64,000 nt of DNA from Caulobacter endophyticus (GTDB lineage Bacteria; Pseudomonadota; Alphaproteobacteria; Caulobacterales; Caulobacteraceae). The notes beneath the pieces are model-generated. The model saw only the letters and a program-made list of their open reading frames with translations, was not told the origin of the DNA and searched no databases. Positions 1-64,000 of this stretch are shown one piece after another. How positions within the stretch are numbered: the stretch's first letter is position 1; the number at the start of each line of letters is the position of its first letter. The stretch covers positions 248,001 to 312,000 of the forward strand of contig NZ_QDKQ01000077.1 of NCBI RefSeq assembly GCF_003116815.1. Direction: 5' to 3'. A program made the position numbers and the translations under genes.

Positions 1-108
1 CTGGGGACGAAGCGGTGGAGCCGGCCCGATGTCGCCAGGCGCGCCGAGGGCGTCGCCTCGGCTGCGGGCGGCCAGATAACCCAGCACGGTGTTCCCCTGA
101 CCGCTCAT
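1..108 (-). CDS. partial CDS at left edge, phage-tail-module gene, unrecognised
   Basis: Reading the minus strand from ATG at 108 gives an open frame to the window edge (first residues MSGQGNTVLGYLAARS), 36 codons seen. Its ATG overlaps the TGA of the upstream gene (ATGA, 105-108), the arrangement of translationally coupled genes, which is the main support. Too little is visible to name a family. As it follows tail sheath, tube and baseplate-type genes on the same strand, it probably belongs to the same contractile-tail module. Confidence 0.55.
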   Translation of the reverse strand, partial: MSGQGNTVLGYLAARSRGDALGAPGDIGPAPPLRPQ

Positions 109-812
109 CCGCCGATGAGCTCCAGGTAGCGTTGTCGCCGCTGGGGCGACAGGGCGAGAATCTGGTCCTCGCTCCAGCCATAGGCGGAGGCGATGATGTG
201 CACCTCTTCCAGCAGGCCGCGAGCGAAGCCGTCGAACCAGCGCCACAGGAACTCGACGATGTCGAACGGCGAGCGCCAATGGGCGGCGCAGGCCGGACAG
301 TCGAGGGCGAGCGCGACGACGGCCTGCGGGTCGTGGGTCGTGACGGCCTCGCCGATCGCCGCTTCCAGCGCCTCTATTGCGGCGGGCGCCGAGGGCGTCG
401 CGCCCTCCAGCAGGCACAGGCGCATCAGCTGGTCGGCGGACGCGGCTTCGGGCGCGGCGAGGTCGCCGGCGGTCGGCAGGCGGAAGGCGAGAGGGGCGCC
501 TTCGAAGGATAGCTCGAAGCGTTCGGGCGGCTGCTCGGACGCGGTCACGCGGATGGCGGCCAGGGGAACGTCGAATTCGAGCGGCTCGGCGCAGGTAGGG
601 CAATTGACCAGCGCATGGGCGGCCGGGCCGATCAGCCGCTCGTGCAGGGTCAGCAGCGCGGCGTCCCGACGCCCGACGCTGAAGGCGCGGCAGGCGTCTT
701 CCTCCAAGGTTGGCTCGGCCAGGCGCAGCAGGATCAGGCCGCGTTCACCCGACCGGGCGGCGCGGCCGTCCTCCCATGCCTCCAGCATCGCTTGCGCCTG
801 TGTCCGCGCCAT
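105..812 (-). CDS. zinc-ribbon baseplate-type protein of contractile tail module (T4 gp26-like)
   Basis: 235 aa. The N-terminal part is helical. Two CxxC pairs (CPTC near residue 70, CPAC near residue 172) could form a zinc ribbon, a feature I associate with the T4-like baseplate hub assembly family found in phages and contractile injection systems. It lies 27 bp downstream of the tail tube gene on the same strand and overlaps the next gene by ATGA, so it is part of one operon with sheath and tube. The start at 812 has GGAG upstream. Family assignment rests on context plus the paired CxxC motifs and should be treated as probable, not certain. Confidence 0.6.
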   Translation of the reverse strand: MARTQAQAMLEAWEDGRAARSGERGLILLRLAEPTLEEDACRAFSVGRRDAALLTLHERLIGPAAHALVNCPTCAEPLEFDVPLAAIRVTASEQPPERFELSFEGAPLAFRLPTAGDLAAPEAASADQLMRLCLLEGATPSAPAAIEALEAAIGEAVTTHDPQAVVALALDCPACAAHWRSPFDIVEFLWRWFDGFARGLLEEVHIIASAYGWSEDQILALSPQRRQRYLELIGG

Positions 813-839
813 TCATCCCACTCCGAACGCGCGCTGGGC

Positions 840-1364
840 CTATTGCGGCTCGACGAAGCTCGGCTCTTTGGGCTCGACCACGTCGGTGTCGCGTTCCCAC
901 CCTTCATTCTCGAGCTTGAGAGACTGGATAAGGACGGCGTTGGCGTTGGCGTCCAGGTCGGCCTGGGCTTGGAATTCGGAAACCCAGCAGCGATAGACCT
1001 TGTAGGCGATCACCAGCTGGCCGGCCTCGTTGTAGAGTTCGATGATGATGTCCTTGCGGAAGTCCGACAGGGACACTTCCTTGCCGAGGCCGGAACCGTA
1101 GTTCCAGACCTTGTTGGCCCACTGCTCGAACTCCTTGTCGTGGGTGACCCCGCGCTCCAGAGTGATGGCCTCGTACTCGGTGCGGCCCGGCGATTTGCGC
1201 GAGCTGGAAAGGTCGCCGCCCTCGCGGTGCTTGACGACCTCGGTGGTGCGCTTGAGCGCGCCCACCTTGCTGACGCCGGCGACGTACTTGTTGCCCCACT
1301 TCACGCGGAACTTGAAGTTCGCGTATGGGTCGAAGCGCTGAGCGTTAACGGTGAAGGTAGCCAT
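840..1364 (-). CDS. phage tail tube protein (T4 gp19-like)
   Basis: 174 aa. The frame is open to 1616, but the real start is the ATG at 1364 (MATFTVNAQRFDPYANFKF), preceded by AGGGGAAG; the extra N-terminal part is arginine-rich read-through that overlaps the sheath gene. The protein has the tail-tube pattern: 'DPYANFKFRVKWGNKYVAGVSKV', then 'HREGG' and 'ITLERGVTHDKEFEQWANKV', ending with 'SLKLENEGWERD'. These are hallmarks of the gp19-like tube subunits that stack into the inner tube of contractile tails and injection systems. It starts 17 bp after the sheath stop, so it is co-transcribed. Whether the particle is a prophage tail, a tailocin or an extracellular injection system cannot be told from this edge. 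Confidence 0.9.
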   Translation of the reverse strand: MATFTVNAQRFDPYANFKFRVKWGNKYVAGVSKVGALKRTTEVVKHREGGDLSSSRKSPGRTEYEAITLERGVTHDKEFEQWANKVWNYGSGLGKEVSLSDFRKDIIIELYNEAGQLVIAYKVYRCWVSEFQAQADLDANANAVLIQSLKLENEGWERDTDVVEPKEPSFVEPQ

Positions 1365-1381
1365 CGTTCTTCCCCTTGCCT

Positions 1382-3043
1382 CTAGACCGCGATCTGCCCG
1401 GCCATCTGCTGGATGCCGATGACGACGAATTCGGCGGGTTTGAGAGGAGCGAAGCCGACCAGCACGTTGACGACGCCCAGGTTGATGTCGGCCTGGGTCG
1501 TGGTCTCGCTGTCGCACTTGACGAAATAGGCTTCGCGCGGCGAGGCGCCCTGGAAGGCGCCCTTGCGGAACAGCCCCTGCATGAAGGCGCCGACATTGAG
1601 CCGGATCTGGGCCCATAGCGGTTCGTCGTTGGGCTCAAACACCGCCCACTGCAGGCCGCGCACCAGGCTTTCCTCCAGGAAGAGGGTGGTGCGGCGCACG
1701 GGGATGTACTTGTTCTCGTCCGCCAGCTGGTCGGCGCCGCGCAGGGTTCGCGAGCCCCAGACAACCTTGCCGGCGGCCGGGAAGGCGCGCAGGCAATTGA
1801 CGCCCAACTGGTTGAGCTCGCCGTTCTCGGCGTCGGTCAGGCTGACCGTCAGGTCGGGCACGCCGTTGAGCGTCGCCTGGATGCCGGCCGGAGCCTTCCA
1901 GACCCCGCGGTCGGCGTCGGTGCGGGCGATCACCCCGGCCACCGCGCCGCAGGAGGAGAAGGCCTCCAGCTGGTTGTCGCGCAAGGGATTGGCCTGGCGC
2001 AGCCGGGGGAAGAAGATCGCGGCGTTGGCGCTGCGCGCGCCCACCTGGTCGGGGCTGGCGGTGAAGCCGGCCTTGGCGCTGGCCTTGTCGACCCAGCCCG
2101 AAGGCGCGTCGACCAGCAGGAAGGCGCGCCTGGCCTCGCAATAGGCCGCCGCCGCCGAGACGAGAGAGACGTCGACGTCGTCGCTGGCGGTGTAGGGCGG
2201 AATACAGAGCAGGTTGAAGCTGTCGGCGTTCTCCAGCGCGTAGAGGCCAAGCTTCGCGGCCTGGCCGCCATTAGGCGTGAAGTTGGCCTGGGTCAGCGCC
2301 AGGCCGTTGTTGCCCGTCGCCGCCGTCTGGGCGTCAGCCAGCGCCTTCTGGGCGGCGGTGATGTCGGCGGCGACCTGCGGGTTGGCGGCCTGGGCCGCGG
2401 CCAGGGTCGCGGCGGCCGTGGAGATGTCGTCGTCCTTGGCGGCGAACTTCGGCGGCGTCGCGGGCCAGTCGCCGTCCCAGACCAGCAGGCGCGACTGGGC
2501 GGCCAGAACCTTGTCCAGCCGGCGAGGGCTGTCCTTGACGGTCAGGTTGATGTGGCGCTCGCGGCTCAGCGTCTCGCCGCGGGCGTCGACTTCGCGCACC
2601 GTCAGATTGAAGAGGTCCGCTGGCGTCAGTCCATAGGCCGCCGCCACGCTGGCCGAGACGTCGGTGTCCACGGTCGCGCGTAGGGCCGAACCCCAGGCGC
2701 CCTTGGTCGCCGCTGCGAAGGTGAGGGCGCCGACCTTGATCTTGGCCTGAGCCGGCTTGGCGTTGTTGGCGGCGTCGGGGTTGTAGACGCGGACGATGAT
2801 CGCCTGACCGCCGCCGTTGGCGAAGAAGTCGCGCACCGCGAAGCCCAGCCGGCTGGAGGCCCAGAGACCGCCGAAGGTCCGCTCGAAGTCCCCGTAGCTG
2901 TTGACCGTCACCGGCGTGTCGGTGGGTCCGCGCGGGGCGCGCCCGACGAAGGCCGTGATCGAGGTCGCCACACCCGTAATGGTGTGAACGCCGCTAGGTA
3001 TTTCCTGAACATATACGCCGGGATAGCTCAAGGCGACAGGCAT
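1382..3043 (-). CDS. contractile tail sheath protein
   Basis: 553 aa. The N-terminus 'YPGVYVQEIPSGVHTITGV' followed by 'TSITAFVGRAPRGPTDTPVTV' and 'FGGL' is the standard opening of tail sheath subunits. The C-terminus ('AYFVKCDSETTTQADINLGVVNVLVGFAPLKPAEFVVI') is the equally conserved sheath C-terminal domain. The middle has an Ala-rich insertion (about residues 205-250), as variable as expected for the outward-facing domain. Sheath subunits polymerise around the tube and contract to drive it into a target. GGAGAGAG lies just upstream of the ATG at 3043. It is the first gene of the visible minus-strand operon sheath-tube-baseplate. Confidence 0.95.
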   Translation of the reverse strand: MPVALSYPGVYVQEIPSGVHTITGVATSITAFVGRAPRGPTDTPVTVNSYGDFERTFGGLWASSRLGFAVRDFFANGGGQAIIVRVYNPDAANNAKPAQAKIKVGALTFAAATKGAWGSALRATVDTDVSASVAAAYGLTPADLFNLTVREVDARGETLSRERHINLTVKDSPRRLDKVLAAQSRLLVWDGDWPATPPKFAAKDDDISTAAATLAAAQAANPQVAADITAAQKALADAQTAATGNNGLALTQANFTPNGGQAAKLGLYALENADSFNLLCIPPYTASDDVDVSLVSAAAAYCEARRAFLLVDAPSGWVDKASAKAGFTASPDQVGARSANAAIFFPRLRQANPLRDNQLEAFSSCGAVAGVIARTDADRGVWKAPAGIQATLNGVPDLTVSLTDAENGELNQLGVNCLRAFPAAGKVVWGSRTLRGADQLADENKYIPVRRTTLFLEESLVRGLQWAVFEPNDEPLWAQIRLNVGAFMQGLFRKGAFQGASPREAYFVKCDSETTTQADINLGVVNVLVGFAPLKPAEFVVIGIQQMAGQIAV

Positions 3044-3417
3044 TATCTCTCTCCATCCCTCTCGATCTTGAACGTGGCGCGAGTTGTCACGCGCGTCGGC
3101 CAGGACACGTGGAAAAAGTTACCGATTGAAACGATCTCGGAGGCGCGATCGCGCCGCTAACGCCAGATTTTTACTGAGTATCTTTCACGCAAATACATAG
3201 GATTTGCGCCATTTGCATACGTTTCGCTTCTGGGTTGTAACAGTCTCGGGGTTGAGGCGCAAGAGAGCTTGGTCGTTCGTCGCGCACGTCGCCAGCTGGC
3301 GCGGGCCGTGGCGGCGGACGAGCGCAAAGACGCCGGGGTCGTGACGCTTGATATCGATATCATTGTGTGTAGCCTGCGCCCAGATCGATAAGGCGATCCA
3401 CAAGGGGAGGCGACGCC
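3044..3417. other. 374-bp divergent gap between tail sheath and GH97 genes
   Basis: Contains the promoters of the two divergent genes. The half near the sheath gene shows only its ribosome-binding site. The segment 3165-3250 is AT-richer than its surroundings, as expected of a promoter region. The half near the GH97 gene carries the LacI-type palindrome at 3349-3362 and the ribosome-binding site GGGGAGG just before 3418. No other gene is convincing here. Confidence 0.6.
3349..3362. promoter_or_regulatory. LacI-type operator TGATATCGATATCA (site 1, GH97)
   Basis: Perfect 14-bp palindrome TGATATCGATATCA, 55 bp upstream of the GH97 start. It is one of nine copies in this locus, next to two LacI-family genes. 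Length, CG centre and symmetry are typical of LacI-family operators. Confidence 0.8.
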
Positions 3418-5367
3418 ATGAAGCCCACACGTCGAGACATGGTCGCGTTGGCGGTGATGTCCGGAGCCGCCACCGGGGGCGCGGCGAACGCGGCGATCGA
3501 CCGGGGAGCTCGCGTCCATATGCTCGTCTCGCCCGACGGCCGTCTGAAGGCGACGCTGGACGCCTCGGGCGCGACGCCGAAATGGAGCGTGGTCTATGAT
3601 GACAAGCCGCTGCTGCTGCCGTCGGAGCTGGGATTGTGGCTGGCCGAGGGGCGGTTGCTGGGCGAGGGCGCCAAGGCCGCCGGTGCGGCGCCGGAGACCT
3701 TCGAGGGTCACTGGACGCCCGTGTTCGGCCAGGCGTCGCGCTATGACCAGTCGGGCCGGCAGATCACCCTGCACATGGTCGACGCCAAGGCCGGCGTGCG
3801 CTTCGACATCGTGCTGCGGATTCTGAACGGCGCAGTCGCCGTGCGCTACGTCCTGACCGGCCTGCCCAAGGGCGACAAGCTTTCCCTGATGGGCGAGCGC
3901 ACTCGGTTTCGCTTCCCCGATACGGCGCGGCTCTACGCCAGCCGCGACGAGGGCGACATCCACGTCTCGACCCAGGCCGCCCTGGCGCCGCTGGAGCACC
4001 CGGACCTGACGGGCTCGTCGGACAAGGGGCCCTATGCCGACCTGCCGATCACGGTGGACGCCGGCAACGGCGTCTTCGGCTTCATGGCCGAGTCCGACCG
4101 GCTGCATTACCCGCGCTGCATGGCGCGCGCGCACGAGCAGGGCGGCCTGGTCACCTACCTGATGCGCTACCCGGGCCGGGCCACCGGCTGGGGCGGCGAG
4201 GATGATACGCCGCAGGAGCCGACGTTCGAGATCGCGGTCGGCCAGAAGACGCCTTGGCGCGTGCTGTTGGCGGCCGACAGCGCCAAGGGCCTTATCGAAT
4301 TGCACCACGTGGTCCCGACGCTGGCGACGCCGAACCAGCTTGGCGACGTCTCATGGGTGAAGCCTGGCCACGCCTTCCGGATCATGAAGCCCTACTCGAC
4401 GGACGCCTCGCTGAGGGCGGTCGATTTCGCCCAGGCGCGCAAGATCGGCTACGTGCTGTTCGACGCCCACTGGTACGGCGACGGGACCGACGCCTCCGAC
4501 CCCACCGCGCCGATCGCCGCCTTGGACCTGCAAAGGGTGATCGACTACGCCAGGGCGCGGAACATCGGCGTTCTGGTCTATATCGACCGGGTGGCGGTGA
4601 CCAAGGCGCTGTCCGAGATGTGCCGGCTCTATCAGCGCTGGGGCTTGGCGGGCGTGAAGCTGGGCTTCATGTGGGAGGGGCGCCAGTCGGACGTCGATTT
4701 CATCACCAAGGTCGTGCGGGCCTTCGGCGAGCACGGCATGGTCGTGAACCTGCACGACAATCTGCGGCCGGCCGGGCTGGAGCGAACCCTGCCCAACTAC
4801 CTGACGCTGGAGGGTGTGAAGGGCAATGAGCAGTTCCCCGCCGCGCGCCACCACGTGAACCTGGCCTTCACCCGTCCGATCGCCGGGCCGATTGACTACA
4901 CCATCTGCTACGCGCAAGAGCGCAACCAGACCACCAACGCCCACCAGCTAGCCCTGGCCGTCACCTGCTACAGCCCGCTGACGCTGCTCTACTGGTACGA
5001 CAAGCCCGAGAAGTACGAAGGCAAGCCCTGGCCGGAACTGGAGTGGTTCGACGCCTGCGCCACAACCTGGGACGAGACCCGGGCGATCGCCGGCGAGCTT
5101 GGCGAGTACGTCGTCATCGCCCGGCGCAAGGGTGAGACCTGGTATCTTGGCGCGCTGACCAACGAGATGGAGCGGCGGCTGGACCTGGATCTTGGTTTCC
5201 TGGGGCAGGGGCGCTGGACGGCCGTGCGCTACAAGGACGGCGACCTGGCCCGCCCGGCCAACCGCACCCGCGTGGTGATCGAGCGCCAGACGGTCGACGC
5301 CAAGTCCCGTCTGCGCCTGCAACTCAACGCCGCTGGCGGTCAGGCCATCCGTTTCGAGCCGGCTTGA
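3418..5367 (+). CDS. GH97 family glycosidase (alpha-glucosidase/alpha-galactosidase-like), Tat-exported
   Basis: 649 aa, the usual GH97 length. The N-terminus carries a twin-arginine signal (TRRDMVAL, residues 4-11), so export is probably folded via Tat. Three GH97 parts follow: N-terminal beta-sandwich (about 35-290), catalytic barrel (about 300-560, with 'GYVLFDAHWYG' and 'GVLVYIDR'), and a C-terminal all-beta domain. Glu465 and Glu471 ('LEGVKGNE') have the spacing of the calcium-binding and acid Glu of SusB. The position of the Asp nucleophile of retaining members is Gly416 ('GVKLGFM'), which points to an inverting enzyme. The base position holds Asp447 ('LHDNLRP') where I recall Glu. GGGGAGG precedes the ATG, and operator site 1 lies upstream. 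It should release alpha-linked hexose from the side chains of the target glycan. Confidence 0.88.
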   Translation: MKPTRRDMVALAVMSGAATGGAANAAIDRGARVHMLVSPDGRLKATLDASGATPKWSVVYDDKPLLLPSELGLWLAEGRLLGEGAKAAGAAPETFEGHWTPVFGQASRYDQSGRQITLHMVDAKAGVRFDIVLRILNGAVAVRYVLTGLPKGDKLSLMGERTRFRFPDTARLYASRDEGDIHVSTQAALAPLEHPDLTGSSDKGPYADLPITVDAGNGVFGFMAESDRLHYPRCMARAHEQGGLVTYLMRYPGRATGWGGEDDTPQEPTFEIAVGQKTPWRVLLAADSAKGLIELHHVVPTLATPNQLGDVSWVKPGHAFRIMKPYSTDASLRAVDFAQARKIGYVLFDAHWYGDGTDASDPTAPIAALDLQRVIDYARARNIGVLVYIDRVAVTKALSEMCRLYQRWGLAGVKLGFMWEGRQSDVDFITKVVRAFGEHGMVVNLHDNLRPAGLERTLPNYLTLEGVKGNEQFPAARHHVNLAFTRPIAGPIDYTICYAQERNQTTNAHQLALAVTCYSPLTLLYWYDKPEKYEGKPWPELEWFDACATTWDETRAIAGELGEYVVIARRKGETWYLGALTNEMERRLDLDLGFLGQGRWTAVRYKDGDLARPANRTRVVIERQTVDAKSRLRLQLNAAGGQAIRFEPA

Positions 5368-5371
5368 AGTG

Positions 5372-5399
5372 AAAAAAAGGGCGCCTGCAGAGGGCGCCC
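5372..5399 (-). terminator. rho-independent terminator for the minus-strand GH43 gene
   Basis: Perfect 7-bp stem GGGCGCC/GGCGCCC (5379-5385 with 5393-5399), loop TGCAGAG. A run of seven A at 5372-5378 reads as seven U on the minus strand. It therefore terminates transcripts coming from the GH43 gene that ends at 5531. Confidence 0.8.
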
Positions 5400-5462
5400 G
5401 CCTTGGAAGTGTTGGAGGAAGTAGATCCAAGAGAGCGGCGTCGCAGGATGCCGCTGAAGCCT

Positions 5463-5476
5463 TGATATCGATATCA
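5463..5476. promoter_or_regulatory. LacI-type operator TGATATCGATATCA (site 2) in a convergent 3' gap
   Basis: Perfect copy; here the symmetry extends to 16 bp, TTGATATCGATATCAA (5462-5477), making it the most symmetric site of the set. Unusually, it lies between the 3' ends of two convergent genes (stops at 5367 and 5531), with no gene start near it. Confidence 0.75.
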
Positions 5477-5530
5477 AAATTTGGATCGAAGTCAAGCGAT
5501 CTATGTTCGTCGACTTCGCCTGCGCAGCTT

Positions 5531-7270
5531 CTAGGGCGTCACCCGGAAATCATCGAAGTCGGTCCAGCCGATCCGGGTCGAGGTGTTGGCGGGCGTGCCC
5601 GCGGGCGCTTGGGAGAAGATGCCGATCTGGCTTCCGACCCAGCGTCCAGGACGGCTCACGAAGGGGGCGCCGACAGGGGTGAAGGTCTTGCCGTCGGCGC
5701 TGTAGCTCAGCGTCACCTTGGCGTGCAGCGAGCGCAGCATCGAGGGCCAGTAGGGCGAGAAATCCGGCGGCGAATTCGTCACGACGACCGGCTCGGCCGT
5801 CATCCGCAGCCAGACGGCGCCTGGGGCCCTGGCCTCAACCACCTCGACGCGCTCGGGCTGAAACTTGTCGGCGCCCGGGCGGTCGACGCGGATCAGCGCC
5901 GGCCCGCTCGCCGTGTTCTGCAGTCCGATCCAGGCATAGTCGGAGCCGAACATCAGCAGGCCCGCGCGCTCCCCGACCGCCTTGGGCGCGAACTCCAGCC
6001 GGGTGGTCACGGTGAAGCGCTCGGCTGGCAGCTTCTGGGTCAGCAGGGCGCCGGTCTCCCAGAGATTCTCGGGCGAGGAAATCGACTTGAGGCGCAACTT
6101 GCCCGGCGCGGCCTGCAGGTCGGCCCAATCGGCGGCGGGATTGGCGTTCCACTGCCAAGCCGGCGACAGCGCGCCGTCAAAGTCGTCGCTATCCTGCGGG
6201 GCAAGGCGCGGGGAGGGGACCTTCGAGGCCGGCTTGCGATGGGTCAGGGCCGGCTGGCCGATGCCGTCGCCGTCCTTGTCCTCGCCGATAACCGGCCAGC
6301 CGTCCTTCCAGGCCATGGGCTGCAGCCAGACGCGGCGGCCGTAGGAGTCGGCGTCCTGGAAGTGCAGAAACCAGTCCTCGCCGGTCGGCGTGGTCACCCA
6401 GGCGCCCTGGTGGGGGCCGTTGACCTCGGTGGCGCCCTGGTCGAGCACGTTGCGGCCCTCGTATGGACCTTCAAGCTTGCGCGAGCGGAATACGCCCTGC
6501 CAGCCGCCCTTCACGCTGCCGCTGGGCACGAACAGGTAGTACCAGCCGTCGCGCTTGTAGAGCTTGGGGCCTTCGGTGGTCATCCACGGGAAAGGCCCGT
6601 GCGAGGTCATGACCTTGGGCTGCTTGTCGCCCTCGACCAGGGTGATCGCCTCGCCCTCCGCCTTGTCGCCGGCCTTGTTCAGGCGGCGGATGGTGACGAC
6701 GTTGGCGAAGCCGGCCCGACTGCGGGCGAAGGCGGTGACCAGCCAGCCCTGGCCGTCGTCGTCCCAGAACGGCGCGGGGTCAATGACGCCGCGCCGGTTG
6801 TCGACCAGCACGGGCTTGGACCACGGCCCGGCCGGATCCTTGGCCCGGACCACGAACACGCCGAAGTCGGGATCGGGATAGTAGATCAGGAACTCGCCGT
6901 CGTGATGGCGGATCGCCGGGGCCCAGACGCCGCCGCCTCTGCGGGGCGTGGCGTGGTGCGCCTCGGGCGTATTGGCCGTCAGGGCGTGGCCGATGATCGT
7001 CCAGTTGACGAGATCCGTCGACTTCAGGATCGGCAGGCCCGGGACGTTGGTGAACGAGGACGAGACCAGGTAGTAGGCGTCGTCCACGCGGATGGCGTCG
7101 GGATCGGAATAGTCGCCTGCCAGGACGGGGTTCCTGTAGGTTCCGTCGACCAGGTCGGGCAGCCAGGCGCGTTCGGCCTTCGGCATCTCGGCGGTAGAGG
7201 CGGAGGCCGCCAGCAGGGTCGCCGCGGCGATCAATCCCAGTCCGAGCGAGGTGCGACCCGAGCCTGTCAT
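5531..7270 (-). CDS. GH43 family glycosidase (beta-xylosidase/alpha-L-arabinofuranosidase type), secreted
   Basis: 579 aa from the ATG at 7270, chosen over the ATG at 7282 because the AGGGG ribosome site lies about 11 nt before the former and directly abuts the latter. Residues 1-27 form a signal peptide. The five-bladed propeller domain shows the three GH43 acids: Asp56 in 'GDYSDPDAIR' (base), Asp164 in 'VIDPAPFWDDDG' (pKa modulator) and Glu233 in 'TTEGPKLYKRDGWYYL' (acid). A C-terminal beta-sandwich of about 200 residues follows, as in GH43 beta-xylosidases. Such enzymes remove xylose or arabinose side groups. Operator site 3 lies 22 bp upstream, and it is convergent with the GH97 gene. The exact sugar cannot be read from the sequence. 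Confidence 0.9.
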   Translation of the reverse strand: MTGSGRTSLGLGLIAAATLLAASASTAEMPKAERAWLPDLVDGTYRNPVLAGDYSDPDAIRVDDAYYLVSSSFTNVPGLPILKSTDLVNWTIIGHALTANTPEAHHATPRRGGGVWAPAIRHHDGEFLIYYPDPDFGVFVVRAKDPAGPWSKPVLVDNRRGVIDPAPFWDDDGQGWLVTAFARSRAGFANVVTIRRLNKAGDKAEGEAITLVEGDKQPKVMTSHGPFPWMTTEGPKLYKRDGWYYLFVPSGSVKGGWQGVFRSRKLEGPYEGRNVLDQGATEVNGPHQGAWVTTPTGEDWFLHFQDADSYGRRVWLQPMAWKDGWPVIGEDKDGDGIGQPALTHRKPASKVPSPRLAPQDSDDFDGALSPAWQWNANPAADWADLQAAPGKLRLKSISSPENLWETGALLTQKLPAERFTVTTRLEFAPKAVGERAGLLMFGSDYAWIGLQNTASGPALIRVDRPGADKFQPERVEVVEARAPGAVWLRMTAEPVVVTNSPPDFSPYWPSMLRSLHAKVTLSYSADGKTFTPVGAPFVSRPGRWVGSQIGIFSQAPAGTPANTSTRIGWTDFDDFRVTP

Positions 7271-7291
7271 TCCGTGTCCCATCCCCTGTTA

Positions 7292-7305
7292 TGATATCGT
7301 TATCA
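7292..7305. promoter_or_regulatory. LacI-type operator variant TGATATCGTTATCA (site 3, GH43)
   Basis: One mismatch from the consensus palindrome, at the inner right half. It lies 22 bp upstream of the GH43 start codon, so a bound repressor would cover the promoter or transcription start. Confidence 0.75.
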
Positions 7306-7336
7306 GTAACATGGGGCAGGGCTTTGGCAAGGGCGC

Positions 7337-8359
7337 TCAGGCCGGTGGAGGGGCGCTCGAGGCGCGCTGGATCAGCTGCAGCTGCGCCTGCACGTGGCCG
7401 CCGGGTTCGGCGCTGGGGCGGGCCAGATCCATGGCCAGCAGCACGGCCGAGGCCGCCATGTCGGCGATGGGCTGGCGGATGGTGGTCAGCTCGGGCCAGA
7501 CCGTCGTCGCCACCGAGGTGTCGTCGAAGCCGGCGATGCTGAGGTCGGCCGGGATCGACAGGCCAAGGCCGTGGGCGACCGCGCTGATGGCGGCCGCCAT
7601 GTCGTCGTTGGCCGCGAAGATAGCCGAGGGACGGCGTCGCAGACCCAGAAGGTGGCGGGCAGCGTCGAGGCCGCCGCGATAGCTGAAGCCGCCGTCGGCG
7701 ACGTAGGCCTCATTCACTGTCAGGCCAGCGGCCGCCATGGTCTCGCGAAAGCCCTTCTCGCGCAGCTGGGCGGTGGAGTGGGCCGGATCGCCGCGCACGA
7801 AGGCTATGTCGACATGGCCCAGGTCCAGCAGGTGCTGGGTCATCATCCGGGCGCCTTCGAAGTCGTCGATGAACACGGCCGGAGCGCCTTCACGGGGCCT
7901 GGCCGTCGCGAAGCTGACCGCGCCGACGCCCGCCTTCTCCAGCGCCTCCAGGATCGCCGCGTCGTCGCACAGAGGCGGCGGCAGGATCACCGCGCCCACC
8001 CCGGCGTCGACCAGCTTCTGCACCGCCTGGGCGGGCGTCGGGTGGGCCTGGCTGGGCTCGATCAGCAGCTGGCAGCCGCTAAGGCTGGCCTGCCGGAACG
8101 CGCCCATCAGGTAGTTCGACAGGTTCGACGAGCTGGCGTTGGAATACAGCATGCCGATCTGCGAGACGCCGGTGCGCGTGGCCCGGGCCAGGGAGTTGGG
8201 CCGATAGCCCAGCGCCTTGATGGCCTCCTCGACCTTCTCGCGCACGGCGGGCCGCACATGAGGATAACCGTTGACCACGCGGGAGGCAGTCATCGAGGAC
8301 ACGCCGGCGTGCTGCGCCACGTCGTGGATGGTCGGCGCCTGTCGCCTCTGCGTGCTCAA
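7337..8359 (-). CDS. LacI-family transcriptional regulator (paralogue 1)
   Basis: 340 aa, normal LacI/GalR length. Residues about 10-31 are the LacI helix-turn-helix 'TIHDVAQHAGVSSMTASRVVNG', followed by the hinge region ('LGYRPNSLARATRTG') and the periplasmic-binding-like effector domain ('SQIGMLYSN', 'GVGAVILPPPLCDD', 'HVDIAFVRGDP', 'PSAIFAANDDMAAA', 'IAGFDDTSVATTVWPELTTIRQP'). The start is a TTG at 8359 with GAGGTGAGGA before it. It is divergent from a second LacI gene with which it shares most motifs, including an almost identical recognition helix. It is the natural candidate to bind the TGATATCGATATCA sites of this locus, with a sugar or oligosaccharide from the glycan as inducer. Confidence 0.95.
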   Translation of the reverse strand: MSTQRRQAPTIHDVAQHAGVSSMTASRVVNGYPHVRPAVREKVEEAIKALGYRPNSLARATRTGVSQIGMLYSNASSSNLSNYLMGAFRQASLSGCQLLIEPSQAHPTPAQAVQKLVDAGVGAVILPPPLCDDAAILEALEKAGVGAVSFATARPREGAPAVFIDDFEGARMMTQHLLDLGHVDIAFVRGDPAHSTAQLREKGFRETMAAAGLTVNEAYVADGGFSYRGGLDAARHLLGLRRRPSAIFAANDDMAAAISAVAHGLGLSIPADLSIAGFDDTSVATTVWPELTTIRQPIADMAASAVLLAMDLARPSAEPGGHVQAQLQLIQRASSAPPPA

Positions 8360-8492
8360 GGAGTCCTCACCTCAATACGACTCTCTGCGGGTCGCTGCGC
8401 AGTCTAGCGAGGACTGGACGGGTAAGTCCAAGGTTGCGGGCCCAACATCCGTTTTTGCTCTGGTGCGGCCGGCGCGCGACGCTAGGATGCAT

Positions 8493-8506
8493 TGGTATCG
8501 TGAACA
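8493..8506. promoter_or_regulatory. weak LacI-type operator candidate TGGTATCGTGAACA at start of second lacI gene
   Basis: The left half equals that of site 6 (TGGTATCG); the right half deviates at two positions. It overlaps the proposed GTG start at 8500, so it could be an autoregulatory site or chance. Confidence 0.3.
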
Positions 8507-9621
8507 ATGATGGTGCGTCGTTGAAAAGTCCCCGCAAAGCCAAGACGGCCAAGCCGTCTTCCGCGCGTGGTCCGTCGCCCACGCCCAGGCCTGGACCCAA
8601 GACGATCACCATTCACGACGTCGCCCGTCACGCCGGCGTCGGCTCGATGACCGTCTCGCGGGTGATCCGCGGGGCCGGCAATGTCAGCGCGGGCATGCGC
8701 GAGAAGGTCGAGGCCTCGGTCCGCGTCCTGAACTACCAAGTCAATGTCGCCGCCCGCGCCACGCGCTCGCGCTCGTCCGCCGCCCGGGTCGGGATCCTCT
8801 ACAGCAACCCCAGCGCCTCCTATCTCAGCGAGATCATGGTCGGCGGGCTGGAGCAGAGTTCGCGCCTGGCCAGCCACCTGATGCTGGAGCGATGCGAGGG
8901 GTTGGCGGGCCAGAAACAGGCGGTCAAGCGTCTGCTGGCTGCCGGCGTCGACGGGGTGATCCTGCCGCCGCCGCTGTGCGACTCCCGCCAGACCATCAAC
9001 ATGCTGCGCGCCGAGGGGGTGACGGTGCTGGCCCTGGCGACGGCCCGGCCGATGATCGACGTCTCCAGCGTACGCATCGACGACTTCGAGGGCGCGCTGG
9101 CCATGACCCGCCACCTGATCGCGCTGGGCCACCGCGACATCGCCTTCATCAAGGGAGACCCCCAGCACACCCCGACCGAGCTCCGCTACGAGGGCTTCCT
9201 GGCCGGAATGTCAGAAGCCGGTCTGACAGTGCGGCCCGACTGGGTGGCCCAGGGGCTGTTCACCTATCGCTCGGGCCTTGCGGCGGCGGAGAAGCTGTTC
9301 GAGGCGCGGCTGCGGCCCAGCGCCATCTTCGCCAGCAACGACGACATGGCGGCCGCCGCCTTGGCCGTGGCCCACGGCCGTCAGATCGCCGTGCCGCGCG
9401 ACCTGACCATCTGCGGATTCGACGACACCGCGGTCGCCACCACCGTCTGGCCGGAGGTTACGACCATCCACCAGCCGATCGCCGAGATGGGTCGCGCGGC
9501 CGTACGGCTGATCGTCGACGAGATCCGCGCCCGCAAGACGGGTGGCGATCCCGCGCCTGTTCATCACCTGCTGCCCTTCACCCTGATGGAGCGGGACTCG
9601 TCGGGCCCCGCGCCGCCTTAA
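8500..9621 (+). CDS. LacI-family transcriptional regulator (paralogue 2)
   Basis: About 373 aa from a GTG at 8500 (AGGA upstream at 8483-8486); the frame is open to a TTG at 8434, and the exact start is uncertain. A basic Pro/Ser-rich leader of about 35 residues precedes the helix-turn-helix 'TIHDVARHAGVGSMTVSRVIRG'. The effector domain parallels paralogue 1: 'ARVGILYSNPSASYLSE', 'GVDGVILPPPLCDS', 'HRDIAFIKGDPQHT', 'PSAIFASNDDMAAA', 'FDDTAVATTVWPEVTTIHQP'. The shared S-M-T-x-S-R-V recognition segment suggests both regulators read the same or overlapping operators. It ends 4 bp past the stop of the convergent ROK gene (9618), so the two genes overlap at their 3' ends. Confidence 0.93.
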   Translation: MNNDGASLKSPRKAKTAKPSSARGPSPTPRPGPKTITIHDVARHAGVGSMTVSRVIRGAGNVSAGMREKVEASVRVLNYQVNVAARATRSRSSAARVGILYSNPSASYLSEIMVGGLEQSSRLASHLMLERCEGLAGQKQAVKRLLAAGVDGVILPPPLCDSRQTINMLRAEGVTVLALATARPMIDVSSVRIDDFEGALAMTRHLIALGHRDIAFIKGDPQHTPTELRYEGFLAGMSEAGLTVRPDWVAQGLFTYRSGLAAAEKLFEARLRPSAIFASNDDMAAAALAVAHGRQIAVPRDLTICGFDDTAVATTVWPEVTTIHQPIAEMGRAAVRLIVDEIRARKTGGDPAPVHHLLPFTLMERDSSGPAPP

Positions 9622-10550
9622 GCGGCTGGGGCGGCCAGCAGTTCGCGGGCTTCCTCCACGCTCCACAGTCGCGCCGCGCCGCGCACGCCCGAGGCGTCAC
9701 CCCAGACGGCCGGCTTGATCCGCGTGCTCCAGCGGTCGGCGAAGACATGACGCGAGACGAGCTCTGGCAGGCGCTGGCAGACTTCGGGAACGTTCGACAG
9801 CCCGCCGCCGACGACGATGGCGTCGGGGTCGAGGATATTGCAGAGCACCGCCACCGATCGGCCCAGGCGATCCATTAGCCGGTCGAAGGCGGTGGTCGCG
9901 GCGGGATCTCCCGCTCTCCAGGCGGCGATGATCTGCTCGCCGCTCCAGCTTTGGCCCGTGCTCTCCTGGAAGTCGCGCCGCAGGCCGGTGCCCGACACCC
10001 ACATCTCCAGGCAGCCGTTCTGGCCGCACCAGCAGCGGGGACCTTCGCGCTCCTCGACGGTAGGCCAGGGCAGGGGCATGTGGCCCCATTCGCCGGCGAT
10101 GCCGTTCTCGCCCTCGATCAGCTTGCCGTCGACGACGAGGCCGCCGCCGCAGCCGGTGCCCAGGATGATAGCGAACACCACCCGTGCGCCCGCCCCAGCG
10201 CCGTCGACGGCTTCCGACAGGGCCAGGCAGTTGGCGTCGTTGGCCAGCCGTACGGGGCGGTCCAGCGCCTCGGACAGGTCCTCGCGGAAGCGCCGGCCGT
10301 TCAGATAAAGCGAGTTGGCGTTGCGCATCACGCCGGTGGCCGGCGAGATCGAGCCTGGCGCGCCGATCCCCAGGGTGCCGCGCGCGCCGAGCTTCTGTTC
10401 CAGTTGGCCAACCAGGTCGCGGACGGTGCTCAGCGCCTTGTCGTAGTCGCCCGGGTTGGGCACGCGGGCCTTGGCCAGCAGCCTGCCGCTAGGGTCCAGG
10501 GCGGCTGCCTCCACCTTGGTGCCGCCGAAATCCACACCGATCTGAATCAC
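9618..10550 (-). CDS. ROK-family sugar kinase (fructokinase/glucokinase-like)
   Basis: 310 aa from a GTG at 10550 that overlaps the TGA of the GH88 gene (GTGA), preferred over an upstream TTG. ATP-binding motif 'IGVDFGGTKVEAA' is at the N-terminus, with 'LANDANCLALSEA', 'GTGCGGGLVVDG', 'GENGIAGEWGHMPL' and the ROK zinc motif 'CWCGQNGCLEMWVSGTGL' following. The final part 'LDPDAIVVGGGLSNVPEV' is the ROK C-terminal signature. It would phosphorylate a hexose (or amino sugar) in the cytoplasm. It is the last gene of the operon symporter-GH88-kinase, so its substrate is probably a sugar released from the imported oligosaccharide. Confidence 0.92.
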   Translation of the reverse strand: MIQIGVDFGGTKVEAAALDPSGRLLAKARVPNPGDYDKALSTVRDLVGQLEQKLGARGTLGIGAPGSISPATGVMRNANSLYLNGRRFREDLSEALDRPVRLANDANCLALSEAVDGAGAGARVVFAIILGTGCGGGLVVDGKLIEGENGIAGEWGHMPLPWPTVEEREGPRCWCGQNGCLEMWVSGTGLRRDFQESTGQSWSGEQIIAAWRAGDPAATTAFDRLMDRLGRSVAVLCNILDPDAIVVGGGLSNVPEVCQRLPELVSRHVFADRWSTRIKPAVWGDASGVRGAARLWSVEEARELLAAPAA

Positions 10551-11740
10551 CAGTAGGGCTCCCAAACCCGGGTGAGGCGCACCAGCGCCTCAAGGAAGAA
10601 GTAGTCGCCCCAGATGCAGGCCTCATCGACGCCGACGCGGTTGGGCATGTGGTAGACGCCGTGAGCCAGAACGCCGGTCCCTGGCTTGCCCAGCGGCAGC
10701 AGGTAGTGGTCGCCCAGGGTCTCGACCATCGCCAGGGCGGCGGCCTCGTAGGTCTCACGATCGGGATCGGTCAACGGCAGGGCGCGGGCCAACTCCAGCA
10801 GGCCGCAGGCGGCGATGGCGGCGGCCGAACTGTCGCGTTCGTGCGGGGCGTCGGTGAAGATCAGGTCCCAGCAGCAGACCAGATCGTCCGGCAGGCGGTT
10901 CAGGAAGTAGCTGGCCAGCCGGGCGGCCAGGGCGATCAGGTCCGGATCGGCCTTGTAGCGATGCACCAGCGGGAAGCCCGAGATCCCCCAGGCCTGGCCA
11001 CGCGCCCAGCAGGAGTCGTCGCTGAAGCCCTGGTGGGTGCTGCCGCGCAGCGGCGCGCCCGATTTCGGGTCCATGTAGAAGGTGTGGAAGGTCGAGGCGT
11101 CGGGCCGCACGATGTGGCGGGCGGCCGCCTCGATGTGCGTGTGGGCCGCCTCGCGGAAGCTGGGATCGCCCGTCTCCTCGCTGGCCCAGTAGAGCAGGGG
11201 CAGGTTGAGGTTGCAGTCGATGATCATCCGCCCGGCCTGCTCAGGGTCGGAAAGATCGCCCCAGGCCTGGATGATGCCGGCGGCCGGCAGGTAGCGGGTC
11301 ATCAGCCGGCGGGCGGCGGCCAGGGCTGCCTCGCGGCCGCTCTCGTTGCCCGTCAGCTTCCAGGCGGAGACGCAGGAAAGCGAATAGAGGAAGCCCAGGT
11401 CGTGGTGGTCGACATTGACCTCGCGTTCGATCCGGTCGCGGAAGCTCTCGACCTGGCGCTCGGCCGCCCGGCGATAGCGAGCCTCGCCGCTGGCCTCGAA
11501 GGCCAGCCACAGCATCCCGGTCCAGAAGCCATTGGTCCACTCGGTGTTGTCCATCGGCGCATAGACCCCGCCCTCGCTGGAAGGCTTGGGGAAGGCGTCG
11601 GTGAAGAGGTCCAGACTGGCGTCTATGCGGGCCAGGACGGCCGCCAGTATGGCCTCGAGCCTGGCTTTGTCGGGGCGGGGGCGCGCCAAAATCTCGTCGG
11701 CGCGGCGCAGCGGCTCGCGGAGGGAAGCGGATAGAGACAT
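10547..11740 (-). CDS. GH88 unsaturated glucuronyl/galacturonyl hydrolase
   Basis: 397 aa with no signal peptide, so cytoplasmic. The (alpha/alpha)6 barrel has the family signatures 'NTEWTNGFWTGMLWLAFEAS', 'VDHHDLGFLYS', 'RMIIDCNLNLPLLYWAS' and 'CWARGQAWGISGF'. Asp114 and Asp175 are 61 residues apart, the same spacing as the catalytic Asp88 and Asp149 of Bacillus UGL as I recall them. The enzyme hydrates the 4,5-unsaturated uronic acid that polysaccharide lyases leave at the non-reducing end, freeing the uronate. Its presence implies a lyase acting upstream, and the heparinase II/III-like protein at 21415 is the obvious candidate. It lies 2 bp from the symporter gene and overlaps the kinase gene. 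Confidence 0.93.
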   Translation of the reverse strand: MSLSASLREPLRRADEILARPRPDKARLEAILAAVLARIDASLDLFTDAFPKPSSEGGVYAPMDNTEWTNGFWTGMLWLAFEASGEARYRRAAERQVESFRDRIEREVNVDHHDLGFLYSLSCVSAWKLTGNESGREAALAAARRLMTRYLPAAGIIQAWGDLSDPEQAGRMIIDCNLNLPLLYWASEETGDPSFREAAHTHIEAAARHIVRPDASTFHTFYMDPKSGAPLRGSTHQGFSDDSCWARGQAWGISGFPLVHRYKADPDLIALAARLASYFLNRLPDDLVCCWDLIFTDAPHERDSSAAAIAACGLLELARALPLTDPDRETYEAAALAMVETLGDHYLLPLGKPGTGVLAHGVYHMPNRVGVDEACIWGDYFFLEALVRLTRVWEPYW

Positions 11741-11742
11741 CG

Positions 11743-13020
11743 TCAGTTGACCTTGGCCACGTCGCCGCCGCCCAGGTCGGCTTGCGCCAGGGCCGGATCC
11801 GGCTCGGCGTCCTTGGCGGGCGGGGCTTCACGCGGGGTGGGGGAGAGGGCGAACACCGAGGCCACCCAGAAGGCGGCGGCGAACAGGGCGATGAGCAGAT
11901 AGGTGCTGGGGAAGCCGATCAGGTCGTAGCTCTTGCCGACGATCGGCGAGAGGATGGCCAGGCCCAGCGAGTGGCCGAAGCTGACGCCCACCAGATAGAG
12001 CGTCGAGGCCAGGCGGTTTTCGAAGTGGAAGGCGATGTAGCGGAAGATCGACACCACCAGGATCGGCAGTTCCAGCGAGTGCAGCATCTTCATCGCCGAG
12101 ATCGGCACGGGGCCGTGCACCAGGCCTGACCCGGCGATGCGCACGATCATGATCGCCGCGGCCAGCAGGAGGCCGTTCTTGGCCCCGATCCTGTTCACGA
12201 CGAACGGCGCGACGAACAGCATGCCGGCTTCCAGGAAGATCTGGGCCGAGTTCAGGTACCCGAACATGGCCGCGCCCTGCTTGGGATCGGCGAAGTGCGA
12301 GGCGTAGAAGGCCGGGAACTGCTGATCGTAGACGAGATAGAGATTGGTCACGCCCAGGATCAGCACCATGAAGCCCCAGAACTTCGGCAGCTTGAAGATG
12401 GCCATGGCGTCGGTGGCCTTCAGCGCGCTGGAACTTTCGCGCTCGTCGGCGCTGGGCTCGATCTTCGCAAACGCCAGCAGCGGCAGCAGCACAAGGCCCG
12501 CGCACGAGGCCAGGGCGAAGTTATAGAGCGGGTCAAGGTTGAACAGCCGGCCCGAGAAGAATGCGGCGGCCGCGAAGCCCAGCGAGCCCCACAGGCGGGC
12601 GCGACTGTATTCGAAGCCGTATTTGCGACCCACGCGGTCGACGAAAGATTCCAGGGCGTAGCTGCCGGCGATGAATGTGACGCCCAGATAGGCCCCGCCC
12701 GCGATCGCCCCCAGAAGCAGGTTGGTCTTCAGCAGGGGGCCATAGACGAAGGCGAAGAAGGCGCCCGACAGCACGACCAGCACGCTGATCAGCCACAGGA
12801 CGGTCTTGCGCAGACCCACCTTGTCGGAAACGAAGCCGTACAAGGGCTGGGAGATCATCGCGAAGATGAAGTTGGCGGCGAAGACCACGCCGGTCTCCGC
12901 GCCGGAAAGGCCCAGGGTCCGCTTCAGCCACAGGGCCAGCAGCGAGATGCTCATGGCCTGGGCGAAGAAGTAGAAGAAGAGGAAGGCGCTCAGCAGCGCG
13001 TAGTTCTTCCTGATGGCCAT
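11743..13020 (-). CDS. LacY-like oligosaccharide:H+ symporter (MFS)
   Basis: 425 aa, 12 predicted membrane segments. The N-terminus 'YALLSAFLFFYFFAQAMSISLLALWLKRTLGLSGAETGVVFAANFIFAMISQPLYG' resembles LacY/RafB, with 'DKVGLRKTVLW' in the loop between helices 2 and 3 and 'EYSRARLWGSLGFA' like the LacY helix-5 region. It would carry short oligosaccharides across the inner membrane with protons. GGGAGG precedes the ATG. It is the first gene of the operon with GH88 and the ROK kinase; operator site 4 lies 69 bp upstream in the divergent promoter region shared with a GH28-like gene. Confidence 0.92.
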   Translation of the reverse strand: MAIRKNYALLSAFLFFYFFAQAMSISLLALWLKRTLGLSGAETGVVFAANFIFAMISQPLYGFVSDKVGLRKTVLWLISVLVVLSGAFFAFVYGPLLKTNLLLGAIAGGAYLGVTFIAGSYALESFVDRVGRKYGFEYSRARLWGSLGFAAAAFFSGRLFNLDPLYNFALASCAGLVLLPLLAFAKIEPSADERESSSALKATDAMAIFKLPKFWGFMVLILGVTNLYLVYDQQFPAFYASHFADPKQGAAMFGYLNSAQIFLEAGMLFVAPFVVNRIGAKNGLLLAAAIMIVRIAGSGLVHGPVPISAMKMLHSLELPILVVSIFRYIAFHFENRLASTLYLVGVSFGHSLGLAILSPIVGKSYDLIGFPSTYLLIALFAAAFWVASVFALSPTPREAPPAKDAEPDPALAQADLGGGDVAKVN

Positions 13021-13088
13021 GCGACAACCTCCCGCGCCGGCCGCGCTGCGTGGCGCGACTGGTCCGACCCTAGGGTCATAGACTGATC

Positions 13089-13102
13089 TGATAACGATAC
13101 CA
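13089..13102. promoter_or_regulatory. LacI-type operator variant TGATAACGATACCA (site 4, symporter operon)
   Basis: Two changes from the consensus, both to bases seen at other sites of the set. It lies upstream of the minus-strand symporter gene, 67 bp centre to centre from site 5. Confidence 0.7.
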
Positions 13103-13155
13103 AGTGCTTTCGGCGTCGTTCTCGCTCACCGGGCCGGGGGCTTGCGTGAGTGAAA

Positions 13156-13169
13156 TGATATCGATATCA
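13156..13169. promoter_or_regulatory. LacI-type operator TGATATCGATATCA (site 5, GH28-like)
   Basis: Perfect palindrome 118 bp upstream of the plus-strand GH28-like gene. A possible -35 TTGCGT (13142-13147) and -10 TATCAA (13165-13170), 17 bp apart, put the operator over the -10 region. Confidence 0.78.
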
Positions 13170-13287
13170 ATATTCGTGTTCGAGCGATCCGCAAGGCTTT
13201 TCGACGCCCCGCGTCGACTGTGGGGCCCGATGCGGAAAACAATGACGCCGCCCGCCGGGCAGAGCGTCGCCTGGGGAGGAGTGCGCG

Positions 13288-14718
13288 ATGGGGTTCACGG
13301 CTCGAAAATCGTCCTGGCTGGGGCTGGCCAGTGCGGCCGTCCTGGCGCTGGCGGCGGGATCCGCCTGCGCGGCCGACCAGGTCGAAACGCCCGGCCTGTA
13401 CGTCTATCCGCTGCCGCCGGGCGGCCTGTTCTACAGCATGCACAACGACACGTTCACGGTGCGGGTGCGCAAGCCGGGCGGTCCCTGGCGCGACCTCTAC
13501 GAATACAACGCAAAAGTCGATTCCGACGGGCCCAGCGACGTCTCGGTCGTGCAATTCGACTTCACGGGCCAGGTCGAGATCGGCGTGCGCAAGAACAACG
13601 GCGACTTCAAGCGCGTCGAGGTTCGTCCCGCCAGCAAGGCGATCAGGCACCGGGTCGAGAACGGCATCGTGCTCTTCACCATCGACAAGCCGCAGAACCT
13701 GTCGGTCGAGTTCGACGGCGACCGGCTGCACAACCTGCACGTCTTTGCCGGTGCGCCGATCGCCAGGCCGGCGCCGGGGCCGGACGTGGTGTTCTATGAG
13801 CCGGGACTGCACGCGCCGGCCGGCGGCGTGTTCCCGGTGAAGTCGGGCCAGACGGTCTATGTCGCCGGCGGCGCGATCCTGCAGGGCGTATTCAAGCCCG
13901 AGAAGGTCGAGAACGTCCGCATCATCGGTCGCGGTATCGTTGACCGGCCCGCCGATCAGCTGGTCGTGCAGAATTCGAAGAACGTCACCGTCGAAGGGCT
14001 GACCTTCCTGACGCCCAAGCACGGCACTATCGCCTGCGCCTCGTCCAGCAATGTGACCTTCAAGGATATCAAGACCTTGAGCAACGGCTCTTGGTCGGAC
14101 GGGGTCAACGTGTTCGCCTGCAGCGAGGTGACCGTCGAGCGGGCCTTCATCCGCACCTCCGACGACAGCGTGGCGGTCTACGCGACCCGCAAGTCCGGCG
14201 TTGGCGACACCAGGCGCGTGCGGGTGCGGGACTCGACCTTCTGGCCCGACGTGGCGCACGCGGTGTTCATCGGCCTGCACGGCGACACCAAGGCTCGCAA
14301 CGTTCTGGAGGACCTGCGCTTCGAGAACATCGACATCCTGGGCCTCGACGAGGACGATCCCGAGTACCAGGGCGCGCTGGCGATCAGCGCCGGCGACGAC
14401 AACACCGTCCGCGACGTGCTGTTCGACGACATCCGTGTCGAGCAGATCGAGGAGGGCAAGCTGTTCAACGTACGCACGGTGTTCAACGCCAAGTACGGCA
14501 CGAGCCCGGGCCTTCTGGTCGACGGCGTGCGATTCAGGAACATCCGCTTTTCCGGCGCCGGCTGGCCCAGCCCATCGACGATCTCGGGCTTCGGTCCCGA
14601 TCGGCCGGTTCGCAATATCAGTTTCGAGAACGTGACCATTGCAGGCAAGCGCTTGAAAGCGGCTGATCCGGCGGTGATCGAGATCGGCCCCAATGTCGAA
14701 GGCGTGACCTTCAAGTAG
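13288..14718 (+). CDS. secreted GH28-like right-handed beta-helix glycosidase (paralogue 1)
   Basis: 476 aa, signal peptide 1-29 (cut after 'GSACA'). An N-terminal beta-sandwich of about 130 residues ('MHNDTFTVRVRKPGGPWRDLYEY') precedes a parallel beta-helix full of short 'V-x-V-x-N-x-x-I' turns. Asp271 in 'SWSDGV' and Asp292/Asp293 in 'TSDDSV' have the same 21-residue spacing as Asp180/201/202 of fungal polygalacturonase, so the catalytic triad of clan GH-N (GH28/GH49) seems kept. It probably cleaves galacturonan-like or related linkages. GGGGAGGAG precedes the ATG. Its paralogue lies at 26920. The precise family and substrate are inferred, and a GH49-like role is possible. Confidence 0.82.
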   Translation: MGFTARKSSWLGLASAAVLALAAGSACAADQVETPGLYVYPLPPGGLFYSMHNDTFTVRVRKPGGPWRDLYEYNAKVDSDGPSDVSVVQFDFTGQVEIGVRKNNGDFKRVEVRPASKAIRHRVENGIVLFTIDKPQNLSVEFDGDRLHNLHVFAGAPIARPAPGPDVVFYEPGLHAPAGGVFPVKSGQTVYVAGGAILQGVFKPEKVENVRIIGRGIVDRPADQLVVQNSKNVTVEGLTFLTPKHGTIACASSSNVTFKDIKTLSNGSWSDGVNVFACSEVTVERAFIRTSDDSVAVYATRKSGVGDTRRVRVRDSTFWPDVAHAVFIGLHGDTKARNVLEDLRFENIDILGLDEDDPEYQGALAISAGDDNTVRDVLFDDIRVEQIEEGKLFNVRTVFNAKYGTSPGLLVDGVRFRNIRFSGAGWPSPSTISGFGPDRPVRNISFENVTIAGKRLKAADPAVIEIGPNVEGVTFK

Positions 14719-14736
14719 CCCGGAGGGTGTCGAGAC

Positions 14737-15024
14737 GTGGTTCATCCGTCCAGCCTGGGCGTCTGCTGGGCGCCTTTGCAGCGCACCGGGCGCGTGGCGC
14801 TGTACCGCCAGATCGCCGAGCGGCTGCGAGCGGCCATACTCGACGGCGAGCGCCGCCTGCCGACCGAGCGCGAGCTGGCCAGCCGGTTCACCGTGGCGCG
14901 AATAACGGTCCGGGCGGCCTTGGATCTGCTGGCCGCCGACGACCTGATCTCGCGCCGGCGACGGCATGGCACCGTGGTTCGTGACGGCGCTTGCAGAAGC
15001 GTGAATCCGACCTTGCCCATGTAA
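14737..15024 (+). CDS. GntR-type HTH-only protein (95 aa)
   Basis: 95 aa from GTG at 14737, with GGAGG at 14722-14726. Residues about 20-80 form a GntR winged helix: 'GRVALYRQIAERLRAAILDGERRLPTERELASRFTVARITVRAALDLLAADDLISRRRRHGTVV'. The protein stops about 15 residues later, so there is no effector-binding domain of any GntR subfamily (these are normally 220-250 aa or more). It may be a remnant of a HutC-type regulator or a functioning minimal DNA-binding protein. It starts 18 bp after the GH28-like stop on the same strand, so it may be co-transcribed. Confidence 0.7.
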   Translation: MVHPSSLGVCWAPLQRTGRVALYRQIAERLRAAILDGERRLPTERELASRFTVARITVRAALDLLAADDLISRRRRHGTVVRDGACRSVNPTLPM

Positions 15025-15356
15025 TCGAGTACGTCGCGCAACGATATATCGCTCGTCGAATACATCTCTATAATCGAGGTCGAGCGACCTGTTCGGATCG
15101 AATGCGATCTCATGTCGGTAGGGCGGACGTTATTTCATTCTTCGTCGATAGGTCGCAGTCACATCAGCAAAGCTGATGCGAATGCTGCGGAAGATCATCG
15201 TCGCGAATCCCGTTGACAGTCATCGAAATGCGCTGGTATCGATAACAACAAGCCGGTCGGAGAGCGTCGTCGCGACGTCTTCGAAAACGGCGCGCGGTCG
15301 GGGTGTCGGCCTCGGCGCAGAGCGACGTCGGACCAAAGTCCGAAGGGGAGGATAGG
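15025..15356. other. 332-bp regulatory gap upstream of TonB-dependent receptor
   Basis: Lower in GC than its neighbours. No coding sequence is convincing; the region could once have held the missing C-terminus of the GntR-type protein, but I see no clear remnant. Its right half holds a promoter (TTGACA at 15213-15218), operator site 6, and the ribosome site GGGGAGG before 15357. Confidence 0.5.
15213..15247 (+). promoter_or_regulatory. sigma-70-like promoter overlapped by LacI-type operator TGGTATCGATAACA (site 6)
   Basis: TTGACA (15213-15218), an 18-bp spacer and TATCGA (15237-15242) make a housekeeping-type promoter. The operator at 15234-15247 covers the whole -10 element, so a bound LacI-type protein would block RNA polymerase directly. 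This is the clearest promoter/operator overlap of the set. Confidence 0.7.
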
Positions 15357-18218
15357 ATGGCTGATCTCGGCCCTCAGCGCGGTTGCAACCGCGCGCTGCA
15401 AGTTTCTCACATGGTCCTGGCGCTGGCCGCTGGCGCAAGCGCGCTGTCGGCGACGGCCGCGCATGCCCAGTCCACAGCGGCCGCCCAAGCCGCCGACAAG
15501 CCGGTCACGGTCGAGACCACGGCCGTTGACGAGGTGATCGTCACCGGCGTGATGGTCGGCACCGCCGCCAAGAAGGCGAATGTCTCGTTCTCGGTGCTGT
15601 CCGAGGACGACATGAGCAAGTTCACCCCCATCAGCGCCGACGACATGCTGCGCGACATGCCCGGCGTGGTGGTCGAGTCCAATGACGGCGTGGCCCGCAA
15701 TGAGGTGTTCACGCGCGGCATGACGATCGGCACCGGGGCCAACACCTCGGGCTATTTCTGGACTACGATCCTCGAGGACGGCCTGCCGGTCGTGCCGTTC
15801 AAGTTCAGCGGCTTCCAGGACGGCTACTTCTACCGCGCCGACATATCCACCAGCCGGGTGGAGTCGGTGCGCGGCGGCTCGTCGGCCACCGGCGTCACCA
15901 CGTCGGTGGGCGCGACCTTCAACTACATCACCGGCAAGGTGAGGCCGGGGGCGATGATCCAGACCCGCGTCGGCTTCGAGGGCGAGGACCTGCATCTGTC
16001 GTGGAAGCAGGTCGACGGCGCCTATGGCTGGGTCAACGAGGCCGGCGATCTGGGTGTGGGCGTCAGCGGCTTCTACCGCCGCTCGAACGGCCAGGTGAAC
16101 CCGGGCTGGGACCTGAACCGCGGCGGTCAATTCCGACTGAACCTCTACAAGGACTACGACACCTCGAACGGCTCGGGCTCGTTCAACCTCGTCTACAAGC
16201 ATCTGGACGACACCAACGCCGAACTGACCACCTTCCAGCAGCCGACCTACGGCTACCAGAACCCGCAGGAAATTCCGGGCTTCGGTCGCGACGTGAACCT
16301 GTTCATGAACGGCGGCCAGCAGACGGTTCCGAACTATTTCCGGAGCGGCAGCCACAGCTTCGATCCGTCGGACGGCTACCGCTACAAGCAGGACGCCCTG
16401 TCCCTGCGCTGGAACCACGACATCGGCGAGCGCCTGACCTTCACCGGTTCGGCGCGGATCCAGAAGTCGACCTATCGCGGCCAGTCCTACAAGCCTCAGC
16501 AACTGGCCTCCCTGGCTTCGGCGGCGGCGACGCGCGAGCGCTTCGGCCTGAACATTAACAATCTCGACCGCACGCCCGGCTATTACGTGTTCAGCAACGC
16601 CGCCGGCCAGGAGGTCGCCCGCGTCGCCAACAACGTCGCCGGCTCGCAGCTGGGAACCAACTACCGCACCGGCGCAGCCTGTCCGCGGGTGACGACGGCC
16701 ACATGGCAGGCCAGCAGTCTCTGCATCGTCGGCAACACTCTGCCCAACCGCGACATCGACATGCGCGGCGGCGTGGTCAACGGCGTCAATCTGCCGGCTG
16801 AAAGCGCCACGCAGGACCTCGTGCTGCTGACCCGCGCCGAGGACAACTACCGTGAATCCGTCGACTACATGGGCAACTTCACCGCCACCTATCGCGGCGA
16901 GACCTGGAGCATCAACGGGGGTCTCTACGTGTCGCGCTCCGAACAGGTGAACGACAACTGGGCCAACGGCCTGGGCGTCTCGGCCTGGGCCGACGGCCAG
17001 GTGCAGAACCTGAACGTCAAGTACGTCACCCAGGGCGGTACGAGCTATCAGCTTACCGATGGCGGCGGCTGGGGCTCATACGGCAGCGGCCTGTTCACCA
17101 CCGTTTCGCAGCGCGCACGGATCATGGAGCTGTCGCCCTATGCGGGCTTCGCCTGGTCGCCGACCAAGCATTGGGACTTCAACGCCAGCATCAAGTATCA
17201 GTACTTCCACGCCCGGACTTATTCTGAGACGTGGGACACCCGCAACGCCGGCGCGGCTTCGCTGACCAACGGCGGCCTCGATGGCGATCCGCTGACCGTC
17301 TACGACAACGTCTACATGACCAGGACCGCGTCGAAGATGATCGGCGCCGACAAGGATCTCGGCCTCGTCGATTACAGCGTGGCCGTGGGCTACAATTTCA
17401 ACGACAAGCACAAGATCTATTATCGCTACACCGACGCCAAGCAGCCGTCGTCAGGCGTGATCAACCGCTACTCGACCGCGGCCACCCTTGTGCGTCCGCT
17501 GGGGCCGACGGCCTACATCAAGGGCCACGAGTTCGCCTATACGTTCGGCGATCGTCGCTTCAACGGCCAGATCACCTATTTCTACCAGAACTTCGCGGTG
17601 AACGATTACCCGACGGCGATCGACAAGGACAATGTCTCGACCTACCTGCTGCCCGACAACTTCAACAAGTACTTCACGCGCGGCGTCGAGTCCTGGGCCA
17701 AGTGGCGGGTGACCAAGAACCTCGAATGGATGCCGTCGGTGACCTTCCTGAACGGCAAGACCACCGAGGCCTATATCTGGCTGAACACCGGCGCCAACGG
17801 CAACGGCGCGGACGACGACGTGCTGCGCATCGACGCCGGCCTGCTGGCGCGCTCGCCCAAGTGGACGCTCAGCAACACGGTGTCCTATCGCTACAAGGAC
17901 TTCCGCTTCAATGTCCGCCACCGCTGGATGGACGAGCGCAAGCTGAACACCAACTCGCTCGACCATCGCTTCCTGCCGGCCCAGGACAACCTGGACGTCT
18001 CGATGCAGTACACGGGCCTGAAGAAGACGCTGGTCACGCTCGACGTGCGCAACGTGCTCGATAAGGCCTACATCTCGGCCTACGACCCGATGATCAGCAG
18101 CAATCTGCCGTCCGGCGTACAGGTCTATGACGTTGTCGAGCAGCTTCCGGAGTCCGGCTTCCTGGTCAAGCGCAACGCGCCGCGATCGGTGTGGCTGACC
18201 GTCCGCAAGGAGTTCTAG
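15357..18218 (+). CDS. TonB-dependent outer-membrane receptor (glycan uptake, 1)
   Basis: 953 aa from ATG 15357, chosen because GGGGAGG lies directly upstream; the frame opens earlier at 15303. Signal peptide about 1-37 ('...ATAAHAQS'). The TonB box region 'VDEVIVTGV' is followed by a plug domain ('ISADDMLRDMPGVVVESNDG', 'RVESVRGGSSATGVTTSVGATFNYITGK') and a long 22-strand-type barrel ending in 'RSVWLTVRKEF', with terminal Phe as usual. There is no STN domain, so it is a plain transporter. It heads the unit with the 781-aa protein and the 2OG-oxygenase-like gene, and is controlled by site 6. It probably imports oligosaccharides from the target glycan. Confidence 0.93.
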   Translation: MADLGPQRGCNRALQVSHMVLALAAGASALSATAAHAQSTAAAQAADKPVTVETTAVDEVIVTGVMVGTAAKKANVSFSVLSEDDMSKFTPISADDMLRDMPGVVVESNDGVARNEVFTRGMTIGTGANTSGYFWTTILEDGLPVVPFKFSGFQDGYFYRADISTSRVESVRGGSSATGVTTSVGATFNYITGKVRPGAMIQTRVGFEGEDLHLSWKQVDGAYGWVNEAGDLGVGVSGFYRRSNGQVNPGWDLNRGGQFRLNLYKDYDTSNGSGSFNLVYKHLDDTNAELTTFQQPTYGYQNPQEIPGFGRDVNLFMNGGQQTVPNYFRSGSHSFDPSDGYRYKQDALSLRWNHDIGERLTFTGSARIQKSTYRGQSYKPQQLASLASAAATRERFGLNINNLDRTPGYYVFSNAAGQEVARVANNVAGSQLGTNYRTGAACPRVTTATWQASSLCIVGNTLPNRDIDMRGGVVNGVNLPAESATQDLVLLTRAEDNYRESVDYMGNFTATYRGETWSINGGLYVSRSEQVNDNWANGLGVSAWADGQVQNLNVKYVTQGGTSYQLTDGGGWGSYGSGLFTTVSQRARIMELSPYAGFAWSPTKHWDFNASIKYQYFHARTYSETWDTRNAGAASLTNGGLDGDPLTVYDNVYMTRTASKMIGADKDLGLVDYSVAVGYNFNDKHKIYYRYTDAKQPSSGVINRYSTAATLVRPLGPTAYIKGHEFAYTFGDRRFNGQITYFYQNFAVNDYPTAIDKDNVSTYLLPDNFNKYFTRGVESWAKWRVTKNLEWMPSVTFLNGKTTEAYIWLNTGANGNGADDDVLRIDAGLLARSPKWTLSNTVSYRYKDFRFNVRHRWMDERKLNTNSLDHRFLPAQDNLDVSMQYTGLKKTLVTLDVRNVLDKAYISAYDPMISSNLPSGVQVYDVVEQLPESGFLVKRNAPRSVWLTVRKEF

Positions 18219-18305
18219 GCCCAGCGCCAGATCTCAGAACGGCTGGCGGGACGAGGGGCTTTCCTTGCTCGCCAGCCTGATCCCAACATCATCGGTGAGG
18301 GGCGC

Positions 18306-20651
18306 ATGACCCGGTATCGGCTGATCCTCGGTGCAGGCGCGCTGCTCGGCTTCATGGCGAGCCAGGCCCAGGCGGCCACGCCGTTGATCGACAAGATCGT
18401 TTTCGGCGACGCCGCCTCGGAGACCGCGCACAAGGTGGAGGCCGCGGCGTCGGAGCGTGTCACCGGGGGGCTCGGCGTCGTCGCCCGGCGATTGCCGCCA
18501 AGCGAGCCTGGCGCGCGCTTCAGCGGAGACCTGAAGTTCACGCTGGCCGTCGATCCGGCGATCCAGAACTACGCCTCGATCCGCCTGTGGGGCGGCGACG
18601 TCAATGACGGCAAGCTGACCCTGTTCTGCGATGGCAGGCAGGTGGGCTATCGCCATCTCGGCGACGTCGAGATCCTCGACATCGGAACCCAGGCGCCGCC
18701 CTTCGCCGGGCGCTTCACCTATCGCACCTTTCCGCTGCCGATCACCCTGACCAGGGGGCGCAAGGCGCTGGACTGCGCCATCCGCGCCAGCGGGCCCTAC
18801 GCGGTCTACACCCAACAGTTCGAGCGCTTCCAGAAGCCGATGACCCAGGCCTCGCGGCCGCTCTATGCGCTCTATGTCCACGGCGACCCGTTCCTGGACA
18901 GCGGCGATCCGGCCGGCCATGCGCCGCCGCCAGCGGCCGGGCCGTCGGCAGGACCCGAGGTGCTTGACGAGCTGAAGGACCGCGTGAACCGTGAGATCGA
19001 GCGCAAGCTGGCCCAGCCCGGGCCGCTGGAGGTGCTGGAAGCCCAGTTCGTCGCCCGAGCCTACGGCCTGGCCTGGACCAAGGCCTACAAGAACCCCGAG
19101 GTGCTGAGGAAGCTCGTCCAGAGCGGCGACGCCTACTACGTCCGTTTCCTGGCCGACCCCAAGAGCGCCTATGTCGACGCCAGCCGCACTAATCCCGACT
19201 GGGAGGTGCTGGGACCCTATGGCAAGGCGCTCCGCCTGCTGGGCGCGGACCTCGCACCCTATCTCGACGCACCGGCCGAGGGCGGGCAGGGGACCAGCCG
19301 TCGCGAGGCCTATGCGCGAATGCTGGACTTCGGCCTTCGCTACGCCCTGACCCATCGCCGGCTCTACACCAACCAGTCGATGATCGTGGACCTGCAGGGC
19401 ATCTACTGGAGCAATGAGGGCCTGCGCGCCTTGGCAAGTCCGCTTGCGCGGCCAGAGGCCGATATGCGCCGGTTCCTCTACGAGTCGATGGGTCTTTCGC
19501 CCTGGACCGGCAGCCTCGACAAGGCGGGTAAGCCGACCTTCTCCAGCTCGGCCGCCGATACGGGCAGCTTCCGCTCGGCGAACGACTACGGGCTTTTCAC
19601 CAAGGCCGGGCTCTCGAGGGAGCTGGGCTATGTGGGCAGCTACGGCGAGATCCTCGACTGGGCGACCGGCATCTACCTGGCCACGGCGGCCAAGCCCAGC
19701 CAGGCCGGCGATCCGGTCCTCCGCGATCAGCTGTTGAAGATGGCTCGAGCGCGCATGCCGTTCCGTTATCCCGGCATCGACGCCGAGGGGGCGCGAACCA
19801 TGCTGCTGGAGGCGCCGATCGGCTGGCGCGATCCAGTCTATCCGGGCGCGACCACCTATGTGCAGAAATCCGGCTGGGACAACACGCCGTTCCAGGTCGC
19901 CGTCGCCACCCGCGATCCGCAGCTGATGGCCGTCGCCCGCCAGGCCCTTGACGACGGCCAGTACTACGCCGTGCTGCGCGATCGCCTGAAGGACAAGAAC
20001 CAGCGCACGACCATCGGCCTGCTCGACGCCTACGACGAATGGCTGGCCGTAAAGGCCTGGCCGAAATCGGACGGGAAGCTGCCGATGACGCCGGGCCAGC
20101 CCGACTTCGTGTTCGCCGATCCCGAGGACGGGGTGGTGGCGATCAAGAACGGCGACGAGGTGCTCTACGCTTCGCTCTATTGGCGGGCCAATTGCGGGGT
20201 GAACCGCCTGGCGCGCTTCCACTACCAGACGCCGGGCATCGACCGCATCGCCACCATCGCCGCGCGGGTGGACTTCGAGCCCAGCGGCAAGACCTGCGTG
20301 CGCCGCGCGACGCCTCACATCTCGGCCGGATCGATCCCGATCGTCGCCTATCCGGGCGAGGCGCCGGCCGCGCTGGAAGGCGAGGTGCTGCCCGTGGCAA
20401 AGAGCCCGCCCGAGGCCCGCTACAAGGATCAGGACAACCCTTATGCGGGTCGCGGCTACTACTACGAGGCGACCTACGGCCCATATTTCATCGCCATGAA
20501 CGCCAGCGCCGACAAGGCGATGACGGTCGCTCTGCCAAAGGCTGGGAAGGGCAGGATGGACCTCGTCTCCAAGCGCGAGATCGCTGCGGGAGAGCGCTCC
20601 CTGACCCTCGCGCCGGGGCAGACGGCGGTGGTCTATTCTCCAGGGCGCTAG
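18306..20651 (+). CDS. large secreted protein of unrecognised family, candidate carbohydrate-active enzyme
   Basis: 781 aa, signal peptide 1-23 ('MASQAQA'). I do not recognise the family. What can be seen: a beta-rich N-terminal part (about 25-180) with 'IRLWGGDVNDG', 'LFCDGRQVGYRHLGDVEILD' and 'YRTFPLPITL'; a helical middle (about 210-560) of the kind found in (alpha/alpha)-toroid lyases and hydrolases, with 'NQSMIVDLQGIYWSNEGL' and many Tyr, Trp and His; and a beta-rich C-terminus. This order resembles several polysaccharide lyase and hydrolase folds, but that is inference. GAGGGG precedes the ATG. It sits 87 bp after a TonB-dependent receptor and 15 bp before an oxygenase-like gene, inside the LacI-type regulon. 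Confidence 0.75.
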   Translation: MTRYRLILGAGALLGFMASQAQAATPLIDKIVFGDAASETAHKVEAAASERVTGGLGVVARRLPPSEPGARFSGDLKFTLAVDPAIQNYASIRLWGGDVNDGKLTLFCDGRQVGYRHLGDVEILDIGTQAPPFAGRFTYRTFPLPITLTRGRKALDCAIRASGPYAVYTQQFERFQKPMTQASRPLYALYVHGDPFLDSGDPAGHAPPPAAGPSAGPEVLDELKDRVNREIERKLAQPGPLEVLEAQFVARAYGLAWTKAYKNPEVLRKLVQSGDAYYVRFLADPKSAYVDASRTNPDWEVLGPYGKALRLLGADLAPYLDAPAEGGQGTSRREAYARMLDFGLRYALTHRRLYTNQSMIVDLQGIYWSNEGLRALASPLARPEADMRRFLYESMGLSPWTGSLDKAGKPTFSSSAADTGSFRSANDYGLFTKAGLSRELGYVGSYGEILDWATGIYLATAAKPSQAGDPVLRDQLLKMARARMPFRYPGIDAEGARTMLLEAPIGWRDPVYPGATTYVQKSGWDNTPFQVAVATRDPQLMAVARQALDDGQYYAVLRDRLKDKNQRTTIGLLDAYDEWLAVKAWPKSDGKLPMTPGQPDFVFADPEDGVVAIKNGDEVLYASLYWRANCGVNRLARFHYQTPGIDRIATIAARVDFEPSGKTCVRRATPHISAGSIPIVAYPGEAPAALEGEVLPVAKSPPEARYKDQDNPYAGRGYYYEATYGPYFIAMNASADKAMTVALPKAGKGRMDLVSKREIAAGERSLTLAPGQTAVVYSPGR

Positions 20652-20666
20652 CGCGGGGAGGCGGTG

Positions 20667-21329
20667 ATGAGCAACGACTACGACCTGCGCATCGTCGCGC
20701 CGTTCAGCCCCACGATCATCAAGGCGTCCCTGCCGCCGGATCTGGTCGAGCGCCTGAACCAGCGCATCGACGAGATCGTGGTGCGCAAGGACGAGGTCGC
20801 CGCTCGGGACTGGTCAGCCCATCTGGCCGGCGCGGTCAGCACCGAGTTGCGCTTCACCGACGTGATCCGGGAGACGGCGCAACTGACCGACTTTCTCTAC
20901 GACGTGGCCCGCACCTTCACCTACCGGTGCGAGAACGCCCTGATGCACTACAGTGACTACGAGCGCACCGAGGAGCTTGAGGCCAGGAAGCTGCGCATCG
21001 AGATCAAGGAAGGCTGGATCAACGACATGGTCGCCGGCGACTACAACCCGGCCCATTTCCACCAGGGCTGCCTCTATTCCAGCGTTGGGTTCCTGCGCGT
21101 GCCGCCTGCCTACGAGGAAGAATTCGCCGCCGACAAGGCCCGCCAGAACACCGCTGGCTGCCTGCAGTTCATCGACAGCCGTAGCGCCGTGGGCGTGAAG
21201 AACCTGTTCACGGTCAAGCCCGTGGTCGGCGACTTCTACCTGTGGCCCTCGTGGATGCTGCACTGCGTCTACCCGTTCAGGAGCCCGGGCGTGCGCCGGT
21301 CGATGGCCGTCAATCTGGCCCTGGCGTGA
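20667..21329 (+). CDS. putative 2OG-Fe(II) oxygenase-like protein
   Basis: 220 aa from ATG 20667 (GGGGAGG 5 nt upstream; the GTG at 20664 is too close). No signal peptide. Possible iron ligands are His130 and/or His132 ('NPAHFHQGCLYSSVGFL') and His199 ('WPSWMLHCVYPF'), with Arg210/Arg211 ('GVRRSMAVNL') as the 2-oxoglutarate-binding Arg. This matches the 'putative 2OG-Fe(II) oxygenase' family that accompanies TonB-dependent receptor loci in Caulobacterales and relatives; the substrate of that family is unknown to me. It is the last gene of the receptor operon, followed by operator site 7. Confidence 0.72.
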   Translation: MSNDYDLRIVAPFSPTIIKASLPPDLVERLNQRIDEIVVRKDEVAARDWSAHLAGAVSTELRFTDVIRETAQLTDFLYDVARTFTYRCENALMHYSDYERTEELEARKLRIEIKEGWINDMVAGDYNPAHFHQGCLYSSVGFLRVPPAYEEEFAADKARQNTAGCLQFIDSRSAVGVKNLFTVKPVVGDFYLWPSWMLHCVYPFRSPGVRRSMAVNLALA

Positions 21330-21364
21330 GCCTGACGGACGCCGCATCCGCTTGCACCTAGACC

Positions 21365-21378
21365 TGATATCGATATCA
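21365..21378. promoter_or_regulatory. LacI-type operator TGATATCGATATCA (site 7, heparinase-like)
   Basis: Perfect palindrome 37 bp upstream of the heparinase II/III-like gene. A possible -35 TTGCAC (21353-21358) precedes it, so it would cover the -10 region. Confidence 0.78.
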
Positions 21379-21414
21379 TAACTTGAAGCCGCAAGAGCGT
21401 ACGGGGAGAAACGC

Positions 21415-23727
21415 GTGAAGAGTCGAGTGAAGCGGACGGTGTCTGGCCTTGCCCTCGCGGCCTGTCTCCTGGCTGGCGGGGCGCAGGCCCAGACCCTGAA
21501 GTCGGGCCATCCGTACCTGACCTTCAGCGACGCCCACGTCTCGCAGTTCAAGGCCCGCGTGGCCGAAGATCCAGACGCCAAGGCCGCCTGGACCAAGGCC
21601 CGCGCAGACGCCGACGCGGCCCTGACCCGCAAGCCGGCCAACGACCGCGAGCTGAACGCGGCCCTGATGGGCCTGTCGCTGACCTACCGCATGACCGGCG
21701 AGCGCAAGTACGCCGACCGCGCCAAGGCCCTGCTAGACATCTATGCCGGTCGCGCCAACTGGGTGACCGACAAGCCGCTCTTGGCCCGCAGCCCGGTCTG
21801 GAACTCCGACCTTGGCATGGGGACCAGCGCCTACACCTTCGGTCTCACGTTTGACGCCATCCACGACGCCCTGGCCCCCGCCGAGCGCGATCGCCTGGCC
21901 AAGGCCCTGGTCAAGGGCGCGATCCGCCCGACCCTGAACGACTGGATCGACGGCAAGGAGCGCATCCACAGCCTCGACACCATGGGTCACAACTGGTTCA
22001 GCCACATCGTCTTCGGGGCCGGGGTGGCGGCGATCGCCATCAAGACCGAGGAGCCCCAGGCCGACGCCTGGATCCGCCGCATCGACGAGGCGGCGGAAGA
22101 GTGGGCCAACTACGACGGCAGCGCCATAGAGACCAAGCCGGCGCACTTCGCGTCCAACGGGGCCTTCGTCGAGAGCATCAACTACGCCGACTTCGCCGCC
22201 GAGGGCTATTTGCGCTTCAAGCGCGCGTGGCTTGACGCCTTCAAGGAAAAGCCCGCGGAAACGCCGCGCCTGGCCGGCCTGGGCGACTACTTCATCCAGA
22301 ACCTCTACCCGACCACGGGCGGCTTCATGTCGACCAACTTCGGCGACGGCAATCCGACCTCCAGCGGGGCCAGCGCCATCGCCAACCTGTGGGCCAGCGG
22401 CGACCGGCAGTCGCGCTATCTCTGGTACCTGAACACGGTGCGCCCCGACCCCAAGCAGGACGTCTTCGCCGAGCCCGAGAACATGGTGCAGTGGCCCTCG
22501 GCCAAGGCCTGGGCCTTGGTGGGCAAGGGACCGGGCTTGCCGACGAGCTGGATCGACAGGGATCTCGGCGCGGCGACGATGCGCTCGTCCTGGGCGCCGG
22601 ACGCCACCTTCCTGGCGCTGCGCTCGGGCTTCACCTGGAACCACAACCACGCCGACGCCGGCAGCTTCATCCTCTGGCACAAGGGCGAGCAGCTGCTGAT
22701 CGACTCCGGCAACAGCAGCTACGCCCGGCCCGAATACGACGGCTACTACCGCCAGAGCGTGGCCCATAACGTCGTCACCCTGGACGGCCAGGCCGAGCCG
22801 GAGAGCAACACCTACAACGGCTCGCACTTCGTGGGGCGGGTGGATCATCTGGTCGACGCCGGCGACCTGCGCTTCGTCTGGGCCGACGCCACCGGTCCCA
22901 ACGCCCGGACCTTCGAGCGCAAGTACCGCAGCTTCATGTGGATCGGCGACGTGATCCTGGTCATCGACGACCTCAAGGGCTGGGAGCCTGGCAGGTTCGA
23001 ATGGCTGATGCACTATGAGGGCGAGGCCAAGCGCCAGGGGCAGGTTATCACCGTCAGGAACGGGGAGGCCGAGGTCGCCGTGCGTCCGCTGTTCCCTGAA
23101 ACCCTGCCGGATGCGGGGCTGTTCACCGACTATCCCGAACTGATGCGCATGGCCGAGGGCAAGGGCCTGAAAGACCACGCCCCCGACGAGGTCCAGCCCT
23201 ATCTGCGCCTGCAGGCGCCAGGCGTGACCGACCGCACCAAGTTCGTGGTCGCCCTGACGCCGAACGGGCCCAATCCCGCGCCGAAGATCGAGAAGGTCGA
23301 GACCAAGGACTGGTTGATGGTGCGCGTCACCCAGAGGGGAGAGGTCACCGAGGTCTATTTCAACCTGCTGGCCGACGGCCGTATCCGCCATCGCAACGCC
23401 AACGCCGATCTCGGCGGCTGGCAAACCGACGCCTACATCCTAGCGCTGACCTATCCGGTAGCCGGCAGCGCGGCCAAGCCCAAGCGGTGGTTCGTGGCCG
23501 ATGGCAGCTATCTGCGCCGCGAGGACCGGGTGGAGCTCGACAGCCTGTCCAAGGCCTTCGTGGTCAAGGACCGGACGCAGCAGGGCGTCGAGGCCAGCAT
23601 CCAGGGGCAGCCGACCTATGCCGTTCGCCTGGCCTGCGACGGGGCGCGCTCGATCAAGGTCGACGGCGCGGCCAAGACCTGCCAGGGCGACATTGCGTCG
23701 GCCCGGCGGTCGTTGCCGCCTCGCTGA
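21415..23727 (+). CDS. secreted heparinase II/III-like polysaccharide lyase
   Basis: 770 aa from GTG 21415 with GGGGAG upstream; signal peptide 1-26 ('GGAQAQ'). An (alpha/alpha) toroid (about 30-400) has 'DTMGHNWFSHIVFGAG' and 'SINYADFAAEGYLRF'. It is followed by the heparinase II/III signature 'NHNHADAGSFILWHKGEQLLIDSGNSSYARPEYDGYYRQSVAHNVVTLDG' (about 405-455) and C-terminal beta-sheets. Tyr and His residues in these segments are the usual lyase base/acid. Beta-elimination of a uronate-containing polymer would leave the unsaturated ends that the GH88 enzyme removes. Family members include alginate, heparin and other uronate lyases, so the substrate is open. Confidence 0.87.
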   Translation: MKSRVKRTVSGLALAACLLAGGAQAQTLKSGHPYLTFSDAHVSQFKARVAEDPDAKAAWTKARADADAALTRKPANDRELNAALMGLSLTYRMTGERKYADRAKALLDIYAGRANWVTDKPLLARSPVWNSDLGMGTSAYTFGLTFDAIHDALAPAERDRLAKALVKGAIRPTLNDWIDGKERIHSLDTMGHNWFSHIVFGAGVAAIAIKTEEPQADAWIRRIDEAAEEWANYDGSAIETKPAHFASNGAFVESINYADFAAEGYLRFKRAWLDAFKEKPAETPRLAGLGDYFIQNLYPTTGGFMSTNFGDGNPTSSGASAIANLWASGDRQSRYLWYLNTVRPDPKQDVFAEPENMVQWPSAKAWALVGKGPGLPTSWIDRDLGAATMRSSWAPDATFLALRSGFTWNHNHADAGSFILWHKGEQLLIDSGNSSYARPEYDGYYRQSVAHNVVTLDGQAEPESNTYNGSHFVGRVDHLVDAGDLRFVWADATGPNARTFERKYRSFMWIGDVILVIDDLKGWEPGRFEWLMHYEGEAKRQGQVITVRNGEAEVAVRPLFPETLPDAGLFTDYPELMRMAEGKGLKDHAPDEVQPYLRLQAPGVTDRTKFVVALTPNGPNPAPKIEKVETKDWLMVRVTQRGEVTEVYFNLLADGRIRHRNANADLGGWQTDAYILALTYPVAGSAAKPKRWFVADGSYLRREDRVELDSLSKAFVVKDRTQQGVEASIQGQPTYAVRLACDGARSIKVDGAAKTCQGDIASARRSLPPR

Positions 23728-23743
23728 AACGCATCGTCGCATT

Positions 23744-23769
23744 TGTCTGACAAAAGCTCTTGTCAGGCA
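23744..23769 (+). terminator. inverted repeat after heparinase-like gene, possible weak terminator
   Basis: CTGACAA/TTGTCAG stem (23747-23753 with 23760-23766), extendable to 10 bp with one G-T pair, loop AAGCTC. Only three T follow. Its right arm contains TTGTCA, a possible -35 for the next receptor gene, so it may act in regulation instead. Confidence 0.35.
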
Positions 23770-23773
23770 TTTA

Positions 23774-23787
23774 TGATATCGATAACA
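23774..23787. promoter_or_regulatory. LacI-type operator variant TGATATCGATAACA (site 8, receptor 2)
   Basis: One mismatch from the consensus. It lies 163 bp upstream of the second TonB-dependent receptor. A possible -35 TTGTCA (23760-23765) and -10 TAACAA (23783-23788), 17 bp apart, put it over the promoter. Confidence 0.75.
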
Positions 23788-23950
23788 ATATTATGTGGTC
23801 GGAGAAGATCGCCGTCCAGGCGACGCCCCGGCCCGGGAGTGAAACAGAGAGGGCGCGCCAAGCGCCCTAGCCAACAGGGAAGCCCGCGTCGCGCGGGAAC
23901 TGACGGGCCGCGCCGGCTTATCGGGCGCGGGCCCCGCAGGAGGGGAAGCC

Positions 23951-26860
23951 ATGAAGTCCGCTTATCAATCGCGTCTGTTCCTGACCGCATCGACGCTGGC
24001 CGTCGCGCTAGGTGTATCCGGCGCGGCCGGCGCTCAGACCGCGCCGCCCCCGGCGACCGAGGAGGCCGTCGAGGAGGTGGTCGTCACGGGCATCCGCCAG
24101 AGCCTGCAGTCGGCCGTGCAGGTCAAGAAGAACACCATGGAGGTCGTCGACTCCATCCGCGCCGAGGATATCGGCAAGCTGCCCGACCCCAATGTCGCCG
24201 AGACCCTGACTCGCATCCCGGGCGTGCAGGGCTACCGCTACGGCGGGGAGGGCGCCTCGCCGGTCGGCGCCGGTTCGGGCCTGACGATCCGCGGCCTGTC
24301 GGGCCAGACCGCCTCGCAGGTCGACGGCCGCTCGTACTTCACCGCCGGCGGCAGCGAATTCAACATCGAGGCGGCCATTCCCGGCATGATCGCGGGCCTG
24401 GACGTCTACAAGAACCCCTCGGCCGAGCACATCGAGGGCGGCATCGGCGGTCTGGTGGACATCAAGACCCGCCGTCCGCTGGACCTGCCGAGTATGTCGG
24501 GCAGCGTCGCGATTTCCGGCCGCTACAACGACATGGTCAAGCAGATGCAGCCCGAATACTTCGGCCTCGTCTCGCACAAGTGGGACGTGGGCGAGGGCGA
24601 GATGGGCCTGCTGCTCGGCGCCAACTACCAGAAGAGCTGGAACCGCTCGGACAATGCGCCGGGCCCCGGCGGAACCAACCTGCGCCGCGTGGTGCGCGCC
24701 GACAGCGCCGAGTACATCGGCAACGGCGCCTACAATCAAGCCTATGCCGGCCGCAGCGACGTCGCCTTCCTGGCCGACGTGGCCAATCCGCTGGCCCTCA
24801 GCGCCTCCGACCGCGCCAGCCTGGTCAACATGGCCGGCGTGCAGATCAACGTGAACGAAGAGGACATCCAGCGCACCCGCAAGGGCTTCGCCGGCGTGTT
24901 CCAGTGGAAGGTCCGCCCAGGCCTCGAGTTCTATGTCGACGGCAACTACAATTCGTACCTGTACCACCAGGGCTATCGCTTCCTGAACGGTGTCGACAGC
25001 CGCTACGTCCAAGGCCTTGTCACCACGCCGTTCAGTACCACCGAAGGTCTGGCCAGCCGCAACGCCAATGGCGGCGAGGATGCGGTGCTGGCTGGTCAGC
25101 GTTTTGATCGGGGTACGTTCCTGGGCTCCGGCTTCTCATCGATCGGCGGCGACGAGCACCGCATCTACAAGACCTGGATCCTGGCCGGCGGCGCCAAGTG
25201 GTCGCCGACCGACGACCTCGATCTCAAGGCCGATCTTTCCTACGTCAAGGCCGACCAGCACCAGGACAACCGCTCGGTGACCATGACCCCGCGTGCGGGC
25301 CTGGCCTGGGACGTGACCCGCAGGGTCGGAACGCCCCAGAGCCTGTCGATCAGCGGTCCGGACCTATCGAACCCCGCCAATTGGGTGTTGCTGAACTACG
25401 CCAACGGCACGAACAACGTCTATGACGACGCGGGTCTCGCCGCCCAGTTCGACGGCAAGCTGCGCATAAGCGACAGCTTCATCAAGGCCGTGAAGTTCGG
25501 TGCGCGCTACTACCGGAAGAAGTCGAAGTTCTACAACTATTCCTTCAGCGGCAAGAACCTGACGACGGACGGCCTGGCGCTTGCGGCCAACCAGTCGAAC
25601 GGGATCCTGGCCTCGACCGTGCAGGACCTCGTCGCCGGCTCGCACACCAACTGGTTCGACGGCGAAGCGGGCTATTCGGGCGGCTTCCTGACCTTCTCCC
25701 CCGACGCCCTGCTGGGCGACAACGTCCGCAACCGTTTCGCCCAGGCCGGCATTGCGGCCGAGGACTCGCTGCCCGAGGTTCTGCTGTCGCGCCGCAAGGC
25801 GGTGGAAGAGACCCTGGCCGGCTACGGCGTCGTCGACTTCGCCTTCCTGAACGATCGCATCCGCGGCAACGCCGGCGTGCGGGTAGTGCGCACCGATCTC
25901 GACGCCGAGGCGCGGGTTTCCGACACAAGCGGTGGTGCGGCGGTGATCGTGCCCAAGAACCAGAGCAACAGCTATACCGACGTCCTGCCCACGCTGAACG
26001 TCACCGGATACATCCAGGACGACCTCCTGCTGCGCTTCGGCTTCGGCAAGGGCATGACCCGCCCCAGCGTCGGCGACATCAACCCGACGGTGGCGGTCAA
26101 CCTGACCAGCGGTACCGGCAGCCAGGGCAACGCCAACCTCAAGCCGCTGCGGGCCTACAGCTATGACCTGTCGCTGGAGAAGTATTTCGGCCCGACCAGC
26201 TACGTTTCGGCCGCGGCCTTCTACAAGAAGGTCGACGGCTTCCCGATCGGGGTCGAGAGCTGCCAGACCGTGGCGACCTCGCAGCCCTATACTGGCGTGA
26301 CGCCCAACAACTGCCCGACCGGCCAGTTCCGCATCACCCAGACCCAGAACGCCGACCCCGGCTTCGCCAAGGGGATCGAACTCGCCGCCCAGACCTTCTT
26401 CGACTACGACGTCCTGCCGGAGTTCCTGCACGATTTCGGCGTCCAGGGGTCCTACACCTGGGTCGAGACCGAGCTGCCGATCCTGATCAACGGTCAGGTG
26501 GTCAAGGTGCGCCAGCCGTTTCAGTCCGACCAGAACTGGAGCCTTGCGGGCCTCTACGAGAACAAGAAGGTCTCGGCGCGCCTCGTCTATACCTATCGCT
26601 CGGACTACGTGCTGTTCGGGATCTCGCCCAATCCGATCGATGGCCGCTACCTGAAGGGCTACGGCCTGCTCGACGCCTCGGTGAACCTCAACCTGCGCGA
26701 CGACCTGACCCTGTCGCTGACAGCTTCGAACCTGACCAACAAGGCGCCGATCCGCTACGTCGGCGAGCCGGACAACGGCTACGACACCGACATCCTGCGC
26801 CAGTACTTCATGAACGGCCGCGTCTACGGGATCAGCCTTCGCTACAAGTTCGGCGGGTGA
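23951..26860 (+). CDS. TonB-dependent outer-membrane receptor (glycan uptake, 2)
   Basis: 969 aa, signal peptide 1-28 ('AAGAQT'). The TonB box/start of plug 'EEVVVTGIRQSLQSAVQVKKNTMEVVDSIRAEDIGKLPDPNVAETLTRIPGVQ' is the classic opening of the Caulobacter/Xanthomonas oligosaccharide-type receptors. The plug continues with 'LTIRGLSGQTASQVDGRSYF' and 'VYKNPSAEHIEGGIGGLVDIKTRRPLD', and the barrel ends 'YGISLRYKFGG'. No STN domain. GGAGGGGAAG precedes the ATG. It sits under operator site 8 and ends at a strong terminator. It probably imports oligosaccharides of the same glycan as receptor 1. Confidence 0.94.
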   Translation: MKSAYQSRLFLTASTLAVALGVSGAAGAQTAPPPATEEAVEEVVVTGIRQSLQSAVQVKKNTMEVVDSIRAEDIGKLPDPNVAETLTRIPGVQGYRYGGEGASPVGAGSGLTIRGLSGQTASQVDGRSYFTAGGSEFNIEAAIPGMIAGLDVYKNPSAEHIEGGIGGLVDIKTRRPLDLPSMSGSVAISGRYNDMVKQMQPEYFGLVSHKWDVGEGEMGLLLGANYQKSWNRSDNAPGPGGTNLRRVVRADSAEYIGNGAYNQAYAGRSDVAFLADVANPLALSASDRASLVNMAGVQINVNEEDIQRTRKGFAGVFQWKVRPGLEFYVDGNYNSYLYHQGYRFLNGVDSRYVQGLVTTPFSTTEGLASRNANGGEDAVLAGQRFDRGTFLGSGFSSIGGDEHRIYKTWILAGGAKWSPTDDLDLKADLSYVKADQHQDNRSVTMTPRAGLAWDVTRRVGTPQSLSISGPDLSNPANWVLLNYANGTNNVYDDAGLAAQFDGKLRISDSFIKAVKFGARYYRKKSKFYNYSFSGKNLTTDGLALAANQSNGILASTVQDLVAGSHTNWFDGEAGYSGGFLTFSPDALLGDNVRNRFAQAGIAAEDSLPEVLLSRRKAVEETLAGYGVVDFAFLNDRIRGNAGVRVVRTDLDAEARVSDTSGGAAVIVPKNQSNSYTDVLPTLNVTGYIQDDLLLRFGFGKGMTRPSVGDINPTVAVNLTSGTGSQGNANLKPLRAYSYDLSLEKYFGPTSYVSAAAFYKKVDGFPIGVESCQTVATSQPYTGVTPNNCPTGQFRITQTQNADPGFAKGIELAAQTFFDYDVLPEFLHDFGVQGSYTWVETELPILINGQVVKVRQPFQSDQNWSLAGLYENKKVSARLVYTYRSDYVLFGISPNPIDGRYLKGYGLLDASVNLNLRDDLTLSLTASNLTNKAPIRYVGEPDNGYDTDILRQYFMNGRVYGISLRYKFGG

Positions 26861-26884
26861 CCGCCGTCGCATAGTCCCGCCTTG

Positions 26885-26915
26885 GGGCGCCGTCTTCGAC
26901 GGCGCCCTTCTCTTT
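26885..26915 (+). terminator. rho-independent terminator of receptor 2
   Basis: Perfect 10-bp stem GGGCGCCGTC/GACGGCGCCC (26885-26894 with 26898-26907), loop TTC, followed by TTCTCTTT. It separates the plus-strand receptor from the convergent minus-strand gene. Confidence 0.88.
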
Positions 26916-26919
26916 GCGA

Positions 26920-28401
26920 TCAGCGGAAGGATAGTCCCACGACCTCGCCGCTGACGGCGATGTCGCCGTCCTTGGCCGACTTCACCGGCTTGCCGTCGAT
27001 GGTCAGGTTTTCGATCATCACGTTCTTGACCGCCGTGGTCGGCGACAGGCCACGGATGATCGAGCGGCTGGGCATGCCTTCGCCCGTATAAGCGACGTTG
27101 CGGATCGTCAGGCCGTCGATCCCGCGTCCGGGAGCCTTGTTGTAGCGCGGGTTGTTGCCGGCCACGATGTTGATCAGCTTGCCTTCCTCGATGCGGTCGA
27201 CCCGCACGTTGCTGAAGGTGATGTTGCGGATCAGCGTGCTGTCGCCGGAATAGGCGGCGATCACGCCTTCCCAGTCGGGATCGTCCTCGTCCAGGTTGGC
27301 GACGTCGATGTTGTCGAAGGTCACGTCGTGGATGGTGCGCGGATCGGCGTTGTCGCCGAAGTGGCCAATATAGAGGGCATGGGCCACGTCGACCCACAGG
27401 CGCATGTTCGAGACCTGGATGTCAAAGGTGTCGCCGGGCGGATTGGGATCGGGAATGCCGGTCTGGGCGGCCTTCTGGCGGCAGATCGGGCAGTCGGCCA
27501 CGGCGTAGACCACCACGGCGTCGTCCGAGACCCGCAGGTAGCCGTCGCGCACCGTCACGTGGCGCGACGTCGAGATATTGATCCCGTCCGACCACTTGCC
27601 CGAGGTGAAGCCGGTTAATTCGCTGACCGTGACATTCTCTGAATTGCGGATGTTCATCACCCGCGCGGCGTCCCTGCGGTCGCTGTTGACGATGATCAGG
27701 TCCGAGACCTCGACGTGCCGTGCCTTCTCCAAGTCGATTGCCCGGCCGGGATCCCACAGCAGGCCGCGCCCGGAGATGTTCACGTCGCTGACGCCGGAAA
27801 GGTCGAAGGCGCCCTTCAGCACCGCCCCGCCGTCCATATAGACGCGCTGGCCCGACTTGACCGGGAAGTGGTCGAGGCCCGTCGGAGGCGTGTGCAGGCC
27901 GGGGCCGAAATAGACCACGTCGGCGCCGGCCGGACGGGGAGGGGGAGGCTTGCCGGCCACGATGTGCAGGTTGCGCAGGCGATCGTCGTCGAACTGCAGC
28001 GAGAACCGCTCGGGCTTGTCCAGCGTCATGCGCAGGACCGAACCGTCGCGCTGGGGTTTCACTACGCTCGACAGGGGCGCGACCGAGGCCTCGGCGAAGC
28101 GGCCGTTGTTCTTCATCACCTCGATCTCGACCGTCCCTTCGAAGTCGAAATAGACGAGCGACGCGTTCTGCTTGGTGTCGGTGTCGACCTGCACCCGGTA
28201 TTCATAGAGATCGCGCCACTCGCCGCCGGGCGTGCGCACCCGCACGGTGAAGTCGTCGTTGTGCGCCGTGTACATCAGCTGCGGCGGCGTCGGATAAGTC
28301 AGCAGCTTATCGGCCAGGGCCGCGTTCGCGGCGGTTCCCGCCAGCAAGGCCGTGATCAGCGCGGTGGTGGCGCGCCGGGCCGGGTTCTTCTGTCGGCTCA
28401 T
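26920..28401 (-). CDS. secreted GH28-like right-handed beta-helix glycosidase (paralogue 2)
   Basis: 493 aa, signal peptide about 1-30 after a basic N-terminus. It has the same architecture as the protein at 13288: beta-sandwich with 'YTAHNDDFTVRVRTPGGEWRDLYEY', then beta-helix. Asp272 ('KWSDGI') and Asp293/294 ('VSDDAV') reproduce the polygalacturonase triad spacing of 21 residues. A short insertion with CxxC ('CPICRQ', about 305) in the helix is absent from paralogue 1. GGGAGGA precedes the ATG and operator site 9 lies 36 bp upstream. Two copies with different active-site surroundings suggest cuts at two different linkages of one glycan. Confidence 0.82.
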   Translation of the reverse strand: MSRQKNPARRATTALITALLAGTAANAALADKLLTYPTPPQLMYTAHNDDFTVRVRTPGGEWRDLYEYRVQVDTDTKQNASLVYFDFEGTVEIEVMKNNGRFAEASVAPLSSVVKPQRDGSVLRMTLDKPERFSLQFDDDRLRNLHIVAGKPPPPRPAGADVVYFGPGLHTPPTGLDHFPVKSGQRVYMDGGAVLKGAFDLSGVSDVNISGRGLLWDPGRAIDLEKARHVEVSDLIIVNSDRRDAARVMNIRNSENVTVSELTGFTSGKWSDGINISTSRHVTVRDGYLRVSDDAVVVYAVADCPICRQKAAQTGIPDPNPPGDTFDIQVSNMRLWVDVAHALYIGHFGDNADPRTIHDVTFDNIDVANLDEDDPDWEGVIAAYSGDSTLIRNITFSNVRVDRIEEGKLINIVAGNNPRYNKAPGRGIDGLTIRNVAYTGEGMPSRSIIRGLSPTTAVKNVMIENLTIDGKPVKSAKDGDIAVSGEVVGLSFR

Positions 28402-28437
28402 GGTTCCTCCCAGGATTTCCTACAGCATCGACGATCG

Positions 28438-28451
28438 TGATATCGATATCA
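28438..28451. promoter_or_regulatory. LacI-type operator TGATATCGATATCA (site 9, GH28-like 2)
   Basis: Perfect palindrome 36 bp upstream of the minus-strand GH28-like start. It is the right-hand limit of the set; the mrp operon begins about 145 bp further right. Confidence 0.78.
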
Positions 28452-28595
28452 ATAACGTATACATATGTGACGAAGCGTGACTTTCGGAACCGTCGCTTTG
28501 ACGCATGGGAATGGTCTTCCTATGCTGGTCATCGAGGCCTGTTAGGCGTCGGACCCCGGCTAGACCCGTTCCGTGGCAGGAGGCCCCCAACCGTT

Positions 28596-31523
28596 TTGTC
28601 TTCCAACCTGCTCCTTCTCGTCATTCTGGCGGCGCCGTTCCTCGGCGCGGCCGTGGCGGCCGGCCTTCCGCGACATGCGCGGACGGCGGCGGCGATTCTC
28701 TCGTGGCTGGTGTCGCTGGTCTCCCTGGTGAGCCTGGCCGCGCTCTGGCCGAGGTTCGCGGATGGAGAGGTGCTGCGGCTGGCGATTCCCTGGCTGCCGT
28801 CGCTGGGCGTCAGCCTGATCCTGCGGCTGGACGGGCTGTCGTGGATCTTCGCCGCCCTGATCCTCGGAATCGGCGCGCTCGTCGTGCTCTACGCGCGCTA
28901 CTACATGTCGCCGAAGGACCCGGTGCCGCGGTTCTTCTCGTTCCTGCTGGCTTTCATGGGCGCGATGCAGGGCGTGGTGCTGTCGGGCAACCTGATCCAG
29001 CTGGCGGTCTTCTGGGAGCTGACCAGCCTCTTCTCGTTCCTGCTGATCGGTTACTGGCACCAGAACGCCTCGGCGCGTGAAGGCGCGCGCATGGCCCTGA
29101 CGGTCACCGCCTTGGGCGGGCTGTGCCTGCTGGTCGGCATGATCCTGATCGGCGGCATCGCCGGCAGCTATGATCTCGACGACGTTCTGGCCGCCAAGAG
29201 CGTGATCCTCGCCGATCCTCGCTCGGTCGTGGCCTTGGCGCTGGTGCTGATGGGCGCTCTGACCAAGAGCGCCCAGTTCCCGTTTCACTTCTGGCTGCCG
29301 CGCGCCATGGCCGCGCCGACCCCGGTCAGCGCCTATCTGCACTCGGCGACCATGGTGAAGGCCGGGATCTTCCTACTGCTGCGCATGTGGCCGATCTTCG
29401 GCCAGACCGAGCTCTGGTACTTCGTCGTCGCCGGGGCGGGCGTGGCCACGCTGCTGATCGGCGCCTGGTGCGCCATCTTCCAGCACGACCTCAAGGGTCT
29501 GCTGGCCTATTCGACCATCAGCCATCTTGGCCTAATCGTCCTGCTGCTGGGGCTGGGCTCGCCGCTGGGGGCGATCGCGGCCATCTTCCACACGGTCAAT
29601 CACGCCACCTTCAAGGCCTCGCTGTTCATGGCCGCGGGCATCATCGACCACGAGGCCGGCACTCGCGACATGCGCAAGCTGAGCGGCCTCTACAAGTTCA
29701 TGCCCATCACCGGCACCCTGGCCATCGTCGCCGCCGCCGCTATGGCCGGTGTCCCGCTGCTGAACGGGTTCCTGTCGAAGGAAATGTTCCTGGCCGAGGT
29801 GGTGGCCGGCAGCGACGGGCACGCCCTGAATGCGGCCCTGCCAGTGCTGGCCACGCTGGCGAGCGCGTTCGGCGTGCTCTATTCGCTGCGCTTCATCTTG
29901 GCGACCTTCTTCGGCCCGCCGCCGACGGCGTTGGACAGGGTTCCGCATGAGCCGCCGGCCTGGATGCGTCGCCCGGTCGAGATTCTGGTGGCGCTGTGCC
30001 TGCTGGTCGGGGTGCTGCCGGCGATCACCGTCGGCCCGTTCCTGCGCAGCGCGGCCGTCGCCGTGCTCGGCTTCGATGATTTGCCCTACTACAGCCTGGC
30101 GCTCTGGCACGGCTTCAACATGCCCCTGCTGCTCAGCGTGCTGGCGCTCGGCGGCGGCGTCCTGGCCTACGCGATCTTCGGCCAGAAGCTGAACACCAAC
30201 CCGCGAGGCGGTCCCTGGGGCCTGAAGCGTCTCAACGGCGGCTATCTCTTCGAGAAGGCCATGACGGGCATCGTCAAGGGCGCTCGCTGGGTCGAGAGCC
30301 GCCTGGGAACCGAGCGGATGCAGCCGCAACTGCGTCTGGTCGTACTTGCCGCCCTGGCGGCCGGAGCGGCGGCCGCCTTCGCCGGCGGGGTGGCGATCCG
30401 ACCGTCCTGGTCATCGCCCGGCGCGTCCGAATTTATCTTCGCAGCCCTTTGGCTGACCGGCGGCGGCTGCGCCGTCGCGGCCGCCTGGCAGGCCAAGTAT
30501 CACCGCCTGGCCGCGGTGGTTCTGATGGGCGCTGCTGGCCTCGTCAGCTGCATCACCTTCGTCTGGATGTCGGCGCCCGATCTTGCCCTGACGCAGCTGC
30601 TGGTCGAGGTGGTCACCACCGTTCTGCTGCTGCTGGGCCTGCGCTGGCTGCCCAAGCGGCGCGAGGACATCCAGGCCTCCCGGGCCGAACTGGTCCGCTC
30701 GCGCCGACGCCGGCGCGTGGACCTCGTCATCGCCGCCGTCGTCGGCTTGGCCCTGGCCTTCGTCTCCTACGCGGTCATGACCCGGCCGATGGTCGAGGGC
30801 ATCTCACGCTTCTTCGTCGAGCGGGCCTACAGCGAGGGCGGCGGCCGCAACGTCGTCAATGTCATCCTGGTCGACTTCCGCGCCTTCGACACCTTCGGCG
30901 AGATCACGGTGCTGGGTATCGTGGGCCTGACGGTGCTGGCGCTGCTGCGCCGTTTCCGCCCGGCCAGCGATAGCCTGCCGGCGCCCAACCAGAAGCAGGC
31001 GCGCGAGCGTGCGGGTCCGGTCGCCGAAGGCCGCAAGGCCGGCGACGCCCTGCGCGACACCATGCTGATCCCGCGCGTCGTCATGCGCTGGATGTTTCCT
31101 TTCGTCATCGTGCTGGCGGTTCACCTTTTCCTGCGGGGCCATGACCTGCCGGGCGGCGGCTTCGCGGCGGGGGTGGCGCTGTCGATCGCGGTGCTGCTGC
31201 AATACATGGCCAATGGCGCGCGCTGGGTGGAGGAGCGGCTGCTGCTGCGTCCGATCCTCTGGATCGGCTGGGGCCTGACCATCGCCGCCGGCTGCGGCTT
31301 GGTGGCGATCGGCTTCAACCGCCCGTTCCTGACCTCGGCCTTCCAGTACGTGAACCTGCCTCTGCTGGGCCAGGTCCCGCTGGCCAGCGCAGTGGTGTTC
31401 GATCTGGGCGTCGTGCTGCTGGTGGTCGGCGCTACGGTCCTGATGCTGGTGGCCCTGGCCCACCAGTCGCTACGCCGCGCCAGGGACGACGCCGAAGCCG
31501 AGCAAGCGGAGGGGGGCGCATGA
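28596..31523 (+). CDS. mrpA: MrpA/MrpB fusion, Na+(K+)/H+ antiporter subunit A
   Basis: 975 aa. The TTG at 28596 is chosen (AGGAGG 12 nt upstream); the frame is open further up, but that part overlaps the operator and lacks hydrophobic character. The first 500 residues are a NuoL/ND5-like proton channel ('LTKSAQFPFHFWLPRAMAAPTPVSAYLHSATMVKAG', 'FHTVNHATFKASLFMAAG'). The middle has MbhD/MbhE-like helices ('MSAPDLALTQLLVEVVTTVLLLLGLRWLPKRR'). The last 150 are MrpB-like ('RGHDLPGGGFAAGVALSIAVLLQYMANG'). A fused A/B subunit is usual in alphaproteobacteria (PhaA). It works in the inner membrane as part of the multi-subunit antiporter encoded by the genes that follow. The next start overlaps its stop by ATGA. 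Confidence 0.93.
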   Translation: MSSNLLLLVILAAPFLGAAVAAGLPRHARTAAAILSWLVSLVSLVSLAALWPRFADGEVLRLAIPWLPSLGVSLILRLDGLSWIFAALILGIGALVVLYARYYMSPKDPVPRFFSFLLAFMGAMQGVVLSGNLIQLAVFWELTSLFSFLLIGYWHQNASAREGARMALTVTALGGLCLLVGMILIGGIAGSYDLDDVLAAKSVILADPRSVVALALVLMGALTKSAQFPFHFWLPRAMAAPTPVSAYLHSATMVKAGIFLLLRMWPIFGQTELWYFVVAGAGVATLLIGAWCAIFQHDLKGLLAYSTISHLGLIVLLLGLGSPLGAIAAIFHTVNHATFKASLFMAAGIIDHEAGTRDMRKLSGLYKFMPITGTLAIVAAAAMAGVPLLNGFLSKEMFLAEVVAGSDGHALNAALPVLATLASAFGVLYSLRFILATFFGPPPTALDRVPHEPPAWMRRPVEILVALCLLVGVLPAITVGPFLRSAAVAVLGFDDLPYYSLALWHGFNMPLLLSVLALGGGVLAYAIFGQKLNTNPRGGPWGLKRLNGGYLFEKAMTGIVKGARWVESRLGTERMQPQLRLVVLAALAAGAAAAFAGGVAIRPSWSSPGASEFIFAALWLTGGGCAVAAAWQAKYHRLAAVVLMGAAGLVSCITFVWMSAPDLALTQLLVEVVTTVLLLLGLRWLPKRREDIQASRAELVRSRRRRRVDLVIAAVVGLALAFVSYAVMTRPMVEGISRFFVERAYSEGGGRNVVNVILVDFRAFDTFGEITVLGIVGLTVLALLRRFRPASDSLPAPNQKQARERAGPVAEGRKAGDALRDTMLIPRVVMRWMFPFVIVLAVHLFLRGHDLPGGGFAAGVALSIAVLLQYMANGARWVEERLLLRPILWIGWGLTIAAGCGLVAIGFNRPFLTSAFQYVNLPLLGQVPLASAVVFDLGVVLLVVGATVLMLVALAHQSLRRARDDAEAEQAEGGA

Positions 31524-31864
31524 CCGAGTTCGTGCTCGCGGCCGCCATCGGCGTACTGTCGGCCGCCGGAACCTGGCTGCTTCTGCGGCCCCGCACCTTC
31601 CAGGTGATCAAGGGGCTGTCGCTGCTGTCCTACGCGGTGAACCTGTTCATCTTCTCGATGGGGCGTCTTCGTTCGGGCATGCCGCCTATCACGGCCAAGG
31701 GCGCCGAGCGGCCGGAATTGTACGCGGACCCGACGCCCCAGGCCCTGGTGCTGACGGCGATCGTCATCAGCTTTGCCTTGACGGCCCTGTTCCTGGTGGT
31801 CTTGCTGGCCTCGCGCGGGGCGACCGGCAGCGACCACGTCGACGGTCGGGAGCCGGCCGAATGA
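31520..31864 (+). CDS. mrpC: Na+(K+)/H+ antiporter subunit C
   Basis: 114 aa with three membrane helices. NuoK-like: 'GTWLLLRPRTFQVIKGLSLLSYAVNLFIFSMG' and 'DPTPQALVLTAIVISFALTALFLVVLL' are the MrpC signatures. Its ATG overlaps the stop of mrpA by 4 nt, and its stop overlaps mrpD the same way, so translation is coupled through the operon. Confidence 0.95.
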   Translation: MTEFVLAAAIGVLSAAGTWLLLRPRTFQVIKGLSLLSYAVNLFIFSMGRLRSGMPPITAKGAERPELYADPTPQALVLTAIVISFALTALFLVVLLASRGATGSDHVDGREPAE

Positions 31865-33453
31865 GTCTCTGGGATCATCACCTGATTTTGCTGCCGATCC
31901 TGCTGCCGATGGTCATGGCCTCGGCGATGCTGTTGTTCGACGAGCGCCGGCGACGGCTGAAGAGCGTCATCAGCCTCACCGCCATGGCCGCCATCCTGCT
32001 GGTCGCCCTGGCCCTGCTGCACGAAAGCATGACCGGCGCGGTCGACGGCGGCGACACCGCCCGCGTCTACCGCCTCGGAGACTGGTCCGCGCCGTTCGGC
32101 ATCGTGCTGGTGGCCGACCGGCTGTCGGCGATGATGGTGGCGCTGACCAGCGTGCTGGGCGCCGGGGTCCTGGCCTTCGCCTTGGCGCGCTGGGACCGGG
32201 CCGGGCCGCGTTTCCACGCCCTGTTCCTGTTCCTGATCATGGGCGTCAACGGCGCCTTCCTGACCGGCGACCTGTTCAACCTGTTCGTCTTCTTCGAGAT
32301 CATGCTGGCGGCCTCGTACGGCCTGGCCCTGCACGGCTCGGGCGAGGCGCGGATCAGGGCGGGCCTGACCTACATCGCCATCAACCTGACAGCCTCTTTG
32401 CTGTTCCTGATCGGGGTGTCGCTGCTCTATGGCGTGACCGGCACGCTGAACATGGCCGAGTTCGCCCTGAAGGTGCGGACCATCGCGCCGGACGACCGCG
32501 GCCTGCTGCATGTCGGCGCGGCCATCCTGGGTACGGCCTTCCTGATCAAGTGCGCGGCCTGGCCGCTGGGGTTCTGGCTGGCTCCGACCTATACGGCCGC
32601 CAGCGCGCCGTCGGCGGCGGCCTTCGCCATCCTGTCCAAGGTCGGGGTCTATGTGGTGCTGCGGCTGAGCCTGCTGGCGTTCGGGGACGGGGCGGGGGCC
32701 TCGGCCCACTTCGGCCAGCCATGGCTGCTGGTCGCGGGCCTGGCGACCCTGGCCTTCGGGACGCTGGGCCTGATCGCCTCGCGCGACCTGTCGCGTGCCG
32801 GCGCCTACGCCGTCATGGTCTCGTCCGGGACGATCCTGGCCGTGGCCGGCGTCGGCGACAAGGCCGTGCTGGGCGGGGCGCTTTTCTACCTGATCGGTTC
32901 GACCCTGGCCTGCGGGGCGATGTTCCTGCTGGCCGAGGTGCTGCAGCGGGGCGTCGATTCCGGCGGCCAGCGCGAACGGGCGGTGTTCGACGACGAGTAC
33001 CGCGACCCGTTCGACGACGACGAGCGCAACGAGCCTGGTCTGGTCATCCCCGCCGCCGTCGCGGCGCTGGGCGGGGCCTTCCTGATCTGCACCCTGATGA
33101 TCGCCGGCCTGCCGCCGCTGTCGGGATTCATCGGCAAGCTGGCCATGCTGGACGGTCTGGCGCGTTCGGTCAGCCCGGCCAGCATAGCCGTGATCGTCGG
33201 CTTGTCGCTGTCCAGCCTGGGCGGGCTGATCGGCCTGACGCGCCTGGGCGTAGGCGCCCTCTGGGCCCGTGACGACGACGCTCCTGAACTGGTGGTCGGC
33301 GCGGCCGAGCTGGCCGGCATGGGCGGCCTGCTGGCGGCCTGCGTGCTGCTGGCGATCTTTGGCGGCGCCGGGCTCGGGTTTGCCGAGCACACCGCCGAGT
33401 GGCTGGGTCGGCCAGACGCCTACATCCGCGCCGTGCTGGGGACGACGCCATGA
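31861..33453 (+). CDS. mrpD: Na+(K+)/H+ antiporter subunit D
   Basis: 530 aa, about 14 membrane helices, homologous to NuoN/NuoM. Key segments are 'GDLFNLFVFFEIMLAASYGLALHG' (with the conserved Glu), 'FLIKCAAWPLGFWLAPTYTAASAPSAAAFAILSKVGVYVVLR' (with conserved Lys residues) and 'MIAGLPPLSGFIGKLAML'. Slightly longer than many MrpD proteins because of an acidic loop ('DDEYRDPFDDDERNEPG') near residue 380. It overlaps mrpC and mrpE by ATGA on both sides. Confidence 0.95.
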   Translation: MSLWDHHLILLPILLPMVMASAMLLFDERRRRLKSVISLTAMAAILLVALALLHESMTGAVDGGDTARVYRLGDWSAPFGIVLVADRLSAMMVALTSVLGAGVLAFALARWDRAGPRFHALFLFLIMGVNGAFLTGDLFNLFVFFEIMLAASYGLALHGSGEARIRAGLTYIAINLTASLLFLIGVSLLYGVTGTLNMAEFALKVRTIAPDDRGLLHVGAAILGTAFLIKCAAWPLGFWLAPTYTAASAPSAAAFAILSKVGVYVVLRLSLLAFGDGAGASAHFGQPWLLVAGLATLAFGTLGLIASRDLSRAGAYAVMVSSGTILAVAGVGDKAVLGGALFYLIGSTLACGAMFLLAEVLQRGVDSGGQRERAVFDDEYRDPFDDDERNEPGLVIPAAVAALGGAFLICTLMIAGLPPLSGFIGKLAMLDGLARSVSPASIAVIVGLSLSSLGGLIGLTRLGVGALWARDDDAPELVVGAAELAGMGGLLAACVLLAIFGGAGLGFAEHTAEWLGRPDAYIRAVLGTTP

Positions 33454-33941
33454 TCCGTGCGCTGCTTCCCCATCCGCTCCTGGCGCTGGGCCTGTTTGTG
33501 ACCTCGCTACTGATGAGCGGTTCGGTCGGGCCGCCGTCGATCGCCCTGGCGGCCGTCCTGGCCCTGGCCACGCCCCAGGTAATGCGGGCGCTCGACGCCC
33601 AGACGATCCCTATCCGCTCGCCGGGGGCCATCGTCGCCCTGGCTGGCTGTGTCGTGATCGACGTGCTGCGCTCGAACTGGGCGGTGGCCGCGATCATCCT
33701 GGGGCGGCGCAGGCATGAGCGCCAATCGGGCTTCATCCATGTTCCGCTGGACCTGAAGGACCGCTACGCCCTGGCGGTGCTGGCCGTCATCCTGACCGCG
33801 ACGCCCGGCACGTTGTGGGTCGAGTACGACAGCGCAACCGGCCGCCTGCTGCTGCACGTGCTGGACCTGGTCGAGGAGGACGAGTGGATCCACCTGATCA
33901 AGGACCGCTACGAGCGCCGCCTGATGGAGATCTTCGAATGA
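33450..33941 (+). CDS. mrpE: Na+(K+)/H+ antiporter subunit E
   Basis: 163 aa from the ATG at 33450 that overlaps the mrpD stop; the longer frame from 33399 lies wholly inside mrpD. Two to three N-terminal helices are followed by a cytoplasmic part with the MrpE marks 'IDVLRSNWAVAAIILGRR', 'GFIHVPLDL', 'TPGTLWVEYDSATGRLLLHVLDLVEEDEWIHLIKDRYERRLMEIF'. Overlaps mrpF by ATGA. Confidence 0.95.
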   Translation: MIRALLPHPLLALGLFVTSLLMSGSVGPPSIALAAVLALATPQVMRALDAQTIPIRSPGAIVALAGCVVIDVLRSNWAVAAIILGRRRHERQSGFIHVPLDLKDRYALAVLAVILTATPGTLWVEYDSATGRLLLHVLDLVEEDEWIHLIKDRYERRLMEIFE

Positions 33942-34219
33942 GCCAGGCCATCCTGTTCTGGGGCCTGACCATCGCCCAGGCGCTGCTGGTGGCGGCGATG
34001 GCGCTGGCCGCCTGGCGCGCCGTGCGCGGTCCCCGCGCCCAGGACCGCGTGCTGGGCCTCGACACCTTCTACCTCAACGGCATGCTGCTCCTGCTGGTGT
34101 TCGGCATACGCACCGGCGGCTCGATCTATTTCTACGCGGCGCTGATCATCGGCATGCTGGGCTTCGCCGCCACGGTGGCTCTGGCAAAGTTCCTGATGCG
34201 CGGCGAGGTGATCGAATGA
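33938..34219 (+). CDS. mrpF: Na+(K+)/H+ antiporter subunit F
   Basis: 93 aa from ATG 33938 (ATGA overlap with mrpE); the upstream part of the frame is a shadow of mrpE. Three helices with the MrpF signature 'RAVRGPRAQDRVLGLDTFYLNGMLLLLVFGI' and 'YFYAALIIGMLGFAATVALAKFLMRGEVIE'. Overlaps mrpG by 4 nt. Confidence 0.95.
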   Translation: MSQAILFWGLTIAQALLVAAMALAAWRAVRGPRAQDRVLGLDTFYLNGMLLLLVFGIRTGGSIYFYAALIIGMLGFAATVALAKFLMRGEVIE

Positions 34220-34584
34220 GCGTGGCTGACCTGCCCGCCTGGGCCTGCGTGGTGGTGGGCCTGCTGGCCCTGGCCGGAGCGGCGCTGTCGTTTCTCGGCG
34301 CCGTGGGCCTCTGCAGCTTCAAGACCTTCTACGAGCGTGTCCACGCCCCGACCCTGGGGGCGACTCTGGGCATGGCGCTGATCGTCGCCGCCTCGATCCT
34401 GTTCTTCACGCTGATCGAGGGGCGGTTCATGCCCAGGGAGCTGCTGATCGGCGTCTTCCTGACGGTGACCACGCCGGTGACCCTGATCCTGCTTGGGCGC
34501 GCGGCTCTGTTTCGAGACCGGACCGAGTTCGCCCGCGACGAGGCGGCGGACGAGCCCGAGCCTTCGACACCTAGCCTTCCTTGA
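34216..34584 (+). CDS. mrpG: Na+(K+)/H+ antiporter subunit G
   Basis: 122 aa, three helices. 'GAALSFLGAVGLCSFKTFYERVHAPTLGATLGMALIV' is the MrpG signature, and the acidic Pro-rich tail is variable. It ends the seven-gene operon; with the A/B fusion all Mrp functions are present, giving a complete electrogenic antiporter for sodium, alkali or pH stress. Its last 14 nt overlap the 3' end of the convergent universal stress protein gene. Confidence 0.94.
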   Translation: MSVADLPAWACVVVGLLALAGAALSFLGAVGLCSFKTFYERVHAPTLGATLGMALIVAASILFFTLIEGRFMPRELLIGVFLTVTTPVTLILLGRAALFRDRTEFARDEAADEPEPSTPSLP

Positions 34585-35371
34585 CCACCAGCGTGTCGGC
34601 CGCGATGCGCTGCAGCAGCGAAGAGGCGACGCTGCCGAGCGCGGCCTGAACGAGGCCGCTGACCCCGTGCGCGCCGATCACCACGAGGTCGGGCCAGACG
34701 TCCCCGGCCACCTCGTCCAGCACCGTTCCAGGCTCGCCCGCCGCCAGGTGAGGTTCGATACGGCCGCGCAGTTCCTTGGGCAGTTCGGCCAGCAGGGCGT
34801 CGAGCTTCTGCTGTGCCTCCGAGCGGGCGATGTCGCGGATGTCGTCCGACTTGATCCGGCTTTCGAACGGTACGTGATAGGCGTGGACCAGATGCAGCCT
34901 GGCCTCGGGGAACATAGCCGCCGCGGCCAGCAGCGCGGCCTTGGCGCCTTTCGAGAAGTCGGATGCGACGAGCAGGCGCTGGTAGGGGCCGTGGGGTCTC
35001 TGCTTGACCACCAGCACGGGCGCGGCGGCGTTGCGGACGACATGATCCACCGCTGTTCCCAGCAGGTAGTCGCCAAGATCGTTGTAGCGGGCGACGCCGG
35101 TAACCAGGAGGTCGGCGTTCAGTTCGCGCGCGGTGTCGGTGATCGCCTTGGGCGCGGGTCCGGAAGGCAGGCTGACGCTGGCCTTGGCGCCCGGACCGGG
35201 CAACACGCGACGCACGTCCAGCGCCGTGGTCGGTGCGTCGCGCTCGATGGCGTGGACCACGTGCACGTCGGCGTTCCACTCACGGCCCAGTTCCAGGGCC
35301 CGGTCGACGGCGCGATCGCTGCGCGCGGTAAGGTCGGTCGCCACCAGGATCAAGCGCACGGGATGGGTCAT
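34571..35371 (-). CDS. universal stress protein with two UspA domains
   Basis: 266 aa from ATG 35371 (GGAG 8 nt upstream; the frame opens further up). Two tandem UspA folds: the first opens 'PVRLILVATDLTARSDRAVDRALELG', the second 'GPYQRLLVASDFSKGAKAALLAAA'. The second ends with a G-x2-G-x9-G-S type nucleotide motif ('VIGAHGVSGLVQAALGSVASSLL', then 'ADTLVVKEG'); the first has the weaker 'VTGVARYNDLGDYLLGTAVDHV'. Probably a cytoplasmic ATP-binding stress protein. It converges on and overlaps mrpG by 14 nt, so the two transcripts are antisense at their ends. Confidence 0.92.
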   Translation of the reverse strand: MTHPVRLILVATDLTARSDRAVDRALELGREWNADVHVVHAIERDAPTTALDVRRVLPGPGAKASVSLPSGPAPKAITDTARELNADLLVTGVARYNDLGDYLLGTAVDHVVRNAAAPVLVVKQRPHGPYQRLLVASDFSKGAKAALLAAAAMFPEARLHLVHAYHVPFESRIKSDDIRDIARSEAQQKLDALLAELPKELRGRIEPHLAAGEPGTVLDEVAGDVWPDLVVIGAHGVSGLVQAALGSVASSLLQRIAADTLVVKEG

Positions 35372-35612
35372 CGGCGAACTCCTTACTGACGGACGCATCG
35401 AGGTTGGCCTTGGCTCGCACGCGTTGCAACGCAAAAAGGGTCGTCATCTGAGGTTGCGCAGCCGCTGCGCCTTGTCTTTGCTCGGCTATTTCGGCGCCTG
35501 CGCGGCGGGCAGTTGACGCGCGAAGCGTCCGCTTGCAGAGCTAGGCCGTTGACGGCACGGCGCGCCCAGACAGAAGAAGCGCGCCACCGAGGGCGGGCAG
35601 AGGCGAGCAGCT

Positions 35613-36086
35613 TTGAAGGACGAGGGTTGGCGCGGGCTCGTGCGCCGGATCGCGCGGATCACCCGTGATCCCGCGGGGGCCGAAGACGTCGTGCAGTCGG
35701 CGATGGTGCGCATGCTGGAGTATCGGCGCGCCAACACGCTCAGCAATCCGGAAGGGTTCGTCGCCCGCGCCGCGGTCAATCTGGCGATCGACGAGCGCCG
35801 TCAGCGCGCGCGCCGTCCGGAGGAAGCCCTGGACTTCGTCGAGGACGCTCTGGCCGACGCAGGCCCGCTTCAGGACGAGGTTCTGCGGGCGCGGGAGCGC
35901 CTGGCGCGGCTCAAGCTTGGGTTGGCGCGCCTCAGCCCGCGGACACGCGAAGTCTTTTTGCTTCACCGACTGGAAGGGCTGAAGTATCGGGAGATCGCCG
36001 AGCGGCTGGGCATCACGGTCAGCGCGGTGGAAAAGCACGTGGCCAAGGCGGCCCTCTTCCTGACGAAATGGACCGAGAAGTGGTGA
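35613..36086 (+). CDS. ECF sigma factor, FecI type
   Basis: 157 aa from a TTG at 35613 with GAGGCGA upstream. Region 2 is 'ITRDPAGAEDVVQSAMVRMLEY' with 'EGFVARAAVNLAIDERRQ'. Region 4 is 'LSPRTREVFLLHRLEGLKYREIAERLGITVSAVEKHVAKAALFL', the FecI-like form. It overlaps the fecR-like gene by 19 bp and is followed by an STN-containing receptor, the standard three-gene cell-surface signalling unit. It should direct transcription of the receptor gene when the receptor is loaded. No Fur-type site is visible upstream, unlike the second such unit at 55440. Confidence 0.93.
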   Translation: MKDEGWRGLVRRIARITRDPAGAEDVVQSAMVRMLEYRRANTLSNPEGFVARAAVNLAIDERRQRARRPEEALDFVEDALADAGPLQDEVLRARERLARLKLGLARLSPRTREVFLLHRLEGLKYREIAERLGITVSAVEKHVAKAALFLTKWTEKW

Positions 36087-37030
36087 AGCCTGAGCGCGAT
36101 CTCGAAGCCGTCCGCCGCGAAGCGGCCGACTGGCTGGCGCGCCTGCGCAGCGACTCGCGCACCGGGGGGGACGAGGCTGGCTTCAAGGCCTGGCTTGAGC
36201 GTTCCGAGGATCACCGCACGACCTTCGACACCCTGACCTCCACCTGGGAGCTGGCCGGCGCCCTGCGCCACGATCCGGAAATCGCCGTCGTCTCGCCGCG
36301 TAAGCCGCCGGTGCGCCTGGCCCGCCGCGCGGTGCTGGCTGGCGCCGGCGTCTCGGCGGTCGGCCTGGGCTGGCTGGCCCTGGCGCCCGAGGTCTACGCC
36401 ACGGGCGTGGGCGAGACACGGACCCTGCACCTGGATGACGGCTCCTCGGTGCTGCTCGACGCCGACAGCCGGCTTAGCGTCCGCATCGACGGCCGCCAGC
36501 GCAGGGCTGGCCTGGACAGGGGGCGCGCCTTCTTTCGCGCCGCCCGCGATCCGGTCAGGCCGTTCGTGGTGGCCGCCGAGGGCCGCGAGATCGTCGGCGA
36601 CGGCGGCGACGCCTTCGGCGTGTCTGTGCTGGCGCAGACCGTGTCAGTGGTTGCGGTCGAGGGGCAGGTGCTGGTCATGACTCCTGGACAGCCGTCGGGG
36701 CGCATCACCGCCTCGGCCGGCCAGCGGGTCGTTGCGGCGGGGCAGGGGCCCGCGCGCCGCGAGATCGCCGACGTGCAGTCTGCCACGGCCTGGCGCTTCG
36801 GGCAGGCAGTGTTCGACGACCAGACCCTTGTCGAGGCCCTGGCCGAGATGAACCGCTACAGCCGCCGGCGCATCGTGCTATCCGATCCGGCGCTGGAGAC
36901 CTTGCGGATCAGCGGCGTCTACAAGGCCGGCGACAACGAGGCCTTCGCCCGCTCGGTGGCGACGCTGCTGGACCTCGACGTTCGCGCCAACGGCGGCGGC
37001 CTGCTGATCGAGCCGCGCGGCGGGGCATGA
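36068..37030 (+). CDS. FecR-family sigma regulator
   Basis: 320 aa. The N-terminal cytoplasmic domain has 'AADWLARLRSD...DEAGFKAWLERSEDHRTTFDTLTSTWEL', which fits the DUF4880/FecR N-terminal domain. A membrane helix lies around 85-105, then the periplasmic FecR domain ('GETRTLHLDDGSSVLLDADSRLSVRIDG', 'RGRAFFRAARDPVRPFVVAAEG'). The C-terminal STN-like segment ('FDDQTLVEALAEMNRYSRRRIVLSDPAL') would contact the receptor. It starts inside the sigma gene. It holds or delivers the sigma factor depending on a signal from the receptor at 37136. Confidence 0.93.
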   Translation: MDREVVKPERDLEAVRREAADWLARLRSDSRTGGDEAGFKAWLERSEDHRTTFDTLTSTWELAGALRHDPEIAVVSPRKPPVRLARRAVLAGAGVSAVGLGWLALAPEVYATGVGETRTLHLDDGSSVLLDADSRLSVRIDGRQRRAGLDRGRAFFRAARDPVRPFVVAAEGREIVGDGGDAFGVSVLAQTVSVVAVEGQVLVMTPGQPSGRITASAGQRVVAAGQGPARREIADVQSATAWRFGQAVFDDQTLVEALAEMNRYSRRRIVLSDPALETLRISGVYKAGDNEAFARSVATLLDLDVRANGGGLLIEPRGGA

Positions 37031-37135
37031 ACTGGTCGCGCAGGCCGCTCGAAAAAAGTTGCTGAGGAAAAATCGACCTCCGTCGTCAGGCCTCTTAAGC
37101 CCGAAAACGTCGGGCTGAGAGGGGACTAGAATTTC

Positions 37136-40100
37136 ATGATGATGGGGAAAGACGGCCGCCTGCGCCGCATGCTGGCGGGATCCGCGGCGGTGGGCGTTCT
37201 GCTGACGGCCGGGGCGGCCTTTGGCCAGACGGTGGTCGTGGACGTTCAGGCGCAGTCGCTGGACAAGGCGCTGCGCGAGCTGGGCAAGGAGACCGGAACC
37301 AATATCCTGTTCTCGCCCAAGACGGTCGCGGGCCGCCGTTCGTCCGCCGTGGTCGGCAAGTACACGCCGCTGGAAGCTGCCCGCCGCATGGCTGGCGCGA
37401 CCGGCCTGGAAGTCGTCGAGGACGGCGCCGGCGCCCTGATCGTCCGCGCGCCCGGCGCGGCCCCCGCGGCCACCCTTCAGCCGGCCTCGTTCCAGGCCGT
37501 AGATCAAAGCCCTGCTGTCGAGGTTGAAGAGGTTGTGGTGACCGGCTCCCGCCTGCGTCGCACCACCTTCGACAGTCCGTCGCCCGTCGTCGAGATCGAG
37601 CGCGAGGAGCTTCAGGAAAGCGGCTATGTCGACATCGCCGAAGCCCTGACCGACCTGCCGGGCATCGACATCGGCGTGAACCTGTCGACCAGCCAGTCGG
37701 CGGTGCAGGACAACGGCCTGTCGACCGTCAGCCTGCGGGGCCTCGGCCAGAACCGCACCCTGACCCTTATCGACGGTCACCGCACCGTCTCCAACGCCGG
37801 CAACATGAACGCGGTGAGCCTCAGCTCCATCCCGCAGTTCTTCATCGACCGCGTCGAAATCAGCACCGGCGGCGCCTCGGCCGTCTATGGCTCGGACGCC
37901 ATCTCGGGCGTCGTCAACATCATCACCACCTCCAAGATGGACGGGATCAAGGCGCGGGTCGTGGCCAGCGCCACCGACGACGGCGGCGGCAGCAGCACCG
38001 AATACTCGGTGGCGGCGGGCAAGCGCTTCCTGAACGACAAGCTGTTCGTCATGGCTGGCGGCACCTTCGAGAAGCAGGACGCCCTGAACGCGACCGACCG
38101 CAAGTGGGCGCTGCAATCGGTGGTCTATGATCCGGTCGCGAACACGGTCTCGGGTCCCGACCTGTCGACCTACACCCCCGGCGGCCGCTTCCGCACCAAC
38201 GCCTTCTATTACGACGAAGGCGGCCTGAAGCAGAACTTCGTCACCGCGGTGAACGGCTACGAGACCCGCACCAACGGCACGCTGATCACCCCGGCCAAGC
38301 GCTCGTCCGGCGCGCTGAAGGTCGCCTACGACGTCACGCCCGACCTCAAGATCTGGGCCCAGTTCCAGGCCTCGCGCGTGACCACCAACTCGGTTCGCGA
38401 GCCCTACGGCCTCTACAATTCGACCACCTACGGCGTGAACGACGAGTTCACGATCGGCAACATCTCGCGGACCAATCCGTACGTCCCGGCCGCGATCTAT
38501 TCTGCGGCGACCACCACGATCAACTTCCGCCGTCGTATGACGGAAGTCGGCGAGCTGGAAATCTACAACCGCCGCACCACGCTGCGTGGCTGGGCCGGCG
38601 CCGAAGGCAAGGCGTTCGGCGACTGGGACTGGGGCCTGACCTACGGCTACGGCGAGTACGACGGCTATCAGGTCCGCCGCAACGGCCTGAACATGGCCAA
38701 CGTCAAGAACGCCCTGAACGCCGAGCGCACCTCGGCCGGCGTGATCCAGTGCCGGGACGCCGCCGCGCGCGCCGACGGCTGCGTGGCGCTGAACCTGTTC
38801 GGCATCGGCTCGATCACGCCGGAAATGGCCAGCTATATCCGCGCCAACGTCTGGTACCGGCCGCAGAACCGCCAGGACACCGTCGAAGGTCACATGACCG
38901 GCGAGCTGTTCCAGCTGCCGGCCGGCCCGATCCAGACCGCGTTCGGCTTCGAACTGCGTCGTGACAAGACCCGCACGACCACCGACGAGCTGACCCAGAA
39001 CGGCCTGACCAACTTCGCCTACATCCCCGAATACAGCGGCGTGGTGAAGACCAAGGAAGCCTTCGTCGAGGCCTCCGCGCCACTGCTGAAGGATCTGCCG
39101 TTCGCCTACCGGCTGGAGATCGACGGCGCCGTGCGCGTCGCCGACTACAATCTGCAGAACGTCGGCACGACGCTCAGCTATCGCGGCGGTCTGCAATGGG
39201 CCCCGGTCAAGAGCCTGCGCTTCCGCACGGCCTGGAGCCGGGCCCAGCGCGCGCCCGACACGACCGAGCTCTACTCGCCGCCCCGCGACGACTTCGACGC
39301 GATCGTCGACATCTGTTCGGGCGTGACGGCCAGCTCCACCGGCCAAGTGGCGCAGAACTGCCGCTCTAACGCGGGCATCGCCGCGACCATCGCGGCCAAT
39401 GGCGTGTTCGTCTCGGACGTCACGAGCGTCAACGCGCCCAACGGCGGCAATGTCGACCTGAAGGAAGAGACCGCCGACACCCTGACGCTGGGCTTCGTGC
39501 TCCAGCCGTCGTTCCTGCGCGGCTTCGACCTCAGTGTCGACTACTACGACATCAAGGTCACCGACGCGATCTCGTCGCTGTCGAACGCCCAGCTGATGGC
39601 AGAGTGCTACGGCTCGACCGGCGGCATGGACAACCGGTTCTGCAACGTCATCACCCGTGACGCCGAGGGTCAGATCACCAGGATCCTGAACCTCGAGGAG
39701 AACCTCGACGACCTGCGCGCCAGCGGCGTCGATGTGGCCCTGCGCTATCGCTTCGACCTTGACCGCTGGAATGTGCCGGGCGACTTCACCTTCCGCGCCA
39801 ACTACAGCCGCCGCCTGAAGCTGGAGACACGCTACTCGGGCATCAACGGCACGAGCGTCGCCGACGACCTCGGCGAAGTCGGCTCGTCCGAGCACGAGGG
39901 CAAGGCCAGCCTTGCCTGGCGCAATCGCCAGTGGAACCTGCAGTGGACGGCGACCTACACCGGTGAAGCCGTGGACGACAACGACTCGCCCGCCGCCAAC
40001 CTCGCCAATCCGCTGTACTTCAACGTCGACGCCTTCTGGCGCCACGACCTGTCGGTGCGGTTCTACCCGGACCCGAAGAACAAGGACCTGCGCGTGTTCG

Positions 40101-40237
40101 GCACCGTGCGGAACGTGTTCGACAACGAAGGCCCGTTCCTGCCCAGCGGCACGGAGTCGGGCAACGACTACAACTACAGCGCCGTCTACGGCGTCACTGG
40201 CCGGACCTTCACCATGGGTCTGCAACTGGCGTTCTGA
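37136..40237 (+). CDS. TonB-dependent receptor with STN signalling domain
   Basis: 1033 aa, signal peptide 1-31 ('GAAFGQ'). Secretin/TonB N-terminal (STN) domain about 32-105 ('DVQAQSLDKALRELGKETGTNILFSPKTVAGRRSSAVVGKYTPLEAARRM'). TonB box 'VEEVVVTGSRLRR', then plug ('LPGIDIGVNLSTSQSAVQDNGLSTVSLRGLGQNRTLTLIDGHRTV', 'VEISTGGASAVYGSDAISGVVNIIT') and barrel ending 'TFTMGLQLAF'. It is of the kind whose ligand binding is passed to FecR. AGAGGGG lies upstream. The S9 peptidase 53 bp downstream suggests a peptide or peptide-linked ligand. Confidence 0.94.
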   Translation: MMMGKDGRLRRMLAGSAAVGVLLTAGAAFGQTVVVDVQAQSLDKALRELGKETGTNILFSPKTVAGRRSSAVVGKYTPLEAARRMAGATGLEVVEDGAGALIVRAPGAAPAATLQPASFQAVDQSPAVEVEEVVVTGSRLRRTTFDSPSPVVEIEREELQESGYVDIAEALTDLPGIDIGVNLSTSQSAVQDNGLSTVSLRGLGQNRTLTLIDGHRTVSNAGNMNAVSLSSIPQFFIDRVEISTGGASAVYGSDAISGVVNIITTSKMDGIKARVVASATDDGGGSSTEYSVAAGKRFLNDKLFVMAGGTFEKQDALNATDRKWALQSVVYDPVANTVSGPDLSTYTPGGRFRTNAFYYDEGGLKQNFVTAVNGYETRTNGTLITPAKRSSGALKVAYDVTPDLKIWAQFQASRVTTNSVREPYGLYNSTTYGVNDEFTIGNISRTNPYVPAAIYSAATTTINFRRRMTEVGELEIYNRRTTLRGWAGAEGKAFGDWDWGLTYGYGEYDGYQVRRNGLNMANVKNALNAERTSAGVIQCRDAAARADGCVALNLFGIGSITPEMASYIRANVWYRPQNRQDTVEGHMTGELFQLPAGPIQTAFGFELRRDKTRTTTDELTQNGLTNFAYIPEYSGVVKTKEAFVEASAPLLKDLPFAYRLEIDGAVRVADYNLQNVGTTLSYRGGLQWAPVKSLRFRTAWSRAQRAPDTTELYSPPRDDFDAIVDICSGVTASSTGQVAQNCRSNAGIAATIAANGVFVSDVTSVNAPNGGNVDLKEETADTLTLGFVLQPSFLRGFDLSVDYYDIKVTDAISSLSNAQLMAECYGSTGGMDNRFCNVITRDAEGQITRILNLEENLDDLRASGVDVALRYRFDLDRWNVPGDFTFRANYSRRLKLETRYSGINGTSVADDLGEVGSSEHEGKASLAWRNRQWNLQWTATYTGEAVDDNDSPAANLANPLYFNVDAFWRHDLSVRFYPDPKNKDLRVFGTVRNVFDNEGPFLPSGTESGNDYNYSAVYGVTGRTFTMGLQLAF

Positions 40238-40244
40238 CGCATCT

Positions 40245-40268
40245 CGCCGGCGCCTTCGGGCGCCGGCG
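40245..40268 (+). terminator. strong hairpin between receptor and S9 peptidase, no T tract
   Basis: 10-bp stem CGCCGGCGCC/GGCGCCGGCG (40245-40254 with 40259-40268) closed by TTCG. No T run follows, so it may attenuate or protect the receptor mRNA rather than terminate fully. Confidence 0.5.
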
Positions 40269-40290
40269 AACCTATTTCCCGGAGCTTCCC

Positions 40291-42312
40291 ATGACCCTTT
40301 CCCGCCTGGCGGCCCTGGCCGCCGGAGGCCTGCTCGCGCTCGCCGCACCGATCGCCTGGTCCGCCCCGCGCGTCATGACCGCCGTCGATCTGGTGGGCCT
40401 GGAGAAGCTTTCCGATCCGCAGGTTTCGCCCGACGGTCGGTTCGTCCTCTATTCGGTCGGCCGCGTCGACTGGAAGGCCAACGCCATGCAGAGCGACCTG
40501 TGGCGCATCGGTCTCGATGGCTCGGACGCCCGCCGCATGATCGAGGGACCGGTCTCCGGCGCGGCCTGGGGTCCAGACGGGAAGGGCTTCGCCTTCGTGG
40601 CCAAGCGCGACGGCGACGGTCTGCGCCAGATCTACCTTTCGCCAATCGACGGCGGCGAGCCGCGTCGCCTGGGCAAGCTGCGCACCAGCCCCTCGTCGTT
40701 GCGCTGGTCGCCCGATGGCTCGGCGATCTATTTCCTGGCCGCCGCGCCCGACGGCAAGGCGATGGCCAAGCGCAAGCGCGAGAAGGACGACATGCTGTCG
40801 TTCGAGACCCCGCAGGGCCGCGGCCGGCTGTGGCGCATCACCCTCGCCGATGGCAAGGCAGAGCCGGTGATCGAGGGCGAGTTCGAGGTCGAGGCCTATG
40901 ACCTTTCCGCCGATGGTGAAACGATCCTCTATCGCCGCGCTCCATCCGACCTGCTGGACGATAATCCCAAGTCCGAGCTTTGGCTGAAGGACGGGAAGGG
41001 CGCCGACCGCCGCCTGACCGACAACGACTTCCAGGAAAGCAGTCCGCGCCTGTCGCCCGACGGTCGCTCGGCGCTGTTCCTGGCCACGGCCGAGAACGGT
41101 CGCTACGGCACGGTCAATCCCAACCTCTTCGTAATGCCGGCCGCCGGCGGCGCGCCGCGCGAACTGGCCCACGGCCTGCCCTACGAGATCGAGGACGCCG
41201 TCTGGTCGGCCGACGGCCGCGAGATCTACATCACCGCCACCACCGGCGTCCGCCGCGAGCTGTTCGCCGTCGACGTCAAGAGCGAGGCCGTGCGGCCACT
41301 GGCCCGCGGCGACCACGCGGCAGGCGACGTCAGCTTGACCCGCAATGGCAAGACCATGGTGTTCTTCAAGGCTTCGGCAACCTCGCCGGGCGAGGTGTTC
41401 CGGATCGATCCGGCGCGGCCTGCGCCGGTGCAGGTGACCCATCTGAACGACGACATCGCCGAGCGCTTCCGCCTGCCGCGCCAGGAGGCGATCCAGTGGA
41501 CCGCGCCCGACGGCCAGGCGCTGGAAGGCTTGGTGACCTATCCCCTCGACTTTCAGCCGGGCCGCCGCTACCCGCTGATCGTCCAGAGCCATGGCGGGCC
41601 GCGCTCGTCCGACGTGTTCAACATCTTCGCCTACAGCCGGTTCAATCCGCTGCTGGCGGCCAAGGGCGTGATGACGCTCAGCGTCAACTACCGGGGCGGC
41701 ACCGGCTATGGCGACGAATTCCTGCAGGGCATGAACGCCGGCTACTTCCGCCATGCCGACAAGGACGTGCTGTCGGGCGTCGACAACCTGATCGCCAAGG
41801 GGCTGGTCGATCCGGACAGGCTGGGAGTCATGGGCTGGAGCGCCGGCGGCCACATGACCAACCGCCTGATCACCGTCACTGACCGTTTCAAGGCTGCGTC
41901 GTCGGGCGCTGGCGCAGTCGATTGGCCGTCGATGTACCTGACGTCCGACACCCGCTGGCAGCGCAGCGAGTGGTTCGTGACCCCGCCCTATGGCTCGGCG
42001 GCGCGACGCGACCTCTATGTCGATAATTCTCCGCTCAGCCAGCTCGACAAGGTCAGGACGCCGACCCTGATCCTGGCCGGCGCCGAGGACGAGCGCGTAC
42101 CCTGGACCCAGTCGGTCATGCTGCACCGGGCGCTGAAGGCGCTAGGCGTTGAGACCGAGCTCTACCTGGCTCCGCGCGAGCCGCATAACTTCCGCGAACT
42201 GCGCCACCGTCTGTTCCAGGTGAACGTGCAGATGGACTGGTTCAGCAAGCGCGTCCTTGGCCGGGACTACGACTGGAGCCGAGCTCCCGACGCCAAGGAC
42301 GACATCGACTGA
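40291..42312 (+). CDS. secreted S9 family prolyl oligopeptidase-like peptidase
   Basis: 673 aa, signal peptide 1-24. N-terminal propeller of WD/PD40-like repeats ('SDPQVSPDGRFVLYSVGRV', 'GAAWGPDGKGFAFV', 'SLRWSPDGSAIYFL', 'SSPRLSPDGRSALFL'), then an alpha/beta hydrolase domain ('PLIVQSHGGPRSSDVFN'). Triad Ser517 in 'GWSAGG', Asp600 in 'GAEDERVPW' and His632 in 'REPHNFREL' is complete. It would trim short peptides in the periplasm. It follows the STN receptor on the same strand, so it probably acts on what that receptor imports. Confidence 0.92.
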   Translation: MTLSRLAALAAGGLLALAAPIAWSAPRVMTAVDLVGLEKLSDPQVSPDGRFVLYSVGRVDWKANAMQSDLWRIGLDGSDARRMIEGPVSGAAWGPDGKGFAFVAKRDGDGLRQIYLSPIDGGEPRRLGKLRTSPSSLRWSPDGSAIYFLAAAPDGKAMAKRKREKDDMLSFETPQGRGRLWRITLADGKAEPVIEGEFEVEAYDLSADGETILYRRAPSDLLDDNPKSELWLKDGKGADRRLTDNDFQESSPRLSPDGRSALFLATAENGRYGTVNPNLFVMPAAGGAPRELAHGLPYEIEDAVWSADGREIYITATTGVRRELFAVDVKSEAVRPLARGDHAAGDVSLTRNGKTMVFFKASATSPGEVFRIDPARPAPVQVTHLNDDIAERFRLPRQEAIQWTAPDGQALEGLVTYPLDFQPGRRYPLIVQSHGGPRSSDVFNIFAYSRFNPLLAAKGVMTLSVNYRGGTGYGDEFLQGMNAGYFRHADKDVLSGVDNLIAKGLVDPDRLGVMGWSAGGHMTNRLITVTDRFKAASSGAGAVDWPSMYLTSDTRWQRSEWFVTPPYGSAARRDLYVDNSPLSQLDKVRTPTLILAGAEDERVPWTQSVMLHRALKALGVETELYLAPREPHNFRELRHRLFQVNVQMDWFSKRVLGRDYDWSRAPDAKDDID

Positions 42313-42316
42313 CGAG

Positions 42317-42499
42317 CTACTGCAGCGGCGGCTTGTCATAGGGGCGAGGATCGCCCGGATCGAGGGGCGGCGGTTGCGGCGGGTCGACGAAGGGCACGAC
42401 CGGCTCTTCAATCTCCGGCGGCGGGCCGTCGGGCGGAATCTCGAGAGGCGGCGAGCCGGGCGTGGGGTCGGGTTGCGGCGGCGCGATCGGGTCGGTCAT
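42317..42499 (-). CDS. small proline-rich protein
   Basis: 60 aa from the ATG at 42499 (another ATG lies at 42511). About a third of the residues are Pro ('PPQPDPTPGSPPLEIPPDGPPPEIEEP'), acidic and without hydrophobic segments. Short Pro-rich proteins of this style are common in Proteobacteria, with no known function. No clear ribosome site is visible, so support is compositional only. Confidence 0.5.
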   Translation of the reverse strand: MTDPIAPPQPDPTPGSPPLEIPPDGPPPEIEEPVVPFVDPPQPPPLDPGDPRPYDKPPLQ

Positions 42500-42553
42500 G
42501 AACATTTGCATGATCGACCAACGCGTGGACCCATGGCCCAGGTCCGCCGAAAT

Positions 42554-42784
42554 CTATTGGCAAGGCGCGGTTTCGCCGCTCTCGAAGTCGACGCGGAAGC
42601 AGTGCTCGACGCCGGTTTCGACGTCGCGGACCACGACCGACGCCTGGCCGTAGGAATCCACCTCCGGATGCCAGGCCTCCATGAAGGCCACAGCGGCCTC
42701 CTCGAACGTCTCCGCATCGACGCCATGGGCGTGGTCGCAGCCGTCGTGCAAGGCGTGGACGCGAAAGGTGCGGGTCTCGATCAT
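42554..42784 (-). CDS. small conserved hypothetical protein (76 aa)
   Basis: 76 aa from ATG 42784, preceded by GGAGG at a good distance; the frame opens a few codons earlier. Starts 'MIETRTFRVHALHDGCDHAHGVDAETFEEAAVAFMEAWHPEVD', ends 'VETGVEHCFRVDFESGETAPCQ'. Compact alpha/beta pattern with several His and Cys residues; I recall no function. It lies between a Pro-rich small gene and an MFS pump, all on the minus strand. Confidence 0.7.
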   Translation of the reverse strand: MIETRTFRVHALHDGCDHAHGVDAETFEEAAVAFMEAWHPEVDSYGQASVVVRDVETGVEHCFRVDFESGETAPCQ

Positions 42785-42877
42785 GGCGTTTCCTCCAGAC
42801 ATTCAACGCATGGCGAGCGCGGAGGATTCAACGCTCTTCCACGCGCGGCGTCCAGACCTCGCCCGGAACGTCCGCGG

Positions 42878-44389
42878 CTAGTCGTCGTCCCGGCGTCGGC
42901 CGCTGAGGTCGGCGCCGGCGTCGGGCGCGAACCGCCGGTTCCAGATCGTCGCCGAGGCCGAGATCGCCGTGACGATCAGGAAGGCCAGGGTGAAGTCCGC
43001 CAGCCGTGGGCCCGAATGGCCGCGTGCCAGCATGCCCAAGTGCAGGGCCAGCGCCCCGGCGCACACTCCCAGCGACAGCATCAGCTGCTGGAAGGTGGCG
43101 TAGAAGCTGGTCGCCGCGCTCATCCGCTCGGGCGGGATCTCGTCATAGGCGATGGTGTTGTAGGCGGTGAACTGGAACGACATGCAGAAGCCGCTGATCA
43201 TCAGTGTCAGAAAGATCAGCCAGGTCGGCCAACTGGGCCGGAATAGGCCGCAGACCGCATAGCCGGCGCTGGCCGCCAGCCCGCCGACGATCATGCTGTT
43301 GCGGAAACCAAAGCGGCGCAGGACGCGCGGGGCCAGGCTCTTCATCGCCAGCGAACCGATGGCGCCGGCGATTGTGATCGTGCCGCTGGCCGCCGCGGTC
43401 ATGCCAAAGCCCAGCTGCAGCATCAGCGGCAGCAGGAACGGCTGGGCGCCCTGGGTGATGCGGGTCAGCGAGCCGCCGATCACCGAAAGTCTGAAGGACG
43501 GCACGGCCATCAGCGACAGATCGAGGATCGGGTCGGCCCTTCGCTTGGCATGACGCAGGTAGAGACCGCCGGCGACCAGGCCCACGGCGATCAGCGCAAG
43601 GGCCATGGGCAGCTCGCCGTCGCGACTGGTCATTTCGAAGCCGAACAGCAGGCATCCCAGCGATACGCCCGACAACAGGAAGCCGACTGGATCTGCGCGC
43701 ACCGGTGTCTCGCCTCGCACCTCGTCGATGAACAGGGTGACCAGCGCGATGCCCAGGATCCCGATCGGGATGTTCAGGTAGAAGATCCAGCGCCAGTCCA
43801 GATAGGTGACGATGAAGCCGCCTATCGGCGGTCCCAGTATCGGGCCGATCAGGGCCGGGATGATCAGCCACGACATCGCCGAGACCATGTCCTGCTTGGC
43901 CACCGATCGCAGCAGCACCAGGCGTCCGATCGGGATCATCATCGCTCCGCCGACGCCCTGCAGGAAGCGGGCGAAGATCAGGAAGGGCAGGCTGGTCGCC
44001 TGGCCGCACAGCACCGAGCCGCCGACGAAGATGGCGATGGCCAGGCGGAACACGGTCTTGGAGCCGAAGCGGTCGGCCAGGCGTCCGCTGGCGGGAATGA
44101 AGATCGCCAGGGCCAGCAGATAGGCGGTGAGGGCCGAGCTCAGGCTAGTGGCGGGCACGCCGAAGTCGCGGGCCATGGTCGGCAAGGCCGTGGCCAGCAC
44201 CGTGGCGTCCATCTGCTCCATGAACAGCGCGCAGGCGATGATAACGGCGACCAGGCGATAGGGCGGCCGCTTGGCGGTGTCGATCTCGGGCGCGGCGGGC
44301 GCCCGGGTGACGCCGTCGGCGGCGGGCAGGATGCCGTCGCGGACCTCGGAATTGATCGAGGCCAGGCCGCGCCGTCTCAGCCTCGTCAC
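42878..44389 (-). CDS. MFS drug:H+ antiporter, DHA2/EmrB type
   Basis: 503 aa from GTG 44389, with AGGAG 8 nt upstream; the longer frame to 44485 has no such site. About 14 helices. 'FMEQMDATVLATALPTMARDFGV' in helix 1 (EmrB-type motif D1), 'SGRLADRFGSKTVFRLAIAIFVGGSVLCG' (motif A) and 'RFLQGVGGAMMIPIGRLVLLR' (motif B) are all present, as is 'IIPALIGPILGPPIGGFI' (motif C of antiporters). It probably exports toxic organic compounds. No membrane-fusion partner gene is adjacent, so it may act alone. Confidence 0.92.
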   Translation of the reverse strand: MTRLRRRGLASINSEVRDGILPAADGVTRAPAAPEIDTAKRPPYRLVAVIIACALFMEQMDATVLATALPTMARDFGVPATSLSSALTAYLLALAIFIPASGRLADRFGSKTVFRLAIAIFVGGSVLCGQATSLPFLIFARFLQGVGGAMMIPIGRLVLLRSVAKQDMVSAMSWLIIPALIGPILGPPIGGFIVTYLDWRWIFYLNIPIGILGIALVTLFIDEVRGETPVRADPVGFLLSGVSLGCLLFGFEMTSRDGELPMALALIAVGLVAGGLYLRHAKRRADPILDLSLMAVPSFRLSVIGGSLTRITQGAQPFLLPLMLQLGFGMTAAASGTITIAGAIGSLAMKSLAPRVLRRFGFRNSMIVGGLAASAGYAVCGLFRPSWPTWLIFLTLMISGFCMSFQFTAYNTIAYDEIPPERMSAATSFYATFQQLMLSLGVCAGALALHLGMLARGHSGPRLADFTLAFLIVTAISASATIWNRRFAPDAGADLSGRRRDDD

Positions 44390-44547
44390 GCACACGTCTC
44401 CTGAAGGACAGTCGTGGGCATCGCGGCGAGGAGGGGAAGGCTTGTGGGCACAGGCGGTCCTGGACGGTCGAACGGGCGGCCGCAAACTCGTGCGTAACGA
44501 CGAGCCCGGTCAAGTCGTCAGGCGGTGTCGGGCGAGGGAAGGGGGTT

Positions 44548-45612
44548 CTACGCCCCCAGCATGTTGCCGTAGCCGATGACGACGGTGGCGCCGACCAGCA
44601 GGGCCACGCCGGTCCAGACCATGTTGCGCACGGCGGGGCGGGCGTCCCTCCACTCCTTGAAGGCGAAGCCCCACAAGGTGCCGAAGATGATGATGCTGGC
44701 CATGTGCAGGGTCCAGCTGGAGAAGCCGAACTTGCCCATCTGGCTCTCGCCCATGGTGTAGAAGAAGAACTGGAAGTACCACGCCACGCCCGCCAGGGCG
44801 CTGAGCAGGTAGTTGGCCAGCAGCGGCGGCCGGTCCTCGGACTCCTTGCCGACGGTGCGGCCGATCCACTGTCCGGCGCTGCGGTTCTTGACGATCAGCA
44901 TGGCGCACCAGACGCCGTTGGTGATCAGGCCGCCGAACATGACCAGGCACAGCACCGGCAGGCCGGTCCACAGCGGGCCGGTGCCCGCCGCCGCCGAGAT
45001 CGCCTTGATCGGCTCGCCGGCCGCCAGGCCGAAGGCGAAGCAGGCCGACATGATCCCGGAGAAGATCGCCACGGCCAGGCCCTTCTTGAAGTCGAACTCG
45101 GCGACGGCCGCGCGCTTCGCCTCCGGCGACAGGTCGCCATCCTTCTTGGCGCCGGCCCAGGCCACGACGACGATGCCAGCGACGGTCATCAGCAGACCCA
45201 GCAGGATGATGCGGCCAGAAGTGGTGGTCAGCAGTGCGTCGGCGAAGGTCCCTCGCACGAGCGGCGGGATCAGCGTGCCGAAGACGGTGCAGAGGCCCAG
45301 CACCACGGCCATGCCCAATGAGAGGCCCAGATAGCGCATGGTCAGGCCGTAGGTCAGGCCGCCGAAGCCCCACAGCACGCCGAACAGGATGCACAGACCG
45401 GCGATGTGCGGGGGAACCTGACCCATCACGCCCAGAAGGTCGCGGGTCTGGAGCGAGGCGAAGAACCAGGGCGCAAACAGCCAGGAGAACACGCCCCCGG
45501 TCAGCCAGTAGATTTCCCACGACCAGCGGCGCACGCCGCGGAAGGGCACATAGAAACTGGCGGAGGCCAGGCCGCCTAGCCAATGGAAGAAAACGCCCAT
45601 AAGCGGATTCAT
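44548..45612 (-). CDS. rhaT: RhaT-like L-rhamnose:H+ symporter family permease
   Basis: 354 aa from ATG 45612 with GGGAG upstream; about ten helices. 'MNPLMGVFFHWLGGLASASFYVPFRGVRRWSWEIYWLTGGVFSWLFAPWF' and 'GQVPPHIAGLCILFGVLWGFGGLTYGLTMRYLGLSLGMAVVLGLCTVFGTLIPPL' match RhaT closely. It should import L-rhamnose or a similar 6-deoxyhexose. It is divergent from a TonB-dependent receptor (45882) across 269 bp, suggesting joint control and that the receptor handles a rhamnose-containing compound. Confidence 0.88.
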   Translation of the reverse strand: MNPLMGVFFHWLGGLASASFYVPFRGVRRWSWEIYWLTGGVFSWLFAPWFFASLQTRDLLGVMGQVPPHIAGLCILFGVLWGFGGLTYGLTMRYLGLSLGMAVVLGLCTVFGTLIPPLVRGTFADALLTTTSGRIILLGLLMTVAGIVVVAWAGAKKDGDLSPEAKRAAVAEFDFKKGLAVAIFSGIMSACFAFGLAAGEPIKAISAAAGTGPLWTGLPVLCLVMFGGLITNGVWCAMLIVKNRSAGQWIGRTVGKESEDRPPLLANYLLSALAGVAWYFQFFFYTMGESQMGKFGFSSWTLHMASIIIFGTLWGFAFKEWRDARPAVRNMVWTGVALLVGATVVIGYGNMLGA

Positions 45613-45794
45613 TGGCGTCAACTCCCATATATCAGAATGATTTTCTAATTATTGGGATCATCGCGACCGAGCGCGGCTTTGTCAACGAACCGGCCCGAGC
45701 GTCGCCGCAAGGACACGGTTCAGGACGTTTCTTTCCGGAAACACTGTGTGGCGCTCGACATGCGCACGATTTCGCGGTTATCGTCCCGATTATA

Positions 45795-45807
45795 GGGAAT
45801 TAATCCC
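45795..45807. promoter_or_regulatory. operator-like dyad GGGAATTAATCCC in rhaT/receptor gap
   Basis: Imperfect palindrome (one mismatched pair). It overlaps a second dyad on its left (TCCC-GATTATA-GGGA, 45784-45798) and adjoins CCCATAATAT. A related string CTCCCATATAT lies at 45622-45632 next to rhaT. AT-rich dyads in a GC-rich genome suggest regulator binding; the regulator is unknown. Confidence 0.45.
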
Positions 45808-45881
45808 ATAATATGAAATTTGTCGACCTTGGCGTCACCGGATGGCCCTGAGCAACGACAAGTCGCAACTGGAGAGGAAAC

Positions 45882-48674
45882 ATGAAGACCACCATCAGCG
45901 CCCAGCTGCGGGCCAGCGCCTCGCGCCTTGCCGTCGCGGCCGTCCTGCTTTCGGCCCCCGCCATCGCCCACGCCCAGGCCGCGCCGGCCGCCGGCCAGAC
46001 CGTCGAGCCCGACGCCGTCGAGGAAATCGTCGTCACCGGCATCCGCGCCTCGCTGCGCAGCGCCATGGACGTCAAGCGCAACTCGCTGCAGGTGGTCGAC
46101 ACCATCTCGGCCGAGGACATCGGCGACTTCCCCGACAAGAACCTCTCCGAAGCCCTGCAACGGGTGACCGGCGTGCAGATCAGCCGCCAGGACGGCGAAG
46201 GCCGCGGCGTCAGCATCCGCGGCGCCGATCCCAGCCTCAACCGCGTCGAGATCAACGGCTCGTCGGCCCTCTCGCTGACGGTCGGCGGCGGCGACCGCGC
46301 AGTCGACTTCCGCGATATTCCCGTCGAGTTCGTCTCGCGCCTGGACGTGGTCAAGTCGCCGACGGCCGACATGGCCGAAGGCGGCATCGGCGGCACCGTG
46401 CGGGTCATCACCCGCCGGCCGTTCGACAGCAAGAAGCCCTTCGTCGCCGGCTCGGTGCAGGGCGTCTACTCGAACCTCGCCAAGGAATACGACCCCAAGC
46501 TGGCCCTGATCGGCAGCCGCACCTTCTTCGGCGACACCCTGGGCGTCCTGCTGTCGGGCACCTGGGAGAACCGTCACCTCAACAGCAACAACGCCCGCAC
46601 CACCGGCTGGATTCGCCGGGCCGCCACGGCCACCGGCGCCGGCGCGACCCCGGGACGCAGCACCGACGTCAATGGCGACGGCACGCTGGACTGGATCCCC
46701 GAGATCCCGCGCCTGATCATCGACCGCCGCGAGACCGAGCGCAAAGCGTTGAGCAGCGTCGTGGAATGGCGTCCGAACGATAGCTTCAAGGCCTATTTCG
46801 ACGCCACCTACGCCACCGCCAAGGAAGAGGTGAACAGCTCGTTCCTGCAACTGGGGGCATCGGGCGGCCTGATCGACTACAGCAAGACCACGCTAGGCGC
46901 CGACAACACGGTCAATCACATCGAGCTGACCAGCAGCACGGCCTTCCCGATGGACCTGGCCTACCGCAACATCCTGGGCGATCTGGAGCGCACCCAGTAC
47001 ACCACGGCCCTGGGCGGTGAGTGGAAGGTCGGCCAGTGGGTGTTCGACGCCCGCCTCGACTACTCCAACGCCGAGGTCCAGAACAACGAGATCAACTCGA
47101 CCGCCACGGTGTTCGGCGTGCCGCGCGCCGTCGTCGACTACACCGGCGGCCAGCGGGCTCCGAACTTCTCGTTCCCGGGCCTGGACGTCACCACCGGCCA
47201 GGGCGTCAACCGCATCGATGCGCTGTTCAATCCCCGGAACAACACCTCCGAGGAGACGGCCCAGCAGTTCAACGTCACCTACAAGCCGAACATCGCCTGG
47301 CTGACCTCGATCAAGGCCGGCATCCAGGGCCGTCAGTTCGAGACCGACCAGATCCTCTACCAGCGCACCACGCGCCTGACCTGCCGCGGCGACACCAGCA
47401 GCGGCGCGATCATCGCCGTGGCCGCCCCGTGCGCGACCCTCGAGACGATCGTCAACACCAACTCGGTGGTCAACAGCATCCCGTTCTTCAAGACCGGCGA
47501 CCTGGGCTATTCGGGCGGCATCCGCCAGTGGAACGACAACACCATGGCCACCTACGCCGCCACCCTGGCGACGGCGGGCCTGGTCAACGACGTCTACGCG
47601 GTCAACCCGAACGCCAATACTGCCCAGAATGCAGGCGGCCCGGGCAGCTTCCAGGCCTTCCTCGATACCTGGTCGGTCGAGGAGAAGACCAAGAGCGGCT
47701 ACGTCCAGGCCAATTTCGACTTCCAGGATCTGCCCGTCCGCGTCAGCGGCTCGCTCGGCGTGCGCGTCGTCGACACCCAGACCACCTCGACGGGCTACAA
47801 CCGCGTCCAGAGCGGCAGCACGGTGAACTTCGTGCAGGCCTCGCAGGACGGCGGCTACACCAAGACCCTGCCGTCACTGAATCTGCGCTTCGAGCTGATC
47901 CCCGGCACGCTGATCGGCCGCGCCGCCGCCAGCAAGGTGATGGCCCGCGCCGCGCCGGCCCAGCTGGCCCTGCGCCGCAGCATCGACGTCGTCGGCCTGA
48001 CGGGCTCGCGCGGCAATCCCGACCTGCAGCCCTTCGAGGCCACGGCCTACGACGCAGGCCTGGAATGGTACTTCGCCAAGGACAGCTTCATCTCGGCGAC
48101 CTACTTCCGGAAGGAGATTTCGTCCTTCATCATCAACCAGGCCTCGGCCGAGGTGATCGACGGCACGACCTACAACATCACCCGTCCCGTCAACGGCACC
48201 GACGCGGTGACGATCAACGGCCTGGAAATCGGCGGCCAGTACGCCTTCGACTTCCTGCCCGCGCCGTTCGACGGCTTCGGCGTCCTGGCCAACTACACCT
48301 ACCAGAAGGACCAGGGCTTCAAGGGCACGAACCTTTTGACCGGCGAGATCCTGCCGTTCCCGGGCCTGTCTCGTAAGAGCTACAACGTCTCGCTCTACTA
48401 TGAGAACGAGAAGTTCAGCGCCCGCGCCTCGTACAACTGGCGCGACCAGTGGCTGATCACGGCCGCCGGCCGCGGCAGCCTGCCGGAATTCAACGAGGCC
48501 TACGGCTCGCTGGACGCCTCAGCCAGCTACAACATCAACGACAACTTCACGGTCTTCCTCGAGGGCGTGAACCTGACCGACGAAGTGCGGATCGAGAACA
48601 ACAACGCCGTTCGCCGCATCGGCAACGAGACCTTCGGCTCGCGCGTGTTCTTCGGCGTCCGCGCGAAGTTCTAG
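45882..48674 (+). CDS. TonB-dependent outer-membrane receptor (divergent from rhaT)
   Basis: 930 aa, signal peptide 1-31 ('AIAHAQ'). Opening 'EEIVVTGIRASLRSAMDVKRNSLQVVDTISAEDIGDFPDKNLSEALQRVTGVQISRQ' is the oligosaccharide-type plug. It continues 'VSIRGADPSLNRVEINGSSALS' and 'RLDVVKSPTADMAEGGIGGTVRVITRRPFD', and the barrel ends 'GSRVFFGVRAKF'. No STN domain. GGAGAGGAAA lies upstream. The divergent RhaT-like permease suggests a rhamnose-bearing ligand, though neither partner proves it. Confidence 0.93.
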   Translation: MKTTISAQLRASASRLAVAAVLLSAPAIAHAQAAPAAGQTVEPDAVEEIVVTGIRASLRSAMDVKRNSLQVVDTISAEDIGDFPDKNLSEALQRVTGVQISRQDGEGRGVSIRGADPSLNRVEINGSSALSLTVGGGDRAVDFRDIPVEFVSRLDVVKSPTADMAEGGIGGTVRVITRRPFDSKKPFVAGSVQGVYSNLAKEYDPKLALIGSRTFFGDTLGVLLSGTWENRHLNSNNARTTGWIRRAATATGAGATPGRSTDVNGDGTLDWIPEIPRLIIDRRETERKALSSVVEWRPNDSFKAYFDATYATAKEEVNSSFLQLGASGGLIDYSKTTLGADNTVNHIELTSSTAFPMDLAYRNILGDLERTQYTTALGGEWKVGQWVFDARLDYSNAEVQNNEINSTATVFGVPRAVVDYTGGQRAPNFSFPGLDVTTGQGVNRIDALFNPRNNTSEETAQQFNVTYKPNIAWLTSIKAGIQGRQFETDQILYQRTTRLTCRGDTSSGAIIAVAAPCATLETIVNTNSVVNSIPFFKTGDLGYSGGIRQWNDNTMATYAATLATAGLVNDVYAVNPNANTAQNAGGPGSFQAFLDTWSVEEKTKSGYVQANFDFQDLPVRVSGSLGVRVVDTQTTSTGYNRVQSGSTVNFVQASQDGGYTKTLPSLNLRFELIPGTLIGRAAASKVMARAAPAQLALRRSIDVVGLTGSRGNPDLQPFEATAYDAGLEWYFAKDSFISATYFRKEISSFIINQASAEVIDGTTYNITRPVNGTDAVTINGLEIGGQYAFDFLPAPFDGFGVLANYTYQKDQGFKGTNLLTGEILPFPGLSRKSYNVSLYYENEKFSARASYNWRDQWLITAAGRGSLPEFNEAYGSLDASASYNINDNFTVFLEGVNLTDEVRIENNNAVRRIGNETFGSRVFFGVRAKF

Positions 48675-48687
48675 GGCAAAGCGACGA

Positions 48688-49584
48688 TCAGCCCGGCTCG
48701 GTCAGCTTCAGGAAGTTGGCCAGGGTCGGGCTGATCTCGCCCTTGCGCCAGGCCAGGCCCGTCTCCAGCTCGGGGGCGGCGCCGGCCAGCGGCACATAGG
48801 TGACGCCCGTGCGCGCCAGGTTGCGCAGCGAGGCGGGAACGAGCGCCACGCCCAGTCCGCTCGACACCAGGCTGATGATTGTCTGCATCTGGATGGCTTC
48901 CTGGGCGATGCGCGCTTCGCCGCCCAGCAGACGGTAGTGGCCGGTGACCAGGTCGTGGAAGTTGGGTGCCACATGCTTTGGAAACAGGATCAGCGGCGAG
49001 GCCAGCAGTTCGTCGGCCGACAGCACCGCGTCGCTGGCGATGCGTCCCTCGTCGATCCAGGCGGTGGGCACGGCCGCCACCAGCGGCTCGCGCAGCAGCC
49101 GTCGGTAGGAGAGGGCGGCGGGCAGGGGCTGGTCGGTCGGCGGGATGATGATGCCCGCGTGCCGCTCGCCCTCGACCAGGGCCGGCAACTGCACGTCGCT
49201 GGTGGCTTCGAACAGGCGGATCTCCACCTCCGGATAGGCCTGCGAATAGCGCCGCACCAGCGAGGGCAGCACGCTGTAGTCGGCGGTGCTGACGAACGAC
49301 AGCGCCAGGAAGCCGCTCTGGCCGTCGCGCATGCGCCGCGCCGCGCCCGGCAGGGCGTCCAGCGCTGCCAGCGCCTCTTGGACCTGCGGCAGCCACTGCT
49401 CGCCCAGCGGCGTCAGCCGCACGTTGCGCTTGGTGCGCACGAACAGCGCCGCGCCCAGTTCCTTCTCCAGCGCCATGATCGACTGGCTGAGCGGCGGCTG
49501 GGTCATGCGCAGCCGCTCGGCGGCCCGGCCGAAATGCAGCGTCTCGGCCACGGCGGCGAAATGACGAAATTGCCGGACGTCCAT
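48688..49584 (-). CDS. LysR-family transcriptional regulator
   Basis: 298 aa, standard LysR size. N-terminal helix-turn-helix 'MDVRQFRHFAAVAETLHFGRAAERLRMTQPPLSQSIMALEKELGAALFVRTKRNVRLTPLG', then the two-lobed effector domain ('LALSFVSTADYSVLPSLVRRYSQAYPEVEIRLFEATSDVQ', 'ISLVSSGLGVALVPASL'). It is divergent from ilvD with 96 bp between, an AT-rich gap with repeated TTAATATAT-like strings where a LysR protein could bind, so ilvD is its likely target. It converges on the receptor gene ending at 48674. Confidence 0.93.
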   Translation of the reverse strand: MDVRQFRHFAAVAETLHFGRAAERLRMTQPPLSQSIMALEKELGAALFVRTKRNVRLTPLGEQWLPQVQEALAALDALPGAARRMRDGQSGFLALSFVSTADYSVLPSLVRRYSQAYPEVEIRLFEATSDVQLPALVEGERHAGIIIPPTDQPLPAALSYRRLLREPLVAAVPTAWIDEGRIASDAVLSADELLASPLILFPKHVAPNFHDLVTGHYRLLGGEARIAQEAIQMQTIISLVSSGLGVALVPASLRNLARTGVTYVPLAGAAPELETGLAWRKGEISPTLANFLKLTEPG

Positions 49585-49680
49585 CTAATATCTCGTGCGA
49601 CTTAATGATCGCCTTTTAATATATTTTGCTCGCGCGGTCAGCGGCGGTAATAACCCCACAGCCGACACTGAGATTTTCCC

Positions 49681-51537
49681 ATGCCTCCTTATCGTTCACG
49701 CACCTCCACCCATGGCCGCAACATGGCCGGCGCCCGCGGCCTGTGGCGCGCCACCGGCATGAAGGACAGCGACTTCGGCAAGCCGATCATCGCCGTGGCC
49801 AACAGCTTCACCCAGTTCGTTCCGGGCCACGTGCACCTGAAGGACCTGGGCCAGCTTGTCGCCCGTGAGATCGAGGCCGCCGGGGGCGTGGCCAAGGAAT
49901 TCAACACCATCGCCGTCGACGACGGCATCGCCATGGGCCACGGCGGCATGCTGTATTCGCTGCCCAGCCGCGAGCTGATCGCCGACGCGGTCGAATACAT
50001 GGTCAACGCCCACTGCGCCGACGCGATCGTCTGCATCTCCAACTGCGACAAGATCACGCCGGGCATGCTGATGGCCGCCATGCGCCTGAACATCCCGGTG
50101 GTCTTTGTCTCGGGCGGTCCGATGGAGGCCGGCAAGGTGCAGATCAAGGGCGCGATCCGCTCGCTCGACCTGGTCGACGCCATGGTCGTCGCCGCTGACG
50201 ACAAATATACCGACGAAGAAGTCGAGGCGATCGAGAAGGCCGCTTGCCCGACCTGCGGCTCGTGCTCGGGCATGTTCACCGCAAACTCGATGAACTGCCT
50301 GACCGAAGCCCTGGGCCTGTCGCTGCCCGGCAACGGCTCGGTGCTGGCCACCCACGCCGACCGCGAAGCCCTGTTCAAGGAAGCCGGCCGCCTGATCGTC
50401 GATCTCTGCCAGCGCTGGTACGAGCAGGAGGACGTCACGGCCCTGCCGCGCGGCATCGCCACGCGCGAGGCGTTCGAGAACGCCATGAGCCTGGACATCG
50501 CCATGGGCGGCTCGACCAACACCGTGCTACACCTCTTGGCGGCGGCCAGCGAGGGCGGCGTCGAGTTCTCGATGGCCGACATCGACCGCCTGTCGCGCCG
50601 CGTGCCCTGCCTGTCGAAGGTGGCGCCGGCCAAGGCCGACGTGCACATGGAGGACGTCCACCGCGCCGGCGGCGTGCCCGCCATCCTGGGCGAGTTGGAG
50701 AAGGGCGGCCTGATCGACGCCAGCCAGCCTACCGTCCACGCCGCCACCATGGCCGAGTCCCTGGCCCGATGGGATATCGGCCGCACCAACAGCGGCACGG
50801 CCCAGGAGTTCTTCCGCGCCGCGCCCGGCGGCAAACCGACCCAGGTCGCTTTCAGCCAGGCCGCCCGCTGGGAAGAGCTGGACCTGGACCGCGAGAAGGG
50901 CGTCATCCGCTCGGTCGAGCACCCGTTCTCCAAGGATGGGGGCCTGGCCGTCCTGTTCGGCAATCTCGCCCCGGAAGGCTGCATCGTGAAGACGGCAGGG
51001 GTCGACGAGTCGATCCTGACCTTCCGCGGCACGGCCCGCGTGTTCGAGAGCCAGGAAGACGCCGTCAGCGGCATCCTGGGCGGCAAGGTCACGGCTGGCG
51101 AGGTCGTGGTCATTCGCTACGAAGGCCCCAAGGGCGGGCCGGGCATGCAGGAGATGCTGTACCCGACCACCTACCTGAAATCGAAGGGACTGGGCGCGGC
51201 CTGCGCCCTGATCACCGACGGCCGCTTCTCGGGCGGCACTTCGGGCCTGTCGATCGGCCACGTCTCGCCTGAAGCCGGCGAAGGCGGCCTGATCGCCCTG
51301 GTCGAGACCGGCGACAGCATCCTGATCGATATTCCCAATCGCGGCATCCAGCTGGAAGTCTCCGAGACGGTCCTTGCCGAGCGCCATGCCGCCCAGCTAG
51401 CCCGGGGCAAGGACGCCTGGAAGCCGAAGGATCGCAAGCGCGAGGTTTCGCCCGCCCTGCGCGCCTACGCGGCCATGACCACCAACGCCGCCCGTGGCGC
51501 GGTGCGCGACGTCAGCCAGGTCGAGCGCCAGAACTAG
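49681..51537 (+). CDS. ilvD: dihydroxy-acid dehydratase
   Basis: 618 aa, the length of the Escherichia-type enzyme. It converts 2,3-dihydroxy-3-methyl acids to 2-keto acids in valine, isoleucine and pantothenate synthesis. Cluster ligands and active site are visible: Asp81 ('[10 protein letters not shown]'), Cys122 and Lys124 ('[12 protein letters not shown]'), Cys195 ('[19 protein letters not shown]'), and the C-terminal '[21 protein letters not shown]'. I favour IlvD over the related phosphogluconate or sugar-acid dehydratases because of '[27 protein letters not shown]' at the start. Probably controlled by the divergent LysR gene. Confidence 0.93.
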
Positions 51538-51543
51538 GACGGA

Positions 51544-51575
51544 GCGCGGCCGGGTTCGCCAGGGCTCGGCCGCGC
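51544..51575 (+). terminator. hairpin after ilvD
   Basis: Perfect 9-bp stem GCGCGGCCG/CGGCCGCGC (51544-51552 with 51567-51575), loop about 14 nt. A T run (TTTTT) comes only about 15 nt later, so termination efficiency is uncertain. Confidence 0.5.
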
Positions 51576-51684
51576 AATCCTGGGGTGAGTTTTTCTGCCC
51601 GCGCGGCGAGAATATCGGTCGTGCGGAGGAGGGCAGGACGGGTCAGGTTTTCGGCATCGACGTAAAAAGCTTCAGGAGAAGCCG

Positions 51685-53001
51685 ATGTCCGACCGAAAGC
51701 TGCATCCCGAGACCCTGGCCCTGCACGCCGGCTGGCGGGCCGATCCGACCACGGGCGCCGTGGCGCCGCCCATCTACCAGACCACGTCCTATCAGTTCCA
51801 AAGCGCCGAGCACGCGGCCGACCTCTTCGCGCTGCGCCAGCTGGGCAACATCTACACCCGCATCGGCAATCCCACGATCGACATACTGGAGCAGCGCCTC
51901 GCCGCGCTGGAGGGCGGGGCGGCGGCCCTGGCCGTGGCTTCAGGCCAGGCCGCCTCGGCCTTCGCGATCCAGAACCTGGCGCGGGCCGGCGACAACATCG
52001 TCAGCTCCACCGACCTCTATGGCGGCACCTGGAACCTCTTCGCCAACACCCTGCGCGACCAGGGGATCGAGGTTCGCTTCGTCGACCCCGAGGATCCCCA
52101 GGCCTTCGCCCGCGCCACCGACGAGCGCACGCGCGCCTACTACGCCGAAACCCTGCCCAATCCGAAGCTGACGGTCTTCCCGATCGCCGAGGTCGCCGCC
52201 ATCGGCCGGGCGCACGGCATCCCGCTGATCGTGGACAACACCGCCGCGCCCCTGCTGGCCCGGCCGCTGGAGCACGGCGCTGCGATCGTCGTCTATTCGA
52301 CCACCAAGTACATCGGCGGCCACGGCACCTCGATCGGCGGCGTCATCATCGACGGCGGCAATTTCGACTGGGAGGCCCATCCCGACCGCCAGCCCCTGCT
52401 CAACACCCCCGACCCCAGCTATCACGGCGCGGTCTGGGCGCAGGCGGCCAAGCCGCTGGGTCCCATCGCCTACATCCTGCGGGCCCGCACCGTGCTGCTA
52501 CGCGACCTCGGCGCGGCCCTGTCGCCGTTCAACGCCTTCCAGATCCTGCAGGGGCTGGAGACGTTGCCGCTGCGCATCGCCCGCCATTCGCAGAACGCGC
52601 AGGACGTGGTCGACTTCCTGGCCAAGCGTCCGGAGGTGATCCAGGTGATCTACCCCACCGCCCAGGGCGGCCTGCGCCGCGAGCGGGCCGAACGCTACCT
52701 GTCGGGCGGCTACGGCGGCCTGGTCGGCTTCGAACTGGCTGGCGGACGCGAGACCGGCAAGCGGTTCATCGACAGCCTGCGGCTGTTCTACCACGTGGCC
52801 AATATCGGCGACGCGCGGAGCCTGGCCATCCACCCGGCCTCGACCACCCACTCCCAGCTCAGCGCCGAGGACCAGGCCGCCACCGGCGTCTCCGAAGGTT
52901 ATGTGCGCCTGTCGATCGGCCTGGAGCACATCGACGACATCCTGGCCGACCTCGACCAGGCCCTGGCCGCCTCGGCAGGTCTGCGGGTCGCAGCCGAGTA
53001 A
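51685..53001 (+). CDS. metY: O-acetylhomoserine sulfhydrylase
   Basis: 438 aa, PLP-dependent Cys/Met metabolism family. Lys208 in 'VYSTTKYIGGHGTS' binds PLP; Asp184 ('IVDNTAAPLL') contacts the pyridine; 'YTRIGNPTIDILEQRLAALEGG' and 'ASGQAASAFAIQNLARAGDNIVSSTDLYGGTWNLF' are typical of MetY-type enzymes (longer than cystathionine gamma-synthase). It makes homocysteine from O-acetylhomoserine and sulfide. Its 147-bp upstream gap contains the ilvD hairpin; I looked for a SAM-II riboswitch and did not find a convincing one. Confidence 0.92.
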   Translation: MSDRKLHPETLALHAGWRADPTTGAVAPPIYQTTSYQFQSAEHAADLFALRQLGNIYTRIGNPTIDILEQRLAALEGGAAALAVASGQAASAFAIQNLARAGDNIVSSTDLYGGTWNLFANTLRDQGIEVRFVDPEDPQAFARATDERTRAYYAETLPNPKLTVFPIAEVAAIGRAHGIPLIVDNTAAPLLARPLEHGAAIVVYSTTKYIGGHGTSIGGVIIDGGNFDWEAHPDRQPLLNTPDPSYHGAVWAQAAKPLGPIAYILRARTVLLRDLGAALSPFNAFQILQGLETLPLRIARHSQNAQDVVDFLAKRPEVIQVIYPTAQGGLRRERAERYLSGGYGGLVGFELAGGRETGKRFIDSLRLFYHVANIGDARSLAIHPASTTHSQLSAEDQAATGVSEGYVRLSIGLEHIDDILADLDQALAASAGLRVAAE

Positions 53002-53003
53002 AG

Positions 53004-53037
53004 AAAAGCCCGCCAGATCAGCGATCTAGCGGGCTTT
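53004..53037. terminator. bidirectional terminator between metY and dipeptidase gene
   Basis: 9-bp stem AAAGCCCGC/GCGGGCTTT (53005-53013 with 53029-53037), with a second inner stem AGATC/GATCT. T-rich on both strands, it serves both the metY transcript and the convergent gene ending at 53050. Confidence 0.85.
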
Positions 53038-53049
53038 CCTGATATTGGT

Positions 53050-54261
53050 TCAGTGCTTCGAGGTCTGCTCCACGGCGCGGAAGACGCGCAGGTAATTGCC
53101 GCCCCACAGCTTGCCGATGTCGGCCTCCGAATAGCCGCGCGCCACCAGCTCGGCGGTGACATTCCCGGCCTCGCCCTCATTGGCCCAGCCGATCACCCCG
53201 CCGCCGTGGTTGAAGTCCGACGATAGCCCCACATGGTCTACCCCCACGCGCCTCACCGCATAGTCGACGGAGTCGACCAGGTCCTTGACCGTCGCCTTGG
53301 GCAAAAGGTCGGTGACGGCGTGGCTGTAGTCCTTGCGCTTGTCGGGCGACAGCGCCTCGGTCCCATCGGCGGCTCGCGTGAAGGCGGCCGGCAGGCCGTA
53401 CTGGACTCGCAGCGCCGCCACCTTCGGACGGAGTTCGTCGGTCAGCCGCACCAGATAGGGCCCGAAGGCGACGACTTGCACGACCCCGCCCTGGGCGGCG
53501 ATGGCGTCGAGTTCGGCGTCCGACAGGTTGCGTGGATTGTCGACCACGCCCTGAACGCCCGAATGGCTGGCCACCACCGGCGCGCGGCTGATCGCCAGCA
53601 CCTGCTTCACCCCGTCGGGCGTCAGCTGGGAGACGTCGATGATCACGCCCAGGTCGTTGAGCTTGCTCACGGCCTGCTTGCCCAGGGGCGACAGGCCGCC
53701 CCATTCGACCTTGGTCCCGCCGCTTGGGCGCGAGGAGTCGGCGAAGGCGTTGTTGCCGGCGTGGACGAAGCCGAAGCTGCGCACGCCCGACGCGTAGTAG
53801 GCGTCGATCGGCGCCAGGTCCTCGCCGAACGGATAGGCGTTGAGGAAGCCGACCACGATCGCCCGCTTGCCGACCTTGGCGGCGGCCTCGACGTCGTCGG
53901 CCTTCAGCGCCAGGACGGCGCGGTCGGGGTGGCGCTCGGCGACGCCGCGGATGGCCGCCAGCTTGGCGTCCGCCTCCTTGCGGGCCTGGGCGTAGCCGTC
54001 CGGCGTGCGCGGACCTTGAGCCACGAACACCGCCAGCACGGCCGCGTCGACCCCGCCGCGCTCGAGCTTGGGCAGGTCGATCTGGCCGTCGCCGTCGATG
54101 GCGGCCTCGTGCGCGCCGACGCCCAGGTCGGCCGGCACGTCGACGTGGCTGTCGAGCACCAGGGTGCGGGCGTGAACGGCGGCGGCGTCGAGACCGGCGG
54201 CCGCAGCGGGGCTGGCCAGGGTCAAGGCGGCGGCCGTGGCCAGGAGAACGGGGCGAAGCAT
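53050..54261 (-). CDS. secreted M19 membrane dipeptidase (renal dipeptidase family)
   Basis: 403 aa, signal peptide 1-22. The metal site starts with His39-x-Asp41 ('LDSHVDVP'). 'VASHSGVQGVVDNPRNLSDAELDAIAAQGGVVQVV' and 'VGVDHVGLSSDFNHGGG' are the other M19 signatures, and 'GNYLRVF' closes the domain. Zinc enzyme cutting dipeptides in the periplasm. It is followed by a strong terminator shared with metY. The ribosome site is weak. Confidence 0.9.
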   Translation of the reverse strand: MLRPVLLATAAALTLASPAAAAGLDAAAVHARTLVLDSHVDVPADLGVGAHEAAIDGDGQIDLPKLERGGVDAAVLAVFVAQGPRTPDGYAQARKEADAKLAAIRGVAERHPDRAVLALKADDVEAAAKVGKRAIVVGFLNAYPFGEDLAPIDAYYASGVRSFGFVHAGNNAFADSSRPSGGTKVEWGGLSPLGKQAVSKLNDLGVIIDVSQLTPDGVKQVLAISRAPVVASHSGVQGVVDNPRNLSDAELDAIAAQGGVVQVVAFGPYLVRLTDELRPKVAALRVQYGLPAAFTRAADGTEALSPDKRKDYSHAVTDLLPKATVKDLVDSVDYAVRRVGVDHVGLSSDFNHGGGVIGWANEGEAGNVTAELVARGYSEADIGKLWGGNYLRVFRAVEQTSKH

Positions 54262-54474
54262 GGCGTCGTCTTTCTTGTCGTTGGTTGGGTAGGGCGCCTC
54301 GCCGCGCGCCGGGCCCCTCGGCGCGTTGGTCGGCGCGATCTGACGCTAGCCGCCGCCGGGCCGCGCCGACCAACGCGGTGTTCTCATGCTCGATATTGCC
54401 GTCGGTAAAGCTTGCGCTCGGCGTCGTGCGCCGGTCATCTCCGGCGTCCTGTTCGAACCGAGAGTGCGTTTTCC

Positions 54475-55386
54475 ATGCTCGACGACCGCAAGCCCCACGA
54501 ACCCCGCCCGCTCGGCAAGAGCGGCCTTTCGGTGTCGCCGCTGGCCTGGGGCATGTGGCGCTTCAAGGGCGAATCCGTCGCCGACGCCCGCCATCTGGTC
54601 GAGACCGCCCTGGAGAGCGGCATCACCCTGCTCGACACCGCCGACATCTACGGCGCCGACACGCCCTACGGCTTCGGTTCGGCAGAGGTGCTGCTGGGCA
54701 AGGTGCTGCACGACGCCCCGCAGCTGCGCGAGAAGTTCGTCCTGGCTTCCAAGGGCGGCATCGTCCTGGGCGTGCCCTACAACTCCAGTGCAGATTACCT
54801 GGTCACCGCCTGTGAAGCCTCGCTGCAGCGCCTGGGCGTCGACAAGATCGACCTCTACCAGGTCCACCGTCCCGACGTTCTGGCCCATCCGGCCGAGGTG
54901 GCCGCCGCGCTGGTCAAGCTGCGCGAGCAGGGCAAGATCGATGCTGTCGGCGTCTCCAACTACCTGCCCAGCCAGGTCGCGGCCCTCCAGGCGCACCTGC
55001 CGTTCCCGCTGGCCAGCATCCAGCCTGAGTTCTCGCCGCTGGCCATCGAGCCGCTGTCGGACGGCGTGCTCGATCAGGCGCTGGAGCACGACATGGCCGT
55101 CCTGGCCTGGTCGCCGCTGGGCGGCGGGCGCCTGACGGGCGAAGGGATCGATGATCGCGGGCGGGCGGTGATTGACGCCCTGGACGCCGTGGCCCGTCCG
55201 CAGCATGTCGACCGCGCCGCCGTGGCGCTGGCGTGGATCATGGCCCACCCGTCACGGCCGGTCCCGATCGTCGGCTCCCAGACGCCCGAGCGCATCAAGG
55301 CCGCCGCTGACGCCCTGCGCGTCTACATGACCCGCACCCAGTGGTACGCGATCCTGACCGCCAGCCGGGGTGTTCCTCTGCCCTGA
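54475..55386 (+). CDS. aldo-keto reductase
   Basis: 303 aa from ATG 54475 (the frame opens at 54412, but the added segment is unlike the family). Catalytic tetrad Asp54 and Tyr59 ('LLDTADIYG'), Lys93 ('LASKGGI') and His131 ('LYQVHRPD'). 'VGVSNYLPSQVAAL', 'PEFSPL' and 'PIVGSQTPERI' are typical NADPH-site segments. Closest in style to YdhF-like (AKR11/12-type) reductases. Substrate unknown, cytoplasmic. Confidence 0.92.
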   Translation: MLDDRKPHEPRPLGKSGLSVSPLAWGMWRFKGESVADARHLVETALESGITLLDTADIYGADTPYGFGSAEVLLGKVLHDAPQLREKFVLASKGGIVLGVPYNSSADYLVTACEASLQRLGVDKIDLYQVHRPDVLAHPAEVAAALVKLREQGKIDAVGVSNYLPSQVAALQAHLPFPLASIQPEFSPLAIEPLSDGVLDQALEHDMAVLAWSPLGGGRLTGEGIDDRGRAVIDALDAVARPQHVDRAAVALAWIMAHPSRPVPIVGSQTPERIKAAADALRVYMTRTQWYAILTASRGVPLP

Positions 55387-55439
55387 TCGCGCGGTCGCCT
55401 TTGACGGGCGGCGGCGAGATCGCTAGATCATGGCGCGGT

Positions 55440-55458
55440 AATGAGAATCGTTCTCATT
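55440..55458. promoter_or_regulatory. Fur-type iron box AATGAGAATCGTTCTCATT
   Basis: Perfect 8-3-8 palindrome AATGAGAA-TCG-TTCTCATT, very close to known Fur-box cores (TGAGAAT-N-ATTCTCA). It lies directly upstream of the FecI-like sigma gene and covers the first possible ATG (55441). Iron-loaded Fur would shut off the sigma factor and through it the whole hemophore unit. Confidence 0.85.
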
Positions 55459-55470
55459 CGGGGTGGCGTG

Positions 55471-56016
55471 ATGCGATCTGGCCAGAGGGGACCGGCTTCC
55501 GACCTGACCGGTTTGCTGGAGGCTCATTACGAGGACCTCCGCCGCTTCGCCGCCCGCAAGGCCCGCTCGGCCAGCCTCGCCGACGACGTCATGCAGGACG
55601 CCTGGCTGAAACTGTCGGACCTGACCCGCGCGCCGGGCTTCGACGGCGCGGCGGTGCGCAACCCGCTGAGCTACCTGCGGCGGATCATCGCCAATCTCGT
55701 CGTCGACCGTCAGCGGCAGGCGGCGGCCCAGGCCCGGCGGGTCACGCCCGGCGACCTGCCGCTGGATGCCGGCAGCGACGCGCCCTCGGCCTTCCAGGTG
55801 CTGGCCGGCCGCCAAGAGATCGCGGTCGTCCAGGCCGCGATCGCCGAGCTGCCCGACAAGTGCCGCCAGGTGATCCTGCTCTATCGCGGCCACGACCTGA
55901 CCATGCAGCAGGTGGCCGATCGGCTTGGGATCTCGCCGCGCACCGTCGAGAACCACCTGGCCAAGGCCATGAGCCACTGTCGCCGTCGGCTGAAGGAAGC
56001 GCACGGCGATGAGTGA
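55471..56016 (+). CDS. ECF sigma factor, FecI type (hemophore locus)
   Basis: 181 aa from ATG 55471, chosen because the in-frame ATG at 55441 lies inside the Fur box; GGGGTGG is upstream. Region 2: 'LTGLLEAHYEDLRRFAARKARSASLADDVMQDAWLKLSDL', 'YLRRIIANLVVDRQRQ'. Region 4: 'AIAELPDKCRQVILLYRGHDLTMQQVADRLGISPRTVENHLAKAMSHCRRRL'. FecI-like factors respond to receptor-FecR signals. It is followed by fecR, the STN receptor, the cargo, Slam and TonB genes, all on the plus strand, which it probably switches on under iron limitation when ligand is present. Confidence 0.94.
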   Translation: MRSGQRGPASDLTGLLEAHYEDLRRFAARKARSASLADDVMQDAWLKLSDLTRAPGFDGAAVRNPLSYLRRIIANLVVDRQRQAAAQARRVTPGDLPLDAGSDAPSAFQVLAGRQEIAVVQAAIAELPDKCRQVILLYRGHDLTMQQVADRLGISPRTVENHLAKAMSHCRRRLKEAHGDE

Positions 56017-56073
56017 GACTAGGGGAAGCGCGGGCGCCGGTTCGTCCTGTCCTTTGGGAGGACCAAAGCCCAC

Positions 56074-57039
56074 ATGAGCGACAAGGACAAAACCGGGGGC
56101 GAGGCGCAGTTCGAGGCGGCGGCGCGGCGAACGCTGCGTCTGCGCGACGGGGCCGACGCAGTCGAGCACGCCGCCTGGCTGGCGGCCGATCCGGCCCGCG
56201 CCCAGGCGATGGCCGAGGCCGACCACGTGCTGTCTCTGATCGGGGCTGCCACGGCCCCTCAGGTGAGCGAGCCGTTCCAGCCACGCCGCAGCCGAAGTGC
56301 TGCGCCGTCTGTGCGGCCAAGTCGCCGAAGCTGGCGGATCCCTGCCGCGGCCGCCGCTTGTCTGGTGCTGGCCCTTGGGACCGGCGTCGCCTTCAGGGCC
56401 TTCGCGCCCGCGGATCCCAATCATCTGGTCGCCGAGGTCGGACAGGTGCGCAGGGAGGTGCTGGCTGACGGCAGCACGGTCACGCTCAACACCGGCGCGG
56501 TGCTCGACGTCCGCTATGGCCCGGAAGGTCGCAAGGTGCGGCTGGTGAGGGGGGAGGCCTTCTTCGACGTGGTCCACGATCCGTCGCGGCCGTTCGTGGT
56601 CGAGAGCCGGGCCGGCAGCGCCCGGGTGCTGGGCACGGCCTTCGACGTGCGCCTCAAGGGCGATGCGGCACGGGTCAGCGTCCTGCGCGGTGCGGTGCGG
56701 GTCGCGCCGGCCAGCGGGCAGGGCGTGGCCGTACTGCGGGCGGGGCAGGGCGCCTGGCTTGACGGCGCCGCGCCCTGGGCCGTGGCGCTGGAGGATCCCG
56801 CGGCGGTCGACGCCTGGCGTCAGGGTCGGCTGGTCGTCTATCACCGCCCGCTGTCCGAAGTGGTCGACGAGATCGGCCGCTACCGGCGCGGCAAGGTCTT
56901 GGTGCGCGGACAGGCCCTGGCCGCCCGGCAGGTGTCGGGCGTATTCGACGTCGCCAGGCCCGACGACGCCATCGACGCCCTGGCTGCGTCGCTGAGCCTG
57001 CGCACCGCGCGCCTGGGCGGTTTGGTCCTGCTCTACTGA
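56074..57039 (+). CDS. FecR-family sigma regulator (hemophore locus)
   Basis: 321 aa with GGGAGG upstream. N-terminal cytoplasmic domain ('DAVEHAAWLAADPARAQAMAEADHVLSLI'), membrane helix about 86-108, then FecR domain ('EVGQVRREVLADGSTVTLNTGAVLDVRYGPEGRKVRLVRGEAFFDVVHDPSRPFVVES', 'GTAFDVRLKGDAARVSVLRGAVRV'). The C-terminal STN-like end is 'YHRPLSEVVDEIGRYRRGKVLVRG'. It links receptor state to the sigma factor encoded just upstream. Confidence 0.94.
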   Translation: MSDKDKTGGEAQFEAAARRTLRLRDGADAVEHAAWLAADPARAQAMAEADHVLSLIGAATAPQVSEPFQPRRSRSAAPSVRPSRRSWRIPAAAAACLVLALGTGVAFRAFAPADPNHLVAEVGQVRREVLADGSTVTLNTGAVLDVRYGPEGRKVRLVRGEAFFDVVHDPSRPFVVESRAGSARVLGTAFDVRLKGDAARVSVLRGAVRVAPASGQGVAVLRAGQGAWLDGAAPWAVALEDPAAVDAWRQGRLVVYHRPLSEVVDEIGRYRRGKVLVRGQALAARQVSGVFDVARPDDAIDALAASLSLRTARLGGLVLLY

Positions 57040-57176
57040 CCGCAGTCACGGCTTCGCAAAAAAATCTTCGCGACCGCTAGGGGATCGCACGGCCGGAGTT
57101 CGTCTCACCATCATAAGATGCAATTGAGTGTCGCTCGCAATAATGGGCGACCCACGAGACGAGACCGACCGAAGAC

Positions 57177-60155
57177 ATGACGACGCCTGCCACCCCTTCC
57201 GGCCTGCTGCCCCGTATCCGCCGGCTGTCGTTGTGCCTGGCGCTGGCCTCGGCCAGCCCGCTGGCCCTGGGCGCGCTCCCTGCCGCCGCCCAGGAGAGCG
57301 CGGCCTACTCGGTCGATATCGCCGCCCAGCCGCTGCCGCAGGCGCTGAGTCAGTTCTCGCTGCAGACCAAGGTCCAGATCGTCTACGCCGTCGAGGCTCC
57401 CTACGGGCGCCGCGCCCCGGCCGTGCGTGGCCGCTTCAGCCAGGGCGAGATTCTGTCACGCCTGCTGGCCGGCAGCGGCGTCACCTGGCGCGAGGTTCGC
57501 CCGGGCGTCGTCACCCTGGAGGCCGCGCCGAGCGGCAAGGGGGCGGTGGTCACCGACGCCCTGCGCGTCGAGGGCGCGACCGGCGGCGCCGAAGCGCTGA
57601 ACACCCGCGACGCCCTCGGCTACGACAGCGTCTACGATCTCGACGGCGCCTCCACCTATGCCGGCAAAAGCCAGGTCGAGCGCTACAAGGGCGTCAGCCC
57701 CGCCGACGTGCTCAAGGGCATGGTCGGCGTCTACAGCGGCGACGCCCGCAACAGCGGCGCGCTCGATCCCAGCGTCCGTGGCGTCGAGGGCCCGGGCCGC
57801 GTTCCGGTGATCATCGATGGCGGCGAGCAGGCCCTGACCGTCTGGCGCGGCTACAACGGCGCCAACAACCGCAGCTACATCGACCCCAGCCTTGTTGGCG
57901 GCGTGCAGGTGCTGAAAGGTCCATCCCTGACCGCCGGCGTCCATACCTCGGTCGGTGGTGCGGTGGTCATCGACACCCTGTCGCCGCGCGATATCCTGCG
58001 CGAAGGCGAACGCTACGGCGCCGAGGTTCGCATCGAGGGCGGGAACAACTCCACCAAGCCGCGCCTGCCGACCCTGCTGACCGGCCGCGACTATCGCGAC
58101 GTGCCCGGCTTTCCCGGCTCGACCGGGACCGCGGGCTTTCCCAACAGTCCCTATAACGATCCCTACGTGCAGGTGACGCCCCGCACCTCGGGCGACAACG
58201 ACACCGTTTCGTTCGGCGACCGCGCCGCCCGCCTGGCTGTCGCCGGCCGCAGCGACGACTTCGAATGGCTGGCCGCCTACGCTTGGCGCGAGCGCGGCAA
58301 CTACTTCGCCGGCGAGGGCGAGGCCGACTACTACCGCCAGACCAACCTGCCCACGCCTTCGGGCCCGCAGGACCTGATCAAGCGCCTGGCCTTCAACTAC
58401 CAGCCCGGCAACGAGGTGCCCAACACCTCCAGCGAGATGAGCTCGTGGCTGGGCAAGCTGGTCTGGAAGATCAGCGACACTCAGCAGCTGAAGTTCGGGG
58501 TGCGTGACACCGTCTCGACCTATGGCGAGGTCATGCCCTCGCGGATCATCTCGGTCGGCGCCAACGGCATGGGCAAGGTGCAGTGGCCGCTCAGCGAGGT
58601 TCACGCCACCGCCTGGAACGTCGACTACCGCCTCAAGCCTGGCGGCCGCTGGGTGGACCTGAAGTCGTCGGTGTGGCTGACCCGCACCAACAGCCACACC
58701 TACAGCGCTGGAGGCTTCCCCAACTGGGCCCAGAACGCCGCCAACCCGATCACCAAGAACACCGCCCTGGCCAACGCCAAGAACGATCGCTACGGCCTGT
58801 CGCTCAGCAACAAGACCCGCCTGGCCTCGACCCTCGACCTGGTGGTCGCCGGCGACTGGCAGCACGAGAAGCTGACCTCGCCCGACGTATGGGGCGGCAC
58901 GTTCGACGGCTGGCGGCAGTATCCCAGGGCCGGCCGGCGCGAGGAATACAACGTCCACGCCAATCTCGAATGGCGGCCGGTCAGCGAACTGACGCTGACG
59001 GCGGGGGCGCGCTATTCGCACTATTGGGCTTTCGACGACTTCCTGGACGCACAACTGGCCAAGGGCGTGGTGTTCACCAACTACGTCTTCACCGACGCCA
59101 CGGTGGCCTATCGCGCCCTGGTCAACGGCCGCACCGTCACCACCCGCATACCCTGGGAGCGTGACAGCACCGGCAAGCTGACCCGCGCCACCAACCCTTG
59201 CGTCAACGGCTTCCTCAATACCGTGGCCGGGGCCACGGGCTACTGCGTGGCCACGGTGAACCAGGCGCCGGTCACGGCCGTCAGCCGCACCCAACGCGGC
59301 GACGGCTGGACGCCAGCGGTCTCGGCCACCTTCAACTTCACGCCCAACGCCCGGGCCTATGTCCGCTACGCCGAGGCCTATCGCTTCCCCAGCCTGTTCG
59401 AGAGCACGGTCGGCTTCTCGGCCGCCATCGACCCGACCCGGCCACTGAAGCCCGAGCACGCCCATACCTGGGAGGCGGCCTATGTCCACGACCTGTCGGC
59501 TCTTCTGTCGCTGCCCGAGGGCCAGCGCGCCGACGTCAAGCTGACCTGGTTCCGCAATCGCACGGACAACATCATCGAGCGCGGCACCCAGCTGCAGCTC
59601 TCCAACATGGAAAAGCAGATCATCGAGGGGCTGGAGCTGCAGGCCCGCTACGATAATGGCCGGGTGTTCGCCGACTTTTCCGCCGCCCACAACTTCAAGA
59701 ACAAGGTCTGCGACCGCCAGCAGGCGATCCTGAAGGCGCCCAACACAGGCATCGTGCCCGACTGCGTGAACTTCGGCTTCGTCGGGGGCTATCTGCTGAC
59801 CCAGGCCACGCCCGAGAACTCGGCCAACCTTTCGCTCGGCGCGCGGTTCCTGGAGCGTCGCCTGGAGATCGGGGTGAGGGGCGCCTACTACAGCGCCTAC
59901 GACAATCCCGAGCTCGACCGCTTCATCGGCGGGGCCACCGCCACTCGCGTCGACGGCTGGGCGCTGAACACGCCCTACCTGTGGGACGAGATCGTCACGG
60001 TCGACGCCTACGCCAACTTCAAGCTCAACGAGAAGGTCCGGTTCGAGCTGGTCGGGACCAATCTCAACGACCGCTACTACACCGATCCCCTGACCCGCAC
60101 GGCCCAGCCGGCCCCCGGGCGCACGCTGAAGCTCAGCATGACCGCCCGCTACTGA
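57177..60155 (+). CDS. TonB-dependent receptor with STN domain, probable hemophore/heme receptor
   Basis: 992 aa, signal peptide about 1-38 ('LPAAAQE'). STN domain about 43-115 ('SVDIAAQPLPQALSQFSLQTKVQIVYAVEAPYGRRAPAVRGRFSQGEILSRLLAGSG'). Plug with 'DVLKGMVGVYSGDARNSGALDPSVRGVEGPGRVPVIIDGGEQALTVWRGYNGANNRSYIDPSLVGGVQVLKGPS'. The barrel has 'YAEAYRFPSLFEST...LKPEHAHTWEAAYVHD', which lies where heme receptors have their FRAP/NPNL boxes. It ends 'LKLSMTARY'. The order with sigma, FecR, a Slam-type cargo, Slam and TonB makes it the likely partner of the secreted protein at 60269. A stem-loop at 60221 follows. Confidence 0.93.
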   Translation: MTTPATPSGLLPRIRRLSLCLALASASPLALGALPAAAQESAAYSVDIAAQPLPQALSQFSLQTKVQIVYAVEAPYGRRAPAVRGRFSQGEILSRLLAGSGVTWREVRPGVVTLEAAPSGKGAVVTDALRVEGATGGAEALNTRDALGYDSVYDLDGASTYAGKSQVERYKGVSPADVLKGMVGVYSGDARNSGALDPSVRGVEGPGRVPVIIDGGEQALTVWRGYNGANNRSYIDPSLVGGVQVLKGPSLTAGVHTSVGGAVVIDTLSPRDILREGERYGAEVRIEGGNNSTKPRLPTLLTGRDYRDVPGFPGSTGTAGFPNSPYNDPYVQVTPRTSGDNDTVSFGDRAARLAVAGRSDDFEWLAAYAWRERGNYFAGEGEADYYRQTNLPTPSGPQDLIKRLAFNYQPGNEVPNTSSEMSSWLGKLVWKISDTQQLKFGVRDTVSTYGEVMPSRIISVGANGMGKVQWPLSEVHATAWNVDYRLKPGGRWVDLKSSVWLTRTNSHTYSAGGFPNWAQNAANPITKNTALANAKNDRYGLSLSNKTRLASTLDLVVAGDWQHEKLTSPDVWGGTFDGWRQYPRAGRREEYNVHANLEWRPVSELTLTAGARYSHYWAFDDFLDAQLAKGVVFTNYVFTDATVAYRALVNGRTVTTRIPWERDSTGKLTRATNPCVNGFLNTVAGATGYCVATVNQAPVTAVSRTQRGDGWTPAVSATFNFTPNARAYVRYAEAYRFPSLFESTVGFSAAIDPTRPLKPEHAHTWEAAYVHDLSALLSLPEGQRADVKLTWFRNRTDNIIERGTQLQLSNMEKQIIEGLELQARYDNGRVFADFSAAHNFKNKVCDRQQAILKAPNTGIVPDCVNFGFVGGYLLTQATPENSANLSLGARFLERRLEIGVRGAYYSAYDNPELDRFIGGATATRVDGWALNTPYLWDEIVTVDAYANFKLNEKVRFELVGTNLNDRYYTDPLTRTAQPAPGRTLKLSMTARY

Positions 60156-60220
60156 CCCCAATTCACGGCTTTTGGCGCGTCGGCTCCCTACCGACGCGGC
60201 GGACGCCGCTGGATGAGCCC

Positions 60221-60241
60221 GGGCCTCCATCGAAGAGGCCC
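60221..60241 (+). terminator. stem-loop between receptor and hemophore gene
   Basis: 7-bp stem GGGCCTC/GAGGCCC (60221-60227 with 60235-60241), loop CATCGAA, followed by ATTT only. It may partly terminate or stabilise mRNA so that receptor and carrier are made in different amounts. Confidence 0.45.
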
Positions 60242-60268
60242 ATTTAACTAAGCATCGGAGAAGACGAG

Positions 60269-61033
60269 ATGTCCCGTTCGACCTTCAAGACGCTGATCCT
60301 GGCCTCCATCGCCGCCGCCGCCCTGACCGGCGTCGCCCATGCCGGCATCGTCGGCGAGTCCACCGACGAAACCCACCTGAAGGTGGGCGCCAGCGTGATC
60401 AACGCGGGTCCGCACACGGCCGGCAAGGCGGGCGTCGCCGTCGCCTCCATCGGTCTGTCGGCCTATGTCGACTTCCAGGGCCTGTCGGCCTCGGCCCCGC
60501 CGTCGGGCGGCGTCAGCACGATCAACAACCCGTCGACCGCGCCGGGCAGCCACAACGGCATGGGCGTGTTCAACTTCGCCAAGGTCAGCACCGGCGACCT
60601 CTGGTTCGGCGAATGGTCCGACACCGCCAACGCCAATGACGGCACCCACACCGTCTACTACGTCGGCGACGACACCGGCGCGACCGCCGGCACGGGCACG
60701 GCCAGCTACACCGTGAAGGGCCTCAGCGACTACGCCACTAACGGCATCCTGGAAGGCACGTTCAACGCCGACTTCACCGGCGGCACGCTCAGCGGCTACG
60801 TCCAGAGCGCCTCGACCGGCTACAAGGTCGATATCGGCTCGGTCGGCATCTCGGGCCTGAACATCGCCAGCACCACGGCCAACGCCACGGCGACGCAAGG
60901 GACCACGACCCTGGCCTCGGGCGGTGAAGTCAGCGGCAAGTTCTTTGGCGCCAACGCCGCGGCCCTGGCGGGTCTCGTCACCTTCGGCGGCAACAGCGTC
61001 TACGACACCGCCTTCGGCGGCACGAAGAACTGA
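60269..61033 (+). CDS. secreted hemophilin-like carrier with TbpB-type barrel (Slam cargo)
   Basis: 254 aa. Signal peptide 1-25 ends AHA; the protein contains no cysteine, so it cannot be lipidated and should be released. The mature part looks all-beta. Residues about 26-160 ('GEWSDTANANDGTHTVYYVGDD', 'ASYTVKGLSDYATNGILEGTFNADFTGGTLSGYV') recall the hemophilin heme carriers. The end 'GGEVSGKFFGANAAALAGLVTFGG' is the closing motif of TbpB-type eight-stranded barrels recognised by Slam. Mature His residues at 36, 49, 95 and 127 could bind heme. CGGAGAAG precedes the ATG. It lies between the receptor and the Slam gene. Ligand and Slam-dependence are inferred from family and context. Confidence 0.85.
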   Translation: MSRSTFKTLILASIAAAALTGVAHAGIVGESTDETHLKVGASVINAGPHTAGKAGVAVASIGLSAYVDFQGLSASAPPSGGVSTINNPSTAPGSHNGMGVFNFAKVSTGDLWFGEWSDTANANDGTHTVYYVGDDTGATAGTGTASYTVKGLSDYATNGILEGTFNADFTGGTLSGYVQSASTGYKVDIGSVGISGLNIASTTANATATQGTTTLASGGEVSGKFFGANAAALAGLVTFGGNSVYDTAFGGTKN

Positions 61034-61041
61034 GGACGCGA

Positions 61042-61076
61042 GGGGCGGGGGCCGGTCGGCCTTCGCCCCAAGCCCC
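61042..61076 (+). promoter_or_regulatory. GC-rich hairpin just upstream of the Slam start
   Basis: GGGGC (61042-61046) pairs with GCCCC (61072-61076), and GGGG (61047-61050) with CCCC (61066-61069). The structure ends next to the start codon and includes the only purine-rich stretch there, so it could lower Slam translation relative to its cargo. Confidence 0.4.
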
Positions 61077-61080
61077 TGTG

Positions 61081-62577
61081 ATGACCAGGTCGTCCGCTCA
61101 CCAGCGTTTTCCGTTCCGCCTAGCCGCCGGCTGCGCGGCTTTCGTCGTTCTGGCCCTGGCCGGCGCAGCCCACGCCCAGGTCGACGAAGACACCCGCCTG
61201 CGTCTTGACCAGGACCTGTCGCGTCGCGCCGCCGAGCGCGAGGCCCAGACCCGCCAGGAGACCGCGCCCGACGTGCTGGTCATCGATGGTCAGGCCTATG
61301 CCGTCGGACCCGGCGTCGACGACGTCGGCAAGGCGCTCTACCTGTCGCTGGCCCGCCGCCAGTGGGGCGACGCGCGCCGCTTCCTGAGGGCCTATCTGGC
61401 GCTGCCCGAGCGCGATCCGATGCTGGTCCTCTACGCCAAGGGTCAGCTGGCCCGCCAGGACGGCGACCTCCGCGGCGCCGAGCGCAGCTTCCGCCAGCTT
61501 CTGGCCTTGCAGCCCGATTTCCAGCCGGGCCGGATCGAACTGGCCCGCGTGCTGTTCGAGAACCAGCGCGACCGTGAGGCCGAGACGATGTTCCGCGCGA
61601 TCCTCGCCGAACTGCCGGCCAGCGACCCCCGCGCCGCCGGCGTTCGCCGCAGCGTCGAGACCTTCCTGGCGGCCCTCAAGCGCCGGCGCGGCTGGACAGG
61701 CCAGTTCGCGTTGGGGCCCGGCTGGAACTCCAACATCAATCAGGCCTCGGGCAGCTATGCCTGTCTGCTGCCGGGACCGGAAAGGATCTGCTTCTTCGAC
61801 CGCAAGACGCCGGACCCGGTCGGCGCGGCGACGGTCAGTTTCGAGAGCGTGCTCAATCGCCGCCTGCCGCTGCGGGGCTCCGGCGGCCTGACCTTTCGCG
61901 GCATGGCCTATGGCGAGCTCTATCCGGAGGAACAGCGCTACAATCAGGCCACTTTCGTCGCCCAGGCCGGCCTCGACTATCGCACCGCGCGGCTGGCCTT
62001 CGGGCTCGCCCCATCGCTCGACATGGGGACCATGGGCGCTGTGCGCCTGTACGAAGCGCCCGGCCTGCATGCCGAGGTCAGCCGGGTGATCGGCGTCTCG
62101 ACCCTGGTCAAGCTGGAGGGCGACTACAAGGTCATGCGCTACCGCCAGGCCTCGTTCTCGGCGCTGGACGGCGACCAGGCCTCGCTGTTCCTGACCGCCT
62201 GGCGCGGCCTTTCCGGCGGCTGGACGATGTTCGGGGGCATGGACCTGCTCGACAAGGACGCCGATCATGCGGTCAACGCCTACCGCCAGGCAGGCCTGCG
62301 CCTGGGCGCGGCTACGCCAACCCTGAAGGGACTGAACGCCACCCTGTTCGCCTCCGCCCGCCGCAAGCGCTGGGACGCCGTCAACGAGACGCTGGAGGCC
62401 CGCCGCCGCGACGACGAGCAGAGCTTTACCGCCATCCTGCGCACGCCGCGCTGGAAGACGCCCGGCGGCTTCACGCCCAGCCTGACCTTGCAGTACGCCA
62501 AGGTCGCCAGCAGCATCGACTGGTTGTTCTCCTATGAGAAGACCGCTGCCAGCCTGAAGCTGGAGCGGGTGTTCTGA
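61081..62577 (+). CDS. Slam-type outer-membrane exporter (DUF560, type XI secretion)
   Basis: 498 aa from ATG 61081 (a GTG at 61078 is the alternative). Signal peptide 1-32 ('AGAAHAQ'). Residues about 80-195 are TPR-like helices ('QLARQDGDLRGAERSFRQLLALQPDFQPGRIELARVLFENQRDREAETMFRAILAELPASDP'). From about 203 a 14-strand-type DUF560 barrel opens with 'GWTGQFALGPGWNSNINQASGSY' and ends 'WLFSYEKTAASLKLERVF', with terminal Phe. This is the layout of Slam proteins, which move surface or secreted barrel proteins across the outer membrane. Its cargo is encoded 47 bp upstream. The stop overlaps the tonB start (TGATG). Confidence 0.92.
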   Translation: MTRSSAHQRFPFRLAAGCAAFVVLALAGAAHAQVDEDTRLRLDQDLSRRAAEREAQTRQETAPDVLVIDGQAYAVGPGVDDVGKALYLSLARRQWGDARRFLRAYLALPERDPMLVLYAKGQLARQDGDLRGAERSFRQLLALQPDFQPGRIELARVLFENQRDREAETMFRAILAELPASDPRAAGVRRSVETFLAALKRRRGWTGQFALGPGWNSNINQASGSYACLLPGPERICFFDRKTPDPVGAATVSFESVLNRRLPLRGSGGLTFRGMAYGELYPEEQRYNQATFVAQAGLDYRTARLAFGLAPSLDMGTMGAVRLYEAPGLHAEVSRVIGVSTLVKLEGDYKVMRYRQASFSALDGDQASLFLTAWRGLSGGWTMFGGMDLLDKDADHAVNAYRQAGLRLGAATPTLKGLNATLFASARRKRWDAVNETLEARRRDDEQSFTAILRTPRWKTPGGFTPSLTLQYAKVASSIDWLFSYEKTAASLKLERVF

Positions 62578-63353
62578 TGCTGGCGTCCCTGCCCATGGCC
62601 GTGCTGGAAATTCCCTGCGAGGCGCCCGCCGCCAGCGGCCGCAAGCGCCGGTGGAGCCTGGCCTTCACGGTGGCGGTGGCGCTGCATGTGGCCTTGCTGC
62701 TGGGCGCCTACCTGCGGCTGTCCCGGCCAGAGGCGCCGCCGGCCGCGCCGATCGAGGCCATCTCGGTCGAGTTCGCGGTCGAGCCCGTCGCGCCGCTGCG
62801 GCCCAAGGACGAGCGGCCGCCAGGACCGGAGGCCAGGGCCAGCGCGGCCGCCATCGCCACGCCTGCGCCGCCCAAGGCGATCGACCGCCCGCCAGACCCG
62901 CTGGGTATCCTGCCGGCGGTGGTCCGATCCGCCGCCAAGGCTTCGGAAGGCGAGGCCTCGGCCAGGCCCTCGGCGCCCAGCGAGGCTGCGGCGCCGCCGA
63001 CCGCGCCGGCGCCGCCTGCGCCAGTGATGGCCGCGCCCCGCACCTCCGCCGCCAGCGCCCGCGACGCGGCGATCAGTTGGAAGGGCCTGATCCTGGGCCG
63101 CCTGCAGGTCTACAAGCGCTATCCCCGCCGCGCCCAGAGCGCCGGGCAGGAGGGCGTGGTCCATATCGCCTTCACCGTCGATCGCGGGGGCAAGGTGTTA
63201 AGCGCCCGGATCGCCAAGGGCTCTGGCTATCCGCTGCTCGACGACGAGGCCCTGGCCACGGTCAGGCGCGCCTCGCCGATGCCGCCTCCGCCTGGCGATG
63301 TGCCGGGCGACCCGGTCGAGGTGCTGGCGCCCGTCGAATTCTTCGTCAGGTGA
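62577..63353 (+). CDS. tonB: TonB-family energy transducer dedicated to the hemophore locus
   Basis: 258 aa. One N-terminal membrane helix about 25-45 after a basic stretch ('GRKRRWSLAFTVAVALHVALLLGAYL'), a Pro/Ala-rich periplasmic spacer (about 50-160), and a C-terminal TonB domain ('LGRLQVYKRYPRRAQSAGQEGVVHIAFTVDRGGKVLSARIAKGSGYPLLDDEALATVRRASPMPPPPGD'). Translation is coupled to Slam (TGATG). No exbB or exbD is next to it, so it must use those encoded elsewhere. It is the last gene of the Fur-type unit. Confidence 0.94.
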   Translation: MLASLPMAVLEIPCEAPAASGRKRRWSLAFTVAVALHVALLLGAYLRLSRPEAPPAAPIEAISVEFAVEPVAPLRPKDERPPGPEARASAAAIATPAPPKAIDRPPDPLGILPAVVRSAAKASEGEASARPSAPSEAAAPPTAPAPPAPVMAAPRTSAASARDAAISWKGLILGRLQVYKRYPRRAQSAGQEGVVHIAFTVDRGGKVLSARIAKGSGYPLLDDEALATVRRASPMPPPPGDVPGDPVEVLAPVEFFVR

Positions 63354-63488
63354 GGGCGATGTGGGTGATCGGTCGAATGTCACCGGTTACGGCTAGCCAA
63401 GGCCGCCTCACGCTGTAGAGTTGAGTCGAGTGTTCGCAGTCGGGTTTCGCCCCGGCGGCGAAAGGGGGCGAATGCGGGTTTCCGGCGC

Positions 63489-64000
63489 GTGACAGTTTCC
63501 AGAGGAGCGTCTGACGACGCGGTCGTCGCGGCGCACGCACGGCTGGTCAAGGACGCCGGATTCCAGTTCGACAAGGCGGTCTTCACCCCGCCCAAGGTTC
63601 CCGAATGGCTGAGCCATGTCGGTGATTTCGTGGCGTTTCTGGCGCCTTACCTGAAGTGGGTGTTCTGGGGCGCCATCGCGCTGTTGGCGGCGCTGATCAT
63701 CTACGCCATCGTGCGCGAACTCCTGAGGATCTGGGCCCCAGCCCCGCGGGCGGTCAAGCCGCTGGTCGTGGCCGAGGCCGGCTGGCGCCCAGACGTCGCG
63801 GACGCGCGCGACCTGCTGGCCGCCGCCGACGAACTGGCCGCCAAGGGCCTGTTCGTCGAAGCCGCCCACTTGATCCTGCTGCGCAGCGTCCAGGACATCG
63901 AGAAGCGCCGCCCCCGCGCGGTGAAGATATCGTTGACCGCGCGCGAGATCGCCGTCCTGCCGGCCATTCCGGAGGCGGCTCGCCCGGCCTTCGTGGGCAT
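63489..64000 (+). CDS. partial DUF4129-like membrane protein, cut by right edge
   Basis: Reading from GTG 63489 gives an open frame of about 170 codons to the edge. One membrane helix at about 55-76 ('WVFWGAIALLAALIIYAIV') is followed by a helical cytoplasmic part ('DARDLLAAADELAAKGLFVEAAHLILLRSVQDIEKRRP', 'SLTAREIA'), the pattern of DUF4129 proteins that accompany MoxR ATPase and transglutaminase genes. The start has no good ribosome site and could differ. It lies 135 bp after tonB and is probably an unrelated unit. Confidence 0.65.
   Translation, partial: MTVSRGASDDAVVAAHARLVKDAGFQFDKAVFTPPKVPEWLSHVGDFVAFLAPYLKWVFWGAIALLAALIIYAIVRELLRIWAPAPRAVKPLVVAEAGWRPDVADARDLLAAADELAAKGLFVEAAHLILLRSVQDIEKRRPRAVKISLTAREIAVLPAIPEAARPAFVG

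Follow-up and report, generated by a model that had tools for sequence, protein, structure and literature searches.

Studies of Slam-dependent hemophilins have so far dealt mostly with animal-associated gammaproteobacteria and relatives of Neisseria. The hemO cluster of Acinetobacter baumannii encodes an ECF sigma factor, an anti-sigma factor, the receptor HphR, the hemophore HphA, the Slam protein HsmA, a TonB-related protein and a heme oxygenase (PMC10483418). Mutants of this cluster showed hemophore function, and reconstitution in E. coli worked with HsmA, HphA, HphR and TonB. In Xenorhabdus, secretion of HrpC depends on HrpB, which was demonstrated in E. coli. In this study we analysed a 64-kb window (the whole stretch of DNA under study, 64,000 nucleotides) from the 5.4 Mb genome of Caulobacter endophyticus, which contains six + strand genes from 55471 to 63353, here called the hph locus (Table 1). 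Gene identities, gene order and its conservation, heme-ligand residues, a predicted fold and a Fur-type site were computed. Taken together they make it very probable that this locus serves heme uptake by a Slam-dependent hemophilin and belongs to the hemO type of A. baumannii.

Layout of the hph locus

Gene families were named by Pfam and NCBIfam profile searches, in which some strict subfamily cut-offs were missed: the FecR-type protein scored 110 bits with model PRK09774 (strict cut-off 385), and the receptor, of the heme/hemoglobin type by TIGR01785, scored 235 bits (strict cut-off 317). The initial annotation had described six co-directional genes, among them a hemophore gene adjacent to that of a Slam exporter (type XI secretion) and a FecI/FecR arm. 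All six were found, at coordinates that were exact or nearly so, and family matches bear out the identity given to each. The system had also been called complete, which has to be qualified to nearly complete, as there is no heme oxygenase within the Caulobacter locus. The open reading frame listed for the sigma factor starts at 55441, inside the palindrome. Homology in relatives supports the ATG at 55471 instead, and the palindrome therefore lies upstream of the sigma gene and does not overlap it. The slam and tonB genes overlap by one base, and hphA, which encodes the cargo with its TbpB-type barrel, ends 44 bases upstream of slam. Between fecR and the receptor gene there is a gap of 137 bp containing conserved blocks, so the six genes need not share one transcript, and a single transcript can no longer be taken as certain. 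A search of the locus against Rfam gave no match.

Table 1. Features of the hph locus (positions in the window) and the second locus with the palindrome core (positions in locus L033)
Feature	Position	Strand	Basis or remark
Perfect Fur-type palindrome, AATGAGAA-TCG-TTCTCATT	55440..55458		Upstream of sigma gene; sequence match
FecI-like ECF sigma factor	55471..56016	+	PF04542, PF08281, TIGR02937; start by homology in relatives
FecR-type anti-sigma / sigma regulator	56074..57039	+	PF04773 6e-20, 71.9 bits
Conserved leader in fecR-receptor gap, probable ECF-sigma-dependent promoter	57058..57176	+	Blocks invariant in 7 Caulobacter loci
TonB-dependent receptor with plug and barrel, N-terminal STN signalling domain, HphR/HasR-like	57177..60155	+	PF07660, PF07715, PF00593, TIGR01785
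Secreted hemophilin (HphA): signal peptide, N-terminal heme clamp, C-terminal 8-strand barrel	60269..61033	+	PF22828, PF22829, NF041636; 8gmm/7re4; AlphaFold + Foldseek
Slam, outer-membrane exporter: TPR domain + predicted 14-strand barrel	61078..62577	+	PF04575 1e-38, PF24575 8e-23
TonB energiser	62577..63353	+	PF03544 (TonB_C) 2e-18, TIGR01352
Second Fur-palindrome locus: heme oxygenase, DUF454-like protein (named by eye), TonB, sigma, FecR, paralogous STN receptor	L033:3576-10520	-	

The HphA carrier and its Slam exporter

Both domains of the carrier were detected above cut-off (HphA_N, PF22828, 1.2e-33; HphA_C, PF22829, 3.9e-23), as was the family NF041636, and the barrel also matches PF01298 (8.7e-6). 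Sequence searches relate the protein to several known HphA proteins, among them holo-HphA from Stenotrophomonas maltophilia (PDB 8gmm, 4e-45) and HphA of A. baumannii (9e-27). A structure prediction for this product had been proposed in the initial annotation. The AlphaFold model, built from 12 related sequences (pLDDT 81.6), retrieved solved hemophilins as its best eight Foldseek matches (TM 0.71-0.77, E down to 2e-20), followed by HpuA, LbpB and TbpB. In A. baumannii HphA the heme is held between H43 and H106 (PMC8560813). These residues align to H49 and H95 of the Caulobacter protein, the predicted heme ligands, and H95 is carried by a loop (residues 88-96) that is uncertain in the model. 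The first histidine is invariant in all 16 aligned hemophilins; the second is also present in 16 of 16, with a shift of one residue in the two Xanthomonadaceae. Judged by domains, fold match and ligand residues, the product is a true hemophilin, which would bind heme as its studied relatives do. It has a cleavable-looking signal peptide and is free of cysteine, hence without a lipobox, and it would thus be expected to be released and not lipid-anchored.

Is heme then the real prey? The main target of HphA could be some other iron ligand, or else a hemoprotein of a host or plant, for example hemoglobin, as is the case for HpuA, with heme being secondary. Its barrel is common to HpuA and TbpB, and A. 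baumannii HphA binds hemoglobin as well. Moreover, named carriers of the locus include C. radicis, C. zeae and C. endophyticus, for which plant globins might be a source. However, both heme-ligand histidines and the heme-binding HphA_N domain are present, and the receptor belongs to the heme type. We therefore regard another main prey as very unlikely and heme capture as the better reading of this carrier. In two further loci, hphA occurs as a tandem pair flanked by one receptor gene and one Slam gene (L087:8509-10112 and L088:8987-10590). The paired products have about 35% and 45% identity to C. endophyticus HphA, and they are possibly two cargoes for one exporter.

The initial annotation had also proposed comparing the product of the following gene (then placed at 61081, here at 61078) with the family DUF560. 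This comparison confirmed a Slam: barrel PF04575 (133.5 bits) and TPR domain PF24575 (81.2 bits) were both above cut-off. In the AlphaFold model 14 strands follow the TPR domain, which is the layout expected of Slams. When the model was compared with the PDB by Foldseek, the matches listed were only weak ones, to TPR-barrel proteins of the BcsC/PelB type and to porins, and did not include a solved Slam. The genome has only one Slam gene, and in a tree of Slams the alphaproteobacterial sequences form a single group (100/99). By analogy with studied relatives, HphA would be secreted in a Slam-dependent manner, reaching the periplasm via Sec and crossing the outer membrane by means of the adjacent Slam.

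Candidate control elements and the receptor

Fur of C. crescentus is known to work via a 19-bp palindrome (PMC3751524). The perfect Fur-type palindrome claimed for the hph locus is indeed present and represents a candidate Fur operator. It is the sole match within the window at up to three mismatches, with 0.01 expected by chance. Its 15-bp core has two exact copies in the genome, and a reversed control pattern of the core gave no genome match at up to one mismatch. Five other Caulobacter loci have the identical palindrome, and a sixth (L020) has a degenerate copy. Beyond Caulobacter, a Fur-type site ahead of the sigma gene is clear in one locus (L095) but not in most others.

The leader of the receptor gene contains the blocks CTAGGGGATC ... 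TTCGTCT, then ATAAGATGCAA, and is probably a sigma-dependent promoter. The motif AGGGGAT-N14-17-CGTCT has only two matches in the genome. The other one is near no evident iron gene, and the motif is therefore uninformative on the specificity of the sigma factor. We also noted a TCGTCTC/GAGACGA inverted repeat in this leader (57100-57170), largely kept across Caulobacter and without an Rfam match, which may form a hairpin or serve as a binding site.

The locus encodes an ECF sigma factor, FecR and an STN-bearing receptor together, the set known from cell-surface signalling. The STN match of the receptor (25.0) is under the Pfam gathering score of 28.4, and the domain aligns with the signalling domain of HasR, the best solved relative of the receptor (6e-32). 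An STN domain was found in all 14 aligned receptors linked to sigma/FecR, as well as in a paralogous receptor encoded elsewhere in the genome, and it was absent from both aligned receptors of loci without the arm. The presence of STN thus appears to track the arm, as cell-surface signalling predicts, which is a lead and not a law because there are only two receptors without the arm. Sigma and FecR might be passengers, with Fur alone controlling the uptake genes, given that the palindrome stands before all six genes and that one transcript is possible. But the receptor gene is preceded by the gap with its conserved blocks, the STN domain goes with the arm across loci, and even the loci of distant relatives retain sigma and FecR. 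Hence we consider a mere passenger role unlikely and favour two control layers, iron via Fur and heme via STN and FecR, as studied relatives would suggest.

Heme uptake through the receptor would likewise follow the example of studied relatives. The heme ligands of HasR, which we take to be His189 and His603, are histidines in the aligned HasR chain and correspond to Tyr226 and Ala750 in the Caulobacter receptor. The handover would thus have to use other residues, and HasR offers no template for it. Tyr226 lies within a GYxG motif common to all 17 aligned receptors, and 14 of these 17 also retain His761.

The most probable course of events is as follows. When iron is scarce, Fur would leave the palindrome, and the genes for sigma and FecR would be transcribed. 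Extracellular HphA would clamp heme with H49 and H95 and pass it to the TonB-dependent receptor, which would import it, powered by the TonB of the locus itself. The loaded receptor would signal through its STN domain to FecR, and the sigma factor freed in this way would transcribe receptor, hphA, slam and tonB, using the probable promoter within the 137-bp gap. Opening of the imported heme would fall to a heme oxygenase encoded elsewhere, most likely the one beside the second identical Fur site.

Heme breakdown, distribution and known systems

Two heme oxygenase genes were found in the genome, both outside the hph locus, and one of them adjoins the only other exact copy of the palindrome core (Table 1). 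Each of the six loci examined from Sphingomonadaceae and Xanthomonadaceae has a heme oxygenase gene after slam or tonB. For Caulobacter it seems most likely that the genes for importing heme and those for degrading it reside at two loci which Fur could control jointly. The paralogous STN receptor of the second locus (1173 aa; L033:3576-7097, - strand; genome G000, contig C71) carries at its C-terminus, following the receptor barrel, a fused OMP_b-brl domain (PF13505, 29.5 bits, cut-off 28.7). It thus appears to have two outer-membrane barrels in one chain, and the second barrel was not seen in the hph receptor.

Scanning one genome per species by similarity to the carrier yielded 13 further loci, of which the nearest with a species name belong to Caulobacter. 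Six Caulobacter loci, four from Sphingomonadaceae and two from Xanthomonadaceae share the order sigma, FecR, receptor, hphA and slam; in a seventh Caulobacter locus a contig end cuts off the gene order. The sigma-FecR arm occurs in loci of Caulobacter, Sphingomonas, Novosphingobium, Stenotrophomonas and Xanthomonas. An even sample of the phylum (398 genomes, the source genome not counted among hemophilin carriers) contained strong hemophilins in eight genomes. Sigma and FecR lie upstream of the receptor in six of these but not in the other two. One of the six arm-bearing loci, otherwise similar, has two additional genes, probably for secreted proteins or lipoproteins, between the receptor gene and hphA (L093:10138-13069, - strand). 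Within the genus, hphA was found in 7 of 37 genomes (first sample, source genome counted), and the HphA_N domain occurred in one of the 385 genomes sampled from the class, the source genome itself. The distribution of hphA is patchy. In Caulobacter genomes without the locus the downstream gene was found but the upstream aldo-keto reductase was not beside it, so there is no clean empty site.

A further-reaching hypothesis is that the Caulobacter locus is an environmental and not an animal-host hemophore system, taking heme from plant or microbial hemoproteins. Heme breakdown would then fall to the second locus, under the control of an identical Fur site, and expression would require that heme delivered by the hemophore be sensed by STN and FecR. 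We put this forward tentatively, as possible but doubtful. In the literature we found no report of STN-FecR feedback on hemophore-delivered heme for any Slam hemophore.

The initial annotation had held that a FecI/FecR arm is usually missing from known Slam systems and that the arrangement would be new for alphaproteobacteria. The gene table of hemO (PMC10483418) shows the first statement to be false for Acinetobacter, a genus that the annotation itself had named. The second fails too, as the order is the same in A. baumannii and is also found in Sphingomonas, Novosphingobium, other Caulobacter and Xanthomonadaceae. Could the arrangement still be without precedent in biology, or at any rate among Slam systems? 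Sigma factors are unmentioned in the Slam surveys whose full text we searched, but the gene table of hemO (PMC10483418) and the conservation in many genera already refute novelty, and we give the idea practically no credence. The loci examined thus correct the view that Slam loci lack the arm. Our findings extend the Slam-hemophilin system to soil and plant alphaproteobacteria and to a tractable genus, although surveys of hemophilin prevalence may already list Caulobacter. Since, among the loci examined, arm-bearing ones have STN receptors and armless ones do not, ligand sensing in Slam hemophore systems becomes directly testable.

Compared with known systems, the locus resembles the Has system of Serratia (HasI, HasS, HasR, HasA, HasB) in having a sigma factor, an anti-sigma factor, a signalling receptor and a secreted hemophore, whereas the heme ligands of HasR are not kept in its receptor. 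HasA itself is unrelated to HphA and is exported by type I secretion. With the Xenorhabdus hrp locus and Haemophilus hemophilin it shares a soluble hemophilin, a Slam and a receptor. In the parts of the accounts available to us a sigma-FecR arm is not described for those systems, and Haemophilus hemophilin uses one histidine ligand compared with two predicted in Caulobacter. The closest solved relative of the carrier is S. maltophilia HphA, solved with heme (8gmm; about 46% identity in the Foldseek alignment). A related locus of Stenotrophomonas, a gammaproteobacterium, has the same gene order but adds a heme oxygenase gene between slam and tonB. With A. baumannii hemO the Caulobacter locus shares the same six genes in the same order, a carrier of the same family with both ligands, a Slam and its own TonB. 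It differs in its alphaproteobacterial host, in its cysteine-free carrier (A. baumannii HphA was reported with a lipobox; PMC8560813) and in having its heme oxygenase elsewhere, and thus resembles hemO in gene order without having the same content.
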